Notes under the pieces: generated by a model
Told to the model about the DNA's origin: nothing
What the model saw: the letters and a program-made list of their open reading frames with translations, nothing else
Database searches by the model: none
NCBI GenBank assembly: GCA_003214175.1
Contig: QCLZ01000002.1
Location: 62,001 to 126,000, forward strand
Origin: Prochlorococcus sp. AG-418-I20
Lineage (GTDB): Bacteria; Cyanobacteriota; Cyanobacteriia; PCC-6307; Cyanobiaceae
DNA: 64,000 bases
Reading direction: 5' to 3'
Made by a program: the position numbers and the translations under genes
In this document: in pieces, positions 1 through 64,000 of the stretch
Position numbering within the stretch: position 1 is the first letter of the stretch
Layout of the letters: the number at the start of each line of letters is the position of its first letter

Positions 1-56
1 TTGACGTTAGCAATAGAAGGCAAAAGGAGCACTATAAGTTAAAGATCGATAGAGAC

Positions 57-962
57 TTATTTTGTATTATTAATATACTTAAAATTCTTTATTAAGTTCC
101 AAGCCTCATTTGCTGTATCTGCGTACTGAAAAATAGACAAATCATTCTCTCCAATTAAACCCATATCAGAAAGAAATTGAAAATTAATTACCTTTTCCCA
201 GTATCTTCTGCCAAATAAAATTATTGGAATATTCTTTTTCATCCCAGTTTGTCTTAATGTTAATAATTCAAATAATTCATCTAAAGTTCCAAATCCTCCA
301 GGGAAAAAAACAGCAGCAGCAGATCTCATGACAAAATGAAATTTCCTCATTGCAAAATAATTAAATTTAAAACATAATCCTGGCGTAATAAAAGAATTAG
401 GGTGTTGCTCATTGGGCAGGCTTATATTTAATCCAATCGATTTACATCCAGCATCAAACGCTCCTCTATTAGCTGCTTCCATAATCCCTGGTCCACCGCC
501 AGTAACTATTACGTGAGAATGAGGATTTTTCGTTTTACTATCCAGCGAGATTAATTTAGATAATTCTCTTGCTTCAGAATAATAATGTGAGAGAGAGTGC
601 AAATTTTTTAATCTCTCAATATTTATCTTTGAAGATTTAGATTTTGGATTACTTGAAAGAAGTTTTTCTGCATCATCTAGCCTTCTTTTGGATGTAATTT
701 CTTCTGATATGTGGACTCCTCCAAAGACAATAACAGTTGAAATTATATTTTCTTTTTCAATAACCTGTTCAGGCTTTGTAATCTCAAGAAGCATCCTTAC
801 CCCTCTCATTTCATCAGTATTCAATAAGTCAATATCTTCGTGAGCAAGTTTATAAGTACTAGATTTTAAAATTGCTTCTAAATTACTAGCAACTAATTCA
901 ACCTCGTTACTTCTTTCTTTTTCAAAATCACATTTAATCTTGTCATTCATATCGTTCTCCAT
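57..962 (-). CDS. LOG-family (TIGR00730-type) nucleotide-monophosphate hydrolase-like protein
   Basis: 301 aa. The sequence shows the family signatures GGGPGIMEAANRGA (about residue 155) and PGGFGTLDELFE (about residue 222). Together these form the Rossmann-like phosphoribohydrolase active site of LOG proteins, once mis-annotated as lysine decarboxylases. Family members cleave the N-glycosidic bond of (cytokinin-type) nucleoside 5'-monophosphates; the substrate here is not known. The first ~80 residues are a lineage-specific extension. An ATG at residue 5 is an alternative start. Downstream (by transcription) of the PhoH gene on the same strand, 36 bp away. Family call is secure; the physiological role is inferred. 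Confidence 0.88.
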   Translation of the reverse strand: MENDMNDKIKCDFEKERSNEVELVASNLEAILKSSTYKLAHEDIDLLNTDEMRGVRMLLEITKPEQVIEKENIISTVIVFGGVHISEEITSKRRLDDAEKLLSSNPKSKSSKINIERLKNLHSLSHYYSEARELSKLISLDSKTKNPHSHVIVTGGGPGIMEAANRGAFDAGCKSIGLNISLPNEQHPNSFITPGLCFKFNYFAMRKFHFVMRSAAAVFFPGGFGTLDELFELLTLRQTGMKKNIPIILFGRRYWEKVINFQFLSDMGLIGENDLSIFQYADTANEAWNLIKNFKYINNTK

Positions 963-998
963 TTTGTTATTTTCTATACAAATATTTTAAGCATTTTC

Positions 999-2390
999 CT
1001 ATAAAAGATCAGCCGCTAATTCTGCTAAATCACTTCTTTCTCCTTGAGATAAAGTTATGTGTCCAATTATTTTTTGACCATGTAATTTTTTAGCTAACCA
1101 AGTCAATCCATTACTATCAGAATCAAGATATGGATGATCTATTTGATTTGGATCTCCTGTAAAAACAATTTTTGTTCCTTCTCCAGCTCTCGTAACGATA
1201 GTTTTAACTTCTAAAGGTGTTAAATTTTGGGCTTCATCAATAAGAATAAATTGATGTGGTATTGATCTTCCTCTAATGTAGTTTATTGCCTCTACTTCCA
1301 GGAGTCCCATACCTCTTAAGTCTTCCCATGAATTCTTAGAGTTAATATCTCTTTCTTTTGGATTAACTCTTGCTCCAGTTTTATTTGAATTTGGACTTGT
1401 TAAATAATCTAAATTATCAATTATTGGCTTCATCCAAGGAGCTAATTTTTCATCAAGACTACCTGGGAGATAGCCTAATTCTTTGCCCAGAGGTATAGGT
1501 GGTCTAGATACTAATAATCTTTCGTATAAATTTTCATCTGCAACTTGATGTAATCCTACTGCCAAAGCAAGTAAGGTTTTACCTGTTCCAGCTTTACCTA
1601 CAAGACTTACTAATTGAACTTTTGGATCTAGGAGTAAATCTAAAGCAAAACTTTGTTCAAGATTCTTAGGCTTTACTTTGCCTAAATTTGATCTCCTTAA
1701 AAAATTTAGAGTTACTAACTTTTTCTCAGATCGATCATATCTTGTTAAGTAAGTATGATTCTCTTTTAAATTATCTCGCAAGATTACACCCTCATTACTC
1801 ACTAAAGATGGTTCAAATTTTGATTTAATATCTCTTAAATAAATAAACCCATCTTTTTGAACCTTATTTATCTCATCTGAATTTGAACCTATTTCTCTAA
1901 AACCCTTATCTAAATTATCTAAAGAAACCTTATCTTTAGTAAAATCCTCAGCTTTAAGACCAACAGCATCGGCTTTGATTCTTAAATTTGTATCTTTTGA
2001 AATAAGTATGACTTCAGGAAAGTCTGATAAGATTTTGGTATTTTTTTCTTCAAGAGCGACAGCTAAAATTTTATTATCTCCACTACTTTCACTAAGCTCT
2101 GAGGGTAATCTATCGGTAGTCTCTTTTCTGCAAAATGCAACTTTTATTGTCCCTTCAGATTTATTATTAATTTTTACGCCCGACGATAGATTTCCTTTTT
2201 CTCGGAGACTATCTAATAATCTTGAAACTCTTCTGGCATTACGTCCCTTCTCGCCAGGATCCCTTTTGAATCTATCAACCTCTTCAACTACCTGAATCGG
2301 AATTACAACATTTTCATTGGTAAAATGCAGAGGTGACTCGGGATCATGCAATAAAACATTTGTATCAAGAATAATAACTCTTTTTTTCAT
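999..2390 (-). CDS. PIN domain plus PhoH-like ATPase
   Basis: 463 aa. The N-terminal ~150 residues form a PIN nuclease-like domain, with the acidic start ILDTNVLLHDP and a later DTNLR motif. The C-terminal half is a PhoH ATPase with Walker A GKAGTGKT (about residue 265) and Walker B FILIDEAQN (about residue 380). The PIN-PhoH fusion is widespread, and its proposed role is RNA unwinding and cleavage (established for related PhoH2 proteins, inferred here). Full family length, with a good ATG start. It precedes the LOG gene on the same strand. Confidence 0.92.
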   Translation of the reverse strand: MKKRVIILDTNVLLHDPESPLHFTNENVVIPIQVVEEVDRFKRDPGEKGRNARRVSRLLDSLREKGNLSSGVKINNKSEGTIKVAFCRKETTDRLPSELSESSGDNKILAVALEEKNTKILSDFPEVILISKDTNLRIKADAVGLKAEDFTKDKVSLDNLDKGFREIGSNSDEINKVQKDGFIYLRDIKSKFEPSLVSNEGVILRDNLKENHTYLTRYDRSEKKLVTLNFLRRSNLGKVKPKNLEQSFALDLLLDPKVQLVSLVGKAGTGKTLLALAVGLHQVADENLYERLLVSRPPIPLGKELGYLPGSLDEKLAPWMKPIIDNLDYLTSPNSNKTGARVNPKERDINSKNSWEDLRGMGLLEVEAINYIRGRSIPHQFILIDEAQNLTPLEVKTIVTRAGEGTKIVFTGDPNQIDHPYLDSDSNGLTWLAKKLHGQKIIGHITLSQGERSDLAELAADLL

Positions 2391-2439
2391 GATTAATTTC
2401 CTCTTTAAATGCAGTATGAAGTGAGTTTGAGTTTTAATA

Positions 2440-2958
2440 TCAATTTGAATTCGCAGTTTCTTTAACTAAAGGATTAAACATTAGTCTTTTGATTTGATCG
2501 TTTTCCCAAATCCAATAAACGGGAGGACTTTTTCTAGCCCTAATTAGGCTCAATTTGTTTAGTTTTTGAGGGATAAATTCTTTTTTTGGATCAAAAAATT
2601 TATCTCGGATAGGTTGATTTAACACAATACTCCCTTCTTTCCCAGAGATTGACCTGTGATAAGTTCCAATAGGAATTTCAAGCGCTCCCATAGATCTTTT
2701 TAGATAAATCACATGATGTGGCTCGTCCCAAGTGGGATTTATCAAAATAAATTTCCGCTCACCAGTAATAACTAAATTGTGATCAATTTGATGATTGTGC
2801 ACGTAGTACTGTTCGTACTCAAATTCATCTGGTGGGGATATAGCCTCTCCTGAATGAATTACGACATCACAACCATTAGTTGAATCTATGCCTGCATCAA
2901 AAAAAGTTACTTTGGGAGTTTCTCGGAAAATAATTGTAGGACAGAATTTTAATTTCAT
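2440..2958 (-). CDS. conserved hypothetical protein, soluble
   Basis: 172 aa, not assigned to a family. It has no signal peptide or membrane helix. It is rich in aromatic residues and prolines, with a central VHNHQIDHN and PHHVIYLKR segment that could bind a metal or suggest a cupin-like beta barrel, but I cannot confirm this. The ATG start has a GAGGTTG Shine-Dalgarno (SD) upstream. The gene lies upstream of phoH on the same strand with a 49-bp gap, so a shared transcript is possible. Confidence 0.7.
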   Translation of the reverse strand: MKLKFCPTIIFRETPKVTFFDAGIDSTNGCDVVIHSGEAISPPDEFEYEQYYVHNHQIDHNLVITGERKFILINPTWDEPHHVIYLKRSMGALEIPIGTYHRSISGKEGSIVLNQPIRDKFFDPKKEFIPQKLNKLSLIRARKSPPVYWIWENDQIKRLMFNPLVKETANSN

Positions 2959-3033
2959 AATTCAACCTCTTTGCTAATGGATTAACAAATACGACTAGAA
3001 TTAATTTGCAAAAAATTAATTATTTTTTGATAG

Positions 3034-3180
3034 TTAGTTGCAACAAACTAAACAATCTTCCTCAGATGGATAATCTATACAAGTTTGTTCAAGTGTTTTT
3101 TCTAAAGTTTGCATTTCCCTTAAGTAATCAAGATCTCTCAAATCTTTTTTGGGAACAGTGAATTGTGTTTGTAGTTTCAT
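3034..3180 (-). CDS. cysteine microprotein, 48 aa (C-x8-C-x3-C tail)
   Basis: A 48-codon gene starting MKLQTQFTVPKKDL and ending with a Cys cluster: C34-x8-C43-x3-C47, last residues DCLVCCN. The SD is near perfect (AGGAGGGCAAA before ATG). There is no signal peptide or membrane segment. It lies 14 bp downstream of the 33-aa membrane microprotein at 3195-3296, so the two are probably cotranscribed. The same Cys spacing recurs in the genes at 3383 and 18079. Function unknown; redox or metal (Fe-S, Zn) binding is inference. Confidence 0.7.
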   Translation of the reverse strand: MKLQTQFTVPKKDLRDLDYLREMQTLEKTLEQTCIDYPSEEDCLVCCN

Positions 3181-3194
3181 TTTGCCCTCCTATT

Positions 3195-3296
3195 TTAATA
3201 TTGTTGTTTGTAGCCATTCCAAGTTTGATTCAACCTTAATCCAAGATATGTAATTAAGATGCTCCAAAAAAGAATCTCTAAACTTAAATTAGTCAT
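3195..3296 (-). CDS. single-helix membrane microprotein, 33 aa (copy A)
   Basis: 33 codons: a hydrophobic helix (ILFWSILITYLGLRL) followed by a short polar tail ending YKQQY. A strong SD (AAGGAGGGAAAG) precedes ATG. It is nearly identical to the 33-aa gene at 5554-5655, and its first ~20 residues match the + strand gene at 3836 (MTNLGLE-type start), so this is a three-member family. Probably an inner or thylakoid membrane protein. Function unknown. Confidence 0.7.
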   Translation of the reverse strand: MTNLSLEILFWSILITYLGLRLNQTWNGYKQQY

Positions 3297-3440
3297 GTAC
3301 TTTCCCTCCTTTTTTAATAACTGACCTTTAGTACGGATTAAATATAAAAATCAAGCGTAAGAATACCTAAAAAGATCAAATATTAATCACAATAAATTTT
3401 GCAATGACTATTAGTGGGATGCGCTATGCATTCATTATCC
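3195..3440. repeat. segmental duplication, copy A
   Basis: About 240 bp resembling 5554-5800 in the same orientation. It covers the 33-aa gene, its leader and the 3' part of the next upstream Cys microprotein gene. Shared landmarks are the 33-codon gene, AATCAAGCGTA after the leader, TTTTGCAATxACTA and ATGCxCTATGCATT. Divergence is clear but colinearity is kept throughout. Confidence 0.65.
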
Positions 3441-3547
3441 CAATATTTATTTAATTCTTTTTTTGGTAATTGATAATTGAAATCATGCATTCTCCACATA
3501 TCTGAAGTTGCATTTCTGAAAGCTATGAACGGTGAAGTGAGTTTCAT
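3383..3547 (-). CDS. cysteine microprotein, 54 aa (C-x8-C-x3-C tail)
   Basis: 54 codons with a strong SD (AAAGGAGGTTTT before ATG). The N-terminal half is polar/aromatic (MKLTSPFIAFRNATSDMW). The C-terminus carries C40-x8-C49-x3-C53 and ends KIYCD, the same spacing as in the 48-aa gene downstream at 3034. The opposite-strand reading frame over this region lacks an SD and reads as an antisense shadow. A half-copy of the gene survives at 5740-5787 inside the duplication. Function unknown. Confidence 0.68.
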   Translation of the reverse strand: MKLTSPFIAFRNATSDMWRMHDFNYQLPKKELNKYWDNECIAHPTNSHCKIYCD

Positions 3548-3665
3548 AAAACCTCCTTTATCTCTACTTCTTAATTATCCTCCTTTTAACTTGAAATTAA
3601 TAGAGTATTATTACCCGAGTATTAGTGCTTTGTTGTTTTCACTAGTATCTTTACCCATTCAATAG

Positions 3666-3764
3666 GAGTAGAAATTATTCAGGAGTCAAAAGCACTTCAT
3701 CGACTTTGTGGACAGTGAGGTGTATAAGACTTGAAGAGGGCAAACAAATACCCTCTTATTTTTT
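3666..3764 (+). ncRNA. candidate small RNA with two hairpins
   Basis: A non-coding stretch with a 7-bp hairpin CACTTCA/TGAGGTG (3693-3699 with 3716-3722, one G-U pair), then a terminator hairpin AAGAGGG/CCCTCTT (3734-3740 with 3751-3757) and a T run. No gene on the + strand ends just upstream, so the terminator more likely closes a short RNA than an mRNA. The 5' end is uncertain; no clear promoter was picked. Confidence 0.4.
3734..3764 (+). terminator. intrinsic terminator
   Basis: The 7-bp stem AAGAGGG/CCCTCTT with a 10-nt loop is followed by ATTTTTT. Classical Rho-independent form. It lies 72 bp before the SD of the small gene at 3836. Confidence 0.65.
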
Positions 3765-3835
3765 AGGTATTACCACTCTTGATTTTTTTATATGAGAGAT
3801 ACTAAATAATTATTAGCCCAAAGGAGGTTATTTTA

Positions 3836-3997
3836 ATGACCAACCTAGGATTAGAGCTTCTTATATTGACAGTTTTGTTAATTTATTTTGGCATTTTTAT
3901 GACACAAAATTTTTACCAACAAGGTATGAGAGCTAATCTACGCAAAAACATTTTTTGCGTTAAATCACAAATTAATCCCTATTGCATAAATGAGTAG
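3836..3997 (+). CDS. membrane microprotein, 53 aa, with Cys tail
   Basis: 53 codons. SD AAAGGAGG lies 10 bp before ATG. The N-terminus MTNLGLELLILTVLLIYFG is a paralogue of the 33-aa membrane microproteins at 3195 and 5554. It is followed by a basic region and a short C-terminal segment with two Cys (NIFCVKS...PYCINE). One predicted transmembrane helix. It is followed 35 bp later by another SD-led microgene at 4033, so the two probably form a pair. Confidence 0.65.
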   Translation: MTNLGLELLILTVLLIYFGIFMTQNFYQQGMRANLRKNIFCVKSQINPYCINE

Positions 3998-4032
3998 TAT
4001 TGGATTAATAGTTTCATCAAAGGAGGTTAATT

Positions 4033-4203
4033 ATGTCTTGCGGAAATCCTTATAAACATATGATAAAAAATGCTTTTACACCTTTTATTGATACCATGTC
4101 GTCAAAAAATAATTTAAGTGATGAAAAACTAGAGTGTATGCAATTTGGTATATGTGACTATAGGCCAGAACAAGTAGAGGAAGTTCCTTTTTTTCATTAT
4201 TAA
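4033..4203 (+). CDS. small Cys-containing protein, 56 aa
   Basis: 56 codons with SD AAAGGAGGTTAATT before ATG. Soluble, acidic C-terminal half, with MSCGNPY at the N-terminus and ECMQFGICDY (C-x5-C) at residues 34-43. No family recognised. Expression is likely given the SD strength. The ~190 bp between its stop and the convergent gene at 4394 holds nothing I can assign. Confidence 0.6.
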   Translation: MSCGNPYKHMIKNAFTPFIDTMSSKNNLSDEKLECMQFGICDYRPEQVEEVPFFHY

Positions 4204-4393
4204 AAGGCAGTGATTTTATTGATAAGAGTCCAAAGTATGAAAACTATATACGAAACATCCTAGGAATATTAATTCATAATCGATATTTGAAATATTAAAA
4301 TTATCGAAAAAGATAACTTGCGATTAATCATATATTTTATTTGGCTAAAAAATGTCTATTTATTTCAATAGAATTCTACTTGTAAAGTCAAAT

Positions 4394-4654
4394 CTAAAAC
4401 TTTCTTTTTAGTAAGTTGATGCCAGATATGACTGATATTATCGATGCAAAACCGATAAATATTGAATAAAAAGGTTGGAAATTAATAATGCCAAAATTAC
4501 CTGTATGCCATTTGATCAACCAAAAAGCATCTATTCCTAATGGCTGTAGAAAACTATATATAGTCCCCGATACAATAGTAATTAATAGAGGAATCGCAGA
4601 GATTGCTGCTACTTTTCTATGAATTATTCTTTTATTGGTATGCAATTGTTTCAT
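4394..4654 (-). CDS. small PepSY-associated-like membrane protein
   Basis: 86 aa. Two hydrophobic helices (about residues 15-33 and 62-80) flank a short loop containing WLIKWHTGNFG, which resembles the His-Thr-Gly segment of PepSY-associated membrane helices found in iron or copper reductase-like proteins. The start ATG directly abuts the stop codon of the DUF3721 gene, so it is translationally coupled as the third gene of a DUF411-DUF3721 operon. A role in periplasmic metal handling or electron transfer is inferred from context. Confidence 0.65.
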   Translation of the reverse strand: MKQLHTNKRIIHRKVAAISAIPLLITIVSGTIYSFLQPLGIDAFWLIKWHTGNFGIINFQPFYSIFIGFASIISVISGINLLKRKF

Positions 4655-4876
4655 CTATTTTCTCAAATACTTATGTAATTCTTTTTCGCTTTTGCATGGA
4701 AGCCATTTATTTTGATTCTTGTGTATTCCTTCGCAACCAAGTTCTAAAGATCTATTTTCGGCTTCCTCTTCAGAAAGAAATGTACCTCTCATATGTGCAT
4801 GCGAATAACTATTGAAATTTAGAGATAAGGAAAATAAAAAAATAAAAAATTTAAAATTTCTGAGAAAAATATGCAT
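4655..4876 (-). CDS. DUF3721-type secreted small protein
   Basis: 73 aa from the ATG at 4876. A TTG 42 bp upstream would add 14 residues and overlap the DUF411 gene; I prefer the ATG because it gives a clean signal peptide (FLRNFKFFIFLFSLSLNF, cleaved near SHA). The mature part carries the DUF3721 pattern HMRGTFLSEEEAENRSLELGC...WLPC with two conserved Cys. It sits between the DUF411 and PepSY-like genes. The family commonly travels with DUF411. Function unknown, probably periplasmic metal binding. Confidence 0.75.
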   Translation of the reverse strand: MHIFLRNFKFFIFLFSLSLNFNSYSHAHMRGTFLSEEEAENRSLELGCEGIHKNQNKWLPCKSEKELHKYLRK

Positions 4877-4898
4877 TATTTCAAATAAGTATTTATAT

Positions 4899-5417
4899 TC
4901 AAGGAGAGATTTTATCAAATATCTTTGTTTTGCCAGTTTTACTAAATGAAACTACTTTGTAGTTCTCATAATCATGAGAGTGCGATTCGTGAGAATGCAT
5001 TTCCATTCCTGGAGAGCCAAGTGGCATGCCTGGAACTGCTATCCCATTGACATTTGGTTTTTCTCTAAAAAGTTTGTTGATTGATTCAATCGGGACATGT
5101 CCTTCAATCTTATAGTTAGCTATTTGAGCAGAGTGACATGATCTCAGATTATTGGGTATTTGATATTGGTTTTTAATTACTGAAACATCCTCAACTATAT
5201 TATCAACAACTTCTAATCCATTATCTCTTAAATGATTGATCCATTTTTTGCAACAACCACATGATGCTGATCTGTAAGAAACAACTTTTGGGATATCTAT
5301 ATTTTCTTGAGTTAAAGCAATACTTTTATTTGGATTAATTATATTTGTAAAAAGAATTCCAGAAAAAATTAGATAATTTAAAAATCCTCTTTTAATAAAT
5401 ATTTTATTAAGTGCCAT
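4899..5417 (-). CDS. DUF411 periplasmic metal-binding protein
   Basis: 172 aa. N-terminal signal segment (about residues 10-35), then the DUF411 core: SASCGCCKKWINHLR (CxCC site), CHSAQIANYKIEGHVP and GIAVPGMPLGSPGME. A His/Met-rich stretch MEMHSHESHSHD follows. DUF411 proteins are associated with copper and other metal resistance. It leads a three-gene minus-strand operon with the DUF3721 and PepSY-like genes. Family assignment is firm; the metal is not determined by sequence. Confidence 0.87.
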   Translation of the reverse strand: MALNKIFIKRGFLNYLIFSGILFTNIINPNKSIALTQENIDIPKVVSYRSASCGCCKKWINHLRDNGLEVVDNIVEDVSVIKNQYQIPNNLRSCHSAQIANYKIEGHVPIESINKLFREKPNVNGIAVPGMPLGSPGMEMHSHESHSHDYENYKVVSFSKTGKTKIFDKISP

Positions 5418-5553
5418 ACTAATTAGGAAGATTAAATTTAATATTTAAATTAACCATAAATGAAAATTTATTAAATTGCTATCCTATAAAAATATCGCAA
5501 ATCTTTTTCTGAGAAGATTTGGTTTAATTTTTAGTTGAATTTTTTTATCTTAC

Positions 5554-5655
5554 TTAATACTCTTGTTTGTAATTATGCCAAGTTTGATTCAACCTTAATC
5601 CAAGATATGAAATTAGGACTGTCCAAAAAAGAATCTCTAAACCTAAATTAGTCAT
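5554..5655 (-). CDS. single-helix membrane microprotein, 33 aa (copy B)
   Basis: 33 codons, with about 80% of residues identical to the copy at 3195. The helix is ILFWTVLISYLGLRL and the tail ends YKQEY. The SD (AAGGAGC) is weaker than in copy A. Conservative differences (S/T, I/V, N/H) suggest selection on the protein. Part of a ~240-bp duplicated block. Confidence 0.68.
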   Translation of the reverse strand: MTNLGLEILFWTVLISYLGLRLNQTWHNYKQEY

Positions 5656-5739
5656 CTCATTTGCTCCTTTTTTAATAATTATGATTTAGGAAGGATTATG
5701 TATAAAATCAAGCGTAGGAATACTCAAAATGATAAAAAA

Positions 5740-5787
5740 TTAATCAAGATAAGTTTTGCAATTACTAATAGCATGATGCACTATGCA
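5740..5787 (-). pseudogene. remnant of Cys microprotein gene (3' end only)
   Basis: Sixteen codons aligned with the end of the 54-aa gene at 3383: C-I-V-H-H...N-C-K-T-Y-L-D-stop against C-I-A-H-P...H-C-K-I-Y-C-D-stop. Immediately upstream in frame is a TAA and there is no start codon. The last Cys is replaced by Leu. Non-functional by this reading. Confidence 0.5.
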
Positions 5788-5819
5788 TTAATTTATGTAT
5801 TGCAGAAATTTTATTATTT

Positions 5820-6014
5820 CTATTCACCCCACCATAAGTCATTTTCTTCTACTTTATTTGAATGTTTTGATGAGGATTTCCAATCACAACTCCATATGCA
5901 TTTTTCCAGATATTCTTGAGAAGAACTCTTTAGTTCACAACTACGAAGACAATCATAAAAGGCATATTTGGGATCTAATTCATTTTTGAATTGTTTATTT
6001 CTAAAAGTATTCAT
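5820..6014 (-). CDS. twin CX3C small protein, 64 aa
   Basis: 64 aa from the ATG at 6014, chosen because TAAAGGAGGTTTAACG sits just before it; an upstream in-frame start lacks an SD. Contains two CX3C motifs: C22-x3-C26 and C39-x3-C43 (DCLRSC...KCIWSC), separated by 12 residues, and an aromatic acidic tail NDLWWGE. No signal peptide or helix strong enough for a membrane segment. A twin CX3C arrangement can form two parallel disulfides (as in small Tim chaperones) or bind metal; this is analogy, not homology. Opposite-strand frames here are shadows. Confidence 0.65.
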   Translation of the reverse strand: MNTFRNKQFKNELDPKYAFYDCLRSCELKSSSQEYLEKCIWSCDWKSSSKHSNKVEENDLWWGE

Positions 6015-6197
6015 CGTTAAACCTCCTTTATTTTTTTTCAAGTTGATTAATTAATTTTTCTAACCATAATGTGTTGTTAATTTTTTTTTAAAAGTATTTT
6101 GTTTATACGTACTCATGAAGTTAAACCTCAATCATTGAAACTAAATTAGGTGTAATCACTGAAATTTACTAGAGCAAAAATACTGATTGTGAAAATA

Positions 6198-6272
6198 ATG
6201 AAATCTTTAAAAGGGTTATTTAATAAAAAGGAGTTCGATCATTATTTTTTATGCAGAAGATATAAAAATTAG
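6198..6272 (+). CDS. possible 24-aa basic peptide
   Basis: ATG to TAG, 24 codons, basic (MKSLKGLFNKKEF... CRRYKN). No clear SD, and its end overlaps the convergent 31-aa gene by 4 bp. Listed only as a candidate; the rest of 6041-6197 shows nothing I can assign. Confidence 0.2.
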   Translation: MKSLKGLFNKKEFDHYFLCRRYKN

Positions 6273-6364
6273 CGTTTCATTTTAAAAGTAAAGTATGCAA
6301 ACCCACCAAGCAATAAAAGACTCACAACCCCATAAGTAATCGCTATGCCGTATATGTACGTCAT
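6269..6364 (-). CDS. single-helix membrane microprotein, 31 aa (third gene of micro-operon)
   Basis: 31 codons, MTYIYGIAITYGVVSLLLLGG then a short basic end FKMKR. Its ATG overlaps the TGA of the preceding (frameshifted) reading frame as ATGA, a sign of translational coupling. It has no SD of its own, in line with coupling. Function unknown; small thylakoid or plasma-membrane subunit is a guess from size and topology. Confidence 0.55.
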   Translation of the reverse strand: MTYIYGIAITYGVVSLLLLGGFAYFTFKMKR

Positions 6365-6500
6365 TTATTTATAAAGACATAAGCAGAACATAAATAAACT
6401 AAGAAAAATCCAATAGCAATGGAACTTCCATAAATAAGAAAGTTCCAAAATCTATATAATTTAGGTTTTTTAAGTTTTTTTCTTGTTCTTTATTAATCAT
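6361..6500 (-). CDS. membrane microprotein, 46 aa if read with a -1 frameshift
   Basis: From the ATG at 6500 the zero frame gives MINKEQEKN and ends at a TAG (6399-6401) after 33 codons. The -1 frame is open from that point to a TGA at 6361 and encodes a convincing protein: basic start KLKKPKLYRFWNF, then the helix IYGSSIAIGFFLVYLCSAYV. The two frames overlap at the heptamer A-AAA-AAC (within a run of seven A, minus strand of 6475-6481), a classical X-XXY-YYZ slippery site. Both ends are coupled to neighbours by ATGA overlaps, which only makes sense if the shifted product is made. It could instead be a single-base deletion or a sequencing error in the A run. Confidence 0.5.
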
Positions 6501-6613
6501 TTATTTTCTTTTTCTTTTCTGGCAGCATTACCTTTTGCTCTTAATACCAAAGTTATCGTAAGGGCAGCGCTTAATATCACAGCATCAATTAATAGGTGCG
6601 GGGAAATATTCAT
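6497..6613 (-). CDS. membrane microprotein, 38 aa (first gene of micro-operon)
   Basis: 38 codons: a hydrophobic helix LLIDAVILSAALTITLVL then the basic tail RAKGNAARKEKENK. The stop TGA overlaps the ATG of the next gene (ATGA). A -10-like TATAAT lies 28-33 bp upstream. Heads a three-gene cassette of one-helix proteins (38, 46 and 31 aa). No family recognised. Confidence 0.6.
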   Translation of the reverse strand: MNISPHLLIDAVILSAALTITLVLRAKGNAARKEKENK

Positions 6614-6640
6614 GAGCTGAAAAGAGCAATAAGAAGAGTT

Positions 6641-6646
6641 ATTATA
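6641..6646 (-). promoter_or_regulatory. -10 element TATAAT
   Basis: Exact TATAAT on the minus strand, 28 bp before the ATG of the 38-aa gene. No convincing -35 partner was seen. It would start the three-gene micro-operon. Confidence 0.45.
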
Positions 6647-6672
6647 TTTTGGCAATAAATCTATTAAATATT

Positions 6673-6711
6673 AAAAAAGAGGGGTTTATCCCTCTAAGTG
6701 TAGATCGACTG
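6673..6711 (-). terminator. intrinsic terminator with conserved CAGTCGATCTA lead-in
   Basis: Read on the minus strand: CAGTCGATCTACACTT, then stem AGAGGG/CCCTCT with a 6-nt loop, then TTTTTT. It lies 55 bp past the stop of the 51-aa gene at 6766. The same lead-in plus hairpin occurs at 9023-9060, so this is a repeated element. Confidence 0.6.
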
Positions 6712-6765
6712 CCAATCACAGTCTATTTTAGCTTTTTAGCTTCTCTTAAAAAAACAGTATTTTAT

Positions 6766-6921
6766 TTAGCCAGAACAAGAGAAGGCACCTGCAAGAATAT
6801 TTTTAAAAATTGGTGCTTGACCCAAGGCAAACAAAAAGAAAGTTGAAGATGCCAGAGTAATAGCTATTTTAGAAGCCCGGTTAACTTTCAAATTTGAGAC
6901 TTTTGCAAATGCAGAGTTCAT
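6766..6921 (-). CDS. small membrane protein, 51 aa
   Basis: 51 codons: a polar N-terminus, a helix IAITLASSTFFLFALGQAPIF and a C-terminus AGAFSCSG. It is preferred over the overlapping + strand frame (6649-6846), which would start at TTG and span the terminator hairpin. Followed by the terminator at 6673. Function unknown. Confidence 0.5.
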   Translation of the reverse strand: MNSAFAKVSNLKVNRASKIAITLASSTFFLFALGQAPIFKNILAGAFSCSG

Positions 6922-6997
6922 TTGTTTCTTAATTTAATGATTTTATAATAGCTGCAAAAATTAAATGTTCAGCATCAATATTTACCAAAGAATAATT

Positions 6998-7201
6998 TTA
7001 TTGCTCCTTTTTCTCAGCTTGCATTTTTACTAGTTCAAATTCTTTTTTAGAAACTATTCTAATTTTGTATGCTGAATATCTTGTCTTCCTCCATTTATTG
7101 ATCGAAATTGCTACTCCTTCTAAATTTTGGGTACAAATATTGACCCATAGAATCTTAGTTTCAACTTCTTTGTAGAATTCCCAACTTGTAGGGAAAGCCA
7201 T
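6998..7201 (-). CDS. conserved hypothetical, 67 aa
   Basis: 67 aa from the ATG at 7201 (an upstream in-frame start would add 4 residues). Basic and aromatic, starting MAFPTSWEFYKEVETK, with a central WRKTRYSAYKIRIVSKKE. No signal or helix. No family recognised; composition suggests a small soluble nucleic-acid- or protein-binding protein, but this is not supported further. Confidence 0.55.
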   Translation of the reverse strand: MAFPTSWEFYKEVETKILWVNICTQNLEGVAISINKWRKTRYSAYKIRIVSKKEFELVKMQAEKKEQ

Positions 7202-7213
7202 TAAAAATCGCAA

Positions 7214-7522
7214 ATGAAAAAATTCAATAAATTATGGGAAGTGGTCCATAAGCTAAAACTTTTTTTAATAAGAGGATTTAGTTGAAGATATGGAGTTTTC
7301 ATTAAGTGTTAATAAAAAACTTTAAACAAAAGATTTACATCACTTTTACTCTCTAGGGAAGTATTATTTTTCTTTTAGAACGTGTTTGAATTTAAAAATA
7401 TCTCGGCAAAGAAGGGGCCAAAAATTGACCCCTCTTGGTGAAACTCTTCCAAAGAAACACCATTAAAATCTTACTATTTAAGATGCAAAGTTAAACAATT
7501 TAATAAAATCAAGATTAACAAT
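7214..7522. other. gene-free stretch with one hairpin
   Basis: No convincing gene. It contains an imperfect inverted repeat AAGAAGGGG / CCCCTCTT (7409-7436, one bulge, 11-nt loop) without a T run. It may be part of a small RNA; nothing else stands out. Confidence 0.4.
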
Positions 7523-7585
7523 TTATGCGGCCTTTTTAAAAGGGTTCATTTTCCCTAAAAATTCATTACTTTTGCTGTTATTCAT
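7523..7585 (-). CDS. possible 20-aa peptide
   Basis: 20 codons, MNNSKSNEFLGKMNPFKKAA. There is no strong SD. Plausible amino-acid composition but too short to be sure. Divergent from the + strand micro-operon starting at 7600. Confidence 0.25.
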   Translation of the reverse strand: MNNSKSNEFLGKMNPFKKAA

Positions 7586-7599
7586 TTTTAGTTATATCA

Positions 7600-7674
7600 A
7601 TGGATTCAGTATTTTTGCTCATTGATATATTAATTATTGGAATAATATTATTATTGATGACTAAAGAAGGCTAA
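7600..7674 (+). CDS. membrane micropeptide, 24 aa (micro-operon gene 1)
   Basis: 24 codons, almost entirely one helix (FLLIDILIIGIILLLM), ending TKEG. It lies 2 bp before the TTG of the next reading frame. The three frames 7600, 7677 and 7772 are packed end to end, which supports a real polycistron. Function unknown. Confidence 0.4.
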   Translation: MDSVFLLIDILIIGIILLLMTKEG

Positions 7675-7676
7675 TT

Positions 7677-7772
7677 TTGAAAAAAATAACTAAATTTTTT
7701 AAACTACTTAGGAGAAGAATTGATATTCTCAATGCAGAGGCTGTATTAAAGTACATATTAGAAAATAAATAA
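7677..7772 (+). CDS. basic micropeptide, 31 aa (micro-operon gene 2)
   Basis: 31 codons from TTG, amphipathic and basic (KKITKFFKLLRRRIDIL...KYILENK). No ATG is available. Its TAA overlaps the ATG of the next gene (TAATG). Candidate only, supported by packing with its neighbours. Confidence 0.35.
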   Translation: MKKITKFFKLLRRRIDILNAEAVLKYILENK

Positions 7773-7918
7773 TGGGATTCCCACATTGCCCTATTTGTGT
7801 AGTTCTAGCATTTGTTTCAGTTTTTATGGGAGTTACTCGTAGTTATATGTTCTATATTCTTTTTAGGGAGTTTGTGAGAGCAGAATCTAATTTTAAATTG
7901 AAATTTAGTGCCTATTAA
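7772..7918 (+). CDS. small membrane protein with CxxC, 48 aa (micro-operon gene 3)
   Basis: 48 codons: MGFPHCPICVV carries a CPIC (CxxC) at residues 6-9, followed by a helix VLAFVSVFMGVTRSYMFYILF and a basic tail. The start is coupled to the preceding stop as TAATG. The gene ends 3 bp before the promoter of the candidate riboswitch gene. Function unknown. Confidence 0.5.
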   Translation: MGFPHCPICVVLAFVSVFMGVTRSYMFYILFREFVRAESNFKLKFSAY

Positions 7919-7921
7919 TTG

Positions 7922-7950
7922 TTGACAACTAAGTATAAATACTTTATAAA
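7922..7950 (+). promoter_or_regulatory. sigma70-type promoter
   Basis: TTGACA at 7922-7927 and TATAAA at 7945-7950 with a 17-bp spacer: a textbook promoter. The expected transcription start is near 7957, directly on the NtcA-like palindrome. It drives the leader and the 33-codon gene at 8055. Confidence 0.75.
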
Positions 7951-7956
7951 TAGATT

Positions 7957-7970
7957 GTAGTGAATACTAC
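7957..7970 (+). promoter_or_regulatory. NtcA-type operator GTA-N8-TAC overlapping the start site
   Basis: GTAGTGAATACTAC fits GTA-N8-TAC exactly and lies in a larger perfect palindrome TTGTAGT-GAAT-ACTACAA (7955-7972). Its position at the predicted +1, not near -41, suggests repression by NtcA, as is known for the gif genes. As RNA the same sequence could form a 7-bp hairpin. Confidence 0.55.
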
Positions 7971-7971
7971 A

Positions 7972-8047
7972 AAATCGTCCGATCTACCATCTGATAGACC
8001 GCAGTACGACTCAAGCCATAGGACGGGGACTTGAGCGAGTTTAGGAG
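7972..8047 (+). promoter_or_regulatory. candidate glutamine (downstream-peptide type) riboswitch
   Basis: A leader between the promoter and a tiny gene that folds on paper as a three-way junction. P1 is AAATCG (7972-7977) with CGAGTTT (8036-8042, one bulge). P2 is CGATCTA/TAGACCG (7980-7986, 7995-8001, one mismatch). The junction is CAGTACGA. P3 is CTCAAG/CTTGAG (8010-8015, 8030-8035). The 5' strand ATCGTCCGATC and the junction CGCAGTACGA resemble the ATCGTTCATC and CGGAAGTAGG blocks of glnA/downstream-peptide RNAs, but are not identical. P1 ends next to the SD AGGAG (8043-8047), so ligand could control translation. Confidence 0.45.
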
Positions 8048-8054
8048 CTGCATC

Positions 8055-8156
8055 ATGGTAAACATGTACTTCAATGGAAAGTCATTCGTATATTGTAGAA
8101 AACAAGAAGAAAAGTTGATAAAGCTTACTTATAGAGGATCTGCTTACTTGAAGTAA
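8055..8156 (+). CDS. 33-aa DUF4278-like peptide gene downstream of the candidate riboswitch
   Basis: 33 codons with SD AGGAG 7 bp before ATG. The peptide starts MVNMYFNGKSFVYCR and ends LIKLTYRGSAYLK; the LTYRGxxY end matches the DUF4278 signature of small cyanobacterial proteins. Context (strong promoter, NtcA box at +1, glutamine-riboswitch-like leader) suggests a nitrogen-status regulator similar in logic to gifB or pirA of other cyanobacteria. That parallel is inference; I cannot show homology to PirA. Confidence 0.65.
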   Translation: MVNMYFNGKSFVYCRKQEEKLIKLTYRGSAYLK

Positions 8157-8346
8157 GATTCCTAATTTATTTTAAAAAAATCTAGACATTTATTAAAGTA
8201 TTTGAATTAAGTATCCATTAATACGTTATAAGAAAAACTTATTGTGATGATATTTTTTGCCTATTTAAAAATTCGTATATTCGTATATTTAGTAACGAGA
8301 AATTAATTTTAAAATAACTAATTTGTAATTAGATTTTTAAGAGGTT

Positions 8347-8403
8347 ATGCAACCTATTTCTGAAGAACTTTATAAAAAAATAGTTGCGAGTTCCAAAAAA
8401 TGA
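8347..8403 (+). CDS. possible 18-aa peptide
   Basis: 18 codons, MQPISEELYKKIVASSKK, preceded by AAGAGGTT as a weak SD. Its TGA overlaps the ATG of the following 24-codon frame. Candidate only. Confidence 0.25.
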   Translation: MQPISEELYKKIVASSKK

Positions 8404-8474
8404 GTAAGTTACTAATTGCTTTATTAGCTTTAGATATAGGAGTTAGTCTGTCTAAAGTTTTTATTTTTACCTGA
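8400..8474 (+). CDS. possible 24-aa membrane micropeptide
   Basis: 24 codons (LLIALLALDIGVSLSKVFIF), one hydrophobic helix, coupled by ATGA to the peptide at 8347. The coupling is the main support. Confidence 0.3.
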   Translation: MSKLLIALLALDIGVSLSKVFIFT

Positions 8475-8555
8475 AAATAAAGTTACTTATCAAAAAAAGA
8501 AGCACTTGTTTTCTTAAAAAAGAAATAGTTACTGGGTATTCTTTATTTGATGTAT

Positions 8556-8645
8556 TTATTTTATAAAATAAAAAATTAAACCAATAAAAGAACTACCTAC
8601 AAGTAGTAGCACCATTAAAAGAGCTATTAACTTTGCTAGTCCCAT
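8556..8645 (-). CDS. membrane micropeptide, 29 aa
   Basis: 29 codons, one helix (LIALLMVLLLVGSSFIGLIF). The start codon overlaps the last three codons and stop of the NTF2-like gene at 8636, so translational coupling is likely. Function unknown. Confidence 0.45.
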   Translation of the reverse strand: MGLAKLIALLMVLLLVGSSFIGLIFYFIK

Positions 8646-9022
8646 AAAGATAAATCCGAATTTCCTGTAGATCTTTGCATCCAGTGAATTTTCCAAACAT
8701 TATTTACTTTTTTAAAAATTGACGTAACTGTTGGTAAGTCATTATTAGGTGTCCCTTTATAAGTAAATTTTGAACCTAGTGTAAAAATGCACATTACTAT
8801 AGTTTCGCTTAAAAATTCGAATCGGTGAATTTTGGTTATTTCTGCCTTTTCTTGAACTATATCACCAGTAATCATTTGTTCGAACCCTTTTGCATCTATA
8901 GGATTACCACTGGGTCTTATGAATAAGAAATCTGGAGTCGCATTATTAACAAAAAATGAGGCCATTTTTTTTGGATTAGCAAACTCATTTAATAATGAAA
9001 TTATTGTTTCTTTATCATTCAT
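8636..9022 (-). CDS. NTF2-like / SnoaL-like (DUF4440-type) protein
   Basis: 128 aa. The pattern is that of a cone-shaped NTF2-like fold: an N-terminal helix with ETIISLLNEFANP, a mid region DFLFIRPSGNPIDAKGFEQMI and C-terminal strands TVTSIFKKVNNVWKIHWMQRS. Members bind small hydrophobic ligands or act as ketosteroid-isomerase-like enzymes; no catalytic residue can be assigned here. A terminator-like hairpin lies directly before the start codon. A 29-aa membrane peptide gene overlaps its end. Confidence 0.7.
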   Translation of the reverse strand: MNDKETIISLLNEFANPKKMASFFVNNATPDFLFIRPSGNPIDAKGFEQMITGDIVQEKAEITKIHRFEFLSETIVMCIFTLGSKFTYKGTPNNDLPTVTSIFKKVNNVWKIHWMQRSTGNSDLSLWD

Positions 9023-9060
9023 AAAAAAAGGGACGTAACCCTTCTAGTTTAGATCTACTG
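9023..9060 (-). terminator. terminator-like hairpin directly upstream of the 9022 start, with CAGTAGATCTA lead-in
   Basis: Minus strand: CAGTAGATCTAAACT, stem AAGGG/CCCTT with a 6-nt loop, then a run of seven T ending at the ATG of the NTF2-like gene. Same arrangement as 6673-6711. Being in a 5' leader, it could act as an attenuator or end a short upstream RNA. Confidence 0.5.
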
Positions 9061-9143
9061 TTTAAAATGTACAAATCTAAATGGATTGATTCTAAAAAAA
9101 ATTCGTTAGGATGTTTGAAATAATTAAATTTTTAATATAAATC

Positions 9144-9266
9144 ATGATCAATTCATTAAACAAATTATTGCCAGTTGGCAAAAAAGTAAAAAAATATTTG
9201 CCCTTCTTTATTGGATTTAAATTACTTACATTTACTGGCTTTCTTACTTATATAATGAATCGCTAA
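9144..9266 (+). CDS. small membrane protein, 40 aa
   Basis: 40 codons: a basic N-terminus (LLPVGKKVKKYL) then the helix PFFIGFKLLTFTGFLTYIM. No clear SD. A typical one-helix microprotein of this region; function unknown. Confidence 0.45.
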   Translation: MINSLNKLLPVGKKVKKYLPFFIGFKLLTFTGFLTYIMNR

Positions 9267-9308
9267 AAGATATTACCTAGATAAAAATATGAATTAAGTA
9301 AAAATCTA

Positions 9309-9503
9309 ATGAATAAACAAGAAAGAATAAAAAGATTCAAATCTTTGTCTAGTAATGAAAGACAAGATTTGATACTAAAGAAAATGAAAGCTATAGGAAT
9401 AGAAGTAGGGAGTGGAATTCCGAATAAAAAATATGATAGTGAAGAGATTTATCAATTAATTCACATAGCGAATCAGTTCCCAGAATTAAGAGATAAAAGA
9501 TAA
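9309..9503 (+). CDS. conserved hypothetical, 64 aa
   Basis: 64 aa, charged, probably all-helical and soluble (ERIKRFKSLSSNERQDLILKK...). It ends FPELRDKR. No SD is obvious but codon use is like that of neighbours. No family recognised. Confidence 0.55.
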   Translation: MNKQERIKRFKSLSSNERQDLILKKMKAIGIEVGSGIPNKKYDSEEIYQLIHIANQFPELRDKR

Positions 9504-9737
9504 AACTAAACGATTGATTCTTATTTTTTATTCAACGCAAAAAATTAATAATTACTATTATTATTCAACTTTTGTAATTTTCTAAGAATAAATACATTAG
9601 CTGCTTATTTCATTAATAATTTATTTTTCTTTAGTAAAAAATATATTAGGCAAATACTAATTTGTGATTAATTCAATGATGGCTCTTTTTTTTATACTCA
9701 AAATTAATCAGAATAATATAAGCCTTATCCTAGAATC

Positions 9738-9898
9738 TTATAATTTTAACTTCCTTGTTCCTCCGTATGAATTTTTACTATGTTTAGAAATAATATTCCA
9801 ACATTCTTTACAACAAAAAATCCAGTTTGTATGAATAATAGATTTTACTCTGAAGTGAAAATGATATCTGGCTTATGAAATAAATAACACTTTTTCAT
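9738..9898 (-). pseudogene. frameshifted small zinc-ribbon-like gene
   Basis: The minus strand has an ATG at 9898 giving MKKCYLFHK, then the frame must change to read ARYHFHFRVKS...NWIFCCKECWNIISKHS...YGGTRKLK to the TAA at 9738. The second part looks like a conserved small cyanobacterial protein of the FHFRVK...WIFxCxxCW...YGGT type with a CxxC. The total length of 161 nt shows a single net frameshift. The opposite-strand 52-codon frame (9676-9834) is taken as antisense chance. Confidence 0.5.
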
Positions 9899-9949
9899 TA
9901 GTAGAACTTTAAAAAAATTTAATTATAAAATACTTTAATTTAATAATAT

Positions 9950-10038
9950 TCACGGAAACGCTAATATGCTGTCATCATGTAGATGCACTCTATATCTTCT
10001 GAAGCAAAGCAGTGGTCATATTGAGTGCAATTTTTTTT
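9950..10038 (+). ncRNA. candidate small RNA ending in a terminator
   Basis: Stem GCACTC/GAGTGC (9985-9990, 10023-10028) extended by ATAT/ATAT after a T-T mismatch, an inner 22-nt apical region, then AATTTTTTTT. An AT-rich TAATAAT lies just upstream as a possible -10. No gene on either side could own the terminator on the + strand. The exact 5' end is unknown. Confidence 0.42.
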
Positions 10039-10242
10039 ATAGTTAATTGATATTTTCCTCAATTATGCATTTATATTTCAAAGTTTAGGTCTACTTTCTT
10101 AATAGAAGATAAATTTCAGGTGATTTTTGATTTTCTGGTTATTAAAAATTTACACATTATACATGTAAAAAAGAACTTTAAAAAGAAACTCACAGATATT
10201 ATTTAATCGATTTTAATATGATGGAAATCAAATTATTGAACT

Positions 10243-10386
10243 ATGAACATCTACTTATTTTGGATATTATTTTTAGCTTTATGGGCAATAGTTCCTATTA
10301 TGATAATTAAGGGTAAAGCTGATAAATTACCAGAAATTAAGACAGCTTCACAAGTTAAAACTAAGAAAAAAGGTTGGTTTAATTAA
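10243..10386 (+). CDS. small membrane protein, 47 aa
   Basis: 47 codons: an N-terminal helix (LFWILFLALWAIVPIMII) and a basic tail KGKADKLPEI...KKKGWFN. One-helix type with a cytoplasmic tail. Function unknown. Confidence 0.5.
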   Translation: MNIYLFWILFLALWAIVPIMIIKGKADKLPEIKTASQVKTKKKGWFN

Positions 10387-10511
10387 AAAACATTCTTATT
10401 TTTTTTAATAATTTTCTACCATGTTAATCCTCAGATCTAAGAATTATTAAAAAGTTAATTTCAAGATATTATTACCTAACTATTTAAATTAAAAATATCA
10501 GAAATTTCATA

Positions 10512-11096
10512 GTGCCAAAATTTAAAAAAATGTTTCTTTATTTGGTTGTTCTTGGAGGTAGAGCAGCAAAAGCTAATGTAGAACTACATGATGTTAGATG
10601 GGTTGTAGGTTCTTGTATTGAAGATTCATATGATTTATTAAGAAGGGATTGGTTCGGATCTTTAGCAGGATTACATATCGATAGTTATAAGAGAATAAAT
10701 TATGTAGATGGTTTTAAGATAAATTTAAAAAATGTTAACAATAAGAAATTAAAAAGCCAAAAATTATCGAATAAAAATAGTACGAAAAAATATTTGTGGT
10801 TTGTGAATATTGGAGGTTATAGCCCAAGTTCTATGCAAGAGAAACATGAATTTGGATTAGTTGTGGCTTCAACTCAAATAGAGGCAAAAAATATAGCTAA
10901 ATCTAAATGGCTGATTGATTGTAAAAAAAAGCATGAAGATGATATCGCCTTTCTAAAAACATTAATTTATTGCGATGATTGTCAACTTATAAAAAATATA
11001 GGTAGCTGGGAAATTAAATTAACTCCAGAAAATAATTTAGAAAAAGACAATAATTATCCTGATTGGTATGGTTATAAAAGAATAGATAAGATGTGA
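10512..11096 (+). CDS. DUF1543 family protein
   Basis: 194 aa from GTG. The ATG at 10530 (residue 7) is a better match to the usual family start MFLYLVVLGG. Two DUF1543-like units are visible: residues 7-75 (LGGRAAKANVELHDVRWVVG...GLHIDSY) and 93-190 (LWFVNIGGYSPSSMQEKHEFGLVVA). Soluble; function of the family is unknown. No operon partner nearby. Confidence 0.82.
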   Translation: MPKFKKMFLYLVVLGGRAAKANVELHDVRWVVGSCIEDSYDLLRRDWFGSLAGLHIDSYKRINYVDGFKINLKNVNNKKLKSQKLSNKNSTKKYLWFVNIGGYSPSSMQEKHEFGLVVASTQIEAKNIAKSKWLIDCKKKHEDDIAFLKTLIYCDDCQLIKNIGSWEIKLTPENNLEKDNNYPDWYGYKRIDKM

Positions 11097-11167
11097 AAAA
11101 TTCCAAATCTTATCAAATTTTAAAATACTAATTCTAATTTTTTAAAGTTTTCTATATTCTTATTCTC

Positions 11168-12409
11168 TTACAAGGTACTTGATTTTCTTAAGAAATAAAT
11201 TCCACCTCCCAAAGAAATAAAGACAGGCATCCAAGCAGCAAAAATTGGAGAAAATAAACCTTTTACACCAAATGAACTGAATACAAATGACATTACATAG
11301 TAAATTAATATGAGAATCACGCTCAATCCAAATCCCTGACTTTTTGAAGACCTTAAATTAGATTTTGATCCTAAACTACTTCCTATTAAACCAAATACTA
11401 TGCATGCACAAGGAAGGGTGAATTTTTCTTGAATGCGAACTTGAATTCTTCTTATCTCTTTAAGATCCCCCGATTTTTTGTATATCATTTCTGCTTTTAG
11501 AGCCTGTTTCAAAGACATATCATTTGCATCTTTAGGTACTTTTGCTAATTCTAAAGGACCTTCCACAAATGGATATGTATATTCTTTAAATTGAATATTA
11601 GTAGTTTGTCCGCTTGGATCAATAGTTAAAATGCTGCCATCAGAAAATATCCAAGAAGAGGTTTTTTTTTCAAATCTTCCTTTTTCTGCATTTAGTACTT
11701 GTTGCATATCTTCTCTAGAAAAATCTAATAATGTCACGTCTTTCATTGAGTTTTGTTCGTACCGTGCTGCATAAAATATATGAGTAAGAAACTTATTAAA
11801 TTTTGTTGGTTGTTTAGTCGAGGAATCTATCCGAGATCCATATCTAGAAAAAATTATATTATATTTTCCTTTGTCTCCACTAAAAGCACTACCCATACCT
11901 GATCTTAATGTTGCTTCAGCTAACTTATTACTTGCCGGAACTAAATTATCATTAAAATAAAAAGTTAATCCTGTCATAAATATTGAAAGAGCAATAGCTG
12001 GAGAGATAATTCTTGACGTTTTTATTCCTAATGATTTCAAAGCTAATAATTCTGAATTGCTTGATAATTTACCGTAAGCTAATAATGTGGAAAGTAAAAC
12101 AGCCATAGGGAAGGATAATACTAAAAAGCTTGGTAAACTATAAAAAAGGACTTTTAAAGCTAGAAAAAGAGGTAAACCATATTCAACTATTTGTCTTATC
12201 AGGTCAAACATTACCCCAACAGATAATGAAATTACAGTAAAAGCAGAAATGGCAAATAACATAGGTGGTATTATTTGACCTAACAACCATCTATCTAATA
12301 AGGGTATTGCAAACCAAGGAGCAATTATTTTATTAACAGTTTTGCTTATTAGTGATTGAGTTGAAATTTTCAAAAGTAATTTATTAATTTGTACTATCTT
12401 TTCTAGCAT
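11168..12409 (-). CDS. LptF/LptG-family lipopolysaccharide export permease
   Basis: 413 aa, YjgP/YjgQ family. Three N-terminal helices (about residues 50-125), a beta-jellyroll periplasmic domain (about 150-310), then three C-terminal helices (about 325-410). The start LDRWLLGQIIPPMLF is typical. It forms the membrane part of the LptB2FG transporter that extracts LPS from the inner membrane. Cyanobacteria often carry a single gene for this pair. It complements the lpx cluster at 55.9-59.2 kb. The first ~30 residues are an extra N-terminal extension. Confidence 0.9.
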   Translation of the reverse strand: MLEKIVQINKLLLKISTQSLISKTVNKIIAPWFAIPLLDRWLLGQIIPPMLFAISAFTVISLSVGVMFDLIRQIVEYGLPLFLALKVLFYSLPSFLVLSFPMAVLLSTLLAYGKLSSNSELLALKSLGIKTSRIISPAIALSIFMTGLTFYFNDNLVPASNKLAEATLRSGMGSAFSGDKGKYNIIFSRYGSRIDSSTKQPTKFNKFLTHIFYAARYEQNSMKDVTLLDFSREDMQQVLNAEKGRFEKKTSSWIFSDGSILTIDPSGQTTNIQFKEYTYPFVEGPLELAKVPKDANDMSLKQALKAEMIYKKSGDLKEIRRIQVRIQEKFTLPCACIVFGLIGSSLGSKSNLRSSKSQGFGLSVILILIYYVMSFVFSSFGVKGLFSPIFAAWMPVFISLGGGIYFLRKSSTL

Positions 12410-12557
12410 TATAAAATATCAATGATTCAGAAACCAATATAAGATTGTTAGTTCTGAAGGATGATATTTTTAACTAACTAAAAAGAATTCAAAAAATAAT
12501 TGTTTAACACTTGCAGTAAAATAAAAAATTTGGTTTCTTAAAGCAAAGGGTAAATTC

Positions 12558-12680
12558 ATGAAAAATAGACCTTCATTAAAACAATGCAAGTGTGTACACT
12601 GCCAGCAAAAATTAGAGCAGATCAAAAGTTCAAGATTACTTTGGGAAAGATTAATATTAAATAAAATGATTCATAATTAA
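12558..12680 (+). CDS. small zinc-finger-like protein, 40 aa
   Basis: 40 codons with a knuckle CKCVHC at residues 10-15, and otherwise basic helical sequence (LEQIKSSRLLWERLILNKM). AAAGGGTAAA may act as an SD. Function unknown; nucleic-acid or metal binding is plausible. Confidence 0.5.
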   Translation: MKNRPSLKQCKCVHCQQKLEQIKSSRLLWERLILNKMIHN

Positions 12681-12818
12681 TATCCTTATTACCTTTTTGA
12701 TTTGAGAGCCCTTTAAATTCTATTACTTTCCAAGGAATTAAGGAATAAAGGAAAAACAAAAATTTTAATTAATTAAGCTTGTTTTAAAGGTTTCATTTAA
12801 TATGTTGTTGAGCTTTAA

Positions 12819-12920
12819 TTATCTTGCCTTTTTATTCTTTGTGTAAATTTTATTTTCTCTATTTAAAAGCCACAAGATAACAACAATACAGAGAGGTATG
12901 AGAATAAAATCTAAAGACAT
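12819..12920 (-). CDS. membrane micropeptide, 33 aa
   Basis: 33 codons: helix LDFILIPLCIVVILWLL then the basic tail NRENKIYTKNKKAR. No SD. Candidate one-helix protein. Confidence 0.45.
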   Translation of the reverse strand: MSLDFILIPLCIVVILWLLNRENKIYTKNKKAR

Positions 12921-13370
12921 TTTATTATTTAGTCTAAGTTCTATTTAGCATAAAAATAAATTCTTGACAGTCTGTTTCAATCTTGGAAAGCTTTATAAAA
13001 GGGATAATTTATTATCTCGATGAATGTATTATTTGCATACTTAAAAATTTTAAGAGCTTGCAAGTATCCCCTGGCAAGCTCATGACGAACTAGTTAAAAT
13101 CAGATTTTTTGAAGTTAACCAGCTAAGCACTTCCTAAATGCTATACATATATTAATAAGTAAAATTACTTACTGTGAGTATAAATGCTTAATTTTAATAA
13201 TTTATCGATAACTTAAAAAACACTAGTGAAGACCTTCTTGATTAGCCAAAACTCTTTGACAAAGTTGTAACACTTGAATCTATAATTGATTGCTTCTGAG
13301 TACAAACGATCTCGGAGGTTTACATAAATTAATATTTGTGTTACTTTAATTAACAATTATTAATTTTTAA
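12921..13370. other. 450-bp intergenic region with a strong hairpin
   Basis: No gene found. It holds a perfect 8-bp stem GAGCTTGC/GCAAGCTC (13054-13061 and 13074-13081) with a 12-nt C-rich loop AAGTATCCCCTG, not followed by a T run. It may be a small RNA or part of the long leader of the Hlip gene at 13371, which also has AGGAGG-like CTCGGAGG at 13311-13318, far from the start. Confidence 0.4.
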
Positions 13371-13577
13371 ATGTCAAACTCAGGTGTAACAACAGAATCA
13401 GGTGGAAGACAAAATATGTTCCCTTCAGAAACAAGGCCTTACATTGATCAATCTGTATCTTACGATGGATATCCACAAAATGCTGAGAAAGTAAATGGTA
13501 GATGGGCTATGGTTGGTTTTATTGCATTACTAGGTGCTTATATAACAACTGGTCAAATCATACCTGGAATTTTCTAG
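13371..13577 (+). CDS. hli: high-light-inducible protein (Hlip), 68 aa
   Basis: 68 aa. The C-terminal half is a one-helix LHC-type segment with the chlorophyll-binding signature EKVNGRWAMVGFIALLGAY, and it ends ITTGQIIPGIF. The polar N-terminal 35 residues are longer than in the other Hlips here. Hlips bind chlorophyll and carotenoid in the thylakoid membrane and protect PSII and its assembly intermediates. The TTGQIIPG tail is shared with both Hlips at 14.2-14.4 kb, suggesting local duplication. Confidence 0.9.
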   Translation: MSNSGVTTESGGRQNMFPSETRPYIDQSVSYDGYPQNAEKVNGRWAMVGFIALLGAYITTGQIIPGIF

Positions 13578-13665
13578 AAATATATTGTTAGTATTAGATA
13601 TTTTCTTTATTTATTTATAAGAAATATTCATAATTAATTGATTTGACCTTTCCAGTAAAAATTAA

Positions 13666-13794
13666 TTAATTTAATTTTGAGAAAAAGAAGAACCATATAA
13701 ATGTAATAAAATTAAGACTAAATATTACACCAAGGAATATATATGCAAACTTTTTGCCAATAAAAGCAGTTTCTGGTTCAAGTTTTACTCTCAT
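13666..13794 (-). CDS. small membrane protein, 42 aa
   Basis: 42 codons: MRVKLEPETAFIGKK then the aromatic helix FAYIFLGVIFSLNFITFIWFFFF and SKLN. Convergent with the Hlip gene. No family recognised. Confidence 0.5.
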   Translation of the reverse strand: MRVKLEPETAFIGKKFAYIFLGVIFSLNFITFIWFFFFSKLN

Positions 13795-14121
13795 GAAGTT
13801 CCTGAAATTTCTTAATTAAAATATCATGATTATAAATGAATTTAAAAATTTAAAGGAAAAATATAGAATTTATATCTTAAATTTTTATTTAATTTCTGTC
13901 AGGTTACCTAAAGACTAATTTGTAGGACTTTTCGAAATTATATTATAGATTTTGATATTATCCAGAGATTCACATCTAAATAATGAAATTACCCTAAGTT
14001 CTATGTTTTCTTGTGAGGTATACATTGTCCCTCTTAAGTTTTTAGGGCGATACTTAATTATTTTGAAAAATGATAATACTCAAGTTGTTTTCCTAAATTG
14101 ATTGTAAGCTTAAAAATAAAT
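13795..14121. other. intergenic stretch without features
   Basis: About 330 bp, AT-rich. I see no gene, strong hairpin or promoter that I can defend. Confidence 0.4.
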
Positions 14122-14149
14122 AAAAAAAACCAAATACAATGTATTTGGT
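14122..14149 (-). terminator. intrinsic terminator of the Hlip pair
   Basis: Perfect 10-bp palindrome ACCAAATACA/TGTATTTGGT (14129-14149) followed on the minus strand by eight T (revcomp of 14121-14128 region). It lies 24 bp past the stop of the 46-aa Hlip. Confidence 0.75.
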
Positions 14150-14173
14150 CTTCATATGAAATTTTAATTAATT

Positions 14174-14314
14174 TTAAATAAAGCCTGGAATAATTTGACC
14201 AGTTGTTAGGTACGCACCAATAAGTGCGATAAAGCCTAACATGGCAAATCTTCCATTAAGCTTTTCAGCAACAATTTTTTCTTTCTCTATTAATTTGGGT
14301 TCAGTATTTTTCAT
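14174..14314 (-). CDS. hli: high-light-inducible protein (Hlip), 46 aa
   Basis: 46 aa from the ATG at 14314; longer in-frame extensions run through the upstream Hlip in another frame and are not real. Contains EKLNGRFAMLGFIALIGAYLTTGQIIPGF, the single-helix chlorophyll-binding core. The start overlaps the stop of the 35-aa Hlip by one base (TAATG), so the two are coupled and probably made in a fixed ratio, perhaps as a heterodimer (inference). Confidence 0.88.
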   Translation of the reverse strand: MKNTEPKLIEKEKIVAEKLNGRFAMLGFIALIGAYLTTGQIIPGFI

Positions 14315-14421
14315 TAGAACCAACCTGGGATGATCTGTCCAGTTGTTACATAAGCACCAACTGCTGCTACGAAACCTAACATTGCTGCCCAACCATTAAA
14401 ACGTTCTGCTTCAGGAGTCAT
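14314..14421 (-). CDS. hli: minimal high-light-inducible protein (Hlip), 35 aa
   Basis: 35 codons, little more than the pigment-binding helix: ERFNGWAAMLGFVAAVGAY then VTTGQIIPGWF. Two key ligand positions (E, N) of the LHC motif are present, with W in place of the usual R. First gene of the two-gene Hlip operon ending in the terminator at 14122. Confidence 0.85.
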   Translation of the reverse strand: MTPEAERFNGWAAMLGFVAAVGAYVTTGQIIPGWF

Positions 14422-14611
14422 TTTTTTTAAGATAATTTGTAAACTAATATAACATAATTATTTATTTTTGTAAAGAAAATTGCACGAAATGGGTAATCAA
14501 GGGCTTTCAGTTTCAGATATGAGACACTATTGTAGCAAAATATACTTTATTGGAAATGTGGTTTTTAGTGTGTATTTTCAGAATTATGAAACGGGATATA
14601 TAAGATCAAGA

Positions 14612-14740
14612 ACTTTTCTTATGGGTAAATCCTCGTCAAGAGTTAATTTTATTTAAAATGACCATAAGAGTTAGCTAGTAGGGATACAGGCTAACTCTTA
14701 ATTAGTTAGAAATTTTAGATTTAAAAATCTTAAAAGTTAA
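14612..14740 (+). ncRNA. candidate structured RNA
   Basis: An 11-bp perfect stem TAAGAGTTAGC/GCTAACTCTTA (14665-14675, 14690-14700) with a 14-nt loop TAGTAGGGATACAG, in a 370-bp gene-free interval. An AT-rich TATATAAGAT at 14597-14606 could be a -10. No T run follows directly, and strand is assumed. The purine-rich loop recalls abundant cyanobacterial Yfr RNAs, but I cannot assign it to one. Confidence 0.3.
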
Positions 14741-14790
14741 ATAATTGCTATTAATGAATTATATCTATATTTATTTATGTCATTTGAGAC

Positions 14791-15024
14791 CTATTTCATG
14801 CATTTAATATTTGCGGGAACCCCTTCTTTATTAAGTGCTGATTTGATTTTATACATTGTTCCTACTTTAACAATTTCAATATTATTCTTCAGCTTTAGGA
14901 TAATGTTTTTTAGGGCTCCAAAATTAAGAAAAGTTAAATAGTGAACGACTTCATAAAAATTATTTTTACTCAGTTTCTCATTTCTTTTGAATTTGGATAA
15001 TAGACTTTTCTTTCCTGCTACCAA
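14791..15024 (-). CDS. hypothetical protein (uncertain start)
   Basis: Open for 77 codons from a TTG that lies inside the divergent methyltransferase gene; a shorter start is likely. The C-terminal part (IEIVKVGTMYKIKSALNKEGVPANIKCMK) looks like real protein, basic and soluble. No family recognised. Confidence 0.35.
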   Translation of the reverse strand: MVAGKKSLLSKFKRNEKLSKNNFYEVVHYLTFLNFGALKNIILKLKNNIEIVKVGTMYKIKSALNKEGVPANIKCMK

Positions 15025-15613
15025 AAGGAATAAAAACTGTATTGTGGAAGTCCTTTCCAGAATTATAAGAAAAAATGGTTCAATACTTGAAATTGGAAGT
15101 GGTAGTGGTGAGCATGGAGTTGCTTTTCAAAAACGCTTTCCTGAAATTGTATGGCAAACAAGTGATCCAGACTTGATACATAGAAAAAGTATAAGTTCGT
15201 GGATCAAATATGAAGAATTAAATAATAAAATGCCTCAGCCTATCACCCTAAATGTAGAAAATATCCCTTGGAAAATTCCATTGAAGTTAGTAGATTCTTT
15301 GCAAGGTATAGTTTCTATAAATATGATTCATGTAGCAAGATGGACTAGTACAATAGCTCTCTTCAGAGAGTCCGGACGATTACTGAATAAGGGGCAATAT
15401 TTGATATTGTATGGTCCATTTAAAATTTGTAATAAGCATACAAGTCTAAGTAATTCTTTATTTGATAATTCATTAAAAATGCAAAATGAACTTTGGGGTG
15501 TTCGAAATCTCGAGGAAGTTAGCCTTGAAGCCGAAAAAAATGGTTTTTATCAAGAAGATAAAATAAGTATGCCTGCAAACAATTTTTCTATTATTTATAG
15601 AAAATTGTCTTGA
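14987..15613 (+). CDS. DUF938-family SAM-dependent methyltransferase
   Basis: 208 aa, starting at TTG (a second TTG lies two codons on). DUF938 hallmarks: RLFFPATKRNK at the N-terminus, SAM-binding ILEIGSGSGEHGVAF (residues 34-48), VSINMIHVARW and YGPFK. The substrate is unknown; in some bacteria the family lies near folate or RNA modification genes. Overlaps the start of the doubtful minus-strand frame at 14791. Confidence 0.8.
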   Translation: MNLDNRLFFPATKRNKNCIVEVLSRIIRKNGSILEIGSGSGEHGVAFQKRFPEIVWQTSDPDLIHRKSISSWIKYEELNNKMPQPITLNVENIPWKIPLKLVDSLQGIVSINMIHVARWTSTIALFRESGRLLNKGQYLILYGPFKICNKHTSLSNSLFDNSLKMQNELWGVRNLEEVSLEAEKNGFYQEDKISMPANNFSIIYRKLS

Positions 15614-15669
15614 TTAAATCAAATTAAAATAAAATATTAATAATTCATGAAAGCTTATTTTTTGGGGTA

Positions 15670-15831
15670 TTAATTTGATAATTTTCTACTCCATTCTTTA
15701 TGCTTCTGCTCTAAGTCTGAAAATTTTTCTCCAAGTCCAAAATGTCTCTCTATCAATTCTACTTTCGAGAGGGTTATTTTCTCCGAATAAAATTTAATAG
15801 GTTGATTTCCATGTAAATTGTCTCCACTCAT
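15670..15831 (-). CDS. conserved hypothetical, 53 aa
   Basis: 53 codons, charged and helical (KITLSKVELIERHFGLGEKFSDLEQKHKEW). Soluble, with no Cys. The start ATG follows TAAAATTTT with no SD. Upstream of the stretch leading to the desaturase gene. Function unknown. Confidence 0.5.
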   Translation of the reverse strand: MSGDNLHGNQPIKFYSEKITLSKVELIERHFGLGEKFSDLEQKHKEWSRKLSN

Positions 15832-15943
15832 AAAATTTTAATTAAGTATTAAATTTCTAAGTTGAAATTTAGTAAATTGCTTATTCTTTTATATTCTTTT
15901 CATATTTATGTAAATTAGTGTGATAAAAAAAAATTTATATTCG

Positions 15944-17134
15944 TTATGTTTTCAATTTTCTATCGTTGTACGAGGATTGCCAGACATATCTTCCTTTCTT
16001 TATATCTGACTTAACAGCAACGCAATTGCAAGAAATATTCCATATAGCTACAGGTATTGGATCAGGATTAAAAAGATATGCTTTTTTGAAGGCTTTTTTA
16101 ATTAAGATAGTAGCTTTTTTGGCATGGTAGTGAGGAATGGTTGGACAGACATGATGAACGACATGGCTTGAACCTATATTATGGTGAAGAAAATTAAGAA
16201 TATTACCGTATGGCCTATCTATGGATAGAAATGCTCCTCGCATATAGGAAAAATTACTATTTGCAAGATGGGGTACATCTGAATCTGTATGATGAAGCCA
16301 TGTATAGACTACTAACCAACTATTAACTACTAATAAAGGGCCAATATACATTGCAATTACTGGAAATAATCCATACTTAAAAATAACGCTAAAAATTCCA
16401 ATAATTGTTAAAGCTACACCAATATCTGATATCCAAACTTTCTTCGTCCATATTGATGGCCATAGTGCTTTGGAAAATGGTTTAACTGGCCAGAAATGAT
16501 TTGAAATTCCATATTTAATGCCTCCAGTACTACCTGTAAGTAAATAAGCAGGCCAGCCAAATATTAAATGTAAAAGAAGTTGAAGAACTCCGTAATTTTT
16601 TTTCCCTATGGCATTTGAAAAATGCAATTCCTTTTCTCCACCTACCTTCTCAGTAACTCCATTTCCCTTAATAACTAAAGGAACGTGAGTTTCACCATTA
16701 GTTACATTATTTGTAAATCGATGATGAACTGCGTGAGAACGCTGCCATGAAAAATAAGGAACTAGTAGTAATGAATGTAGTAAATATCCAGTTATAGTTT
16801 CTAAAGACTTGTTTTTAGAGAATGCTCCATGTCCGCATTCATGGGCAATTACCCAAAATCCCATAGCTGTGGTGCCCGATATTAATGAGTAAATAATCCA
16901 AATTGGAATCATTTTTGTAGTGAATGGAATAGATAATCCTATTACTACTACTAATGCTTGAATTAAAATGGATTGTAAGAGATACCTGAGAGAAGTTCTG
17001 GTATTGCACTTGAAATATTGTTCTGGGATAACTTCCTGAAACTCTTTTAAGCTTGGAATATCTTTATTATCTACTAAAAGCGCTTGGCCTTTTAGACCTG
17101 AAAGTTTTACTTTACTCAAATTTTTTTTAGGCAA
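15944..17134 (-). CDS. acyl-lipid fatty acid desaturase (DesA type)
   Basis: 396 aa membrane di-iron desaturase. The three His boxes are visible: HECGHGAF (about residue 101), HAVHHRFTN (about 137) and HVVHHVCPTIPHYHA (about 326). Four or more hydrophobic segments separate them. Best fit is the cyanobacterial delta-12 type (DesA) acting on membrane glycerolipids, which keeps membranes fluid; regiospecificity cannot be read from sequence. A second, more divergent desaturase lies at 18684. Confidence 0.88.
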   Translation of the reverse strand: MPKKNLSKVKLSGLKGQALLVDNKDIPSLKEFQEVIPEQYFKCNTRTSLRYLLQSILIQALVVVIGLSIPFTTKMIPIWIIYSLISGTTAMGFWVIAHECGHGAFSKNKSLETITGYLLHSLLLVPYFSWQRSHAVHHRFTNNVTNGETHVPLVIKGNGVTEKVGGEKELHFSNAIGKKNYGVLQLLLHLIFGWPAYLLTGSTGGIKYGISNHFWPVKPFSKALWPSIWTKKVWISDIGVALTIIGIFSVIFKYGLFPVIAMYIGPLLVVNSWLVVYTWLHHTDSDVPHLANSNFSYMRGAFLSIDRPYGNILNFLHHNIGSSHVVHHVCPTIPHYHAKKATILIKKAFKKAYLFNPDPIPVAIWNISCNCVAVKSDIKKGRYVWQSSYNDRKLKT

Positions 17135-17374
17135 GTATTCTATTTAAAGAATTATGTTTACATTTTTTATTATCCCTCATAGAGTCTTTTTTTGAAAATG
17201 ATGTGTAGTTTTTCATTGTTTAAGAGACTTTTAAAAGGTAAAATCGCAACTTAAAAAATTAACACATTTTAGTTAAACATCTGATTAATTATTTATTGAA
17301 AATCTGTTTTTTTTATAATTTAATTAGTTTTTATTAGACAGTTTTATTTAGTTATGCCTTGAAGCTAATTTAAT

Positions 17375-17506
17375 TTATAACCCGCGGATATACCTCTTTT
17401 GGAGACCTGATTGTTTACGTGGTTTAACTAAGATAGGTAAAATTACAACGCCTACTGTGAAAAGACAGATTGGAGCAACCACCATTAATATAGATTCAAG
17501 AGTCAT
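17375..17506 (-). CDS. small membrane protein, 43 aa
   Basis: 43 codons: MTLESILMVVAPICLFTVGVV-type helix, then VKPRKQSGLQKRYIRGL. More GC than its neighbours at the 3' end (CCGCGGGTTATAA). Topology is like that of small photosystem or cytochrome subunits, but no known one matches. Confidence 0.5.
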   Translation of the reverse strand: MTLESILMVVAPICLFTVGVVILPILVKPRKQSGLQKRYIRGL

Positions 17507-17699
17507 GCAGTAATAGTAAATTTATTTATAAATAGCAGTATTTTCTTTTTAAGTCATGCGTATTTATATCTATTCAGCAAAAATTTATTCAGTTTGTACA
17601 TAATATGAAGCAAAAAAGAAAAAAAGATTAAGAATCAGCAAAATTTTCACAAATTATCCTATTAATTTACTCAAAGTTTATTTGAATTGGGTTATTATT

Positions 17700-17840
17700 T
17701 TGGATCAAGATAAAAAATGGATGTTAATGACTTATTACTGTCCAACTCACGGCGATTCAGGTTTCGTAGAACCTATTGAAATATCAAAAAAAGAGATTCG
17801 TGAAACATTCTTGAAAAAAGGGAGTAATTCTAAAAAATAA
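17700..17840 (+). CDS. small protein, 46 aa
   Basis: 46 codons from TTG (an ATG at residue 8 is possible). Contains MTYYCPTHGDSGFVEPIEISKKEIRETFLKKG, a conserved-looking core with a single C-P-T-H motif. Soluble, function unknown. Confidence 0.45.
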   Translation: MDQDKKWMLMTYYCPTHGDSGFVEPIEISKKEIRETFLKKGSNSKK

Positions 17841-17933
17841 TTTTTAAAAATACAGCTGAATTCTTGGGTAAAAGTTTAATTCTTAGGGTAATTAATAAGT
17901 TATTAATTTAAAAATTTTCTATTTTAATAATTT

Positions 17934-18086
17934 TTAAACTTGATTAGAATCGCAAGTCAAATCACATTTATTAAGTTCAGTAGTTGATATCTTCTCTAGA
18001 ATTCTTAACATATCAATTTCCGAAAGCTCTCCATTAGAGTTCCATTTTAAAGTTGTTTTTCTCTGTGGTGAAATTTTTTTAATCAT
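17934..18086 (-). CDS. small CX3C protein, 50 aa
   Basis: 50 codons: a basic start MIKKISPQRKTTLKW, a short helix EIDMLRILEKI, then NKCDLTCDSNQV with a CX3C. Its ATG overlaps the 3' end of the 52-aa twin CX3C gene (GAAAATGATTAA), and the SD (GGAGGGGGG) lies within that gene's last codons. Operon partner of the 52-aa gene. Confidence 0.6.
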   Translation of the reverse strand: MIKKISPQRKTTLKWNSNGELSEIDMLRILEKISTTELNKCDLTCDSNQV

Positions 18087-18237
18087 TTTCCCCCCCTCCT
18101 TTTAAATGAAGTTCTAAACAACGTGTAATACATTCTTGATGACCATCCACAATACTGCATTCAGTAATACACTCAAAATATGAATTAATAGAATCTATTT
18201 CAGGATCCTGGTTTGTACTAATAAATGCATCATTCAT
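18079..18237 (-). CDS. twin CX3C small protein, 52 aa
   Basis: 52 codons. Two CX3C motifs, C23-x3-C27 (ECITEC) and C36-x3-C40 (ECITRC), spaced by 8 residues, so the last three Cys repeat the C-x8-C-x3-C spacing of the 3034 and 3383 genes. Acidic N-terminus and a GGG-rich end. Overlaps and probably couples to the 50-aa CX3C gene. Function unknown; disulfide or metal scaffold inferred. Confidence 0.62.
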   Translation of the reverse strand: MNDAFISTNQDPEIDSINSYFECITECSIVDGHQECITRCLELHLKGGGEND

Positions 18238-18527
18238 AATATTGGTGGATATATTTGGAATAGAGATATAGCACGAAATTATGTTTAATAATTTAATTTA
18301 TTAAGTGAATTTGAAAAAAATAAGTATTATTTACTAAATCAATTCTTAATCAGGTTTATTTCAAAAAGCTATTAATATTCTTCTTTTAAAAAGACTAAAA
18401 AAACTATTGTTATTATTTAAAATTAATTGATTATGAAGCCATCTTTCAAAAGAAAATCAGCATAAAGACTGATTTACTTTTCAGTAATTTAGTTAGATGA
18501 TAAAAAAGTACACTTTTAGATTTTCAA

Positions 18528-18680
18528 ATGAAATTATTAATTAATTGGCTTTCGAAAATGTTAGAAAGTATGGCAAACGCTTTCATGCATCCTTTAAAGA
18601 ATGACTTGCCTCCGTCTATTGGTGCTCATGCGTATAGCAGTATCCCCCTAAAAAGAAAACTTAGAAGAAGGTTTAACTAG
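18528..18680 (+). CDS. small basic protein, 50 aa
   Basis: 50 codons: amphipathic start MKLLINWLSKMLESMANAFMH, then LPPSIGAHAYSS and a very basic end LKRKLRRRFN. It ends 3 bp before the convergent desaturase stop. Function unknown. The ~290 bp before it hold nothing I can assign. Confidence 0.5.
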   Translation: MKLLINWLSKMLESMANAFMHPLKNDLPPSIGAHAYSSIPLKRKLRRRFN

Positions 18681-18683
18681 GTA

Positions 18684-19790
18684 TTAATTTATTGGGATTA
18701 ATTGTTCATTTTTATTGTCCCAAATAATATATTTGAAGCAGTTTGGAAAATCACTTAGTTTTAAGAACTTTGATTGCTTAAGCAAATGAATATTTGCTTT
18801 GTGACAAGCTCTTAAGTTGTAATTAGGTATTCTCTCAGACAGATGATGAATGCTGTGGAAGGATATGTCTGCTAAAAACCAATTTAGCCAATTAGGGATA
18901 TCTAAATTGCTACTACCTAAAATCGCTCCATCGATGAGATCCCAGTTTTTTGTATTTTTAGCATATGCATTTTCATAGTTATGTTGTACGAAAAAAACAC
19001 ATATTAAAATTGCTGCTGATAAGGTTAATACAATGGAATAAAATGATAAGAAAAAAACTAACCCCAACCATTTACTCATAAAAATCCACCCTATTATTAC
19101 TACTATGTTATTTATTATTAATTCAAACAGCTCACTGAAATTATCTCCATAATCAGAAAAAGGTGGTTTTACTCTTGAATTAATTGCTAGAAGTTGAGTA
19201 ATTTCTCTGTTCTTTATTTTGATATAAGTCTCTTCCAATATATCTTTAATGAAATTAAAAATAATAAAAACAAGTCCTAATCTAGGTTTTAAAACTAAGT
19301 AAAAAAAACCGCCAGGGAAAAGCATCATCCAGTTTCGACTTACTTTATAAATTATTTGCTCTCTTTTTGAAAGGGATTCATAATCTTCAAGACTTAAAAC
19401 ATCTATCGGCCCCTTATAAATTTCCCAATTTCCATTATTTCTATGATGAAATGCATGATCAATTGACCATGACTTCTGAGGAATACCATTAACCAAGCCA
19501 AGTAAAAATCCAAAGAAGCGGTTTAATTTTCGTTTTGTAAAAAGAGAATTATGACCGCAATCATGCATTAATGAGAATGTACGAGATGAAAGCAGAGTTA
19601 GAAGAACTATAAAAGGTACCAATAGAACTCCTTTAATCAATAATGAAAAAGGTTGATTTATTATTTGGTGTACGACTAACCAAATAGAAATTATTGGGAA
19701 GATGGTAGAAATAATTTGATAAGAAGCTCTAATATTATTTCTTTTTAAAAATGGCTTTATTAAAAAATCACCTCTATTGAGTTTAAGCAT
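18684..19790 (-). CDS. fatty acid desaturase family protein (divergent)
   Basis: 368 aa, membrane di-iron family. His boxes: HDCGHNSLF (about residue 77), HAFHHRNNGNW (about 113) and HSIHHLSERIP (about 312). About four membrane segments. It is clearly different from the DesA-like protein at 15944, so substrate or position may differ. It could act on glycerolipids or on another long-chain compound. Start ATG at 19790 preceded by weak GAGAAA. Confidence 0.82.
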   Translation of the reverse strand: MLKLNRGDFLIKPFLKRNNIRASYQIISTIFPIISIWLVVHQIINQPFSLLIKGVLLVPFIVLLTLLSSRTFSLMHDCGHNSLFTKRKLNRFFGFLLGLVNGIPQKSWSIDHAFHHRNNGNWEIYKGPIDVLSLEDYESLSKREQIIYKVSRNWMMLFPGGFFYLVLKPRLGLVFIIFNFIKDILEETYIKIKNREITQLLAINSRVKPPFSDYGDNFSELFELIINNIVVIIGWIFMSKWLGLVFFLSFYSIVLTLSAAILICVFFVQHNYENAYAKNTKNWDLIDGAILGSSNLDIPNWLNWFLADISFHSIHHLSERIPNYNLRACHKANIHLLKQSKFLKLSDFPNCFKYIIWDNKNEQLIPIN

Positions 19791-19866
19791 ATTTCTCTTA
19801 TTTTTTTGATACTAACAATTTTTAAAAAGTATTGATTATTTAATAAACAATAAATTTTAAATCATA

Positions 19867-20022
19867 CTAAAGAATAAATTCTTTAGACATAGTTCTCAAT
19901 TGATCTAGATTTAATCTTTCTAAGTAATTTTTAAAGTCACTAAGATTTTTAGTAGAGTCAGAATTTTTGCTCTCGTAAAGAAGACTATTAGAAATTAACT
20001 CAATAAGATGATCTTTATCCAT
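19867..20022 (-). CDS. conserved hypothetical, 51 aa
   Basis: 51 codons with SD AAGGAGTT before ATG. Acidic, helical and soluble (DHLIELISNSLLYESK...LERLNLDQLRTMSKEF). No family recognised; likely real because of the SD. Confidence 0.55.
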   Translation of the reverse strand: MDKDHLIELISNSLLYESKNSDSTKNLSDFKNYLERLNLDQLRTMSKEFIL

Positions 20023-20106
20023 AACTCCTTATAGACCATAATTCTAGTTAAAAAAATTAAGGTCTTGAATTCCAGATCAATAACTCATCTCTATTAAGAG
20101 TAATTT

Positions 20107-20325
20107 TTATAAATTTTTCAAATCTTGTGCTATTTTTTCTAATCTTTGATTTAATTCTTTTTGTTCCTTAATTAGGGATTTTTTCTTTTCTGCACGCTCT
20201 TTGTTCAAAGGAGAATTGAAATATTTTTGGAAAGAGACAAAAAAAACTGCTATTGCAACTGCAATGCCAAGAGCACCAATTATTAAAATTGGAGACGAAG
20301 GAAAGTCATAAAATGGAATTGACAA
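20107..20325 (-). CDS. membrane-anchored coiled-coil protein, 72 aa
   Basis: 72 aa, TTG start (no in-frame ATG near). An N-terminal helix PILIIGALGIAVAIAVFFVSF, then a charged heptad region ERAEKKKSLIKEQKELNQRLEKI likely to form a coiled coil. Function unknown. Confidence 0.6.
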   Translation of the reverse strand: MSIPFYDFPSSPILIIGALGIAVAIAVFFVSFQKYFNSPLNKERAEKKKSLIKEQKELNQRLEKIAQDLKNL

Positions 20326-20541
20326 TGTACTTTATTGAAAAACTAATTCTAGCTATCTCATGAACAAAAAATTGAGTAATAAATACTTATTCCATACGAA
20401 GATTTATGGGTAATTATTCTAGTTATTTTTTTTTGTAGAAAATAAATAAGGTTTATCTTTAATTAGATTTTAAAAATAAGTAATTTTACAGCTGTCAAAG
20501 AATCAATAACTAATAATGATTAAACTAGTTAAGAATTTTTT

Positions 20542-20868
20542 ATGAAGAAAATCATAAATAAAAAACAGAATAAAAATGAACCATGGTTTAAATGGTTAAC
20601 GAGAGAACTTAATTCTTATGAAGCTTTTCAGGATTTTGAATCAGGAAAGAATCCACGAGATGTTGCAGAGGATTTTATTTCTAGAAATAGTATTGCTATT
20701 TCAGAAGTTTTCGAAGATTTTGATGAAGAAGATAAAGATACACTCGATCAATTTCTTAAATTAACCGAATGCGAGATGCATGTGTTTAGGATTCTTGAAA
20801 AACAAATAGCGTTAAGAAACAATATAAGATTTGTAGATTTTAAAAAAATAAAAAAAATAATGAGTTAA
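20542..20868 (+). CDS. conserved hypothetical, 108 aa (paralogue of the 31260 gene)
   Basis: 108 aa, acidic and helical. The core PWFKWLTRELNSYEAF...NPRDVAEDFISRN...LDQFLKLTECEMHVFRILEK parallels the 88-aa protein at 31260: a W-containing start, P-x-x-V/I-A-E-x-F, then FxKLxExExH. Basic N- and C-terminal extensions are unique to this copy. Function unknown. Confidence 0.65.
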   Translation: MKKIINKKQNKNEPWFKWLTRELNSYEAFQDFESGKNPRDVAEDFISRNSIAISEVFEDFDEEDKDTLDQFLKLTECEMHVFRILEKQIALRNNIRFVDFKKIKKIMS

Positions 20869-20981
20869 TTTCTATATAAATTTATTTTCCCCATTAACTG
20901 TCTTGCAAAAGCCTAATCAGATGAACCACAAGATCCATGCAAAGATAGGTATTAATTAATAAAGATCCAAAAGATCCATTT

Positions 20982-21212
20982 TCAATCTTTTCCAAAATCT
21001 TTGATTCTTCTTATATCAATAGCTATTTCATGAATGATACAAACTATTCCATAAGCATTGAAACCAAAAGTTTTTAAAAATATTGGGATACTTAGGAAAG
21101 AAATTATAAGATTTGCTATTTGAACTATCCACCAGTCTGATCGAGATGTGAATACTTTGAGGTCTGTAGCTTTAATCCAAAACTCTTTATAAAAGAATTT
21201 AATAATATCAAT
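20982..21212 (-). CDS. small membrane protein reading frame without a standard start codon
   Basis: 76 codons open from just after an in-frame TAA (21213-21215) to TGA. The protein looks real: FYKEFWIKATDLKVF, SDWWIVQIANLIISFLSIPIF (one helix), and an IHEIAIDIRRIKDFGKD end. No ATG, GTG or TTG exists in the first 70 codons. Either initiation is at ATT (21212) or the 5' end has decayed. Confidence 0.4.
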   Translation of the reverse strand: MDIIKFFYKEFWIKATDLKVFTSRSDWWIVQIANLIISFLSIPIFLKTFGFNAYGIVCIIHEIAIDIRRIKDFGKD

Positions 21213-21246
21213 TTAATCTTTAATTTATCAAAATATTATTTTTTTA

Positions 21247-21405
21247 CTAAATAGGATCAAATAAATTCATATCATTTGAATCTTTTTTTGGGTTCTTATC
21301 TTGATTTGGTAATGAACAGAATCCGTCTTTGCAAATCATCTTTTCTTTTGAAATACTTGAATCCTGTGAGAATATATTTTTGTTATTTGAAGATTCTTTC
21401 AGCAT
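21247..21405 (-). CDS. conserved hypothetical, 52 aa
   Basis: 52 codons, polar and Ser/Asn/Lys-rich, with MICKDGFCSLP at residues 23-33 (C-x4-C). Ends MNLFDPI. The opposite-strand frame at 21329 is a shadow. Function unknown. Confidence 0.55.
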   Translation of the reverse strand: MLKESSNNKNIFSQDSSISKEKMICKDGFCSLPNQDKNPKKDSNDMNLFDPI

Positions 21406-21829
21406 TTATAAAAAAATTAAATCCAATATTAAATTAATAACTCAAATTATTTTTATAAGCAACAAAATTAATATTAATTATTTATTTATTTTTTTTGATT
21501 TGGCAAGTCTCTCCAAAATAGCGCCATTATGTAAATGAATAAAGATATAGAACAGATATAAAGTAAAGAATTTAGATGCATGTTTATTTATTAAAGTAAT
21601 TACAAAGAGAAGACCTTTCAGAAAAAAGTGACATTAATAGATTGGTAATTGTTTAAGTTAGCAATCATACAAATTCTAGTATTTATTTAAGTTTTTTATG
21701 CTTTCCCCAAACTTTCATAATGAAAAGTTTTTAAATTTTAGGAATATATCTTTTTAGTTAGTAAAGCTTATAAATCTAAGAGTTTATATTTAATGAAAAT
21801 TCTATATTTTTAAAAGATTTTTGAGATTT
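21406..21829. other. 425-bp stretch with no convincing gene
   Basis: Very AT-rich. Only frames shorter than 15 codons, for example an ATG on the minus strand near 21530 giving MALFWRDLPNQKK. No strong hairpin or promoter was identified. Confidence 0.4.
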
Positions 21830-21970
21830 TTACGATCCATCCTTATTTATTTCTTTTAAAGCTTTTCTACCTTCTTTAAGGGTTCTTAAAATCAGCAAAG
21901 ACAGTGAGGAAATGATAAGGATGCTAAGGGTAACTAGGGAAATAAAGGTTGAATCTATATTGTTATGCAA
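21830..21970 (-). CDS. single-helix membrane protein, 46 aa
   Basis: 46 codons from TTG: HNNIDS, the helix TFISLVTLSILIISSLSLLIL, then the charged tail RTLKEGRKALKEINKDGS. No ATG is available. Good protein-like composition. Function unknown. Confidence 0.5.
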   Translation of the reverse strand: MHNNIDSTFISLVTLSILIISSLSLLILRTLKEGRKALKEINKDGS

Positions 21971-22017
21971 TTTGCTGAAAATCTTTTTTAGTTTATAATT
22001 TGAAATTCAAAGAAATT

Positions 22018-22200
22018 TCAAACGTTAGAACTTGAGTAGGCAGGTATGAGCATTCCTCCATCTTGATCGTCATTGTTGTCATCATCAAACCCACCACCTA
22101 GTAGTAACTCAATGATTACAAGTACAGCTATTGGGTAAAGGCACCACAGAACTGCCGTAAAAGGACTTACTGAGTATGAAGCTGAGTACAAATCTGTCAT
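22018..22200 (-). CDS. membrane protein with acidic DDDNNDDQDGG motif, 60 aa
   Basis: 60 aa: a helix AVLWCLYPIAVLVIIELLLGG, then FDDDNNDDQDGGMLIPAYSS. The D-rich DQDGGxLI block directly after a membrane helix recurs in the 44-aa gene at 23329. Such a cluster could bind Ca2+ or other cations at the membrane surface (inference). The ATG start is well placed. Confidence 0.62.
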   Translation of the reverse strand: MTDLYSASYSVSPFTAVLWCLYPIAVLVIIELLLGGGFDDDNNDDQDGGMLIPAYSSSNV

Positions 22201-22481
22201 ATTCAGATATTAATCTAAAGAAACAATAATTGTGGATTCTCTAGGTAGTGTTATTCAATATTTCTATAAATGTTTTAAAAACTTTTCTCTTTAGCACTAA
22301 TAGATCTTTGGTCTTTATTGATATTTTTATTCTTCAATATGAATTTGAATAATAATTTTATTGAGCCTAATGAGAAACTAATAATGACATAATGAATCGC
22401 GCAATTGTTCTTTTTTATACTTAACAATAATTGTACAATTTTGATTCAAAAACTATTATTTATCTTGATTTTATAAATTCT

Positions 22482-22613
22482 ATGTTTTCTTTCACTTTTG
22501 ATCCTTTGGCTGCGATATTTGGAATATCAGGAATTATTGGCTTCTTTTTCTTCGTTTCTGCTGCCAAGGGAAATTCCAGTATTAATACAAAACCAAAAAA
22601 GGAAATAGATTAG
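22482..22613 (+). CDS. small membrane protein, 43 aa
   Basis: 43 aa from the ATG at 22482, preferred to an upstream start that would add 17 polar residues. Contains FDPLAAIFGISGIIGFFFFVSAAKG then a basic/polar tail. One helix; function unknown. Confidence 0.55.
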   Translation: MFSFTFDPLAAIFGISGIIGFFFFVSAAKGNSSINTKPKKEID

Positions 22614-22678
22614 AACTGATTCCATCAGAAAAATAAATTGAAATTTTTAATTTAGTATTTTTAAAGGCTTGTTAATTA

Positions 22679-22849
22679 TTACTTATTCCATTGTTTAGAA
22701 ATAAACTCAAGAAAATCTTTTAGATCCTCTTCAGGACAATTTGTTTCTTTTTGCAAATCAATACAAATTTGCTTAATACTTTCAAAGGCCTTTTTTACTA
22801 TTTTGTTTTTTTCGATAACCTCAAAATATTCTTGATCAGTAAAAGACAT
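22679..22849 (-). CDS. conserved hypothetical, 56 aa
   Basis: 56 codons, SD AAGGAAAT near ATG. Helical and soluble (EYFEVIEKNKIVKKAFESIKQICIDL) with two Cys (residues 29 and 38), ending FISKQWNK. No family recognised. Confidence 0.55.
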   Translation of the reverse strand: MSFTDQEYFEVIEKNKIVKKAFESIKQICIDLQKETNCPEEDLKDFLEFISKQWNK

Positions 22850-22942
22850 AATATTAATTTCCTTTTTGATAATTATTTATTAACCATATTTTATCTGCAT
22901 TGACTAAACAGTAAAGAAAGAAAAAATCTTTTTTTCTTAAAT

Positions 22943-23214
22943 TTAGCTACCTAATCGATAATGTTTTTTAATATTTTTGGTTACTTCCCATTCGAAGTAA
23001 AGCGCAGCAGGAAATTCAACTAGATCTCCAGCTTTAATCAAGTAAATGTCACCATTTTGGGTACTTCTTTTCGCTTGACCATAATTAAGCAAATTTCCTT
23101 ATAATCGTAATTCCATTGAAATTTGCTTGGCTCACATTCTCAAATAGGCCAACTTTTAATTCCATAGTCAATTATTAAGCTTGCACTAAAGTGGAAAGAT
23201 ATTAGAACTTTCAC
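22943..23214 (-). pseudogene. decayed DUF861-type cupin
   Basis: Reading from a GTG near 23214: IIDYGIKSWPI, then an in-frame TGA (23140-23142) where the family has W (IWECEP), then ECEPSKFQWNYDYKEICLI. A frame change near 23080-23090 follows, then GQAKRSTQNGDIYLIKAGDLVEFP...FEWEVTKNIKKHYRLGS. The last block is the classic cupin_3 C-terminus. Two independent lesions make this a clear pseudogene. Confidence 0.75.
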
Positions 23215-23287
23215 GAAATATTTCGGATGTTTTATTTTACAAATAAAAGAAATTTTTATTTTCGAGAATGTGTATTTGTTTACGGTC

Positions 23288-23302
23288 TTTTTTTTTTTTT
23301 TT
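23288..23302. repeat. poly-T tract, 15 nt
   Basis: Fifteen consecutive T upstream of the 44-aa gene at 23329. Prone to length change; may act as a promoter-length switch. Confidence 0.6.
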
Positions 23303-23328
23303 GTTTATGATAAAAAAAATTTTAATTT

Positions 23329-23463
23329 ATGGATGAGCTTTCTGTATTGTCAATTTCATTATCTATAGCTTCTCTTGGAATATTTTTTCTATTTTTCGCT
23401 TCAAATGATGATGATGACCAAGATGGAGGTAAATTGATTAAATTATTTCAAAGAATTAATTAA
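23329..23463 (+). CDS. membrane protein with acidic NDDDDQDGG motif, 44 aa
   Basis: 44 codons: a helix VLSISLSIASLGIFFLFFA, then SNDDDDQDGGKLIKLFQRIN. Shares the DxQDGGxLI block after the helix with the 60-aa protein at 22018, so the two may be distant paralogues. The upstream poly-T tract ends 26 bp before the start. Function unknown. Confidence 0.52.
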   Translation: MDELSVLSISLSIASLGIFFLFFASNDDDDQDGGKLIKLFQRIN

Positions 23464-23465
23464 TC

Positions 23466-23582
23466 TTAAGTAAATAAAACATTTAATAGAGATTTATAAC
23501 CTATAAAGCCTGCATAAATGCAGCTAAGAAAAATAACATAAACCTCAAATGTGCCAAGCCTTTTTTTCTTTAAAATTTTCAT
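23466..23582 (-). CDS. small membrane protein, 38 aa
   Basis: 38 codons: basic MKILKKKRLGTF, the helix VYVIFLSCIYAGFIGY and KSLLNVLFT. Convergent with the 44-aa gene (2-bp gap). Function unknown. Confidence 0.45.
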   Translation of the reverse strand: MKILKKKRLGTFEVYVIFLSCIYAGFIGYKSLLNVLFT

Positions 23583-23659
23583 TATTCTGAGTGTTGATAG
23601 GATAATTTTATTTAATCTGATTTCTATAAACATGAGTATTTATTACAATAACTCAGAGA

Positions 23660-24532
23660 TTATAGAATTATTAATGTCAAGCCAAAAAATAAAAAACAAG
23701 TAAAAAATACTATTTTTTTGGTAATTTCTCTTTCTTCATTCTTAGCAAAAAATAAAGAAATTACTGGAGATGTGCTTAATAAAGCCCACCCTAATCCTAT
23801 TGGAAGGGTTTTAAAAACAACTTGTTGTAGCAATATTCCTATATTGGTTCCAAGAAGTATTGAAATTAAAAATCTTTTTTGTTGTTTTTTTTCTATGTTT
23901 TTTAAGAAAAAATTAATCTTAAATCCCTTTAGACTAATCAAAAAAATTATTGCACCTAATAATCTTATCTCCGTTGTAAGGAAAGGAGATAAATTGCTTT
24001 GAAGGAAAACCATCCTTGAAAAAAGACCTCCAAGAACTGCACATAAAACTGATAAAAAAGGAAAAGCAAAAAGCTTAAAGTTATTTTTTGCTGAGAAAGG
24101 GTAGTTTCCCCCTTTAAAATCGTTACCTTTTTTGAGAATTATGAACAGCGAAATAGATAATATGATTATTCCAACCCATGATTTAGTTGTTAAATTTTCA
24201 TTAATAAAAATTTCCCCTGACAAAGCAGCCATTATCGGAGAAAGAGTTTCTATAGATAAAGTTTTTCTAGTGCCAATTGTTTGTAATGACTTTAGGTAGA
24301 AAGTATCGCCTAAACCAATACCTATTATTCCACTAATTAGTAGGATAAATATGTTTTTAAATTCAGTTGTAGAACTTAGATTAATAAAAGCGGGTATAAA
24401 AACTAAAAAAGCTATTATATTTTTTATTAAATTAATATCTATTGATTTATATTTTTGAGTTTGCGAGCGCCAAATAAAGCATGCATAAGTCCAAGATGTG
24501 GCAGCTCCAAAAGCAGAAAGGATTCCAATCAA
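23660..24532 (-). CDS. EamA/DMT-family transporter
   Basis: 290 aa, ten hydrophobic segments in two EamA repeats, each with the typical start (LSAFGAATSWTYACFIW and FAFPFLSVLCAVLGGLFSR) and GIGLGDTFYLKSLQTIGTRKTLSIETLSPIMAAL. Drug/metabolite transporter superfamily; export of amino acids or small metabolites is usual. Substrate unknown. A 32-aa membrane peptide gene lies just upstream. Confidence 0.85.
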   Translation of the reverse strand: MIGILSAFGAATSWTYACFIWRSQTQKYKSIDINLIKNIIAFLVFIPAFINLSSTTEFKNIFILLISGIIGIGLGDTFYLKSLQTIGTRKTLSIETLSPIMAALSGEIFINENLTTKSWVGIIILSISLFIILKKGNDFKGGNYPFSAKNNFKLFAFPFLSVLCAVLGGLFSRMVFLQSNLSPFLTTEIRLLGAIIFLISLKGFKINFFLKNIEKKQQKRFLISILLGTNIGILLQQVVFKTLPIGLGWALLSTSPVISLFFAKNEEREITKKIVFFTCFLFFGLTLIIL

Positions 24533-24553
24533 AACGAATAATTTTTATAAATT

Positions 24554-24652
24554 TTATTTTATAAATTGAGTAAATGCTAAAAAGAATACATAAATAAGAA
24601 TTAAAATCCCCGGTAAGTACTGAATTAATGATTTGAAATTATTTTTTTTCAT
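24554..24652 (-). CDS. membrane micropeptide, 32 aa
   Basis: 32 codons: KKNNFKSLIQYLP then GILILIYVFFLAFTQFIK. One helix, no SD. It lies 21 bp before the transporter gene on the same strand. Confidence 0.42.
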   Translation of the reverse strand: MKKNNFKSLIQYLPGILILIYVFFLAFTQFIK

Positions 24653-24686
24653 ATTTACTTAGAAAAATTTATTTTAAACATTTTTT

Positions 24687-24911
24687 TTAATTTCTAGGGT
24701 ACAAACTCTCTAACTTCTTTCTTCTTTTAACTTTCTCATTAATTCTTTCTTCTTTTTCTTTTTTCTTGATCTCATCATTTATCTTGTTTTGTCTATATCC
24801 AAACCAAAGTAGAACCCAAATAACAGAAGTTATTAAAAGAAGAGCAGTATATTGACCCGTCATAGGAAAACTGGCCTCAGAATATTTAACGTAAGAAAAT
24901 ATTAGACTCAT
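24687..24911 (-). CDS. membrane-anchored charged protein, 74 aa
   Basis: 74 aa: an N-terminal segment, the helix YTALLLITSVIWVLLWFGY, then a long Lys/Glu-rich helix INDEIKKKEKEERINEKVKRR, likely a coiled coil. Resembles the layout of the 20107 protein. Function unknown. Confidence 0.6.
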   Translation of the reverse strand: MSLIFSYVKYSEASFPMTGQYTALLLITSVIWVLLWFGYRQNKINDEIKKKEKEERINEKVKRRKKLESLYPRN

Positions 24912-25096
24912 TTACTAAAGTTAAAGCATAAAAATAACGATTGCGTTGATTTTTTTAGAAATTTAAAAATTAGCGAATTGCAGCTATTTATTATGTAGTT
25001 TTAAAGTTTTTTATTTATTTTTTTATGGTTTTTGGAGTAATTCTTCTTTGTAACTCCCTGCTATTATTAGATTGAAGCATATTAAATTATAAGTTT

Positions 25097-26329
25097 TTGG
25101 AACCTTTTGATTTAGCAGTTGTAGGAGGCGGTGCAGCAGGTTTTATGACAGCAATAACTGCTGCTGAAAACGGTGTAAAAAGAATAATAATTCTTGAAGG
25201 AACTTCAAAACTTATGGAGAAAATAAGGATTAGTGGAGGGGGTAGATGTAACGTCACTAATGCAACATGGATACCAAATGAACTTGTTGAGAATTATCCT
25301 AGAGGTGGTATTCAGCTCTTGGAATCATTTAATCGTTTTGCTGCTGGAGATGTATTTGATTGGTTTGAGAAAAAAGGATTAAAATTAAAAATTGAAGAAG
25401 ATCAAAGAGTATTCCCAGTTTCTAATTCTTCTTTAGATGTAATTGATTGTTTGAGAAAAAGTGCTTTATCAAAAGATGTAGAGATATTAACAAGGTTTTT
25501 TGTAAAGGAAATTTTTAAAACTCCCGATAACATATTTAATATTTTTAGTCTAAAAAAAGAAAAAGTAATTTCAAAAAATATTATTCTTTCTACTGGCGGT
25601 AACCCAAGTGGGTACAAATTGGCTCAAAATCTTGGCCACAGCATTGTTAAACCTGTACCATCACTTTTTACTTTTTCTACTAGAGAACCAAATTTGGATG
25701 CATGTAGTGGAGTATCGATAAAAAGTATAGATATAGAAATTAAATTAAATAACAAGACCTTTCAAAATAGAGGAGATTTACTCATTACTCATTGGGGTTT
25801 TAGTGGACCAGCGGTGTTAAAACTTTCATCAATTGCAGCAAGGGAAATTTTTAGCCAAAAATATAAATTCAATCTAATAATTAAATGGTCAGTTTTAAGT
25901 TATGAAGAGTTAAAAGAAAAAATTAACAATTTAAGATTAAATAAAGGAAAGGTGAATTTAATAAATAGCAGACCTCTCCCAAAATTAACAAAAAGATTAT
26001 GGATTTTTTTATTAAATAAAATAGGCATTGATAAGGAAAAGAAGTGGGCTGATTTACTGGCAAATGAAAGAGATAAAATGATAATTACACTTATGAGTGA
26101 TAAATATATAATTTCGGGGAAAGGTCCATTTGGAGAGGAATTTGTTACTTCTGGAGGCGTAAAAATTAGTGAAGTTAATTTTAAAAGTATGGAGAGCTTT
26201 ATTTGTCCAGGATTATTTTTTTCTGGAGAAGTTTTAGATGTTGATGGGATAACAGGTGGATTTAATTTTCAACATTGTTGGACAAGTGGATGGATCGCTG
26301 GAATGGCAGTCTCAAAATTCAAAATATAA
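25097..26329 (+). CDS. HI0933-family FAD-dependent oxidoreductase
   Basis: 410 aa from TTG. N-terminal dinucleotide-binding motif DLAVVGGGAAGFMTAI, followed by ISGGGRCNVTN (a family hallmark) and a C-terminal GEVLDVDGITGGFNFQHCWTSGWIAG FAD-contact block. BaiN/YhiN group flavoproteins; reaction generally unknown (putative NAD(P)/FAD reductases). Complete length for the family. Upstream ~180 bp is AT-rich with no other gene. Confidence 0.88.
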   Translation: MEPFDLAVVGGGAAGFMTAITAAENGVKRIIILEGTSKLMEKIRISGGGRCNVTNATWIPNELVENYPRGGIQLLESFNRFAAGDVFDWFEKKGLKLKIEEDQRVFPVSNSSLDVIDCLRKSALSKDVEILTRFFVKEIFKTPDNIFNIFSLKKEKVISKNIILSTGGNPSGYKLAQNLGHSIVKPVPSLFTFSTREPNLDACSGVSIKSIDIEIKLNNKTFQNRGDLLITHWGFSGPAVLKLSSIAAREIFSQKYKFNLIIKWSVLSYEELKEKINNLRLNKGKVNLINSRPLPKLTKRLWIFLLNKIGIDKEKKWADLLANERDKMIITLMSDKYIISGKGPFGEEFVTSGGVKISEVNFKSMESFICPGLFFSGEVLDVDGITGGFNFQHCWTSGWIAGMAVSKFKI

Positions 26330-26430
26330 GTAACAAATCAATAAGTTTATCTTTTTTTTATTAAGTATTAGACGGAAAAAGTTTTTTGTAGAAACTTTAA
26401 TTTTAGAGTTTTAATTATTGGTTAAGATTA

Positions 26431-27180
26431 ATGCAGAATCTTGTATCAAAAAAAGAAGAAGAGGAAAGAAGATTAAAAGCCTTAGCAGAATATAGAATTT
26501 TGGGAACTAAGCCAGAATCCTGTTATGACGATATTACAAAAATTGCTGCTACAACCTGTAATGTGCCTATTTCTTTAATGACTTTGGTAGACAAAGATAA
26601 ACAATGGTTTAAATCCAAAATAGGACTTCAAATATCAGAAACTAGAAGAGATTGGTCTTTTTGTACACATGCAATAAAAGAGAATAGTCCATTAATTATT
26701 CATGATGCTTTCCAAGATGAAAGATTTATAAATAATCCATTGGTAACGGGAGATCCAAAGATTCGTTTTTATGCAGGTTTTCCCCTTAGAAATAGTGATG
26801 GTAATAAGCTTGGAACTCTTTGTGTAATAGACAGAAAGCCAGGAAATCTAACTACACAACAATTTAATATTATGGAATTATTGTCCAAGCAAATAGTTTC
26901 ATTTTTAGAGCTTAGAAAAAAGTCATTAAATTTGCTAGATGCATTGTCTAATTTGCATAAACAGGAAGGGATTTTATCTGTATGTTCATATTGCAGAGAA
27001 GTGAAAAATAAGGAGGGCGATTGGATGCATTTAGAAAAATATCTTTCGAAAATTAGTGATATTAGATTCAGTCATGGGGTTTGTGATAATTGTATGGAAA
27101 AACATTTCCCAGATGTTATCGAAGTATGGAATAAAAAGGATTTTTTTGAAGATGGTCAAAAAAGGTTTTTAGAGTCCTAG
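26431..27180 (+). CDS. GAF-domain protein with C-terminal Cys-pair module
   Basis: 249 aa. GAF domain at about residues 25-170 (CYDDITKIAATTCNVPISLMTLVDKDKQWFKS, FCTHAI, FYAGFPLRNSDGNKLGTLCVID). The C-terminal segment CSYCREVKNKEGDWMHLEKYL...FSHGVCDNCMEKHFP carries two CxxC pairs and is often found at the end of cyanobacterial GAF and PAS signalling proteins. There is no kinase or cyclase output domain. Probably a small-molecule or redox sensor. Confidence 0.82.
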   Translation: MQNLVSKKEEEERRLKALAEYRILGTKPESCYDDITKIAATTCNVPISLMTLVDKDKQWFKSKIGLQISETRRDWSFCTHAIKENSPLIIHDAFQDERFINNPLVTGDPKIRFYAGFPLRNSDGNKLGTLCVIDRKPGNLTTQQFNIMELLSKQIVSFLELRKKSLNLLDALSNLHKQEGILSVCSYCREVKNKEGDWMHLEKYLSKISDIRFSHGVCDNCMEKHFPDVIEVWNKKDFFEDGQKRFLES

Positions 27181-27200
27181 ATTCAATTCCTTGATTTTTA

Positions 27201-27223
27201 TTGTTTAATATCTTATTAAACAA
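27201..27223. terminator. palindromic possible terminator
   Basis: Perfect 10-bp inverted repeat TTGTTTAATA/TATTAAACAA with a 3-nt loop between the GAF gene and the DUF2214 gene. A+T-only stem and weak T run (ATTCTTTATTT), so efficiency is doubtful. Confidence 0.45.
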
Positions 27224-27267
27224 ATTCTTTATTTGGTGGTTAGTATTGTATAAATTTTGACAAGAAA

Positions 27268-27753
27268 ATGTTATTAGGAACTTTATTAACAGGTGAAATT
27301 GCTAAAAGTGCATTAGTAGCATATATTCATTATTTAGGAATTATATTGTGTTTCGGTTCTCTTTTGTTTGAAAGATTGACTCTCAAGGTGGGTCTTAATA
27401 GAAATGAGACGATCTCAATGATAATTGCAGATGTGGTTTATGGTTTGGCAGGAGTCGCAATATTAGTCACTGGTATTTTGCGTGTTAAGTATTTTGGTCA
27501 AGGAGGCGACTTCTATACAAGCAATCCTGTGTTTTGGATAAAGGTTTCTCTTTACATTCTGGTGGGATTACTTTCTTTATATCCAACAACAACATATATT
27601 TTATGGGCCATTCCATTAAGTAAGAATAAATTACCTGAAATTTCTGATAATTTAGTTAAGAGGTTCAGACTCATCATTACTACTGAATTAGTGGGCTTTG
27701 CAACAATACCTTTGTTTGCCACTCTTATGGCTAGAGGTGTAGGGTTGGTTTGA
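27268..27753 (+). CDS. DUF2214 membrane protein
   Basis: 161 aa with four hydrophobic helices (about residues 14-34, 50-68, 85-105, 135-158). The start ALVAYIHYLGIILCFGSLLFERL and the GILRVKYFGQGGDFYTSNPVFWIKV loop fit the DUF2214 family. Function unknown. Its stop overlaps the TTG start of the DUF1643 gene (TTGA), so they are probably an operon. Confidence 0.8.
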   Translation: MLLGTLLTGEIAKSALVAYIHYLGIILCFGSLLFERLTLKVGLNRNETISMIIADVVYGLAGVAILVTGILRVKYFGQGGDFYTSNPVFWIKVSLYILVGLLSLYPTTTYILWAIPLSKNKLPEISDNLVKRFRLIITTELVGFATIPLFATLMARGVGLV

Positions 27754-28286
27754 AAAATTTATTTCTAGAAAGAAATTGTTTAATAAGTGCTAACAAACTA
27801 TATAGATGGAGTTTAAGTTATAAGATTTCTAAATCTACAAAGGAAGTTATTTTTATTGGTTTAAATCCCTCATTTTCAGATGAAGTTTTCTTAGATAATA
27901 CAACAAAAAAGATAATCAAAATTTCGAAAAAAAATAATTATGGCAAAGTAAAATTAATCAATCTATTTGCTCTTATTTCAAGTAAACCAGAAAAACTTTT
28001 TAATCACAAAAAACCTGTGGGTTATCTAAACAATAATCATATTGATAAAAACTTAAAACACTGGTCTGAAAATAAAAATTGTGATTTATGGTTAGGTTGG
28101 GGTAATAAAGGGAAATTTCTAAATAGAAATAAAAAAATAGCAAAAAAAATAATGCAATATAATGAAATTAGAAAAAATAATTTTGATAAACCTCTTGGAC
28201 CTCTTCATATCAAAAAAACAATCAAAGATAATCCAATACATCCTCTATACTGTTCTGATAATTCCATCCTTCAATCTTATTTTTAG
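27750..28286 (+). CDS. DUF1643 family protein
   Basis: 178 aa, TTG start coupled to the preceding stop. Core RWSLSYKISKSTKEVIFIGLNPSFSDEVFLDNTTKKI, NYGKVKLINLFALISSKP, LGWGNKGKF and GPLHIKKT...PIHPLYCS fit DUF1643. Soluble. Function unknown, though the fold is thought to be related to uracil-DNA-glycosylase-like proteins; this is not tested here. Confidence 0.8.
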   Translation: MKNLFLERNCLISANKLYRWSLSYKISKSTKEVIFIGLNPSFSDEVFLDNTTKKIIKISKKNNYGKVKLINLFALISSKPEKLFNHKKPVGYLNNNHIDKNLKHWSENKNCDLWLGWGNKGKFLNRNKKIAKKIMQYNEIRKNNFDKPLGPLHIKKTIKDNPIHPLYCSDNSILQSYF

Positions 28287-28368
28287 GTAGTAAAGCTCAA
28301 ATGCAAACCAGTATTTTTAGCTATTCCATTAAATATGTGTTAATTTCTATTTGTTAATTAAAACTTAT

Positions 28369-28497
28369 ATGAAAATTTCAAAACAATTAAATAAACTTAA
28401 AAATTTAAATGTTGAGGCGGAAAAATGTTCTACAAGAGAAGAAGCAAAAAAAATACTTAATAAAGCAATTAAAGCACAAAGTAAAATTAACAAATAA
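28369..28497 (+). CDS. small basic protein, 42 aa
   Basis: 42 codons, Lys-rich and helical (LNKLKNLNVEAEKCSTREEAKKILNKAIKAQSK). No membrane segment. Coiled-coil or RNA-associated role possible but unsupported. Confidence 0.45.
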   Translation: MKISKQLNKLKNLNVEAEKCSTREEAKKILNKAIKAQSKINK

Positions 28498-28583
28498 AAA
28501 AAAGTAATTTATTTTATTCATAATTTATAATTTTCAAACATATTTAATTTAAACAATTTCACTATATTTATTTCTAAGAATTT

Positions 28584-29315
28584 ATGTCTTTGAAGATAAT
28601 TAAAATAAGGAAATCGCACGAAAGATTTAGATCAAATAGAGAATGGCTAACTTCGATGCATTCATTTTCTTTTGCAGAGCATAGAGATCCAAATTGGGAT
28701 AATTTTGGAAAAATAAGAGTTATAAACGAAGATATTATTTCTCCTAATTCAGGATTTAATATACATTCTCATGCAAATATGGAAATAATTACTGTCGTAA
28801 CAAAAGGAGCAATAACTCATAGAGACTCGTTAAATAACCTTGGAAAAATTTACAAAGATGAAGTGCAAGTTATGTCTGCAGGTACTGGAATCTCTCATAG
28901 TGAGAAGAATCAAGAAAATGAGATGTGTAAGTTGTTCCAGATATGGATATACCCTCAAAAAGAAAATATTAAACCTCGATATGATCAAATTTCATTAAAT
29001 GAAAAGTTGCGGGACAATCTTATTTTTAATTACAAAAACAGTCAAAATAATAAGCTTTTTCTAAATCAAGATATCTCTTTATGGCGTTGTAAATATAAAC
29101 CTATTAAAGAAAAAAAATTGCCATTAAAAATCGATAAATATAATTGGATACAAATAATAGAAGGTAATCTTTTATTAAAAAGTAAAGAACCTAATTCAAA
29201 TATATACCTCTCGTCTGGAGATGGCTTGGGATTCGAAGTTAATTGTTATGATGATATTTCTATAGATACCGAAAAAGAACTAGATTTTCTTTTATTTTCA
29301 ATGCCTACACTATAG
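28584..29315 (+). CDS. pirin-family protein
   Basis: 243 aa bicupin. Pirin signatures: LTSMHSFSFAEHRDPNWDNFGKIRVINED, GFNIHSHANMEIITVVTKG, VQVMSAGTGISHSEKN. The conserved metal ligands H-x-H and E are present in the N-terminal cupin; the C-terminal cupin is more divergent. Pirins may be quercetinase-like or redox-sensing. Cytoplasmic. Convergent with the 104-aa gene. Confidence 0.87.
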   Translation: MSLKIIKIRKSHERFRSNREWLTSMHSFSFAEHRDPNWDNFGKIRVINEDIISPNSGFNIHSHANMEIITVVTKGAITHRDSLNNLGKIYKDEVQVMSAGTGISHSEKNQENEMCKLFQIWIYPQKENIKPRYDQISLNEKLRDNLIFNYKNSQNNKLFLNQDISLWRCKYKPIKEKKLPLKIDKYNWIQIIEGNLLLKSKEPNSNIYLSSGDGLGFEVNCYDDISIDTEKELDFLLFSMPTL

Positions 29316-29329
29316 TTTATCTGTTTCTA

Positions 29330-29644
29330 TTACTCATCAACTCCTTTATTAAATGCATTCAAGGCTTGCAAAGCCATGTTGAGGTGAACTTCCATAGCTC
29401 CAAGAGCAATTAAAGAATTTGGTGATTTATCTTTAAGTAAATTCCCTTTTCTTTTTGATAGCTCATTTACTACTCTCTTAGTTGAAGCTTCCCAGTTATT
29501 AATCAACTCGTCAAATTCTCTTTTTTCGGGGCTTTCTGTTTCTGCTAATTCATCAGAAAAAAAAGAATCCTTTTGTGCTTTCAGCATTAAGTAACTTAAT
29601 TTTTTATGGCTTATTGCTTGAGGTAAATTGTTAGATTCACTCAT
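29330..29644 (-). CDS. conserved cyanobacterial hypothetical, 104 aa
   Basis: 104 aa, helical and soluble: SHKKLSYLMLKAQKDSFFSDELAETESPEKREFDELINNWEASTKRVV, ending MEVHLNMALQALNAFNKGVDE. No known domain. The 114-bp gap to murD upstream includes a short GGTCGGT...ACCG fold but no clear gene. Confidence 0.6.
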   Translation of the reverse strand: MSESNNLPQAISHKKLSYLMLKAQKDSFFSDELAETESPEKREFDELINNWEASTKRVVNELSKRKGNLLKDKSPNSLIALGAMEVHLNMALQALNAFNKGVDE

Positions 29645-29758
29645 TGTTAAAAGTAACTTTGTACAAAATCTAACTAATTAAGTGCATCTTTGCTAGAGCG
29701 GAGACGGTTGTGATGACCGACCTGAAAATTACTAAATGATATTTAAATAAAAACTGTA

Positions 29759-31159
29759 TTAATTCACCTTTAATTTTTCATTTATTAGTTTCTTGAAATA
29801 ATCTCCACGCTCTTCATAATTTTTAAATTGATCAAAACTAGAGCATGAAGGTGAGAATAATAATGTACCAACTCTATTATTTTGTAAATAATGAAAAACA
29901 AAATTTAAAAGCTCTTTTAGTTCTGCAAATTCAAAAATATCTTTTTCAAATCCTTCATTAATAAGTGCCATTTTTAGGACTTTTGAACTTTCTCCAAAAA
30001 GAAAAACACATTTCACTTTTTTCTTTAAAACTTTTATCCACTCACTATATTCATTGCCTTTTAATCTGCCTCCAGAAATTATTATTATTTGACCTTCAAT
30101 TGAATTTATTCCTGCAATAGATGAATCAAAATTCGTAGCTTTACTATCATTAACTATTTCCAAATCATTATCTTTGTAAATTGTTTCCATCCTATGTGGT
30201 AATTGTTTGTAATTAGATAAAGAATCTTTAATATTCTTTCCAGATAATCCAACTTTTCTTGCTGCTGCTATTACCAATAAAAGATTTTGAAGATTATGCA
30301 TTCCTTTTAAAGAAAAATGTTCAAGTTTGAAGAGTCTCTCTCCTCTCTCAACAATGAATGCTTGATTATCTATCCAATAATCGCATTGAATAAAATCTGA
30401 TTTATCGAAACTAGTTGTTATCCAAACCCCTCTTGATAGTGAACTATAGTGATTTCTTAGGTTTTTATCGTCATAGTTATAAATTCTGAAATCTGATTTT
30501 TCTAGCAAGCTTTTTTTTATGTTGAAATAGTTTTCAAGTGTTTTATGTCTTTCAAGATGATCTTCTGTGAAGGTTGTCCAGATTCCAATATTAGGTTTTA
30601 TTTCTGGAGATATTTCTATTTGATAACTACTTAATTCAGCTACAACCCAATCAATTTTTTCTTGTTTTTTGGAGTGAGCATATTTACATAGAGGTGTACC
30701 AATATTTCCAGCAAAAGGAGCATATAATCCAATATCGCAAAGTATATGGCTTAGTAGATGAGTAACAGTAGTCTTGCCATTAGTGCCAGTAATACCTATC
30801 CAATTTGTGTCTTTTAAAATTTCCCATGCAACATTAATTTCTCCAATGACGTTAATTCCCTTTTTTTTTAATTCAATAATAGTTATATGGTCATAAGGTA
30901 TTGATGGACTTATAACAACAGATTCGATCTCTTTCACAAAAGGTTGAATTTCTTCAAATACAAATTCTTTATTCAGAGAAACTAGTATATTAAGCTCTTC
31001 TAATTCTTTTTTTCTTTCTAAGAATTCTATCCCATCTTTACTTTCCCAAACAATTACTCTCTTATTGATGCTTCTCAAATACTTGGCAGCCCAAAATCCA
31101 GATTTACCTAATCCAATTACAAGATTAATATTTCTTTTACTTGAATGATTATCTAGCAT
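29759..31159 (-). CDS. murD: UDP-N-acetylmuramoylalanine--D-glutamate ligase
   Basis: 466 aa from the ATG at 31159, chosen because the Rossmann start [18 protein letters not shown] follows closely; the open frame extends 16 codons further upstream. ATP-binding [14 protein letters not shown] (central domain) and the C-terminal LPHRMETI...NDSKATN motif are intact. Adds D-Glu to UDP-MurNAc-Ala in the cytoplasm for peptidoglycan. Single gene here, not in a dcw cluster, as is usual for cyanobacteria. Confidence 0.93.
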
Positions 31160-31259
31160 TAAATTTATAATTGCATTTATATTAATTGTGTTTAAGGGGT
31201 AATTCAATCATGAAATCTTTCTTCAGTATTTATAGTATTCGCCAAAGAAAAGTTAATTA

Positions 31260-31526
31260 ATGGAAGATAATACTGCAAAATATTGGTTCTCTTGGTTTTA
31301 TGAAAAGTGGGAGAAAAATGCTCCAGGTGAATTAATTGAACAGGGTTTAACTCCGTCTCAGATTGCTGAACGCTTTGTTAATGAAAACCATGATAGTTTT
31401 ATTCAATTGTCCAAAAAAATTGATGAAAAAAATTATGATGCCTTAATAGAATTTATGAAACTCTGTGAGAGTGAGTTACATATCTTGAAGTATTTTCTAA
31501 AGTTAGTAAAAATGAAAGATTTATAA
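31260..31526 (+). CDS. conserved hypothetical, 88 aa (paralogue of the 20542 gene)
   Basis: 88 aa, acidic, helical: KYWFSWFYEKWEKNAPGELI, LTPSQIAERFVNENHDSF and LIEFMKLCESELHILKYFLK. Matches the 108-aa protein at 20542 in order and spacing. Convergent with the SDR gene, overlapping 6 bp. Function unknown. Confidence 0.65.
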   Translation: MEDNTAKYWFSWFYEKWEKNAPGELIEQGLTPSQIAERFVNENHDSFIQLSKKIDEKNYDALIEFMKLCESELHILKYFLKLVKMKDL

Positions 31527-32450
31527 GAATTTACTAAGTATTTCAAGGCTTTTTTCCCATAAATTGTTTCTTTCTTTTTTATTCATGGCGAAAGGAGAAG
31601 TAGGGGATAGTTTTGGATGACCTCTGAAATTAAATCTAGGACCATAATGATCACCGCCTCTTGCATCTGGTGAAGTGGCTGCAAAAAGTTGAGGTAAAGC
31701 ACCCATCTCAGCAGTTTGAAAAATAGGGCTAAATAATTCCAAGGAGAATGTTTCTAATGGACTAGGGTTAGGTTTTTGAGCAGTAAAGAGATTTGTTTTT
31801 GCAATTCCTGGGTGAGCAGCTAAAGAAAGTATATTTTTATGCCTTAAGTTCTCATTTAGTTCCAAAGCAAACATTACATTTGCCAATTTGCTATTGGAGT
31901 AAGATTCCCATTTGTTGTAATAGTTCTCGGCTTTCAGATTTTTCCAACCAACTTTCCCGAAAAATTGTGCTCCGGAAGTAACTGTCACTATTCTAGATTC
32001 TTCTTTTTTTTCAATAATTGGAAGTAGCTTTAGGGTTAAAAGCATGTGAGCTAGATGGTTAACTGCAAATTGTATTTCATATCCCTGGGCACTAAGAGTT
32101 TTAGGCGGATGCATAATACCTGCATTATTGATTAATAAATCCAAATTTTCAAAATTATCAAAAATTTTGGACTGAACTTCAACAATATTTTTTAAATCTG
32201 ACAAATCTAATTCTAAAGATGTAAATATTCCTTCAGGATTGAGACCTTTAAGTTTTTTGATAGTTTGATTAGCTTTTTCAAGCGATCTACAAGCTATAAC
32301 AACATGAGCATTTTTTTCAGCTAAGGCCTTTGCAGTGTAGTATCCAAGACCACTATTTGCACCAGTAATTAGGGCTGTTTTGCCTGTAAGGTTTGGAATA
32401 TTAGATGTTTCCCAGTTAGAGATTTTAGGTCTTGAAATAGTGGCAGTCAT
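31521..32450 (-). CDS. short-chain dehydrogenase/reductase
   Basis: 309 aa classical SDR of the protochlorophyllide-reductase/retinol-dehydrogenase-like group. NADP motif TGANSGLGYYTAKAL (about residue 29), NNAGIM (about 108), catalytic YSNSKLAN (about 180), and HPGIAKTNLF. The C-terminal SPDARGGDHYGPRFNFRGHPK is typical of this subgroup. Substrate not known; likely a hydrophobic carbonyl compound. Confidence 0.88.
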   Translation of the reverse strand: MTATISRPKISNWETSNIPNLTGKTALITGANSGLGYYTAKALAEKNAHVVIACRSLEKANQTIKKLKGLNPEGIFTSLELDLSDLKNIVEVQSKIFDNFENLDLLINNAGIMHPPKTLSAQGYEIQFAVNHLAHMLLTLKLLPIIEKKEESRIVTVTSGAQFFGKVGWKNLKAENYYNKWESYSNSKLANVMFALELNENLRHKNILSLAAHPGIAKTNLFTAQKPNPSPLETFSLELFSPIFQTAEMGALPQLFAATSPDARGGDHYGPRFNFRGHPKLSPTSPFAMNKKERNNLWEKSLEILSKFL

Positions 32451-32557
32451 TTAGTAATCCTGGGGATTGCTTTGGATTTAACCAAAATTTAATTACTTTT
32501 CTACTGTAAATACTGTAAGTTAGTATCGTGAGCTTTTTTTGAAGGTACTATTTAATA

Positions 32558-32695
32558 TTATTTTTCTATTGCATATTGCCATTCGTTATTTTGAGATAAA
32601 CTTTTCTCTCTAAGCAACTTTAATCTCCTACTATTTAATTTTATAACTATCCCATTAGTTGGATAGTTAGCAAATATTTTTCTCTCTAACCAAAT
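32558..32695 (-). pseudogene. start-less fragment resembling a DNA ligase adenylation-domain motif
   Basis: 45 codons open after a TAA, no ATG/GTG/TTG in the first 20. Sequence YPTNGIVIKLNSRRLKLLREK...NEWQYAIEK resembles the LigA stretch DGVVIKxN...W-A-I-A-Y-K. It overlaps the end of the 32686 gene by 10 bp in another frame and could be read only by frameshift from it. Probably a gene remnant. Confidence 0.4.
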
Positions 32696-32997
32696 TTATT
32701 TATATATTTGGATTTCGCTTGTATGATTTGTGAAGTAACTGTCAGGTGTGTTGAAGCCACATTTTTTAAGATAGTTAAGGGTTTCGTATTGATTAAGTCT
32801 TCCATTAAGTATTTGGAAACAGCAAAAGCTGAGAGTTTCTCCAATCCCTTTCTTATTATTGAGTTATTTTCTTGTAATTCTTTGGGAAATTCCGGCAACT
32901 TGGTTTGTAGCTTATAGTTCACCTCTAATTTGAAAATCTCGTTTGATAGGAATACAATCGGGGACATTTTTAATTTGTTTAATTTTGCTTGAGACAT
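32686..32997 (-). CDS. conserved hypothetical, 103 aa
   Basis: 103 aa from the ATG at 32997 (an upstream in-frame ATG would add 13 residues). SQAKLNKLKMSPIVFLSNEIFKL, then ELQENNSIIRKGLEKLSAFAVSKYLMEDLI and ASTHLTVTSQIIQAKSKYINKFG. Soluble, helical. It lies between two DNA-ligase-like fragments, but I see no ligase motif in it. Confidence 0.5.
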   Translation of the reverse strand: MSQAKLNKLKMSPIVFLSNEIFKLEVNYKLQTKLPEFPKELQENNSIIRKGLEKLSAFAVSKYLMEDLINTKPLTILKNVASTHLTVTSQIIQAKSKYINKFG

Positions 32998-33084
32998 CAA
33001 ATCCTTTTTTTGTAATAGCTTTATTAAAATTGCCATCTATATATCTAATTGCAATAGCACAGCCACCAATTTTTGGTTGAATGC

Positions 33085-33306
33085 TTAATCTTGTTTTTTT
33101 AATAAACTTTCCAAAAATTCTTTATAGTTTTCTTTAGCTAATTTTGGCAAAAGTTTATTATTTTTTTGATTAAAGTAGTAATGTTCTGGATCAACAGGAA
33201 TAAAGAGCTTTTCAAGTTGCTTAAATGCATCATCCGAAATGATGCCTTCACCTATTCTGTATTGTTCATCTAGATACTTAACATCTCTCACTAATAAATT
33301 ATTCAT
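33085..33306 (-). CDS. small protein resembling the LigA N-terminal (Ia) domain, 73 aa
   Basis: 73 aa. YLDEQYRIGEGIISDDAFKQLEKLF parallels the helical start of NAD-dependent DNA ligases (YY...P-x-ISD-x-x-Y-D-x-L...L). There is no nucleotidyl-transfer lysine motif. It could be a stand-alone NAD-binding fragment or a remnant together with 32558-32695. The ATG start is clear. Confidence 0.45.
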   Translation of the reverse strand: MNNLLVRDVKYLDEQYRIGEGIISDDAFKQLEKLFIPVDPEHYYFNQKNNKLLPKLAKENYKEFLESLLKKQD

Positions 33307-33364
33307 AATAATTTTGATAAATTTTTAAAAATCTTTTAGAAAAAATAATTTAAATAAAGATTTG

Positions 33365-33402
33365 AAAATTAAAAATAGATTTAAAAATTAAAAATAGATT
33401 TA
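33365..33402. repeat. tandem repeat, two 19-bp units
   Basis: AAAATTAAAAATAGATTTA occurs twice in a row, followed by a partial third unit. Lies in the 284-bp gap before the photolyase-like gene; otherwise that gap shows no gene. Confidence 0.75.
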
Positions 33403-33589
33403 AAAAGTAATTGATCACTAAATATTCTCCTACGCAGAGAGCGATTTAAGGGTATACAATGGGCGGTATTAAATACTTCAATTAAACATATTTAATTAAA
33501 AGTGAAATAGAAAATTTTAAGTATTGATATGCAGGCAAATTTTTGAAATTTCTATCAATACAAAAAAAATTTTTTAAAATTATTAGAAA

Positions 33590-34744
33590 ATGTCATTTTT
33601 ATTAAAAGCTCAAAATACCTGGGAAAATTTTGCGAAATACAAAATTAATGATTATGCAAAATTAAGAAATTTTGATTTTGGGCCAAATAACAAAAGTTCA
33701 GTTTCAAAACTATCACCTTTCATTACTCATAGAATATTATCGGAATATGATCTAATTCATGATATTAAAAGTAAGTACAAAATTAAAAATCCAACTAAAT
33801 TTGTTGATGAAATATTTTGGAGAGTTTACTGGAAAGGATGGATGGAAAATAGACCTAAAGTTTGGAGAAATTTTATTTCAGAAAAGAATCTCGATTTTGA
33901 TTATGAGCTATATGAAAGTGCAATTAATGGCAATACAGAAATAGATTTTTTTAATTCTTGGGTCAATGAATTAAAGCAGTACAACTATTTGCATAACCAT
34001 ACAAGAATGTGGTTTGCTAGTACTTGGATATTCAATTTAGGCCTCCCATGGCAATTGGGAGCAAAGTTTTTCTTTAAATATCTTTTTGATGGTGATGCTG
34101 CATCTAATCTCCTTAGTTGGAGATGGGTCGGAGGATTGCAAACGAAGGGAAAGCAATATCTTTTTTCATCATCAAACCTCAGAAAATTTTCAAATAATAG
34201 ATTTAATTCAGAAAAAATAAGTAATAAACAAATAGTTCTTGAAGAATCGAATCAAATACCATTAGAAGATGAGATTTATAAAAATAATATGGATCCTAAA
34301 TCAGATAATCTGATTATGTTTGAAAATGATCTGCACCTTGCAACCCTTGAAAATTTACTGCCAAGCTATAAAAAAGTATTTATTATACTTTTAAAAAATG
34401 AACAAAGACAAATTAAATTGTCTGAATCTGTTTTGAAATTTAAACAAGATTTGGTCTCCGAATTTGTAGAGCAATTTGAGAATGTTGAACAGATTGAGCC
34501 AAATTCACTGGAAATGACTTTTAAAAATACTAACGAAATAGATATTATTTATCCAGGAGTGGGAGAAAATTATGATTTCATTACTGAATTTAAAAATATA
34601 AACAATAAAAAAATTTTTAACCTTGTTAGAGATGAAGATTTATTTGCTTGGAAATTCGCCAAAAAAGGGTTTTTCAAATTTAAAGAGAACATTCCGAAAA
34701 TTAATCAGAGAATATTTGAAAATTATTCAAAAAATAGTTTTTAA
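33590..34744 (+). CDS. photolyase/cryptochrome-type FAD-binding domain protein lacking the N-terminal antenna domain
   Basis: 384 aa. Residues 60-205 match the photolyase FAD domain: FVDEIFWRVYWKGWMENRP, HNHTRMWFASTWIFNLGLPWQLGA, FKYLFDGDAASNLLSWRWVGGLQTKGK. The usual N-terminal Rossmann antenna domain is missing; the protein starts about 30 residues before the FAD domain. The C-terminal ~170 residues contain an alpha/beta-like stretch (NLIMFENDLHLATLENLL...KVFIILL, then DLFAWKFAKKGFFKFKENIPKI) which may be a displaced Rossmann-like domain. DNA repair or blue-light sensing is possible; activity cannot be told. Confidence 0.78.
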   Translation: MSFLLKAQNTWENFAKYKINDYAKLRNFDFGPNNKSSVSKLSPFITHRILSEYDLIHDIKSKYKIKNPTKFVDEIFWRVYWKGWMENRPKVWRNFISEKNLDFDYELYESAINGNTEIDFFNSWVNELKQYNYLHNHTRMWFASTWIFNLGLPWQLGAKFFFKYLFDGDAASNLLSWRWVGGLQTKGKQYLFSSSNLRKFSNNRFNSEKISNKQIVLEESNQIPLEDEIYKNNMDPKSDNLIMFENDLHLATLENLLPSYKKVFIILLKNEQRQIKLSESVLKFKQDLVSEFVEQFENVEQIEPNSLEMTFKNTNEIDIIYPGVGENYDFITEFKNINNKKIFNLVRDEDLFAWKFAKKGFFKFKENIPKINQRIFENYSKNSF

Positions 34745-34879
34745 ATTAAGTTAATTCTTACCCAGAAAAGAAACCTTTAGGTAAGTAAGTATAAATACTT
34801 AATTAGGAGCCACTTTTGCTTTTTAATCCACGATGGATACTGTGACTAGTTATTTTTACTTAAGGATAATTTTTTTATA

Positions 34880-35431
34880 GTGCTTTCAACAATTCTTACC
34901 AAGTCGTTTAGCAAAGATACTGCTTTATTAATTCTTAGAGTTATAACTGGAACTGTTCTTATTCATCATGGTTATGAGAAGTTAGCCAATATAGAAAACT
35001 TTGCAGATGCTTTTGTAAGACCATTACATCTTCCATTCCCAATATTTTTATCATACATAGCGGCTTTTTCAGAGATAGGTGGTAGTTGGTTATTAATTAT
35101 CGGCTTAGCTACAAGATTTGGAGCTTTAGCAATTGTAGGAACAATTTCTGTTGCTATATACCACGCACTTGTTACTTCAGGTTTTAATATTTTTTTACTA
35201 GAGCTTTTACTCTTGTATTTCGCTTCAGCAACTTCAATCGCTTTAACAGGGCCTGGTAATTTCTCCTTAGATGAAGTTATTATTAGAATCTTGAAATCAG
35301 AAGATGAAGAAGAGACTCTAGATTTAACAAAATCAAAATCTTCCAAGGATATTGAAATTAAAGAAGAAACAAGTAAAGGCGGTTTATTTCAATTTCTTCA
35401 AGCGAACATTCTTTCAGATACTTCAAGCTAA
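34880..35431 (+). CDS. DoxX-family membrane protein
   Basis: 183 aa, GTG start. Four helices (about residues 12-120) with DoxX features LLILRVITGTVLIHHGYEKLANIENFADAF and EIGGSWLLIIGLATRFGALAIVG. The C-terminal ~50 residues are charged and cytoplasmic. Family members sit in thiosulfate or redox pathways, but most are of unknown function. End overlaps the convergent 57-aa gene by 9 bp. Confidence 0.82.
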   Translation: MLSTILTKSFSKDTALLILRVITGTVLIHHGYEKLANIENFADAFVRPLHLPFPIFLSYIAAFSEIGGSWLLIIGLATRFGALAIVGTISVAIYHALVTSGFNIFLLELLLLYFASATSIALTGPGNFSLDEVIIRILKSEDEEETLDLTKSKSSKDIEIKEETSKGGLFQFLQANILSDTSS

Positions 35432-35596
35432 TTTTTTAGGATAAAGATTGCTTATAAGTTCTAACCTTTTGCGGTAACTGTTTCTCTTCTCAAGTTTTAT
35501 CTTAATTGTTGCTTCAGTAAGACTTAAAAACAATCCTATAGCTGTAACCCAAGATAAGAAAATAAAAGGGTTTTCAGGAATTTCTGAGAAATTCAT
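35423..35596 (-). CDS. small membrane protein, 57 aa
   Basis: 57 codons: MNFSEIPENP, the helix FIFLSWVTAIGLFLSL, then a basic amphipathic tail (KIKLEKRNSYRKRLELISNLYPKKLA). Overlaps the end of the DoxX gene tail-to-tail. Function unknown. Confidence 0.52.
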   Translation of the reverse strand: MNFSEIPENPFIFLSWVTAIGLFLSLTEATIKIKLEKRNSYRKRLELISNLYPKKLA

Positions 35597-35670
35597 ATCA
35601 AAATTACTTCTTTTCTAAAACTGACTGATCACTATATGTTTTTCAACCTAAATATACAATTTAGAAATAT

Positions 35671-36222
35671 TTAAGGATTAATTTCAATCTTTTCCCATTT
35701 CTTAATCTTTTCCCATAGATACCTTCTATGAATAGGATGTTCTAATTTAAGAAGATCTACTGAATCGATTTCAAAATTTAGAACTACAAAATTTTCTGAC
35801 TTAGGTAGATTGAATTTTATTTCATAAGAAGATTGCACTTTTGGGTTAATTCTCTCTCCAGGAGATCCCCAAAACCAAGAAGATTTTGATTTTTCAGATA
35901 ATGTATCCCAGTAATTTTTGTTATCAATTAGTTCATTTATTTTTCCTTTGAATCTATATTGCGATTTCGTTTTCAAAAAGAACCATAATATTTCTGCATT
36001 AGGGTTAGATTTGAAATGCCCAATTTTTTCACTTCTTCTATCTGTAAAAATAATCATTGAACTATCTTTATACCATCCTCTGAAAACAACCGTTCTTAAT
36101 CTTGGCTCATTGTCTTCGCTAACTGTTGCAAGCTGTATCCATCTATTAGAGGGTGATCTTCCCTCTTTTTTTCTAGAGGATTTTAAATCTTGTCTCCAAC
36201 TTGGTAAGTTGGTATCAAGCAT
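35671..36222 (-). CDS. pyridoxamine-phosphate-oxidase-like FMN-binding protein
   Basis: 183 aa from the ATG at 36222. A longer start at 36276 would overlap the upstream gene by 62 bp; the shorter begins MLDTNLPSWRQDLKSS as family members do. FMN-binding split-barrel features: WIQLATVSEDNEPRLRTVVFRGW, FTDRRSEKIGHFKSNPNAEILWFF, QYRFKGK. Alr4036-type PNPOx-like flavoprotein of unknown substrate. Overlaps the upstream methyltransferase-like gene by 8 bp, so cotranslated. Confidence 0.8.
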   Translation of the reverse strand: MLDTNLPSWRQDLKSSRKKEGRSPSNRWIQLATVSEDNEPRLRTVVFRGWYKDSSMIIFTDRRSEKIGHFKSNPNAEILWFFLKTKSQYRFKGKINELIDNKNYWDTLSEKSKSSWFWGSPGERINPKVQSSYEIKFNLPKSENFVVLNFEIDSVDLLKLEHPIHRRYLWEKIKKWEKIEINP

Positions 36223-36832
36223 TGAATCTAGGCAAAATAAGGCCGCTTTTCTTTTTGTATTCTTCGAATGAATCATATTTTGAGAGCGATTTATCTTTTT
36301 TTATCATTCTTGGAAGAAAAACTATAGAGAAAAATATTGCAAGAATTACTAATGGAATGAAACTCATTGAAAGAATGGCGAATGATAGATAAATTAGTAT
36401 TTCTCCTAGATAATTTGTATTCCTTATATTTTTGAAAAATCCTTCTTTGATTAGTTCTTTTTTAAATTTAAGAGAAAAATATTTTTGGGCATCGCTAGCA
36501 AAGTGTAAAAATACACCAATTATGTTTATAGATACAGATGCAGCTATGACGATATTTGGAACAGATTTCTGAGATGAGATAAGAATGTAGGGGGCTACCC
36601 AGTAACTTCCAAGGAAAATAAAACCAGTAACTGAAGTTAAAAAATTGATTTTTTCTTTAAAATAAGGATCCGGAAATATCTTTTCTTTTAGAAGCCAGAG
36701 TAATCCATATGTACCATGCAGAGCTAAATAAACGTAGGGAGCGATTGTGAAATTATCAAAAAAGATCATGAGACCTACCACTACAAATGCTGTGAGCCCC
36801 TTATGAAGATTAATTATTTGATTAAGTTTCAT
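36215..36832 (-). CDS. ICMT/DUF1295-like membrane methyltransferase
   Basis: 205 aa with five hydrophobic helices. The C-terminal half carries the isoprenylcysteine/phospholipid methyltransferase pattern: FLHFASDAQKYFSLK, GFFKNIRNTNYLGEILIYLSF, YDSFEEYKKKSGLILPRF. SAM-dependent modification of a lipid or lipophilic compound is likely; substrate unknown. First gene of a pair with the PNPOx-like gene. Confidence 0.78.
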   Translation of the reverse strand: MKLNQIINLHKGLTAFVVVGLMIFFDNFTIAPYVYLALHGTYGLLWLLKEKIFPDPYFKEKINFLTSVTGFIFLGSYWVAPYILISSQKSVPNIVIAASVSINIIGVFLHFASDAQKYFSLKFKKELIKEGFFKNIRNTNYLGEILIYLSFAILSMSFIPLVILAIFFSIVFLPRMIKKDKSLSKYDSFEEYKKKSGLILPRFNA

Positions 36833-36899
36833 CTTTTTTAATAATCTAAAAAATGAAATTATTTTCTGTGGATATAAGCTAGGTGCTCAAAAGTTTTAA

Positions 36900-36971
36900 T
36901 GGGCGATACTGGATTCGAACCAGTGGCCACTACCGTGTCGAGGTAGTGCTCTACCACTGAGCTAATCGCCC
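36900..36971 (-). tRNA. tRNA-Val (GAC)
   Basis: 72 nt including the discriminator A; CCA is not encoded. Cloverleaf: acceptor GGGCGAT/ATCGCCC, D arm GCTC...GAGC, anticodon stem CTACC/GGTAG, loop TCGACAC, T arm ACTGG TTCGAAT CCAGT. The anticodon is GAC (valine). Position 33 is C, not the near-universal U. The short 5-nt variable loop excludes tRNA-Ser. Confidence 0.92.
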
Positions 36972-37021
36972 AAAGTGAAGAATTTTAAATTCCTCCTTAT
37001 AAGAAAATAGCAGGTTAAGTT

Positions 37022-37813
37022 TCATTTTCTAAGTAATTTAACTTTCCATCTTTCTCTTTTGGTGATTTCTAAATTTATAATTTCGATAAATCCTTTATTT
37101 TCTAATTCTAGTTTGTCGCCAATTTTTAGATTAATAGTTGGCTTATTAACTTTGCTTCCATTTAATTTGAGCATTCCATTTTCTATCCTTTCAATAATTT
37201 TGGTTCTTGATATCCTAAAACCTGCTGAAGCTATAGCGTCTAATCTCGTTGAAGCTTCCACTGTATTAATAAGTTTTTTTGATCTTCCAGAAGGTATTTG
37301 TAATTCACCTATACCAACTAAATTAATTTTTACTTTTACGTCTCTCAAATAAAAAATCTTTTCATCTATACATTCAATATCTAAATTATCAATTACCCCT
37401 TGTGCTCCCCTATCGCCAGTAGTCCATATATCTCCTACTTTTAATTGATTTAACCCAATCTCATTTAAGAGGGATCTAAAGTCGTCTTGTGTAGCATTAT
37501 CAAATAAAAAATTACCATTAATTGTTATTCCTTGAGCCGGAAAATTACTTTTTAGCGCATCCTCTTCAGGAATATTATCTCCTCTAAAGCAAGCTATCCT
37601 AGATCTTTGAGAAGAGGAGAATCCTCCATAAATAAAAAATTTGAAATCATTTAAATTTTCAAAATCTTTTAAAATCTCCTCACAAACATAAGTTGAATAA
37701 AATCCCGTCCAATAAGTTTCCCAGTGTTTGTAAGCTAAGTTAGCAATATTAATTAATTCTTCAGTTTCTTTTTTGTAGTTTGAATTTATTAAGATTCCTT
37801 TTAAATCAATCAT
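37022..37813 (-). CDS. photosystem II-associated S4 RNA-binding domain protein (YlmH-like)
   Basis: 263 aa. The N-terminal 170 residues are YlmH-like (FFIYGGFSSSQRSRIACF, GDRGAQGVIDNLDIECIDEK). The C-terminal S4 domain has EASTRLDAIASAGFRISRTKIIERIENGMLKLNG. Cyanobacterial members (TIGR03069) have been reported in PSII preparations and are likely RNA/ribosome-binding. Abuts the 188-aa gene upstream. Confidence 0.85.
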   Translation of the reverse strand: MIDLKGILINSNYKKETEELINIANLAYKHWETYWTGFYSTYVCEEILKDFENLNDFKFFIYGGFSSSQRSRIACFRGDNIPEEDALKSNFPAQGITINGNFLFDNATQDDFRSLLNEIGLNQLKVGDIWTTGDRGAQGVIDNLDIECIDEKIFYLRDVKVKINLVGIGELQIPSGRSKKLINTVEASTRLDAIASAGFRISRTKIIERIENGMLKLNGSKVNKPTINLKIGDKLELENKGFIEIINLEITKRERWKVKLLRK

Positions 37814-38380
37814 TTAGCCTTCTAAAAAAATTATATCTTTTGCTTCTGATTGTTTGATTAAAGCCCAAGGTAATTCAGTCCCAATTTGATTTTCAAGTAG
37901 AACAATCCATTTACCCTCTTTATTTAAATTAATAATTGATCTCAACTCTTTATTTCTATTGATGTTGATACTTGAAGAAGAAACAATGCTTCCTAAATAA
38001 CCTGAACCCATTCCTAAGAGACCTCCAATTAATGATTCCCCGATGGTATTTAAACCAAGAAAGCTGAAGGTAGATAAATTAGTCATATTAGAAAAAGCTA
38101 TTCCAGCTAAAAAACCAAATGGCATTAGCCATCTACTCATATCTTTTTGTCTAATATTTCTATCAAGTTTAGGATTTAAAATTCTTACCTCTTCAAAATT
38201 TTGAGATTTGAATAAGATATTTGCTTTTGCATTTAGCAATTCTGTTTCATCTGATGATATTTTCTCACTTATTGGTGGTATCAAAATTGCTTCAGAGAGC
38301 ATTACAGATTTTTCTTTGAACCCTTCAAATAGTTGGATACATTTATCAATGTCTTCAAATATCACGATACTTTTAGTCAA
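37814..38380 (-). CDS. conserved cyanobacterial membrane-associated hypothetical, 188 aa
   Basis: 188 aa with a central Gly-rich hydrophobic region (LMPFGFLAGIAFSNMTNLSTF, GESLIGGLLGMGSGYLGSIV) that could form a glycine-zipper hairpin in the membrane, between soluble ends. The stop immediately precedes the ATG of the S4 gene; the two are coupled. Divergent from serA, so 38381-38479 holds both promoters. Function unknown. Confidence 0.7.
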   Translation of the reverse strand: MTKSIVIFEDIDKCIQLFEGFKEKSVMLSEAILIPPISEKISSDETELLNAKANILFKSQNFEEVRILNPKLDRNIRQKDMSRWLMPFGFLAGIAFSNMTNLSTFSFLGLNTIGESLIGGLLGMGSGYLGSIVSSSSININRNKELRSIINLNKEGKWIVLLENQIGTELPWALIKQSEAKDIIFLEG

Positions 38381-38479
38381 ATTTCAATCCTCAAATGTTT
38401 GTGTGTTATTCAAATTAATAAAATAAGATACATACACTATAGATTAAGTTAAAGTAAAAGATTAAAGAACCTATCTTAA

Positions 38480-40066
38480 ATGACAAAAGTTCTCATTACA
38501 GATCCAATTGATCAAACAGGAATCGATATTCTTTCACAAGTTGCTCAGGTTGATCAGAAAATAGGAATCTCAGACTCTGAGCTAGCTTCCATTATTCAAG
38601 ATTATGATGCTTTAATGATTCGCTCTGGTACTCAAGTGACTGAAGAAATTATTAACTCTTCAAGTAAACTGAGAATTATTGGAAGAGCGGGAGTTGGAGT
38701 CGATAATGTCGATGTTAAGGCTGCTACGCAAAAGGGAGTTCTTGTTGTTAATTCTCCAGGAGGTAATACAATAGCCGCTGCTGAACATACTATAGCTATG
38801 ATGTTGGCTTTATCTAGACATATTCCAATTGCTAATAGTAGTACTTTGTCAGGTAAGTGGGAGAGAAAGAAATTTGTTGGGAATGAGCTTTATAAGAAAA
38901 AATTAGGAGTAGTAGGTTTAGGGAAAATTGGTGCTCATGTAGCGAAAGTAGCTAATGCATTAGGAATGGAAGTTTACGGATATGATCCTTTTGTTTCAAC
39001 TGAAAGAGCTCAACAAATACAAGTTAAACTCTCTGAACTAGAGGATTTATTCCAACAATCTGATTATGTAACTTTGCATTTACCTCGCACTCCAGAGACA
39101 GAGAATTTAGTAAATATAGACGTGCTTAAAAGTATGAAAAGTAGCGCAAAATTAATAAATTGTGCTCGAGGAGGCTTAATTGACGAAGAGGCATTAGCAG
39201 AAGCTTTAAATAAATCATTGATTGCAGGCGCTGCAATAGATGTCTTTTCTAAAGAACCTTTGGAATCTAATTCACCACTTTTGAAGGTTGAAAAGAATCT
39301 TATTCTTACCCCACACTTAGGAGCATCTACTCGGGAAGCACAAGAAAATGTATCTGTTGATGTTGCAGAACAAATCAGAGACGTTTTACTTGGCCTGTCA
39401 GCTCGAACTGCAGTAAATATTCCAGGTTTGAGTCCTGATATTATGGATAGTCTGAAACCTCATTTGCAGTTAGCTGAAACAATGGGTCTGCTTATAAGTC
39501 AGCTTTCAGGTGGACAGATTCAAAAACTAGAGGTGAAGCTGCAAGGCGAATTTGTTCAACATCCTTCCCAGCCATTAATAATAGCTAGTCTAAAAGGCCT
39601 TCTAAGTAAAGCTTTAGGAGATAGGATTAATTATGTGAATGCTTCGCTAGAAGCAGATTCAAGAGGTATTTCAGTAGTTGAGAATAAAGATGAGGCAAGA
39701 CCTGAATTTGCTAGTGGTTCGCTTCAGTTAACCACTTATGGAGATAATGGCGACCATAGTGTAGCAGGAAGCATTTTTGCTGATGGGGAATTAAGAATTA
39801 TTAGTATTGATCAATACCCAGTTAACGTATCTCCAAGCAGATATATGTTGGTTACTAGGCACAGAGATATGCCTGGCATTATTGGTAAACTGGGGTCTTT
39901 ATTAGGTAGCAATAATGTAAATATTGCCTCAATGCAAGTTGGGCGCAAAATTGTTAGAGGGGAAGCTGTTATGGTTCTAAGCATTGATGACCCAATACCT
40001 AATAAATTACTTGACACCATTATTGAAGTAGAGGGAATAACCAACGCTAATCCAGTGACTTTGTAA
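38480..40066 (+). CDS. serA: D-3-phosphoglycerate dehydrogenase
   Basis: 528 aa, full-length type with catalytic, ASB and ACT domains. RAGVGVDNVD, NAD motif GVVGLGKIGAHVAKVA (about residue 147), catalytic HLGASTREAQ, and C-terminal ACT VTRHRDMPGIIGKLGSLLGSNNVNIASMQVGR. Catalyses the first step of the phosphorylated serine pathway. Followed 19 bp later by prmA, probably cotranscribed. Confidence 0.96.
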   Translation: MTKVLITDPIDQTGIDILSQVAQVDQKIGISDSELASIIQDYDALMIRSGTQVTEEIINSSSKLRIIGRAGVGVDNVDVKAATQKGVLVVNSPGGNTIAAAEHTIAMMLALSRHIPIANSSTLSGKWERKKFVGNELYKKKLGVVGLGKIGAHVAKVANALGMEVYGYDPFVSTERAQQIQVKLSELEDLFQQSDYVTLHLPRTPETENLVNIDVLKSMKSSAKLINCARGGLIDEEALAEALNKSLIAGAAIDVFSKEPLESNSPLLKVEKNLILTPHLGASTREAQENVSVDVAEQIRDVLLGLSARTAVNIPGLSPDIMDSLKPHLQLAETMGLLISQLSGGQIQKLEVKLQGEFVQHPSQPLIIASLKGLLSKALGDRINYVNASLEADSRGISVVENKDEARPEFASGSLQLTTYGDNGDHSVAGSIFADGELRIISIDQYPVNVSPSRYMLVTRHRDMPGIIGKLGSLLGSNNVNIASMQVGRKIVRGEAVMVLSIDDPIPNKLLDTIIEVEGITNANPVTL

Positions 40067-40084
40067 AAGTCTGAATTTATAATA

Positions 40085-41002
40085 ATGGCAATTAAAGATT
40101 GGTATAAACTAACTTTTCTTATAGAAAGTGATTTAGAAGAAATTATTATTTGGAAATTAAATGAGCTGGGAATATTTAGTTTTTCATTTGAATATTTAAT
40201 TAAAAATAAATATAAAAATAAAAAAGAAGTGAATATATGGCTTCCAATTGATGATTGGGACGAGAGTTCTAGAAGTGGTTTTGAAAAAATAATTAGCAAA
40301 CTTATAAACATTAATGCCCCTAAGGATCAATTTTTTGATTGGAGTATAATTAAAGAGGAGGATTGGTTGACAAGCTGGAAGAAATATTGGGCGCCTGAAT
40401 TAGTAGGAAATCATTTTTTAATATTGCCTTGCTGGATAAATCTAAATGAAAAATTTAAAGATAAACAAATCATAAAAATTGATCCTGGAGCAGCCTTTGG
40501 TACAGGAAGTCATCCTTCGACTTATCTTTGCTTGGAAAGAATGGAGAATATTTTGTTTTCTGATAAAAAGGTATTAGATATTGGGAGTGGGAGTGGGATT
40601 TTGAGTGTCGCTGCAAGATTACTTGGCGCCAAACAGATTTGTGCAGTGGATAATGATTATTTAGCTATAAATTCAACTAACTCTAATTTTCAACTAAATT
40701 TTGGTAATTTAAAAAACTTAAATACATATTTAGGATCTTTTAATGAGGTGATTTTAAAAAATGAACTCAAACAATTTGATTTTGTTTTATGTAATATTCT
40801 TGCTGAAGTTATAAAAGAAATGATTCCAAATATTTATAAGTGCTTGAGAAACAATGGAGAAGTCATTTTTAGTGGAATTCTGAATTCACAAAAAGATGAA
40901 ATTTTAAAAATATTAATTCAGAATGAATTGAAATTATTGGATGTATCAACTAGAAAAGATTGGGTATGCATTGCTGCACAAAAGATAAGCGACCTGAACT
41001 AA
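40085..41002 (+). CDS. prmA: ribosomal protein L11 methyltransferase
   Basis: 305 aa. N-terminal L11-recognition region and C-terminal SAM domain with [15 protein letters not shown] (about residue 132), [28 protein letters not shown]. Trimethylates L11 at several residues. Slightly divergent, A+T-driven amino-acid use like its neighbours. Downstream of serA. Confidence 0.92.
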
Positions 41003-41136
41003 GTATAAGTTTTTCTTATAGTTACTCTTTAATACATTTTATTGTGTCATTTTTTACGTCAAAATCTCACAAATCGACCTAATCGATGTTAAAAATGTAA
41101 TTGATAGGTATTAAGTACCAACAATTTTTTATTTAA

Positions 41137-41436
41137 ATGGCTTCTTACAAAGTTACACTCATCAGCGAAAGTGAAGGTCTCAATTCAACTATTGAAGTAC
41201 CTGATGACCAGTACATCCTTGATGCGGCTGAAGAGCAAGGTATCGACCTTCCTTATTCCTGCAGAGCTGGGGCATGTTCAACATGTGCTGGAAAAGTTAC
41301 ATCAGGTAGCGTTGATCAATCAGATCAAAGTTTCTTGGATGATGATCAACTAGAAGCTGGTTTTGTTCTTACATGTGTTGCTTATCCAACATCTGATGTA
41401 ACAATTACAACTCATGCCGAGGAAGAATTGTATTAA
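41137..41436 (+). CDS. petF: plant-type [2Fe-2S] ferredoxin
   Basis: 99 aa. Cluster ligands C-x4-C-x2-C...C in [16 protein letters not shown] and LTCVAYP. Acidic surface and C-terminal EEELY typical of photosynthetic ferredoxin, which takes electrons from PSI to FNR, nitrite reductase, thioredoxin reductase and others. A strong terminator follows at 41483. Base composition is less AT-rich than neighbours, as expected for a highly expressed gene. Confidence 0.96.
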
Positions 41437-41482
41437 TTATAAAAAATTAACTTTTCTAAGTTGATTATTTGTTATTTCTCTG

Positions 41483-41510
41483 CCACCCTCAATTGAGGGT
41501 GGTTTTTTTT
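41483..41510 (+). terminator. strong intrinsic terminator of petF
   Basis: Perfect palindrome CCACCCTCAATTGAGGGTGG (9-10 bp stem) followed by eight T. It lies 47 bp after the ferredoxin stop and directly before the next start codon. Confidence 0.92.
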
Positions 41511-41515
41511 ATAAA

Positions 41516-41884
41516 ATGGACAATTACGAATTTTTTAAAACTGAGAGTGTTCAATCAAGTTTTGGAGGTCAATATAGTTATAAGGTTATTGGACCATGTT
41601 GCAGACTATACGATAGAGAAGAACTGCCATGGCCTTGTTCAAGACTTGCCTGGAGAAGTAAAGAGCCTAGCTGGAGAAGAATAGGCTCAAGATTCGTGGC
41701 TGATATGGCTTCAAGAAAATGCCCTTCTTACTCGGTTCAGATTTTAGAACCTGGATCAAAACCCGTTGAAACAGTAATTACTCTTTTTTCAAAGAGATTT
41801 CCCTCGAATATACAAGAATGGTGGTACAGCAAAAAACCAGGCTCAAAAGAGCCTGGTAATATCTTCCCATCTGAAGTTAGCTAG
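41516..41884 (+). CDS. conserved cyanobacterial hypothetical, 122 aa
   Basis: 122 aa, soluble. Dense in Cys, Trp, Arg: GPCCRLYDREELPWPCSRLAWRSKEPSWRRIGSRFVADMASRKCP. Ends WYSKKPGSKEPGNIFPSE. No domain recognised. Composition is richer in G+C codons than average here. Begins 5 bp after the petF terminator, so its promoter must lie within or just before that hairpin, or it relies on read-through. Confidence 0.65.
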   Translation: MDNYEFFKTESVQSSFGGQYSYKVIGPCCRLYDREELPWPCSRLAWRSKEPSWRRIGSRFVADMASRKCPSYSVQILEPGSKPVETVITLFSKRFPSNIQEWWYSKKPGSKEPGNIFPSEVS

Positions 41885-41893
41885 CTTTAAGAC

Positions 41894-42457
41894 TTATGCT
41901 TTTGGCTTTGGTGGCATGTAACCTTTTAAACCGGCGCATTCAAGACTATCAATTGTATTAACTCCAGTTTGTGGGTTTGTTCCACTAGCTCTTTCACATA
42001 AAGACTTTCTCTGAGAAAGATCAAGATTTGCATCAGTAAAGTCTGCTCCATCAATAATTGCTCCATCAAAAACACTTTTCATTAGCTCACCATTTGTAAG
42101 ATTCGCATCAGATAAATCAGCATTATCAAAACGTACAGCATATGCAATAAGATCTTTCATGTTGGCGTTTTTGAAACTAGAATTCTTGGCAGTTGTCACG
42201 CTCATATAGGCGCCTTGTAGATTAGCCTCTCCTAAATCTTGATAAGATAAATCATATTTCACAAATTCATTATTTTGAAGATCTGCTCCATGAAGATCTT
42301 CTTTTAATCCATCTACTGATGAAGGATCACTAGGATAAAGTGCATTAGCAGAAATTGGATTAAGAAGTAAACCAATAATCAATGGAAGAAAAATAAGAAG
42401 TCTTTTGAAAGACTTCTTAAGTGATGAAAAAATAGAGACCATTTCGATCGACATCAA
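41894..42457 (-). CDS. pentapeptide-repeat lumenal/periplasmic protein
   Basis: 187 aa. N-terminal signal segment KRLLIFLPLIIGLLLNPISANA with likely cleavage after ANA, then repeats of A-(D/N)-L-x-x (LHGADLQNNEF, LGEANLQGAYM, FDNADLSDANLTNG, IDGADFTDANLD) building a right-handed beta helix. Two Cys near the C-terminus may form a disulfide. Likely exported to the thylakoid lumen. Function unknown. Confidence 0.82.
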   Translation of the reverse strand: MMSIEMVSIFSSLKKSFKRLLIFLPLIIGLLLNPISANALYPSDPSSVDGLKEDLHGADLQNNEFVKYDLSYQDLGEANLQGAYMSVTTAKNSSFKNANMKDLIAYAVRFDNADLSDANLTNGELMKSVFDGAIIDGADFTDANLDLSQRKSLCERASGTNPQTGVNTIDSLECAGLKGYMPPKPKA

Positions 42458-42528
42458 ATAGAAAAACCTAAGACTATTATTTCATGGGTTGGTCATTTAC
42501 AACGCTCCTGCTAACGAACTGTTGCAGT

Positions 42529-43467
42529 TTATTTAATTTCTGCAGTTAGAAAATCTTTAGCGAGTTGAGTATTTGGGAAGACTTTTTGCGCCTCTTTAAG
42601 CAAATCGCTTGGTGTTATTGAGTTTTTATTAGTGTATCTTGGACTTAAATGAGTAATAATTAATTTTTTTGCATTTGATAATAATGCTGTTTTTGCAGCC
42701 ATGATAGTTGTGGAATGTAATTTTTCGTAAGCCATGCTCTCATCTTCCTGAGAAAATGTAGATTCATGTACAAGTAAATCAGCATTTTTTGATAATGATA
42801 CCGCGGATTCACTAAAGATAGTATCTGTGCAATAAACAAAACATTCACCCTTCTTAGGAGGTCCACAGAACTCTTTCCCATCAAATGAGCGGCCATCTGC
42901 TAATACTACTTTTTTACCTTGTTGCAGTTCTGAATAGATTGGTCCGGGCGCTATTTTCAACTTCTCTGCCTTTTTGATATCGAATACACCTGGCTTGTCT
43001 TTTTCGCTTACTCGAAAACCATAAGCAGGTATTTTATGTTTAAGGCAGGCGCAATTTACTCTAACCTTATCGCTTTCAAACAAAATATTGTTTTCTGATG
43101 CAAATTTTTCAACTTCCACAAAATTAAGTGGGAAGGACAATTTGCAAAAACTACTCTTAAGTGATGAATTTATAAAATCTCTAAGTTCTGAGGGACCATA
43201 AATTTCAATACCCTTACTATTTCCAGATAAACCTAAGGTCGCCAAGAGACCAGGTAAGCCATAAATATGATCTCCATGCATATGAGTAATAAATATCTTC
43301 TTAATTTGGGAAGATTTAATATTACTTTTTATTATTTGATGCTGTGTTCCCTCTCCACAGTCAAAAAGCCAAACTTCCGAAGATTGTGATAATTTTAGAG
43401 CTAGAGAAGAAACATTTCTCGTTAGGGAAGGGACTCCTGAACTGGTTCCTAAAAAGGTGACATTCAC
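42529..43467 (-). CDS. rnz: ribonuclease Z (tRNase Z)
   Basis: 312 aa. Metallo-beta-lactamase motif HMHGDHIYGLPGLL (about residue 62), the short-form tRNase Z features FLGTSSGVPSLTRN, CGEGTQHQI, and TDTIFSE/HESTF plus the final ITHLSPRY His. Removes 3' trailers from tRNA precursors, needed here because the tRNA does not encode CCA. Divergent from the SpoIID/LysM gene. Confidence 0.94.
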   Translation of the reverse strand: MNVTFLGTSSGVPSLTRNVSSLALKLSQSSEVWLFDCGEGTQHQIIKSNIKSSQIKKIFITHMHGDHIYGLPGLLATLGLSGNSKGIEIYGPSELRDFINSSLKSSFCKLSFPLNFVEVEKFASENNILFESDKVRVNCACLKHKIPAYGFRVSEKDKPGVFDIKKAEKLKIAPGPIYSELQQGKKVVLADGRSFDGKEFCGPPKKGECFVYCTDTIFSESAVSLSKNADLLVHESTFSQEDESMAYEKLHSTTIMAAKTALLSNAKKLIITHLSPRYTNKNSITPSDLLKEAQKVFPNTQLAKDFLTAEIK

Positions 43468-43555
43468 TTATATATGATATTTTTATTTTATATATGGGTT
43501 AAATCTAGACTTTCCGTCAAACTTAGGCAAATTAACAATTGGTTTTTTAAACATA

Positions 43556-44941
43556 GTGACATTTAAATTCATAAAAATTAGTCATAGTTGTTTTTTGATT
43601 TTTATCATAAACTTTTGTACTTTTCAGACACTACCGTTAAAAGCTTCTAAGACACCAATTATTAAAGTTTTAATTTTAAAAGATAACAAAATCAGGATTA
43701 GAGCCGATAGATCAATCCCATTAACTGTTGAAGGGGAAAGATTTTTAAATAAAAAATTTAAAGGTTTAACTTTAAAACTGGAAAATAATAGAACATTTAT
43801 GTTCTTTGATAAAAATAAAAAGAAAATTTATGATTTGAATAATAATGATAATTTTGTAGTAAATACTTCAGATGCTAGAGGTATTTGGGTTGGTCAGAAA
43901 AGATATGAAGGTAAATTGAAGATTTTAATAGGCGATGATGACATATCGGTAGTTAATATTCTTGGAGTTGAAAATTATCTGAGCAGTGTTGTTGGTTCAG
44001 AGATGCCAAGTAAATGGCCTATGGAAGCATTGAAAGCACAAGCAATAGCTTCTAGAACTTATGCTTTAAAGCAAAAAGGCAATAGTCTATTTGATATCGA
44101 TTCTACGAAGAAAAACCAAGTTTACAATGGTTTGGAGTCAAGAACTCATAAAACCACAAAAGCCGTAAGAAGTACAAGATCTTTAGTTATGACATATAAA
44201 AATAAATTAATTAACGCCGTATTTCATAGTAGTTCAGCGGGTATGACGGAAAATAGTCAAGATGTTTGGGGAAATGAATTTCCATATTTATCTAGCGTTA
44301 AAGACTTTGATAAAAACAATCCTAAACTTAGATGGCAGAAAAGGTTTTCAAATGAACAATTGCAAAAAATATTTCCAGATATTGGAAAGATAAAACAAAT
44401 TGAGATTTTAAATATAACTAATACAGGAAGAGTAAAAAATGTAAAAATTCATGGTGATTATGGATGGTATCAGTACTCAGGAACAGATATTCGAAAAAAA
44501 CTGAATCTTAAGAGTACCTTTGTAAGATTTGAATTAATTGAAGATAATGAAACCGAATCTGATAATGAGAATTCAATAAAATTATCAACTTCAATAGTAG
44601 AAGATCAAGTTATAACCTATCTTGTTAAAGAGGGTGATAACTTATTTGATATCGCTTATCGTTTTAACGTAAATATTAATGAAATAGTTACCCTAAATAG
44701 TATTCAAGATCCATCAACAATAAACATAAATCAAATATTATTAATTCCAAGAAAACTTGAGAATAAAGTACTTTCCAAAGAAAAGATTTTAGTGGTTTCT
44801 GGATATGGTTCTGGTCATGGTGTAGGAATGAGTCAATGGGGCGCAAAATATATGGCAACAAAAGGTGCAACAGCTGAGGAAATATTAAAACATTTTTATA
44901 AAGGGGTTAAAATAAAAACTTTTAAAAGGTATTTTTTATAA
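43556..44941 (+). CDS. SpoIID/LytB-domain protein with an internal LysM
   Basis: 461 aa, GTG start, signal peptide (IFIINFCTFQTLPLKA). SpoIID domain starts near residue 110: ILGVENYLSSVVGSEMPSKWPMEALKAQAIASRTYAL, then LINAVFHSSSAGMTENSQDVWG. A LysM (TYLVKEGDNLFDIAYRFNVN...NQILLIP, about residues 357-400) sits before the closing SpoIID block GYGSGHGVGMSQWGAKYMA. SpoIID proteins are lytic transglycosylase-like peptidoglycan enzymes; LysM binds glycan. Envelope located. Confidence 0.86.
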   Translation: MTFKFIKISHSCFLIFIINFCTFQTLPLKASKTPIIKVLILKDNKIRIRADRSIPLTVEGERFLNKKFKGLTLKLENNRTFMFFDKNKKKIYDLNNNDNFVVNTSDARGIWVGQKRYEGKLKILIGDDDISVVNILGVENYLSSVVGSEMPSKWPMEALKAQAIASRTYALKQKGNSLFDIDSTKKNQVYNGLESRTHKTTKAVRSTRSLVMTYKNKLINAVFHSSSAGMTENSQDVWGNEFPYLSSVKDFDKNNPKLRWQKRFSNEQLQKIFPDIGKIKQIEILNITNTGRVKNVKIHGDYGWYQYSGTDIRKKLNLKSTFVRFELIEDNETESDNENSIKLSTSIVEDQVITYLVKEGDNLFDIAYRFNVNINEIVTLNSIQDPSTININQILLIPRKLENKVLSKEKILVVSGYGSGHGVGMSQWGAKYMATKGATAEEILKHFYKGVKIKTFKRYFL

Positions 44942-44944
44942 TAA

Positions 44945-45862
44945 TTATTTTGCGTTAAGAACTAATTTTGGATTTATACTAGTTTGATCTTTATTGAAAA
45001 AGCCTATTCCAAGTAGTTTTTTCGATTTGTCTATTACCTTAATAGGTTTTTTGTAATCAAAAGTTTTGCTTTCTTTTAAGGAATGAATATCAACTTCAAT
45101 TGCTCTTCCAGTTTGCCAAAAATTGATTTCTTCTTCTTTATTTAAGACAAATGTCGAAATGTGGCTAAGTGCAGATATTGTTGGAATAATAAACTTCTTC
45201 GCATTTTTTTTACCTTTTTCTATATCAGATATTTTTATAGAGTTTTGTTCATTAAAGCCACAAGCTGAAATTCTTTTTAAATCTAAAAGGCAACCCTCTG
45301 AGTTGAGAGTTATGCCCAAATCTCTTGCAATTGATCTTATGTATGTGCCTGCGGAACATTTGATTTTTATTTCTATGATTCCGTTTATTTTGTCCCATTT
45401 AATTAAATCAAGTTCGTCTATTTTCACTTCTCTTGGTGCTAATTCAAAATCTTCATTCTTAAAAGATTTTTTATAAGCTCTTTCACCATTGACGTGCACA
45501 CTGGATACTTTTGGCGGAATTTGTTTAACTACTCCCCTAAATTTATTGAAATATTGATCTAATTTCTCATCACTAATTTTAGGCCAATCTTTTTTATTAA
45601 TTATTTCTCCATGAATATCATCGGTGTTAGTTCTTATTCCTAATTTGATTTGTCCTATATAAGTTTTCCCCTGAGGAAGATATTGAATAAATCTTGTGGC
45701 ACTGCCTATCGCTATTGGCAATGTTCCTGTAACCTGTGGATCAAGAGTTCCTGTATGTCCAACTCTTTTTGTATTTATTAACTTTCTTATTTGTTTAACA
45801 CAATCGTGGGAGGTGCAACCTTTCTCTTTATTAATTACTAGGAATCCATCTTTAGTTTCCAT
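44945..45862 (-). CDS. truB: tRNA pseudouridine-55 synthase
   Basis: 305 aa. [21 protein letters not shown], catalytic-Asp motif [18 protein letters not shown] (about residue 36), [17 protein letters not shown] and [15 protein letters not shown]. Makes pseudouridine 55 in the T loop of tRNAs. Convergent with the SpoIID gene by a 3-bp gap. Confidence 0.95.
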
Positions 45863-45937
45863 TTTTAATATTAAGAATACTTTGAGAAAGATTTATTACC
45901 ATCCTATGATTTTTTATTAGAAATTTAAGGTGAGAAA

Positions 45938-46678
45938 TTGAAAAACAATAAATTTATATTAGAAGAGTTTTTAGATAATGCTTTTAATTTGAAATCACAT
46001 TTAATGGAATTCTTATCTATAAAAGAATCTGATTTAGATGGATTCCTTGCAAATGCCAAGATGAACTTAGCAGATTTGCATCCTGGAGATGCTTTAACTG
46101 ATGTATCTGACTTCTATACTGAGATCGTGGGAAATAGGCATATAGCTGATCTAGCTGCTTGGCATATTACAAGCAGAGATTATATAGCTGACACTTTAAA
46201 ACTGCAGCAGAGATTTTCTAGAGATTTGGTTTTAGATTTTGGAGGTGGGATTGGCACACATGCCTTAGCTAACGCCATGTCTTCAAAAGTTGAGCATGTT
46301 TTTTTTGTGGATATTAATGACACAAATAGAAACTTTGTAGAGTACAGGGCAAAGAAATTAGGAGTTGAAAAAAAGCTTACTTTTTGCAAGACAATTAAAG
46401 ATGCACAAATTTCTAAGTTTGATACTATAGTTTGCCTTGATGTTTTAGAACATCTAGCAGATCCAGCTTCCCAAATTGAGATTTTCAGTGAGATTATGGA
46501 TTCAAAATCTATTGCTTTATTTAATTGGTATTTCTATAAAGGTGAGGAAAATGAATATCCATTCCATATAGACGATGTTCAAGTTGTTGAGAAGTTTTTT
46601 AATACGCTTCAATCAATTTTTTTAGAAGTTTTTCACCCTATTCTTATAACTACAAGAGCTTATAAGAAAATTAAATAA
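45938..46678 (+). CDS. class I SAM-dependent methyltransferase
   Basis: 246 aa, TTG start. SAM-binding [17 protein letters not shown] (about residue 98), acidic VFFVDIND, and [15 protein letters not shown] (motif IV-like). The N-terminal ~90 residues are helical and lineage-specific. Substrate unknown. End overlaps rpmA tail-to-tail by 8 bp. Confidence 0.78.
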
Positions 46679-46931
46679 TTATATTAACTCTTTTTCTATT
46701 TCTTAAATTTCTTTTAATGCTTTCGAAACTTACTATTCCTTCTTTGAGAGCAAAAAGGGTGTCATCTTTGCCTTTGCCAACATTAATTCCTGGTAAAAAG
46801 GATGTTCCTCTTTGGCGAATTAAAATTGATCCAGCTGTCACTTTTTCTCCACCATAGGCTTTTACACCCAATCTTTTTGAATTTGAGTCTCTACCGTTTC
46901 TTGTAGAACCTGTTCCTTTCTTATGTGCCAT
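46671..46931 (-). CDS. rpmA: 50S ribosomal protein L27
   Basis: 86 aa. [24 protein letters not shown] and [16 protein letters not shown] are diagnostic. The mature N-terminus reaches towards the peptidyl-transferase centre. Follows rplU by 9 bp in the conserved rplU-rpmA operon. Confidence 0.97.
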
Positions 46932-46940
46932 TAGAAATGT

Positions 46941-47381
46941 TTAATTTGTAGATTTTTCGGATTTTGGTTTAGTTTCCTTTTTAACAGTTTCTTTTTTTGA
47001 AGAAGACTTTGGAGCACTTTTACCTATTGATATAGATTTTACCATAACCCTTGTAAGTTCTTGTCTGTGTCCCATCTTTCTTCTTGTCTTTTTTTTGGGG
47101 CGCATCTTGTAAACAATAATTTTCTTATCTCTTTTATGCGAAACTACTTCTAATTCGATTTTGGCATCTTTAATGTAGGGTTTGCCAATATTGATTGAGT
47201 TTTTATTCTTTAATAGTAAAACTTTATCAAGTGTTATGTTATCTTTCTCTTTAGCATTTAAACGGTCTATGTCATAATATCTATTGACTTCGAAGCAAAA
47301 TTGTTGGCCTGAAGTTTCTGCAATGGCATACAATTCATTACTTTGAGAAGAATTGGTTGATGAGTTTTTTGAATTTGTCAT
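46941..47381 (-). CDS. rplU: 50S ribosomal protein L21
   Basis: 146 aa. The core AIAETSGQQFCFEVNRYYDIDRL...YKMRPKKKTRRKMGHRQELTRV fits L21. It is longer than the usual ~103 aa because of a Ser/Asn-rich N-terminal extension and a Lys-rich C-terminal tail. Divergent from kaiB across 144 bp. Confidence 0.94.
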   Translation of the reverse strand: MTNSKNSSTNSSQSNELYAIAETSGQQFCFEVNRYYDIDRLNAKEKDNITLDKVLLLKNKNSINIGKPYIKDAKIELEVVSHKRDKKIIVYKMRPKKKTRRKMGHRQELTRVMVKSISIGKSAPKSSSKKETVKKETKPKSEKSTN

Positions 47382-47525
47382 ATCTGGAAGACGCTATTAG
47401 GCTCAAATTTTTAATTTGATTAAGCCTTATGAGCAATCAGTATAATTTGTCTATTTTCTTATTTTGTAGTCTAATAAGTCAAGGGTTTTTTAAAATCTTT
47501 TATATTAATTTGAGGAACTATAAAA

Positions 47526-47843
47526 ATGGCGGCAAGAAAAACATATATTTTGAAACTTTATGTTGCTGGAAATACACCTAATTCAATGAGAGCCTTAAAT
47601 ACTTTGAGAGAAATTCTGGAGAATGAATTTAAAGGAGTTTATGCTTTGAAGGTTATAGATGTACTCAAGCAACCACAACTTGCAGAAGAAGATAAAATTT
47701 TGGCTACCCCAACCTTAGCTAAAATATTACCTCCACCTGTAAGAAGGATAATTGGTGACCTTTCTGATAGGGAGAAAGTTTTAATCGGTCTAGATCTACT
47801 TTTTGATGAATTAACTGAAACTGAATATAGTGGAGATAAATAA
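47526..47843 (+). CDS. kaiB: circadian clock protein KaiB
   Basis: 105 aa, thioredoxin-like fold-switching clock protein: [73 protein letters not shown] before ATG. Binds the KaiC CI ring to drive dephosphorylation. kaiA, which precedes kaiB in most cyanobacteria, is absent: the gap to rplU contains no gene. kaiC follows 72 bp later. Confidence 0.96.
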
Positions 47844-47914
47844 TATCAAGAAAACTTTTAATTAAAGATAAATTAAATATTTATTTTTTATTAAACATCT
47901 CTTAGCAAAAAACC

Positions 47915-49453
47915 ATGAAAGATAAGAAATTTGGCAAATCAAATAAAATGCAAGTACAAAAATTACCTACAGGAATAGAAGGGTTCGATGATGTTTGTAG
48001 AGGGGGATTACCTGTCTCTCGAAGTACATTAGTTAGTGGTACTTCAGGAACTGGGAAAACTGTTTTTTCACTACAGTATTTACATCATGGTATTTGCAAT
48101 TTTGATGAGCCTGGAATCTTTGTTACGTTCGAGGAGTCACCCCTAGATATAGTAAGAAATGCTGCTAGCTTCGGATGGGATTTACAAGAGTTAATCGATC
48201 AAAATAAGTTATTTATATTGGATGCTTCTCCGGATCCTGATGGTCAAGATGTTGCTGGTAATTTTGACTTATCTGGCCTTATTGAAAGAATTAGTTATGC
48301 AATAAGAAAATACAAAGCTAAAAGAGTTGCAATAGATTCAATAACTGCGGTTTTCCAACAATATGATGCCATTTACGTTGTTAGAAGAGAAATATTTAGA
48401 CTAATTGCAAGACTTAAAGAAATAGGAGTAACAACAGTCATGACTACAGAAAGGGTTGATGATTACGGTCCTATTGCTAGGTATGGGGTAGAAGAATTTG
48501 TTTCTGATAATGTTGTATTGTTGAGAAATGTTTTAGAGTCAGAGAAGAGAAGAAGAACTTTAGAAGTTTTAAAGTTGAGAGGTACTGTACATATGAAAGG
48601 TGAATATCCGTTCACTATGGGTGGAGATGGCATAAGTGTTTTTGCTCTTGGAGCGATGAGACTTACACAAAGATCTTCAAATATTAGGATTAGTTCTGGA
48701 GTTAAAGATCTTGATGACATGTGCGGAGGAGGCTATTTTCAAGATTCCATCATCCTCGCCACTGGAGCTACTGGTACTGGTAAGACAATGCTAGTATCGA
48801 AATTCGTAGAAGATGCATATAACAACGGTGAAAGAGCAATACTTTTCGCATATGAAGAATCTAGGGCTCAATTGCTAAGGAATGCTACTAGTTGGGGAAT
48901 AGACTTTGAAAAGATGGAAAGCGATGGGTTATTAAAAATTATTTGCGCTTACCCTGAATCAACTGGTTTGGAAGATCACTTACAAATAATAAAAACACAA
49001 ATTAATCAATTTAAACCTAAGAGAATGGCAATTGATTCTCTATCAGCGTTAGCCAGAGGCGTAAGTTTGAACGCATTTAGACAGTTTGTAATTGCAGTCA
49101 CTGGTTATACCAAGCAAGAAGAGATAGCAGGTTTTTTTACTAATACTGCCGAAGAATTTATGGGAAGCCATTCAATTACTGATTCTCATATCTCTACGAT
49201 TACTGATACTATATTGCTGCTCCAATATGTTGAAATAAAAGGGGAGATGGCTAGAGCTCTAAATGTTTTTAAAATGAGAGGATCATGGCATGATAAAAGA
49301 ATAAGAGAATTTATTATTACTAATAGAGGCCCTGAAATAAAAGATTCTTTTTCTAACTTTGAACAGATATTTAGTGGGGCTCCTCATAGAGTTATCCCTG
49401 ATCAAAATGTTCAAAATGTTCAAAATGTTTTTAAAGGGTTAGAAAATAATTAG
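47915..49453 (+). CDS. kaiC: circadian clock ATPase/kinase KaiC
   Basis: 512 aa, two RecA-like domains. Walker A GTSGTGKT in CI (about residue 46) and GATGTGKT in CII (about 288), catalytic Glu pairs (FEESP and YEESR). The Ser-Thr autophosphorylation pair is in SHISTITDT (about 426-434), intact. The C-terminal tail has a small NVQ repeat (DQNVQNVQNVFKG) and differs from that of KaiA-dependent KaiC. Without kaiA the clock is expected to work as an hourglass. Overlaps nblS tail-to-tail by 4 bp. Confidence 0.97.
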   Translation: MKDKKFGKSNKMQVQKLPTGIEGFDDVCRGGLPVSRSTLVSGTSGTGKTVFSLQYLHHGICNFDEPGIFVTFEESPLDIVRNAASFGWDLQELIDQNKLFILDASPDPDGQDVAGNFDLSGLIERISYAIRKYKAKRVAIDSITAVFQQYDAIYVVRREIFRLIARLKEIGVTTVMTTERVDDYGPIARYGVEEFVSDNVVLLRNVLESEKRRRTLEVLKLRGTVHMKGEYPFTMGGDGISVFALGAMRLTQRSSNIRISSGVKDLDDMCGGGYFQDSIILATGATGTGKTMLVSKFVEDAYNNGERAILFAYEESRAQLLRNATSWGIDFEKMESDGLLKIICAYPESTGLEDHLQIIKTQINQFKPKRMAIDSLSALARGVSLNAFRQFVIAVTGYTKQEEIAGFFTNTAEEFMGSHSITDSHISTITDTILLLQYVEIKGEMARALNVFKMRGSWHDKRIREFIITNRGPEIKDSFSNFEQIFSGAPHRVIPDQNVQNVQNVFKGLENN

Positions 49454-51507
49454 ATAATTTTGCTGACTTCAGAGCTTGAAAAACTATCCGTATTATTAAT
49501 AGTTTGAGTTAATAATTCATCTTTATCAGATTGCGCCAATGCCAAATCAAACCAAAACGTTGTACCAACACCTAATTCACTAGCCATCCTAATTTCACCA
49601 CCATGTTTTTCAATTATTCCTCTAACTATTGATAACCCTAACCCTGTCCCTTGTTCAGTATGAACGGCATTCTCAACTCTGAAAAAACGATCAAAGATTT
49701 TCTCTTGATCAGTTTCAGATATCCCTGAACCGGTATCGGCAATTTCAATCCTTACTTTTGGTAATGGTGAAACTAACTCACATTGAGGAGCTCCATTATC
49801 GTTATTACTTGGAGGAAAAGCAGGACATGAATCAGGCCATGTATAAGCCCTGATCATAAGTGTGCTGTTTTTTGGACTAAATTTTAATCCATTACCAAGT
49901 AAATTATCGAAGACTTGTAAAAGCAAATCAAAGTTTCCAAGAATACAAGGAATGGTTTCTTCCATATCATGCGCTAAAGAAACATTTTTTTCTATTGCAT
50001 TAAGTCTATAATTTCTCAGGGTTTGTTCTATTGCGACTTTTATGTCTATTGGCTCTAACTGAATTATTTTGCCTGACTCTAATCTTGATAAATCTAATAC
50101 ATCATTAACAAGTCTTGTAAGCCTATCAGTTTCAGAATTAGCAATACCCAGAAACTCTAATTGTTCTTCATTAGAAAGCTGATCTTTTAAATCATATAAA
50201 GTCTCTACGTAACTTTTGATATTAAAAAGTGGCGTTCTTAATTCGTGTGAAACATTACTAATAAATCTATTTTGGGCAGCGTTAAGTTCTACTTCTCTTG
50301 TTAAATCTTGAATTGTAACGGCAATACCTTTTAATTCAACTTTGTTTGTATCAAATACTGTCTGTAAAACAATCCTTAAAGTTCTAGGTGGTTCTCCTAA
50401 GCTGAATCTTAAATCATCATTCTCTTTTTCTCTTTTTAAAATAGATTCTATGTTCGTATGTAAGTCATTAGATAAAATTTCAGGTATTTCATTTAAAAAA
50501 TATTTACCCTCTAAAAATCTCCCTTCCCAACGAAATAATCTTTTTGCTGTTGGATTGGCAAGTACAATCTTGCCTTCTGAGTCCAATAATATTGCTCCAT
50601 CAGCCATAGTAGCAATTAGTGTTTGCTGCTTTATTTGGGCGGCCTTAAGTTCTTCAATATTTGCCTCGTCATAATTTTCTAATTGAGTGGCCATTCGGTT
50701 AAATCCATTTAAAAGTTCTCCAAGATCTCCTGTCATAGGCAAAGAAATTCTGGATTTAAAGTTTCCTTTTGAAATTTCTCTGACACCTCTGACTAACTCC
50801 CTTACAGGTCTAGTAATTGTTAGTGCATTAAATACAGCTCCTAGTATTACTAAAACCCAAATAGAAATAAAAACCGCTATGGTGACTTCTCTTGTAAGCG
50901 CAGCACTGGATAATGCTTTTTTATTAGGAGTAACCCCTAAAGCTAAAGTGCCAAGATATTTACCTTTCCACAACATTGGAACAAATACGTCTGTTACTTG
51001 CCCTTGAGGTGTGGCATGTTGACGAACCAAAGGAAACTGTGGTCTTTTTTTGAGTTCTGATGGTAGTTTTAATTTCCTAGTTAGTTGAAACTGACTATCA
51101 GAACTTGTTGGCGTGGCGCTAATTGGTATGCCAAGTTGAACAATATCATTAGCATCAGTAAAAAATATATAACGAAGATTTCGACTTGATCTCCAAAACT
51201 TTTCAGCTACATTTGAGATCTCTTTTTTTTGATTATTCGCAACTAATTCTGTTACGTTTCCTGATAACAATAAGCCAAGATCTCTAGCATATCTTGTATC
51301 ATTCATTCCAGCATCTCTTTGAATGCTATTTAATGCAAAGAATGTTATTCCTGTCATGAGGAGACTAACAACTAGAGTGGCTATCGCTAGTAATTTTGTT
51401 CTTAAACTAAACCCACTCCACCATGTAAGGAATCTATTAATCCAATAATTATCAGCATTACCATTTATATTTTCTTTACCGCTTGCTCGATTATTGATAT
51501 CGTTCAT
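49450..51507 (-). CDS. nblS: sensor histidine kinase NblS (Hik33/DspA)
   Basis: 685 aa. Membrane helix near residues 37-58, extracytoplasmic sensor, second helix (about 210-230), HAMP (about 232-285), PAS (about 295-400), HisKA with SNVSHELRTPLFNIKSY, and HATPase with NGLKFSPKN, DTGSGISETDQEKIFDRFF and GTGLGLSIVRGI. Integrates high light, cold and nutrient stress and controls hli genes through RpaB. It lies 10 bp after purD on the same strand and probably shares its transcript. Confidence 0.93.
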   Translation of the reverse strand: MNDINNRASGKENINGNADNYWINRFLTWWSGFSLRTKLLAIATLVVSLLMTGITFFALNSIQRDAGMNDTRYARDLGLLLSGNVTELVANNQKKEISNVAEKFWRSSRNLRYIFFTDANDIVQLGIPISATPTSSDSQFQLTRKLKLPSELKKRPQFPLVRQHATPQGQVTDVFVPMLWKGKYLGTLALGVTPNKKALSSAALTREVTIAVFISIWVLVILGAVFNALTITRPVRELVRGVREISKGNFKSRISLPMTGDLGELLNGFNRMATQLENYDEANIEELKAAQIKQQTLIATMADGAILLDSEGKIVLANPTAKRLFRWEGRFLEGKYFLNEIPEILSNDLHTNIESILKREKENDDLRFSLGEPPRTLRIVLQTVFDTNKVELKGIAVTIQDLTREVELNAAQNRFISNVSHELRTPLFNIKSYVETLYDLKDQLSNEEQLEFLGIANSETDRLTRLVNDVLDLSRLESGKIIQLEPIDIKVAIEQTLRNYRLNAIEKNVSLAHDMEETIPCILGNFDLLLQVFDNLLGNGLKFSPKNSTLMIRAYTWPDSCPAFPPSNNDNGAPQCELVSPLPKVRIEIADTGSGISETDQEKIFDRFFRVENAVHTEQGTGLGLSIVRGIIEKHGGEIRMASELGVGTTFWFDLALAQSDKDELLTQTINNTDSFSSSEVSKII

Positions 51508-51517
51508 AAAGTTAATT

Positions 51518-52843
51518 TTACCTCATATAAGTTTTTCTTACTTGATGTCCTATATCATTTCTGAAATATATTCCATCAAAACTTATTGCCTTTAGATTTT
51601 TGTATACTTTTTCAAAAGCCTTATCAAAATCTTTGTCTTGGCAGACGATACTCAAAACTCTTCCCCCATTAGTTAGTAATTCGCCATTTTTGCTAAAACG
51701 AGTTCCCGAGTCAAAAATCTGACAATTAGTTGAATCAATCTTCCCTATTTTTATTGGAAACCCAGTATCGTATTTTTCAGGATATCCCTCTGAAGTAGCT
51801 ACAACACAACCACTCACCTTTTCAGAAGACTCAATTTTTTCATCGCCAGTTAAATTTCCCATGGAGCATTTTTCTAGAAGAAAGACAAAACTTTGATCCA
51901 TTAAAGGCATTATTGTTTGGCATTCTGGATCCCCAAACCTGCAATTATATTCTATAACTTTGGGTCCTGAATCTGTGATCATTAATCCAAAATAAATTAC
52001 CCCTTTGTAGTCAATATTTTTTTTGTTTAATTCACTTATTGTCGGTTCAATTATCTCTTTGACGATTGTTTTAAGGTTATCTTCTGTTAATAGTGGTGCA
52101 GGAGAATAAGCTCCCATACCTCCTGTATTTGGTCCCTCATCCTGCTCATTTAAACGTTTGTGATCTTGTGCGGTTGGCAGCAATATGTAGTTCACTCCAT
52201 CACATAATGCAAAAACTGAAACTTCTGGCCCCTGAATTTTTTCTTCTAAAACAACTACATTTCCAGAATTACCAAATTTACCATTGAAAATTGATTCTGC
52301 TGCTCTAAAACATTCATCTTTTGAATCGGGTATAAAAACCCCCTTCCCTGAAGCTAATCCATCAGCTTTAACTACCAGTGGAATCGTTGATGAATAGATA
52401 ATTTGTTTAGCTTCCTCGATAGAATTGACTTTCCAAAATCTTGCAGTTGGAATATTTGCGTCTTGCATAAATTCCTTTGCCCAAGATTTACTATATTCTA
52501 ATTTTGCTCCATCTTTACCAGGGCCAAATACTTTAAATCCCTTTTTGCGAAGAAAGTCGGCTAATCCATTTGCTAAAGGTATTTCTGGTCCTATTACAAC
52601 TAAATCGATTTTTAATAAGTCAAGCTTTTCGACTAGTGAATTTGCATCACTAATATCAAGTCTTATCCTTTTACATTTATTTATTCTTTCTGATCCAGCG
52701 TTGCCAGGGATTAAATAAACTTTTTTGATTAATTCATTTTTTTGAATAGCCCAAGCTAAAGCATTTTCTCTCCCGCCACTACCGATTATTAAGATATTCT
52801 CTAATCTATTTAAGTCTTTAGAATTTATTGAATTAATACCCAT
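51518..52843 (-). CDS. purD: phosphoribosylamine--glycine ligase
   Basis: 441 aa ATP-grasp enzyme. NILIIGSGGRENALAWAI, PLVVKADGLASGKGVFI, GEGPNTGGMGAYSPAP-type (EQDEGPNTGGMGAYSPAP) and EYNCRFGDPECQTIMP are diagnostic. Second step of de novo purine synthesis. Divergent from purC across 136 bp, and upstream of nblS. Confidence 0.95.
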   Translation of the reverse strand: MGINSINSKDLNRLENILIIGSGGRENALAWAIQKNELIKKVYLIPGNAGSERINKCKRIRLDISDANSLVEKLDLLKIDLVVIGPEIPLANGLADFLRKKGFKVFGPGKDGAKLEYSKSWAKEFMQDANIPTARFWKVNSIEEAKQIIYSSTIPLVVKADGLASGKGVFIPDSKDECFRAAESIFNGKFGNSGNVVVLEEKIQGPEVSVFALCDGVNYILLPTAQDHKRLNEQDEGPNTGGMGAYSPAPLLTEDNLKTIVKEIIEPTISELNKKNIDYKGVIYFGLMITDSGPKVIEYNCRFGDPECQTIMPLMDQSFVFLLEKCSMGNLTGDEKIESSEKVSGCVVATSEGYPEKYDTGFPIKIGKIDSTNCQIFDSGTRFSKNGELLTNGGRVLSIVCQDKDFDKAFEKVYKNLKAISFDGIYFRNDIGHQVRKTYMR

Positions 52844-52979
52844 TAATTTGTTCCTGGAATGTTATGAGGTTTCGATGAATAATCAGGTAAAATGAAATAA
52901 ACTAAATTGAAAAAGTTGATCTCTAATAAGTATGTTAATTATAAATCGTACATTAGTAATCAAATGAGGACTTAAATTA

Positions 52980-53720
52980 ATGAATAATAAATATGACTTA
53001 ATATATGAAGGGAAAGCAAAAAAAGTATTTTCTCATGACGATGCAGATAAAGTAATAATTGAATTTAAAGACGATGCTACAGCTTTTAATGCGTTGAAGA
53101 AAGCTAAATTTGAAGGTAAAGGTAAACTAAATTGTCTGATAAGTGCAAAAATTTTTAAATTACTTATAAACAATAATATTCCAACCCATTTTCTTGAGCT
53201 ATATAATGAAAATACAATGATTGCACAAAAGATAAAAGTAATTCCTTTAGAAGTTGTCCTTAGAAATACTGCCTACGGTTCTTTGTGTAAACAAACTACA
53301 ATAAAGTCTGGGACTGTTTTTGCAAAACCATTAATTGATTTTTATCTTAAAAATGATGAACTGAATGATCCACTTATCACAAAAGATAGAATTGAATTAA
53401 TGAAAATATTAAGCTCTAATGATCTAAATTTAATAATCGAATTAACTTTAAAAATTAATGCAATTCTGAAAATTTTTTTTAAAAAAATTGGACTTCAACT
53501 TGTAGATTTCAAGTTGGAGTTTGGTTATGACTATAAAAATAAGATACTTCTTGGGGATGAAATTAGTCCCGATAATTGCAGACTTTGGGATGTTAATAAG
53601 GAAAATGGTACAATCGTAAGTCTAGACAAAGATAGATTTAGAAATGATTTAGGAGATCTAATGGAAGCTTATGCTGAGATTAATAGAAGAATCAATGACT
53701 CAACTGAATTTAATCCATAA
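52980..53720 (+). CDS. purC: phosphoribosylaminoimidazole-succinocarboxamide synthase
   Basis: 246 aa. YEGKAKKVFSHDDADKVIIEFKDDATAFN, LEVVLRNTAYGSL, VDFKLEFGYD, LGDEISPDNCRLWD. SAICAR synthetase of purine synthesis. Full family length. Divergent from purD. Followed by the bamA homologue 32 bp on. Confidence 0.96.
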   Translation: MNNKYDLIYEGKAKKVFSHDDADKVIIEFKDDATAFNALKKAKFEGKGKLNCLISAKIFKLLINNNIPTHFLELYNENTMIAQKIKVIPLEVVLRNTAYGSLCKQTTIKSGTVFAKPLIDFYLKNDELNDPLITKDRIELMKILSSNDLNLIIELTLKINAILKIFFKKIGLQLVDFKLEFGYDYKNKILLGDEISPDNCRLWDVNKENGTIVSLDKDRFRNDLGDLMEAYAEINRRINDSTEFNP

Positions 53721-53752
53721 GTAAAGCATTTATCATCATAATAAAAAATACT

Positions 53753-55891
53753 ATGCAGAAACATTCCTTGAAAATTAGTAAGCTCTTCATAAATACTGCA
53801 TTTTATCCCTTGCTATTGATATCAAATAATTCAGAATTGGCGGCTAAGTATTTACCAAATGAATATGAGCAATTAATCACAACTTTTGAAATAAATAATC
53901 CAAATAAGGACATTCTAAAATGGTTTGATATTAGAAAAGAGACAAAATATTTTATTGCAGAAAATAAAGAAAATATTAATAAAGAAAGTGTTCTTGTCTC
54001 AGAAATAATTATTGAAGGCTGGGAAAATCATCCTGAGGGTAGAAAACTTGAATTGGCTGCTTATGATTCTATGAGCATTAAGCCTGGAAGTATTGTTGAT
54101 AATCAAACTTTAAATAAGGACCTTAATGCAATATATGCGAGTGGTTGGTTTTCAGGAGTAAAAATAAAGTCTCAAGATGGGCCATTAGGAGTGAGACTAA
54201 TTGTAAATGTAGTTCCTAACCCCATTTTGAGAAAAGTTGAACTAAACCCAAAAAACTCAATAATCTCTGATGAATACGTAGATGAAATTTTTACTAATTT
54301 TTATGGAACGACTCTTAATCTAAATGAGTTTCAAAATAAAATTGAAATTATAAAAAATCGTTATGAAAGTGAAGGTTATTCTTTGGCTAGAATAAACGGG
54401 CCAGATAGAATTTCTGAAAACGGTATAGTAACATTAAATATTTCAGAGGGCATAATATCTGATGTAAAATTAAGATTTCCAGGATCTGATGGTGAATCTT
54501 TTATAGATGGAAAACCTAGAAAAGGCAAAACAAAAGACTGGGTAATTAAAAGAGAGTTGAAAACGCAACCTGGCACCATATTTAATAGGAAAATATTAGA
54601 AGCTGATATCGGTCGACTTTATGCTACGTCTTTATTTGATGATGTAAAAGTATCTCTTGGCCCTGATAATTTAAATCCTGGCCAAGTGATAATTTTTTTA
54701 GATTTAAGCGAACAAAGAACTGGATCATTAACTGGCGGTCTTGGTTATAGCAATAGTTCAGGTATCTTTGCTTCAATTGGTTTGCAGGAAACAAATGCAT
54801 TAGGTAGAGCATGGTCTACTAATCTCAACTTAAATTTTGGAGAATACTCAACAACCTATAATTTTTCTTTATCAGATCCATGGATTAAAGGAGATAAATA
54901 TAAAACTTCTTTTAGAACAAATATTTTTCTTAGTAGAGATTATCCACAAGAATTTAAAAGTGAAAGTAATGGAAAATTTTACTCTGTAGATAATAAAACG
55001 CCATCAAGCTCTGATACATTCTCATCAATAGTTTTAGAAAAAACAGGAGGTGGATTTTCTTTCTCCAGACCTCTTAATGGTGGAGATCCCTTTAAGGTCG
55101 CTAAATGGCGAGTTCTTACAGGTATGAATTTTAAAAAGGTAGAGATGATTGATGGGAGTGGGAATATAAAACCCTATGGAGATAAGACTCCAACTACAAC
55201 TAGGGATAACATAAGCGATATTATATGCATTGGATATACTCAAAATGATGGGACATGCCCTACAGAAAATATATTAGTAAGTGTTATTGCAAGTACATCT
55301 AGAAATAATTTGAATAATTCTGTAAACCCAACTTCTGGCAATAAATTGACCTTTGGGACTGAACAGTTTTTTTCAATGGGAGATAACTCTCCATCTTTTA
55401 ACAGAATGAGAGCTTCATACTCATTTTTTATACCAACAAAATTGATAAATTTAACAAAAGCTTGTAAGTCCAGCAATGGAATTAGTGAAGATTGTCCTCA
55501 AGCTATTGGTTTTCAATTTAAGGCTGGAACGATTTTTGGGGAAATGCCTCCTTATGAGGCATTTTGTATGGGTGGAACATCTTCTGTTAGAGGTTGGGGA
55601 TCTTGTGATTTAGCTGTTAGTAAAAGTTTTATTGAGGGAACTGTAGAATATAGATTTCCTGTTTGGAGAATGATTTCGGGATCCTTATTCGTTGATGCAG
55701 GAAGTGATTTAGGCTCTCAAAAGGATGTTTCAGGCAAACCTGGAAAATTATTGCAGAAAACAGGATCTGGGTTTTCGCTTGGAGGTGGAATTGGAGTGAA
55801 AACGCCAATTGGTCCATTAAGATTAGATGTTGCCAGTAAAGACTTAAGTGGAGATTGGCGATATACACTTGGAGTTGGATGGAAGTTTTAA
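53753..55891 (+). CDS. bamA: BamA/Omp85-family outer membrane assembly protein
   Basis: 712 aa with an N-terminal signal segment, three POTRA-like repeats (about residues 80-345: VLVSEIIIEGWENHPEG, VRLIVNVVPNP, EGYSLARINGP, IFNRKILEADIGRLYATSLFDDVK) and a C-terminal beta barrel from ~350 with the VRGWGSCDLA (VRGF-like) signature and a final aromatic (VGWKF). Cyanobacterial type with three POTRAs. Inserts beta barrels into the outer membrane. lpxC starts at the next base. Confidence 0.92.
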   Translation: MQKHSLKISKLFINTAFYPLLLISNNSELAAKYLPNEYEQLITTFEINNPNKDILKWFDIRKETKYFIAENKENINKESVLVSEIIIEGWENHPEGRKLELAAYDSMSIKPGSIVDNQTLNKDLNAIYASGWFSGVKIKSQDGPLGVRLIVNVVPNPILRKVELNPKNSIISDEYVDEIFTNFYGTTLNLNEFQNKIEIIKNRYESEGYSLARINGPDRISENGIVTLNISEGIISDVKLRFPGSDGESFIDGKPRKGKTKDWVIKRELKTQPGTIFNRKILEADIGRLYATSLFDDVKVSLGPDNLNPGQVIIFLDLSEQRTGSLTGGLGYSNSSGIFASIGLQETNALGRAWSTNLNLNFGEYSTTYNFSLSDPWIKGDKYKTSFRTNIFLSRDYPQEFKSESNGKFYSVDNKTPSSSDTFSSIVLEKTGGGFSFSRPLNGGDPFKVAKWRVLTGMNFKKVEMIDGSGNIKPYGDKTPTTTRDNISDIICIGYTQNDGTCPTENILVSVIASTSRNNLNNSVNPTSGNKLTFGTEQFFSMGDNSPSFNRMRASYSFFIPTKLINLTKACKSSNGISEDCPQAIGFQFKAGTIFGEMPPYEAFCMGGTSSVRGWGSCDLAVSKSFIEGTVEYRFPVWRMISGSLFVDAGSDLGSQKDVSGKPGKLLQKTGSGFSLGGGIGVKTPIGPLRLDVASKDLSGDWRYTLGVGWKF

Positions 55892-56728
55892 GTGTTTTCC
55901 TGGCCTACTAATTATGAATCTTGCTATACTTTATCTGATGTTGTAGTCAGAGAAGGGATAGGTCTTCATAGTGGAGAAAAAACAAGAGTAAAAATCTCTC
56001 CTTATGAAAAAGAAGGATTTTATGTCTCTTTCAGTGATAAACCTAATGAGATTTTTAGGCTAACTCAAGATTTAATTGGAAGTACAATGCTTTGTACCGC
56101 CGTTAAATTAGGAGGGAGAAATCTATATACTATTGAACATTTATTATCTTCAATGGCTGGTTGCGGTTTAAGTTATATACATATTGAAGTAGATGGTAAA
56201 GAGATCCCTCTTTTAGATGGATCAGCAATTCAATGGGTTAGAGATTTTGAAGAAGTAGGGATTAAAAAGGCTCCTAAGCCAGATAATTTTTTTCGAGAAA
56301 TCAATAAATCAATCATTTTAAATAAAGAAGCATCAGTTATTGCAGCAACTCCCTCTGATAAAACCACAATTATCTCTACAATAAGTTTTTCATATAAAGC
56401 AATTGGAAATCAAACTTTTGTGATTGATTTAAGTCCTAAAAATTTCGTTGAAATGATTGCTCCAGCAAGAACATTTGGTTTTAAGGATCAATTCCAAGAA
56501 TTAAGTGAACTTGGATTAATAAAAGGAGGAAGTTTGGAAAATGCTCTTGTTTGTGATGGTGATAATTGGGTTAATCCACCATTAAGATTTGATAATGAAC
56601 CAATAAGACATAAAATTTTAGACCTAATTGGGGACTTGGCTTTGGTAGGGTTACCTAAGGCTCAAATTTTAGTTTATAAAGGATCACATTCTTTAAATGC
56701 TTTGTTAGCCTCATCACTAAAAAATTAA
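55892..56728 (+). CDS. lpxC: UDP-3-O-acyl-N-acetylglucosamine deacetylase
   Basis: 278 aa, GTG start directly after the bamA stop. Zn-binding [17 protein letters not shown] (His), and the later [14 protein letters not shown] (His-x3-Asp). [13 protein letters not shown] at the N-terminus is typical. Committed step of lipid A synthesis, cytoplasmic. Operon with fabZ, lpxA, lpxB. Confidence 0.94.
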
Positions 56729-56745
56729 CTTTATTTTTAATTGCT

Positions 56746-57204
56746 TTGGAAAAGAAATTATCCAGTGAAAATAATCAACTCTCTTCTGAGGACATACTAG
56801 GTTTATTACCTCACAGATATCCTTTCGCTCTTGTTGATAAAGTCATAGAGCATATACCAGGGGAGAGGGCTGTTGCAGTAAAAAATGTAACTATAAATGA
56901 GCCTCAATTTCAAGGACACTTCCCTGAAAGGCCATTAATGCCTGGAGTTCTTATTGTTGAATCAATGGCTCAAGTTGGAGGAATAATAGTAACTCAAATG
57001 CCAGATCTCCCTAAAGGACTCTTCGTCTTTGCAGGAATTAATAATGTTAAATTCAGAAAACCAGTTGTACCTGGAGATCAATTAATAATTTCTTGTGAAT
57101 TACTTAGTATAAAAAGACAAAGATTTGGCAAGGTTAAAGGCGAGGCGCACGTTGATGGGAAGTTGGTTTGTGCTGGTGAATTAATGTTCTCATTAGTTGA
57201 TTAA
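56746..57204 (+). CDS. fabZ: 3-hydroxyacyl-ACP dehydratase
   Basis: 152 aa, apparently TTG start. [40 protein letters not shown] (catalytic His and Glu), [13 protein letters not shown]. Dehydrates 3-hydroxyacyl-ACP in fatty acid elongation, competing with LpxA for the same substrate. Overlaps a possible upstream start of lpxA. Confidence 0.95.
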
Positions 57205-57208
57205 AGAT

Positions 57209-58048
57209 ATGGAGAATAAAAATACTGAATTAAATTCAAGCTTTAGTGGTTCAAAAGTCCACCCAAATGCTTATGTCGATCCTAGTGCCGAATTACGTAA
57301 TGGAGTTATTATCTCTCAGGGAGCTATCGTTGGTCCTGAGGTGGTAATTGGAGAAGGAACTCAAATAGGACCGAATGCTGTTATTACTGGAAGAACAAAA
57401 ATTGGTAATAATAATAAAATCTTTCCAAATGTATTTATAGGGCTTGATCCACAAGATCTTAAATATAAAGGCGCTTCTACCGAAGTAATTATTGGAGATA
57501 ATAATACTTTTAGAGAATGTGTAACGATAAATAAGGCAACTGATGAGGGAGAAAAAACTATTATCGGCAATAATAATTTGTTAATGGCTTATACACATAT
57601 AGGACATAATTGTGAACTTGGAAATGGGATAATTTTGTCTAATAGTGTTCAAGTCGCAGGCCACGTTAAAGTTGAAGATAAAGCTATTATTGGTGGTTGT
57701 TTAGGTATTCATCAATTTGTACATATTGGATATTTAGCAATGATTGGAGGAATGACTAGGGTTGATAGAGATGTACCTCCTTTTTGTTTGGCAGAAGGAC
57801 ATCCAGGAAGGTTGAGAGGTTTGAATAGGATCGGAATTAAAAGGAATGGTTTAACTGAAAATAAAGATTTTGATTTGAAACTTTTGCAAAATACTTGGAA
57901 TTTACTTTTTAAGTCAGATCATGTAATTTCTGATGCATTGGATATGGCAATAAAAGGTGGATTAGACTCTTCTTCGACAAAATTATGTGATTTCTTAAAC
58001 GAATCAATATCTAAAGAAAGACGCGGCCCAATGCCTTCAATAAATTAA
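57209..58048 (+). CDS. lpxA: acyl-ACP--UDP-N-acetylglucosamine O-acyltransferase
   Basis: 279 aa from the ATG at 57209; a TTG 12 bp upstream overlapping fabZ is an alternative. Left-handed beta helix of hexapeptide repeats from VHPNAYVDPSAEL to about residue 200, with catalytic-region YTHIGHNCELG and GGCLGIHQFVHIG. First step of lipid A synthesis. Its stop overlaps the lpxB start (TAATG). Confidence 0.95.
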   Translation: MENKNTELNSSFSGSKVHPNAYVDPSAELRNGVIISQGAIVGPEVVIGEGTQIGPNAVITGRTKIGNNNKIFPNVFIGLDPQDLKYKGASTEVIIGDNNTFRECVTINKATDEGEKTIIGNNNLLMAYTHIGHNCELGNGIILSNSVQVAGHVKVEDKAIIGGCLGIHQFVHIGYLAMIGGMTRVDRDVPPFCLAEGHPGRLRGLNRIGIKRNGLTENKDFDLKLLQNTWNLLFKSDHVISDALDMAIKGGLDSSSTKLCDFLNESISKERRGPMPSIN

Positions 58049-59226
58049 TGGATAGAAAAATATTTATCAGTACGGGAGAAGTCTCAGGAGATTTACATGG
58101 GGGATTATTGTCAAAAGCATTGTTTGACGAAGCTAGAAAATATTCAATTAATTTAGAGATCTATGGATTAGGTGGGGAGAAGATGAAAAATGAAGGAGTA
58201 CAAATTATTCAAGATACCACATCTATTAGCGCAATAGGAATATGGGAGACTATACCGCTAATTATTCCTATGATGAAAGTCCAGAAAAAATTCTATAAGT
58301 TAATAAAGAAATATCGGCCGAATTGCTTAATATTGATCGACTACATGGGGCCCAATATTAAAATTGGGACTAAATTAAAAAGATCAAGCAATAATATTCC
58401 TATTTACTACTACATAGCTCCCCAAGAATGGGCATGGAGAATTGGTAATAATAGCACTACTAATTTAATTAATTTTTCAGATAAAATTTTTGCAATTTTT
58501 AAGCAGGAAGCAGCCTTCTATAGGCGCAGGGGTGGAAATGTTTTTTGGGTTGGACATCCAATGATTGATTTAACGAAGAAATTACCTCCTAAGAAAGATT
58601 CAAGAAAAATTCTAAAACTTCGAGCAAATCATAATATTTTACTTTTAATGCCTGCTTCGAGACCCCAAGAGTTGAGATATATATTACCGACCTTTTTGAA
58701 AACAGCAAAAAAATTACAACAAAAATATCCAAGTCTTATTGTATATATTCCATCCTGTAGGAGGGTTTTTGATAAAAGATTTAGAAATGGTTTAGAAAAA
58801 TATGGAATCGAAGGTAAAATTATTTCTCAAAAAGACTTTTCTGAATTAATGCCTTATATTTATTCATTAACGAAACTGGCTTTATGCAAATCAGGCACAG
58901 TTAATATGGAATTGGCCTTATATGAAATACCACAGATTGTTGGTTATAGAGTAAGTAGAGTTACTGCTTTTATTGCGAAGAAAATTCTTAACTTTAAGGT
59001 AAGATTTATTTCTCCTGTGAATCTGTTAGTAAAGAAATTAATAATACCTGAGTTTGTTCAGAAAAATTTTAATGAAAAGAAAATTTTCTATAAAGCTTGC
59101 AGGATTCTTGATTTGAAATCAGAAAAAGCAAAAATTAAAAAAGGTTATTCTTTATTAAAAAAAGAATTAGGTGAGGAGGGAGTAGTTGGGAGAGCCGCTA
59201 AAGAAATTATTAATTCCATAGTTTGA
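58048..59226 (+). CDS. lpxB: lipid-A-disaccharide synthase
   Basis: 392 aa GT19 glycosyltransferase. ISTGEVSGDLHGGLL, LIDYMGPNIKIG, YYIAPQEWAWR, VGHPMID, LMPASRPQELRY, CKSGTVNMELALYEIPQIVGYR are characteristic. Joins lipid X and UDP-diacylglucosamine. No lpxD is seen in this window. Coupled to lpxA by a one-base overlap. Confidence 0.94.
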   Translation: MDRKIFISTGEVSGDLHGGLLSKALFDEARKYSINLEIYGLGGEKMKNEGVQIIQDTTSISAIGIWETIPLIIPMMKVQKKFYKLIKKYRPNCLILIDYMGPNIKIGTKLKRSSNNIPIYYYIAPQEWAWRIGNNSTTNLINFSDKIFAIFKQEAAFYRRRGGNVFWVGHPMIDLTKKLPPKKDSRKILKLRANHNILLLMPASRPQELRYILPTFLKTAKKLQQKYPSLIVYIPSCRRVFDKRFRNGLEKYGIEGKIISQKDFSELMPYIYSLTKLALCKSGTVNMELALYEIPQIVGYRVSRVTAFIAKKILNFKVRFISPVNLLVKKLIIPEFVQKNFNEKKIFYKACRILDLKSEKAKIKKGYSLLKKELGEEGVVGRAAKEIINSIV

Positions 59227-59242
59227 ACTTTATAATAAAAGA

Positions 59243-59845
59243 ATGAAATATTTATTACCTTTAATACTTGTTTTTTCAATATTAATTAATCCTATAAATA
59301 CTCTCGCAGAAGAATTGATTCTTGCAGGAGGCTGTTTTTGGTGTTTAGAGCATGATTTAGAGTCATTAAAGGGTATAAATGATGTTCAAAGTGGTTATTC
59401 AGGTGGGAAATTGCAAAATCCTACCTATGAAAATCATGAGGGACATCAGGAAGTGGTTTTGGTAAATTATGATTCTAAATTGGTAAGTTTAACTGAGATT
59501 CTTAGACTTTATATGAGAAATATTGATCCTCTTGATGGTAAGGGTCAATTTTGTGATCGTGGAGATTCTTATAGGCCAGTGATCTTTTTAAAAGATGAAA
59601 CTGAGGAAAGTGATGCAAAAAATGCAATTATTTCTGCCTCTAATGAGTTGCAAGTGCCATTAGAAAAAATCTCTGTAGAACTAAAATTAAAAGGTCAATT
59701 TTGGTTAGCTGAAGAATATCATCAGGATTTTGCTGAGAGAAATGAATTAAAATACAAATTCTATAGATTCTCATGTGGGAGAGATCAGAGGTTGGATAAA
59801 TTATGGGGGGATAACGCCAGGTCAACAAATATTTGGGTTGAATGA
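59243..59845 (+). CDS. msrA: peptide-methionine (S)-S-oxide reductase, exported
   Basis: 200 aa. A signal peptide (LLPLILVFSILINPINTLA) precedes the catalytic GGCFWCLEHDLESL; YSGGKLQNPTYENHEGHQEVVLV and AEEYHQDF are the other MsrA landmarks. The CxxC in the motif supplies catalytic and possibly resolving Cys. The leader implies periplasmic or lumenal repair of oxidised methionine. Lies 16 bp after lpxB. Confidence 0.92.
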   Translation: MKYLLPLILVFSILINPINTLAEELILAGGCFWCLEHDLESLKGINDVQSGYSGGKLQNPTYENHEGHQEVVLVNYDSKLVSLTEILRLYMRNIDPLDGKGQFCDRGDSYRPVIFLKDETEESDAKNAIISASNELQVPLEKISVELKLKGQFWLAEEYHQDFAERNELKYKFYRFSCGRDQRLDKLWGDNARSTNIWVE

Positions 59846-59856
59846 TTTAAATAAAC

Positions 59857-61329
59857 TTACTTATTCTTAATCCATTGAACAAGTGTTTTAACTCCAAAAC
59901 CAGTTGCACCTGATGGATTAATCCCCTTATTCTTATCAGTCCAACAAGTCCCAGCAATATCAATATGAGCCCATTTTATATCTTCATGAAAGAATTCCTC
60001 TAAAAACAAAGCAGCAGTTATGGACCCACCTGCTCTAGGACCCGTATTTTTCATATCAGCTATATGTGACTTTAACCCTTCTTTATAAGATTTTTGTAGA
60101 GGCATTTGCCATAATTCTTCTCCAACCTCGGCTGATGCAGTTTTTAGATCATTTGCTAGATCATCATTATTGCTCCAGAATCCAGCTACATCATTACCTA
60201 ATGCAACAACAATAGCTCCTGTTAAAGTGGCGAGATCTACTATTGAATCCGGTTTTAAATTGGATGCGTAAGTTAAGGCATCAGCTAATGTGAGTCTACC
60301 CTCTGCATCAGTGTTATTTATTTCAATTGTCTTACCATTAGATGCCTTAACTACGTCTCCAGGATGTACTGCAGATCCATTGATCATGTTTTCGCAAGCT
60401 GCCACAATAAAATGTATTTCTAGTCCCTTTGGTTTTATTGCCCCAAGTGCTTTTGCTGCTCCTAAAACTGCAGCGCTTCCGCCCATATCATATTTCATCA
60501 TTTCAATTTGAGAGGCTCCTACTTTCAGGTTGTATCCTCCGGAATCAAAGGTTAAACCCTTCCCAACAAGCGCAATCTTTTCTTTTATAGGACCTTCTGA
60601 CTTCAGAGTAAGATGTATAAATTTAGGATCTAGATCAGAACCTTTTGCTACAGCTAAATATGCACCCATTCCTAAATCTTCACATTCTTTTGCCTCTAAA
60701 ATTTTCACTTCCAAACCATGATCTTTAGCTATTTGAGAAGCTTGCATAGACATTTCCAGGGGTGTAAGACTATTTGGAGGGGCGGCTACAAGTCTTCTTG
60801 CTAGTTCTACACCTTCACATATTTTTTCTGTCTCTTCAAAGCTAATATTCTCAAATTTTTTTAAATTCAAAAACTCTATTTCTTTAAGAATTTTTTCTTC
60901 ATCTTTTCTCTTGTTGAATCTATTATCCTTATAAGCCGATAATCTGGTTGACTCTGCTAATTGATTAATTTCTAGTTGTGAAATTATTAATTCCCAAGGT
61001 AGCAAGATGCTGATTTTTTCGTTTTTATCAACAGTTTTCCTTATTAAATTTCCTATGGAGTTTTCTATATCACTTTTTTTTAGGTCTTTAGATTTACCAA
61101 GACCAACTATGATTAAGGTTTCTAATTTTTGATCTAAAAATTCAAAGCTTAGAGTTTTACCTTTTTCTCCTTTGAATTTTTTTTGAGTAACTTTTTTTAG
61201 TAATAATTTTGGGTCAATAACAAATTTTATGTTTTCAAGTTGGCTTGCAATTTCTTCCTCTAAAAGTCCAAAAATTAATGAAGCACCTTGCCATTTATCT
61301 GGATTTTTTTGGAATGTGGAAAATTGCAT
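59857..61329 (-). CDS. pepA: leucyl aminopeptidase
   Basis: 490 aa M17 peptidase. [16 protein letters not shown] (metal-binding Lys and Asp), [14 protein letters not shown] (signature) and [27 protein letters not shown]. Hexameric, two-metal enzyme of peptide turnover. Convergent with msrA. The GIY-YIG gene lies 24 bp upstream on the same strand. Confidence 0.95.
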
Positions 61330-61353
61330 TTGTAAAATCGATTTAATTAACTT

Positions 61354-61965
61354 TTAATTGTTTGTGAAAGTGGTTGCCCACCTATCTCGGGTTTCTTTAT
61401 TAAAAGGTGGTAACCATAAATATATCAGTTGCTGTTCTAATTTACGTCTTAATTTTACTTCTTTAGGTACATCCAAGAAGAAACGTATATCTTGATGACT
61501 TGAAAGATTGTTATGAGCTAGGGCTTCTTTATAGTTCATGAGGTAATTTTTACAGTCATGTTCTCCCTTCCATCTTTTATTTGCTATGTTTGTTTCTCCT
61601 ATATAAAGTATTATTCTAGAACTCTCTATCGAGTCAATTACAAAATAGATTGCTGGCCCGTTGTGTATATATTGATTTGTTCTCCAGAAGTTCAATGATA
61701 ATGGTTGTAGGGAAAACGGATCAATTTTTCTTTCATTGGAAATTGTATTTATGGGAAGACTTGTTTGGTCAAAAGTTTTATTGTGAGCATCTTTTGAAAT
61801 TTTTAATTGGTGATTATGGATTCTATTTCTCCATTGAGTTAGTATTTCGCGTTTGATTTTTAGATTATTCGAGTTTTGAAAATTAATTGATGTATTTACA
61901 TTGGAACCAAATAATTCAAATTGTCTATTTTGATTTGAAATATTTTTTATGTTGAATTTATCCAA
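61354..61965 (-). CDS. GIY-YIG-type nuclease-domain protein
   Basis: 203 aa. About residues 100-180 match a GIY-YIG-like fold: PAIYFVIDSIESSRIILYIGETNIANKRWKGEHDCKNYL, then IRFFLDVPKEVKLRRKLEQQLIYLWLPPFNKETRDRW. The first strand motif is degenerate (YFV...YIGET) but R and E of the active site can be placed. The N-terminal 100 residues are Asn/Gln-rich and lineage-specific. Role unknown; DNA repair is plausible. Confidence 0.75.
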   Translation of the reverse strand: MDKFNIKNISNQNRQFELFGSNVNTSINFQNSNNLKIKREILTQWRNRIHNHQLKISKDAHNKTFDQTSLPINTISNERKIDPFSLQPLSLNFWRTNQYIHNGPAIYFVIDSIESSRIILYIGETNIANKRWKGEHDCKNYLMNYKEALAHNNLSSHQDIRFFLDVPKEVKLRRKLEQQLIYLWLPPFNKETRDRWATTFTNN

Positions 61966-62115
61966 TATTTATGAAACATGTTTACTAAATTTAATTCTGA
62001 AAAAATATAAATCAAAGAATTATTTATAAACTAAAATTTATTAATGTTCTAATCAATTTAGAAGATTCTTGTTATCTTGTAATTGAGCCTTAATCTTGCG
62101 AAGTAAAAAATAGAA

Positions 62116-62439
62116 ATGGGATTCTTTGAGTCAGACATCGTTCAAGAAGAAGCTAAAAAGCTTTTTACAGATTACCAAGAACTTATGAAACTTGGCTCTG
62201 ATTATGGAAAATTTGATAGAGAAGGAAAAAAAATGTTTATAAAAAGAATGGAATCTCTTATGGATCGTTATAAGGTTTTCATGAAGAGATTTGAATTGTC
62301 TGAAGATTTTCAAGCCAAAATGACAGTAGAACAATTAAAGACACAGTTAAGTCAATTTGGGATTACTCCTGATCAAATGTTCGATCAGATGAATAAAACC
62401 TTAATAAGAATGAAGGATGAACTTGATAAAACTTCCTAA
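62116..62439 (+). CDS. DUF1825 family protein
   Basis: 107 aa, all-helical, cyanobacteria-specific. FFESDIVQEEAKKLFTDYQELMKLGSDYGKFDREGKKMFIKRMESLMDRYKVFMKRFELS is the conserved core. Function unknown. It lies 19 bp before tyrS, likely cotranscribed. Confidence 0.85.
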   Translation: MGFFESDIVQEEAKKLFTDYQELMKLGSDYGKFDREGKKMFIKRMESLMDRYKVFMKRFELSEDFQAKMTVEQLKTQLSQFGITPDQMFDQMNKTLIRMKDELDKTS

Positions 62440-62458
62440 ATTTAACGGTTAAAGCTTT

Positions 62459-63697
62459 ATGTCAGATAATTCTATTTTGCCATCATGGCTATCAAGAGGA
62501 ATAGAAGAATACTTTCCAATTAAGGGGACAGATCAAACTTTTTCGGAGATAATTGATCATGCGAAAAAAAATAATAAAAAATTAAGGGTTAAACTCGGCA
62601 TCGATCCAACTGGAACAGATATTCATCTTGGGCACACTATATTGTTCAGAAAACTTAGGGCATTTCAAGATAATGGACATGTTGCAGTTTTAATTATTGG
62701 AGATTTTACTGCTCAAATTGGTGACCCAACTGGAAAAAACAAAACAAGAGTGCAGTTATCGGAAAATCAAGTTAAGGATAATGCAAAAACATACTTAACC
62801 CAACTAGGAATGGGTAAACCAGCTAATGAATCTATTTTAGATTTTGATTCAAAAGATAAAATAGAAATTAGATATAACAGTGAATGGTTAAAAGGATTGG
62901 ATCTTAATTCAATAATTGAATTAATGGGGAGTGCAACAGTTAGTCAAATGCTAGCAAAGGAGGAATTTAATAAAAGGTATACATCACAAGTGCCAATTGC
63001 TTTGCATGAATTCTTATATCCCCTATTACAAGGTTACGATTCTGTGGTTGTTCAATCAGATATTGAGCTTGGAGGTACAGATCAGAAATTTAATATTGCG
63101 ATAGGAAGAGATCTTCAAAGGCATTTTAAACAAGAACCTCAATTTGGTGTTCTGTTGCCAATTTTGACTGGTTTAGATGGAATTAAGAAGATGAGTAAAT
63201 CTGAATTTAACACCGTAGGTTTGACTGATGATCCTCTTTCAATGTATTCAAAATTAGAAAAAGTACCCGATAATATAATACCTATCTATTTTGAATTACT
63301 TACTGAATTAGATTTAAGTGTTTTTAATGAAGCAAATCCTCGTGAATTACAGAGAAGAATGGCTCTAGAAGTTACTACTTTATTCCACGGGACTGAAGAA
63401 GCATTAAAAGCGCAATCAAACTGCGAAAAATTATTTCTTGGACATAAAGAAAAAGTTGGAGAAATTCCAGAGATTTCATTAAGCGAAATAGTTTTTCCAG
63501 TTAAGTTTTTTTACTTGCTAAGTGCTCTAAAACTTTTCAAATCAAGTAGCGAATCCAAAAGATCTATCAAAGGTGGTGGAGTAAAAATTGATAGTCAGAA
63601 AGTAATAAATCCTGATTTAGTTTTTGATTCAAAAAATGATTTAGAGGGAAAAATTTTGCAAATTGGGAAAAAAATAATTAAGAGGTTTGGAAACTAA
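62459..63697 (+). CDS. tyrS: tyrosyl-tRNA synthetase
   Basis: 412 aa class I aa[22 protein letters not shown] (HIGH-like), [40 protein letters not shown] and KKMSKSEFN (KMSKS). A short C-terminal S4 domain ([15 protein letters not shown]). TyrZ-type length. Followed 6 bp later by pyrF. Confidence 0.96.
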
Positions 63698-63703
63698 AAA
63701 TTA

Positions 63704-64000
63704 ATGAATAACAGATTTAATTCAGAAGATAAAATAATATTGGCAATTGATGGACTTGATGTAAGTCAAGCAAAAGTAATTCTAGAAAAATGTCCCAATA
63801 TTAAATGGGTCAAAGTTGGTTTAGAGCTTTTTGTAAGGGAAGGTCCAACAGTTATTGAAATTTTAAAAAGTTTGAATAAAAAAATTTTTTTAGACTTAAA
63901 ATTTCATGATATTCCAAATACAATGAGCGCAGCATGTTTCCAAGTTTCAAAATTAGGAGTTGATATTATTTCAATTCATGCTTCAGCAGGTCTAAAAGCT
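63704..64000 (+). CDS. pyrF: orotidine 5'-phosphate decarboxylase (partial, cut by window end)
   Basis: First 99 codons only. [31 protein letters not shown] and [13 protein letters not shown] contain the catalytic D-x-K-x-x-D of the TIM barrel. Last step of UMP synthesis. Close spacing after tyrS suggests cotranscription. Confidence 0.93.

Follow-up and report, generated by a model that had tools for sequence, protein, structure and literature searches.

Three overlapping small genes

The analysed window is a 64,000-nucleotide stretch of Prochlorococcus sp. AG-418-I20 (GenBank assembly GCA_003214175.1, contig QCLZ01000002.1, positions 62,001 to 126,000; G000:C2:62001-126000). It is A+T-rich, with 30% G+C, and belongs to a 1.50-Mb assembly of 24 contigs that is 95.6% complete. 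Three small genes lie next to one another on its minus strand: gene A (6497-6613; 38 codons, MNISPHLL...), gene B (6361-6500) and gene C (6269-6364; 31 codons, MTYIYG...). A and C are intact and encode small hydrophobic proteins; B is present as a frameshifted allele. The end of A and the start of B have the sequence ATGA in common, and the TGA that closes the -1 frame of B (6363-6361) overlaps the ATG of C, confirming the first-pass annotation of this DNA, which had described three small genes linked by ATGA overlaps. It had also called the products one-helix proteins, and on the Kyte-Doolittle scale each predicted peptide is sufficiently hydrophobic to form one helix: the best 19-residue means are 2.17 for A, 1.91 for B (scored on the form of an intact relative) and 1.92 for C. 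These hydrophobic stretches suggest that A, B and C are small membrane proteins, perhaps with an accessory role in a membrane complex.

In the zero frame, B comprises 33 codons and ends at a TAG at 6401-6399, as had been claimed. It is open from end to end only if the reading frame is shifted by -1, which was likewise borne out for the allele in the window. Since the -1 frame contains TAA at both 6495 and 6492, the change of frame must come after these two stops; beyond them, the -1 frame holds no further stop and no further indel as far as the TGA at 6363-6361. A run of seven A (6481-6475) follows the two stops and, together with the adjoining C at 6474, holds an A AAA AAC heptamer in the zero frame. 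The otherwise open -1 frame means either that the break is recent or that some rescue exists, the latter counting against plain decay.

Profile searches placed none of the three proteins in a known family. No Pfam family was found above its curated cut-off for A, B (in the form of an intact relative) or C, the best match of B being NDUF_B12 (E 0.019, 15.2 bits against a cut-off of 22.7). Searches of NCBIfam and PHROGs likewise gave no match at the curated cut-off for A, C or the C-terminal 38 residues of the B in the window; the best matches were C to PRK08126.1 (E 0.089) and A to phrog_33583, of unknown function (E 0.017). A conserved stretch of gene A was found in 55 named records, 53 from Prochlorococcus and two from Synechococcaceae, with MIT 9107 and MIT 9314 among them. 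Most of the 55 bear AG- names, which we take to denote single-cell genomes. Among 300 genomes of the family, A was matched in 26, of which 24 belong to the same genus; the two matches outside it fall in one other genus and are marginal (E 0.007-0.008). One of the 24 matches in the genus, that in G022, reached only E 0.008 and has a stop inside. A DNA search of 23 genomes from 23 other families of the class gave no match, and no title listed in literature searches deals with the A-B-C operon.

Other small reading frames lie close by. In some relatives (L263, L272), C is followed by an ORF of 37-41 codons that begins MKDFLDKFF... or MKDCLDKFF... and ends in REYADRLD plus one residue; the window (6200-6269) lacks it, and G024 (L017) has a shortened end after C like that of the window. 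Related small ORFs of 33-53 codons beginning MTNLGLE or MTNLSLE recur on both strands near the operon (3195-3296, 3836-3997 and 5554-5655), and a 172-codon DUF411 protein (4899-5417, minus strand; Pfam E 6.1e-24) adjoins the small genes. Elsewhere in the window, two overlapping minus-strand ORFs at 35671-36276 and 36215-36832 were considered as a split gene and rejected as such; they match different families (pyridoxamine phosphate oxidase; DUF1295 or steroid dehydrogenase) and so are two genes.

Gene B in related genomes

At a limit of E 1e-10, a DNA search of the genus found matches in 204 of 266 genomes; with the C-terminal part of B as query, and at E 0.01, there were matches in 184 of the 266. 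One copy of B was read per genome (n=184), comprising 156 copies from 158 aligned loci and 28 more that were classed by eye; the other two aligned loci, L025 and L026, have A and no B. In 167 of the 184 copies (147/156 and 20/28), B is intact in one frame of 45-46 codons. Fifteen copies, that of the window included, are broken, and two were not classed: the N-terminus of the G149 copy is unusual, and the G280 copy lies at the edge of a contig. The counts treat L101 and L142 as intact, their indels lying at the very end of B and leaving products of 46 and 45 residues, and L139 as broken, its C-terminus being changed. Five genomes (G021, G073, G115, G136 and G256) gave two matches to B each and were counted once. 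In G256 (C12) the counted copy (L165) has a nonsense codon and the other is open over 46 codons, in G136 (C5) one copy is open and the other match has a stop, and in G115 the second match has a stop. The search with the C-terminal part of B found only one match, and hence no second copy, in the assembly of the window genome (95.6% complete).

The central claim of the first-pass annotation, that B needs a -1 frameshift, is not supported by this survey: in 167 of the 184 copies B is read in one frame without any shift. The comparison of A-run lengths that it had called for also turned up the pattern it had itself named as refuting its reading: in G167 (L050) the run has eight A, and B is read in a single frame as GAA AAA AAA TTT AAA AAA. 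Aligned with the intact relatives, the B of the window is one base shorter. A typical intact gene begins ATG ATT ACT AAA GAA GAA GAA AAA GAA TTT AAA AAA CCT, and that of the window ATG ATT AAT AAA GAA CAA GAA AAA AAC TTA AAA AAC CT. The alignment places the deletion at the seven-A run (gap at reference position 24), the exact base being ambiguous inside the run.

The 14 other broken copies among the 184 are of differing kinds, which indicates that B breaks often and by different routes, although many of these relatives are draft assemblies and some of their breaks may be errors. Of all 15 broken copies, nonsense codons account for four (G190, G085, G004 and G256). Single -1 losses in a frame that is otherwise open also number four, namely the window, G060, G066 and G146. 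Six copies either bear more than one lesion or are poorly conserved and interrupted by a stop (G251, G076, G143, G086, G286 and G031), and in G228 the C-terminus is altered. The loss in G060, a single-contig genome of 1,738,790 bases, is independent of that in the window; in the alignment it falls elsewhere, and the heptamer left behind is A AAA AAG.

Substitutions were counted in 150 of the 158 aligned loci (all except L019-L026), so that the comparison covers nine of the 15 broken and 141 of the 167 intact copies. The reference for the window was the consensus of its 25 nearest loci, and the deleted base itself was left uncounted. Against this consensus, A in the window has no change, and C has one nonsynonymous and one synonymous change, neither of them private. 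B has five nonsynonymous changes and one synonymous; four nonsynonymous and no synonymous changes are private, a small count from one allele. At least four private nonsynonymous changes are found in 5 of the 141 intact alleles. When private changes were pooled, the ratio of nonsynonymous to synonymous changes in B was 43:12 in the nine broken loci and 146:106 in the 141 intact loci (one-sided Fisher p 0.003, or 0.009 without the four nonsense changes, both values being rough because the loci share ancestry and dependent changes are treated as independent). Gene A showed no such shift at the same loci (11:11 and 102:95, p 0.65, equally rough). Pooled over nine of the 15 broken copies, and with rough p values from related loci, this pattern points to relaxed selection on broken copies of B. 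The nonsynonymous excess favours a genuine deletion in a decaying B over a fault in the assembly.

One competing explanation would be an error of sequencing, amplification or assembly at the seven-A run in a genome that really has an intact B. Homopolymer runs are error-prone, and among the 184 B-bearing genomes read the allele of the window is confined to a single one. An error would leave unexplained why B has four private nonsynonymous changes and no private synonymous one beside an unchanged A, and an independent one-base loss exists in the single-contig G060. We regard an error as unlikely, and infer that the deletion is biological.

The slippery heptamers and the hairpin

The A AAA AAC on which the first-pass annotation had rested its case is indeed present in the zero frame, at 6480-6474. 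It is not the only one, a second zero-frame A AAA AAC, which had gone unnamed, lying at 6471-6465. Intact copies of B commonly have TTT AAA AAA CC in frame, and loss of one base upstream turns this conserved sequence into TTA AAA AAC, so that the heptamer is a by-product of the deletion. Deleting each base of codons 2-9 in turn in the 147 intact aligned alleles gave 3528 simulated losses; a usable zero-frame A AAA AAC resulted in 2854 of them (81%) and an XXXYYYZ heptamer of some kind in 3270 (93%), the zero frame then ending most often after 27 or 33 codons. Three of the four single -1 alleles found in nature have a zero-frame XXXYYYZ heptamer (A AAA AAC twice in the window, A AAA AAG in G060 and T TTA AAG in G146), in line with the simulated rate; G066 has none. 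Nor is the heptamer avoided in other ORFs of the window: in-frame A AAA AAC was observed seven times against 4.6 (sd 2.1) expected after codon shuffling. This count covers 46 ORFs, drawn from the 48 listed with 120 codons or more by setting aside two that overlap others.

Downstream, a stable structure of the kind that the first-pass annotation had proposed to look for was found. The stretch after the slippery site folds better than its shuffled versions (z -3.55), mainly on account of a predicted 10-bp hairpin within the coding sequence of B (6420-6447, minus strand). Its position and distribution fit a frameshift stimulator poorly. The hairpin begins 17 and 26 nt past the two heptamers, not 5-9 nt, and it is present in intact relatives: all nine tested pairs are kept in 98 of 156 alleles, and, as 147 of these 156 alleles are intact, most of the 98 must be in-frame relatives and the hairpin must predate the deletion. 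PMC5009743 notes that many studies of slippery sites have focused on a spacing of 5-9 nt and that spacers vary. The minimum free energy fold also contains a weak outer helix of 5 bp, at a shorter distance from the second heptamer. Across 104 distinct segments from relatives, the median z against random synonymous versions is -2.1, with 80% below -1, and most alleles have kept AAC as one of the stem codons; of the pair types listed, a compensatory change (G-C to T-A) occurs in only one allele. The hairpin could be a conserved mRNA element.

Programmed or tolerated -1 frameshifting at A AAA AAC, setting a ratio of 33- and 46-residue products, would thus have in its favour two in-frame heptamers, a hairpin downstream and a -1 frame that is open as far as the overlap with C. 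Against this, only broken alleles need a shift (two of the 184 copies being unclassed), and the two-frame arrangement is not conserved in orthologues, 167 of which use one frame. The deletion by itself accounts for the heptamer, which other ORFs do not avoid, and the hairpin is ancestral and lies outside the 5-9 nt spacing. With one-frame relatives, a deletion-derived heptamer and an ancestral, badly spaced hairpin, programmed frameshifting is rejected as the main reading, and we consider it extremely improbable. The first-pass annotation had listed it together with polymerase slippage and a recent one-base deletion; it is the last that gained support.

Transcriptional slippage at the seven-A run would give a minority of transcripts one extra A and so yield some full-length B. 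According to PMC5009743, 12-50% of the transcripts are frame-corrected in the case of frameshifted genes that carry long poly(A) runs in two insect endosymbionts, and PMC5574713 describes transcription insertions within A or T runs as increasing exponentially with run length. The run in B (6481-6475) has seven A, compared with the runs of nine A or T given for bacteria in PMC5009743, and PMC5574713 reports that it detected no frame-restoring transcription error. The excess of nonsynonymous change in B also speaks against a rescued product, and slippage is in our view highly improbable.

There remains a weaker form of rescue, in which the tandem A AAA AAC and the pre-existing hairpin, or slipped transcripts, would provide a few percent of full-length B. 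We judge this very unlikely. If it were true, B would have broken at a leaky site in three of the four single -1 lineages, which might explain both the tolerance of the loss and the persistence of an open -1 frame.

Probable loss of gene B and comparison with known systems

Taken together, the allele in the window is most probably due to the recent loss of one base from a small gene that is dispensable and has been lost repeatedly. In relatives, B is a plain frame of 45-46 codons between A and C and is predicted to encode a single-helix membrane protein. The window genome would have lost one base in the A-rich stretch near the start of B. Ribosomes starting there would produce 33 residues ending in a tail unrelated to B and terminate 34 nt before C; full-length B would be lost or nearly so, and C may lose its translational coupling. 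On this reading, B is dispensable and decays repeatedly in the genus. We infer that no useful amount of B is made in the organism and that C may be affected by the break.

Of 150 loci, 146 have an open A of 36-44 codons, and four fall outside that range. C has lost its start or is shortened in 13 of the 150, a count that includes loci where only the ATG is lost and another start might serve. Nine of the 150 loci have a broken B, and in four of these C is broken as well, which is above expectation (p 0.003, in a set of related loci).

Two points reach beyond this locus. A-rich coding sequence easily yields a false signal of programmed frameshifting, because TTT followed by in-frame AAA AAA CC becomes A AAA AAC once a base is lost upstream. 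Very small Prochlorococcus genes that decay repeatedly also bear on the annotation of small proteins.

As a probable frameshift pseudogene, B is of an ordinary kind. It resembles the frameshifted pseudogenes of A+T-rich bacteria in the loss of one base from an A-rich stretch, in its intact one-frame relatives, in its repeated loss and in its nonsynonymous excess; it differs from them in being tiny, in having no family above a curated cut-off and in a decay so recent that the remaining frame is still open. With the programmed -1 sites of dnaX and IS elements, it shares an X_XXY_YYZ heptamer in the zero frame and a downstream hairpin, but its two-frame arrangement is not conserved, its heptamer was made by a deletion, and its main hairpin is ancestral and outside the usual spacing. 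The poly(A) slippage rescue of Buchnera and Blochmannia, as set out in PMC5009743, likewise involves a frameshifted gene, an A run and an A+T-rich genome, whereas the run in B is seven A rather than a long tract.
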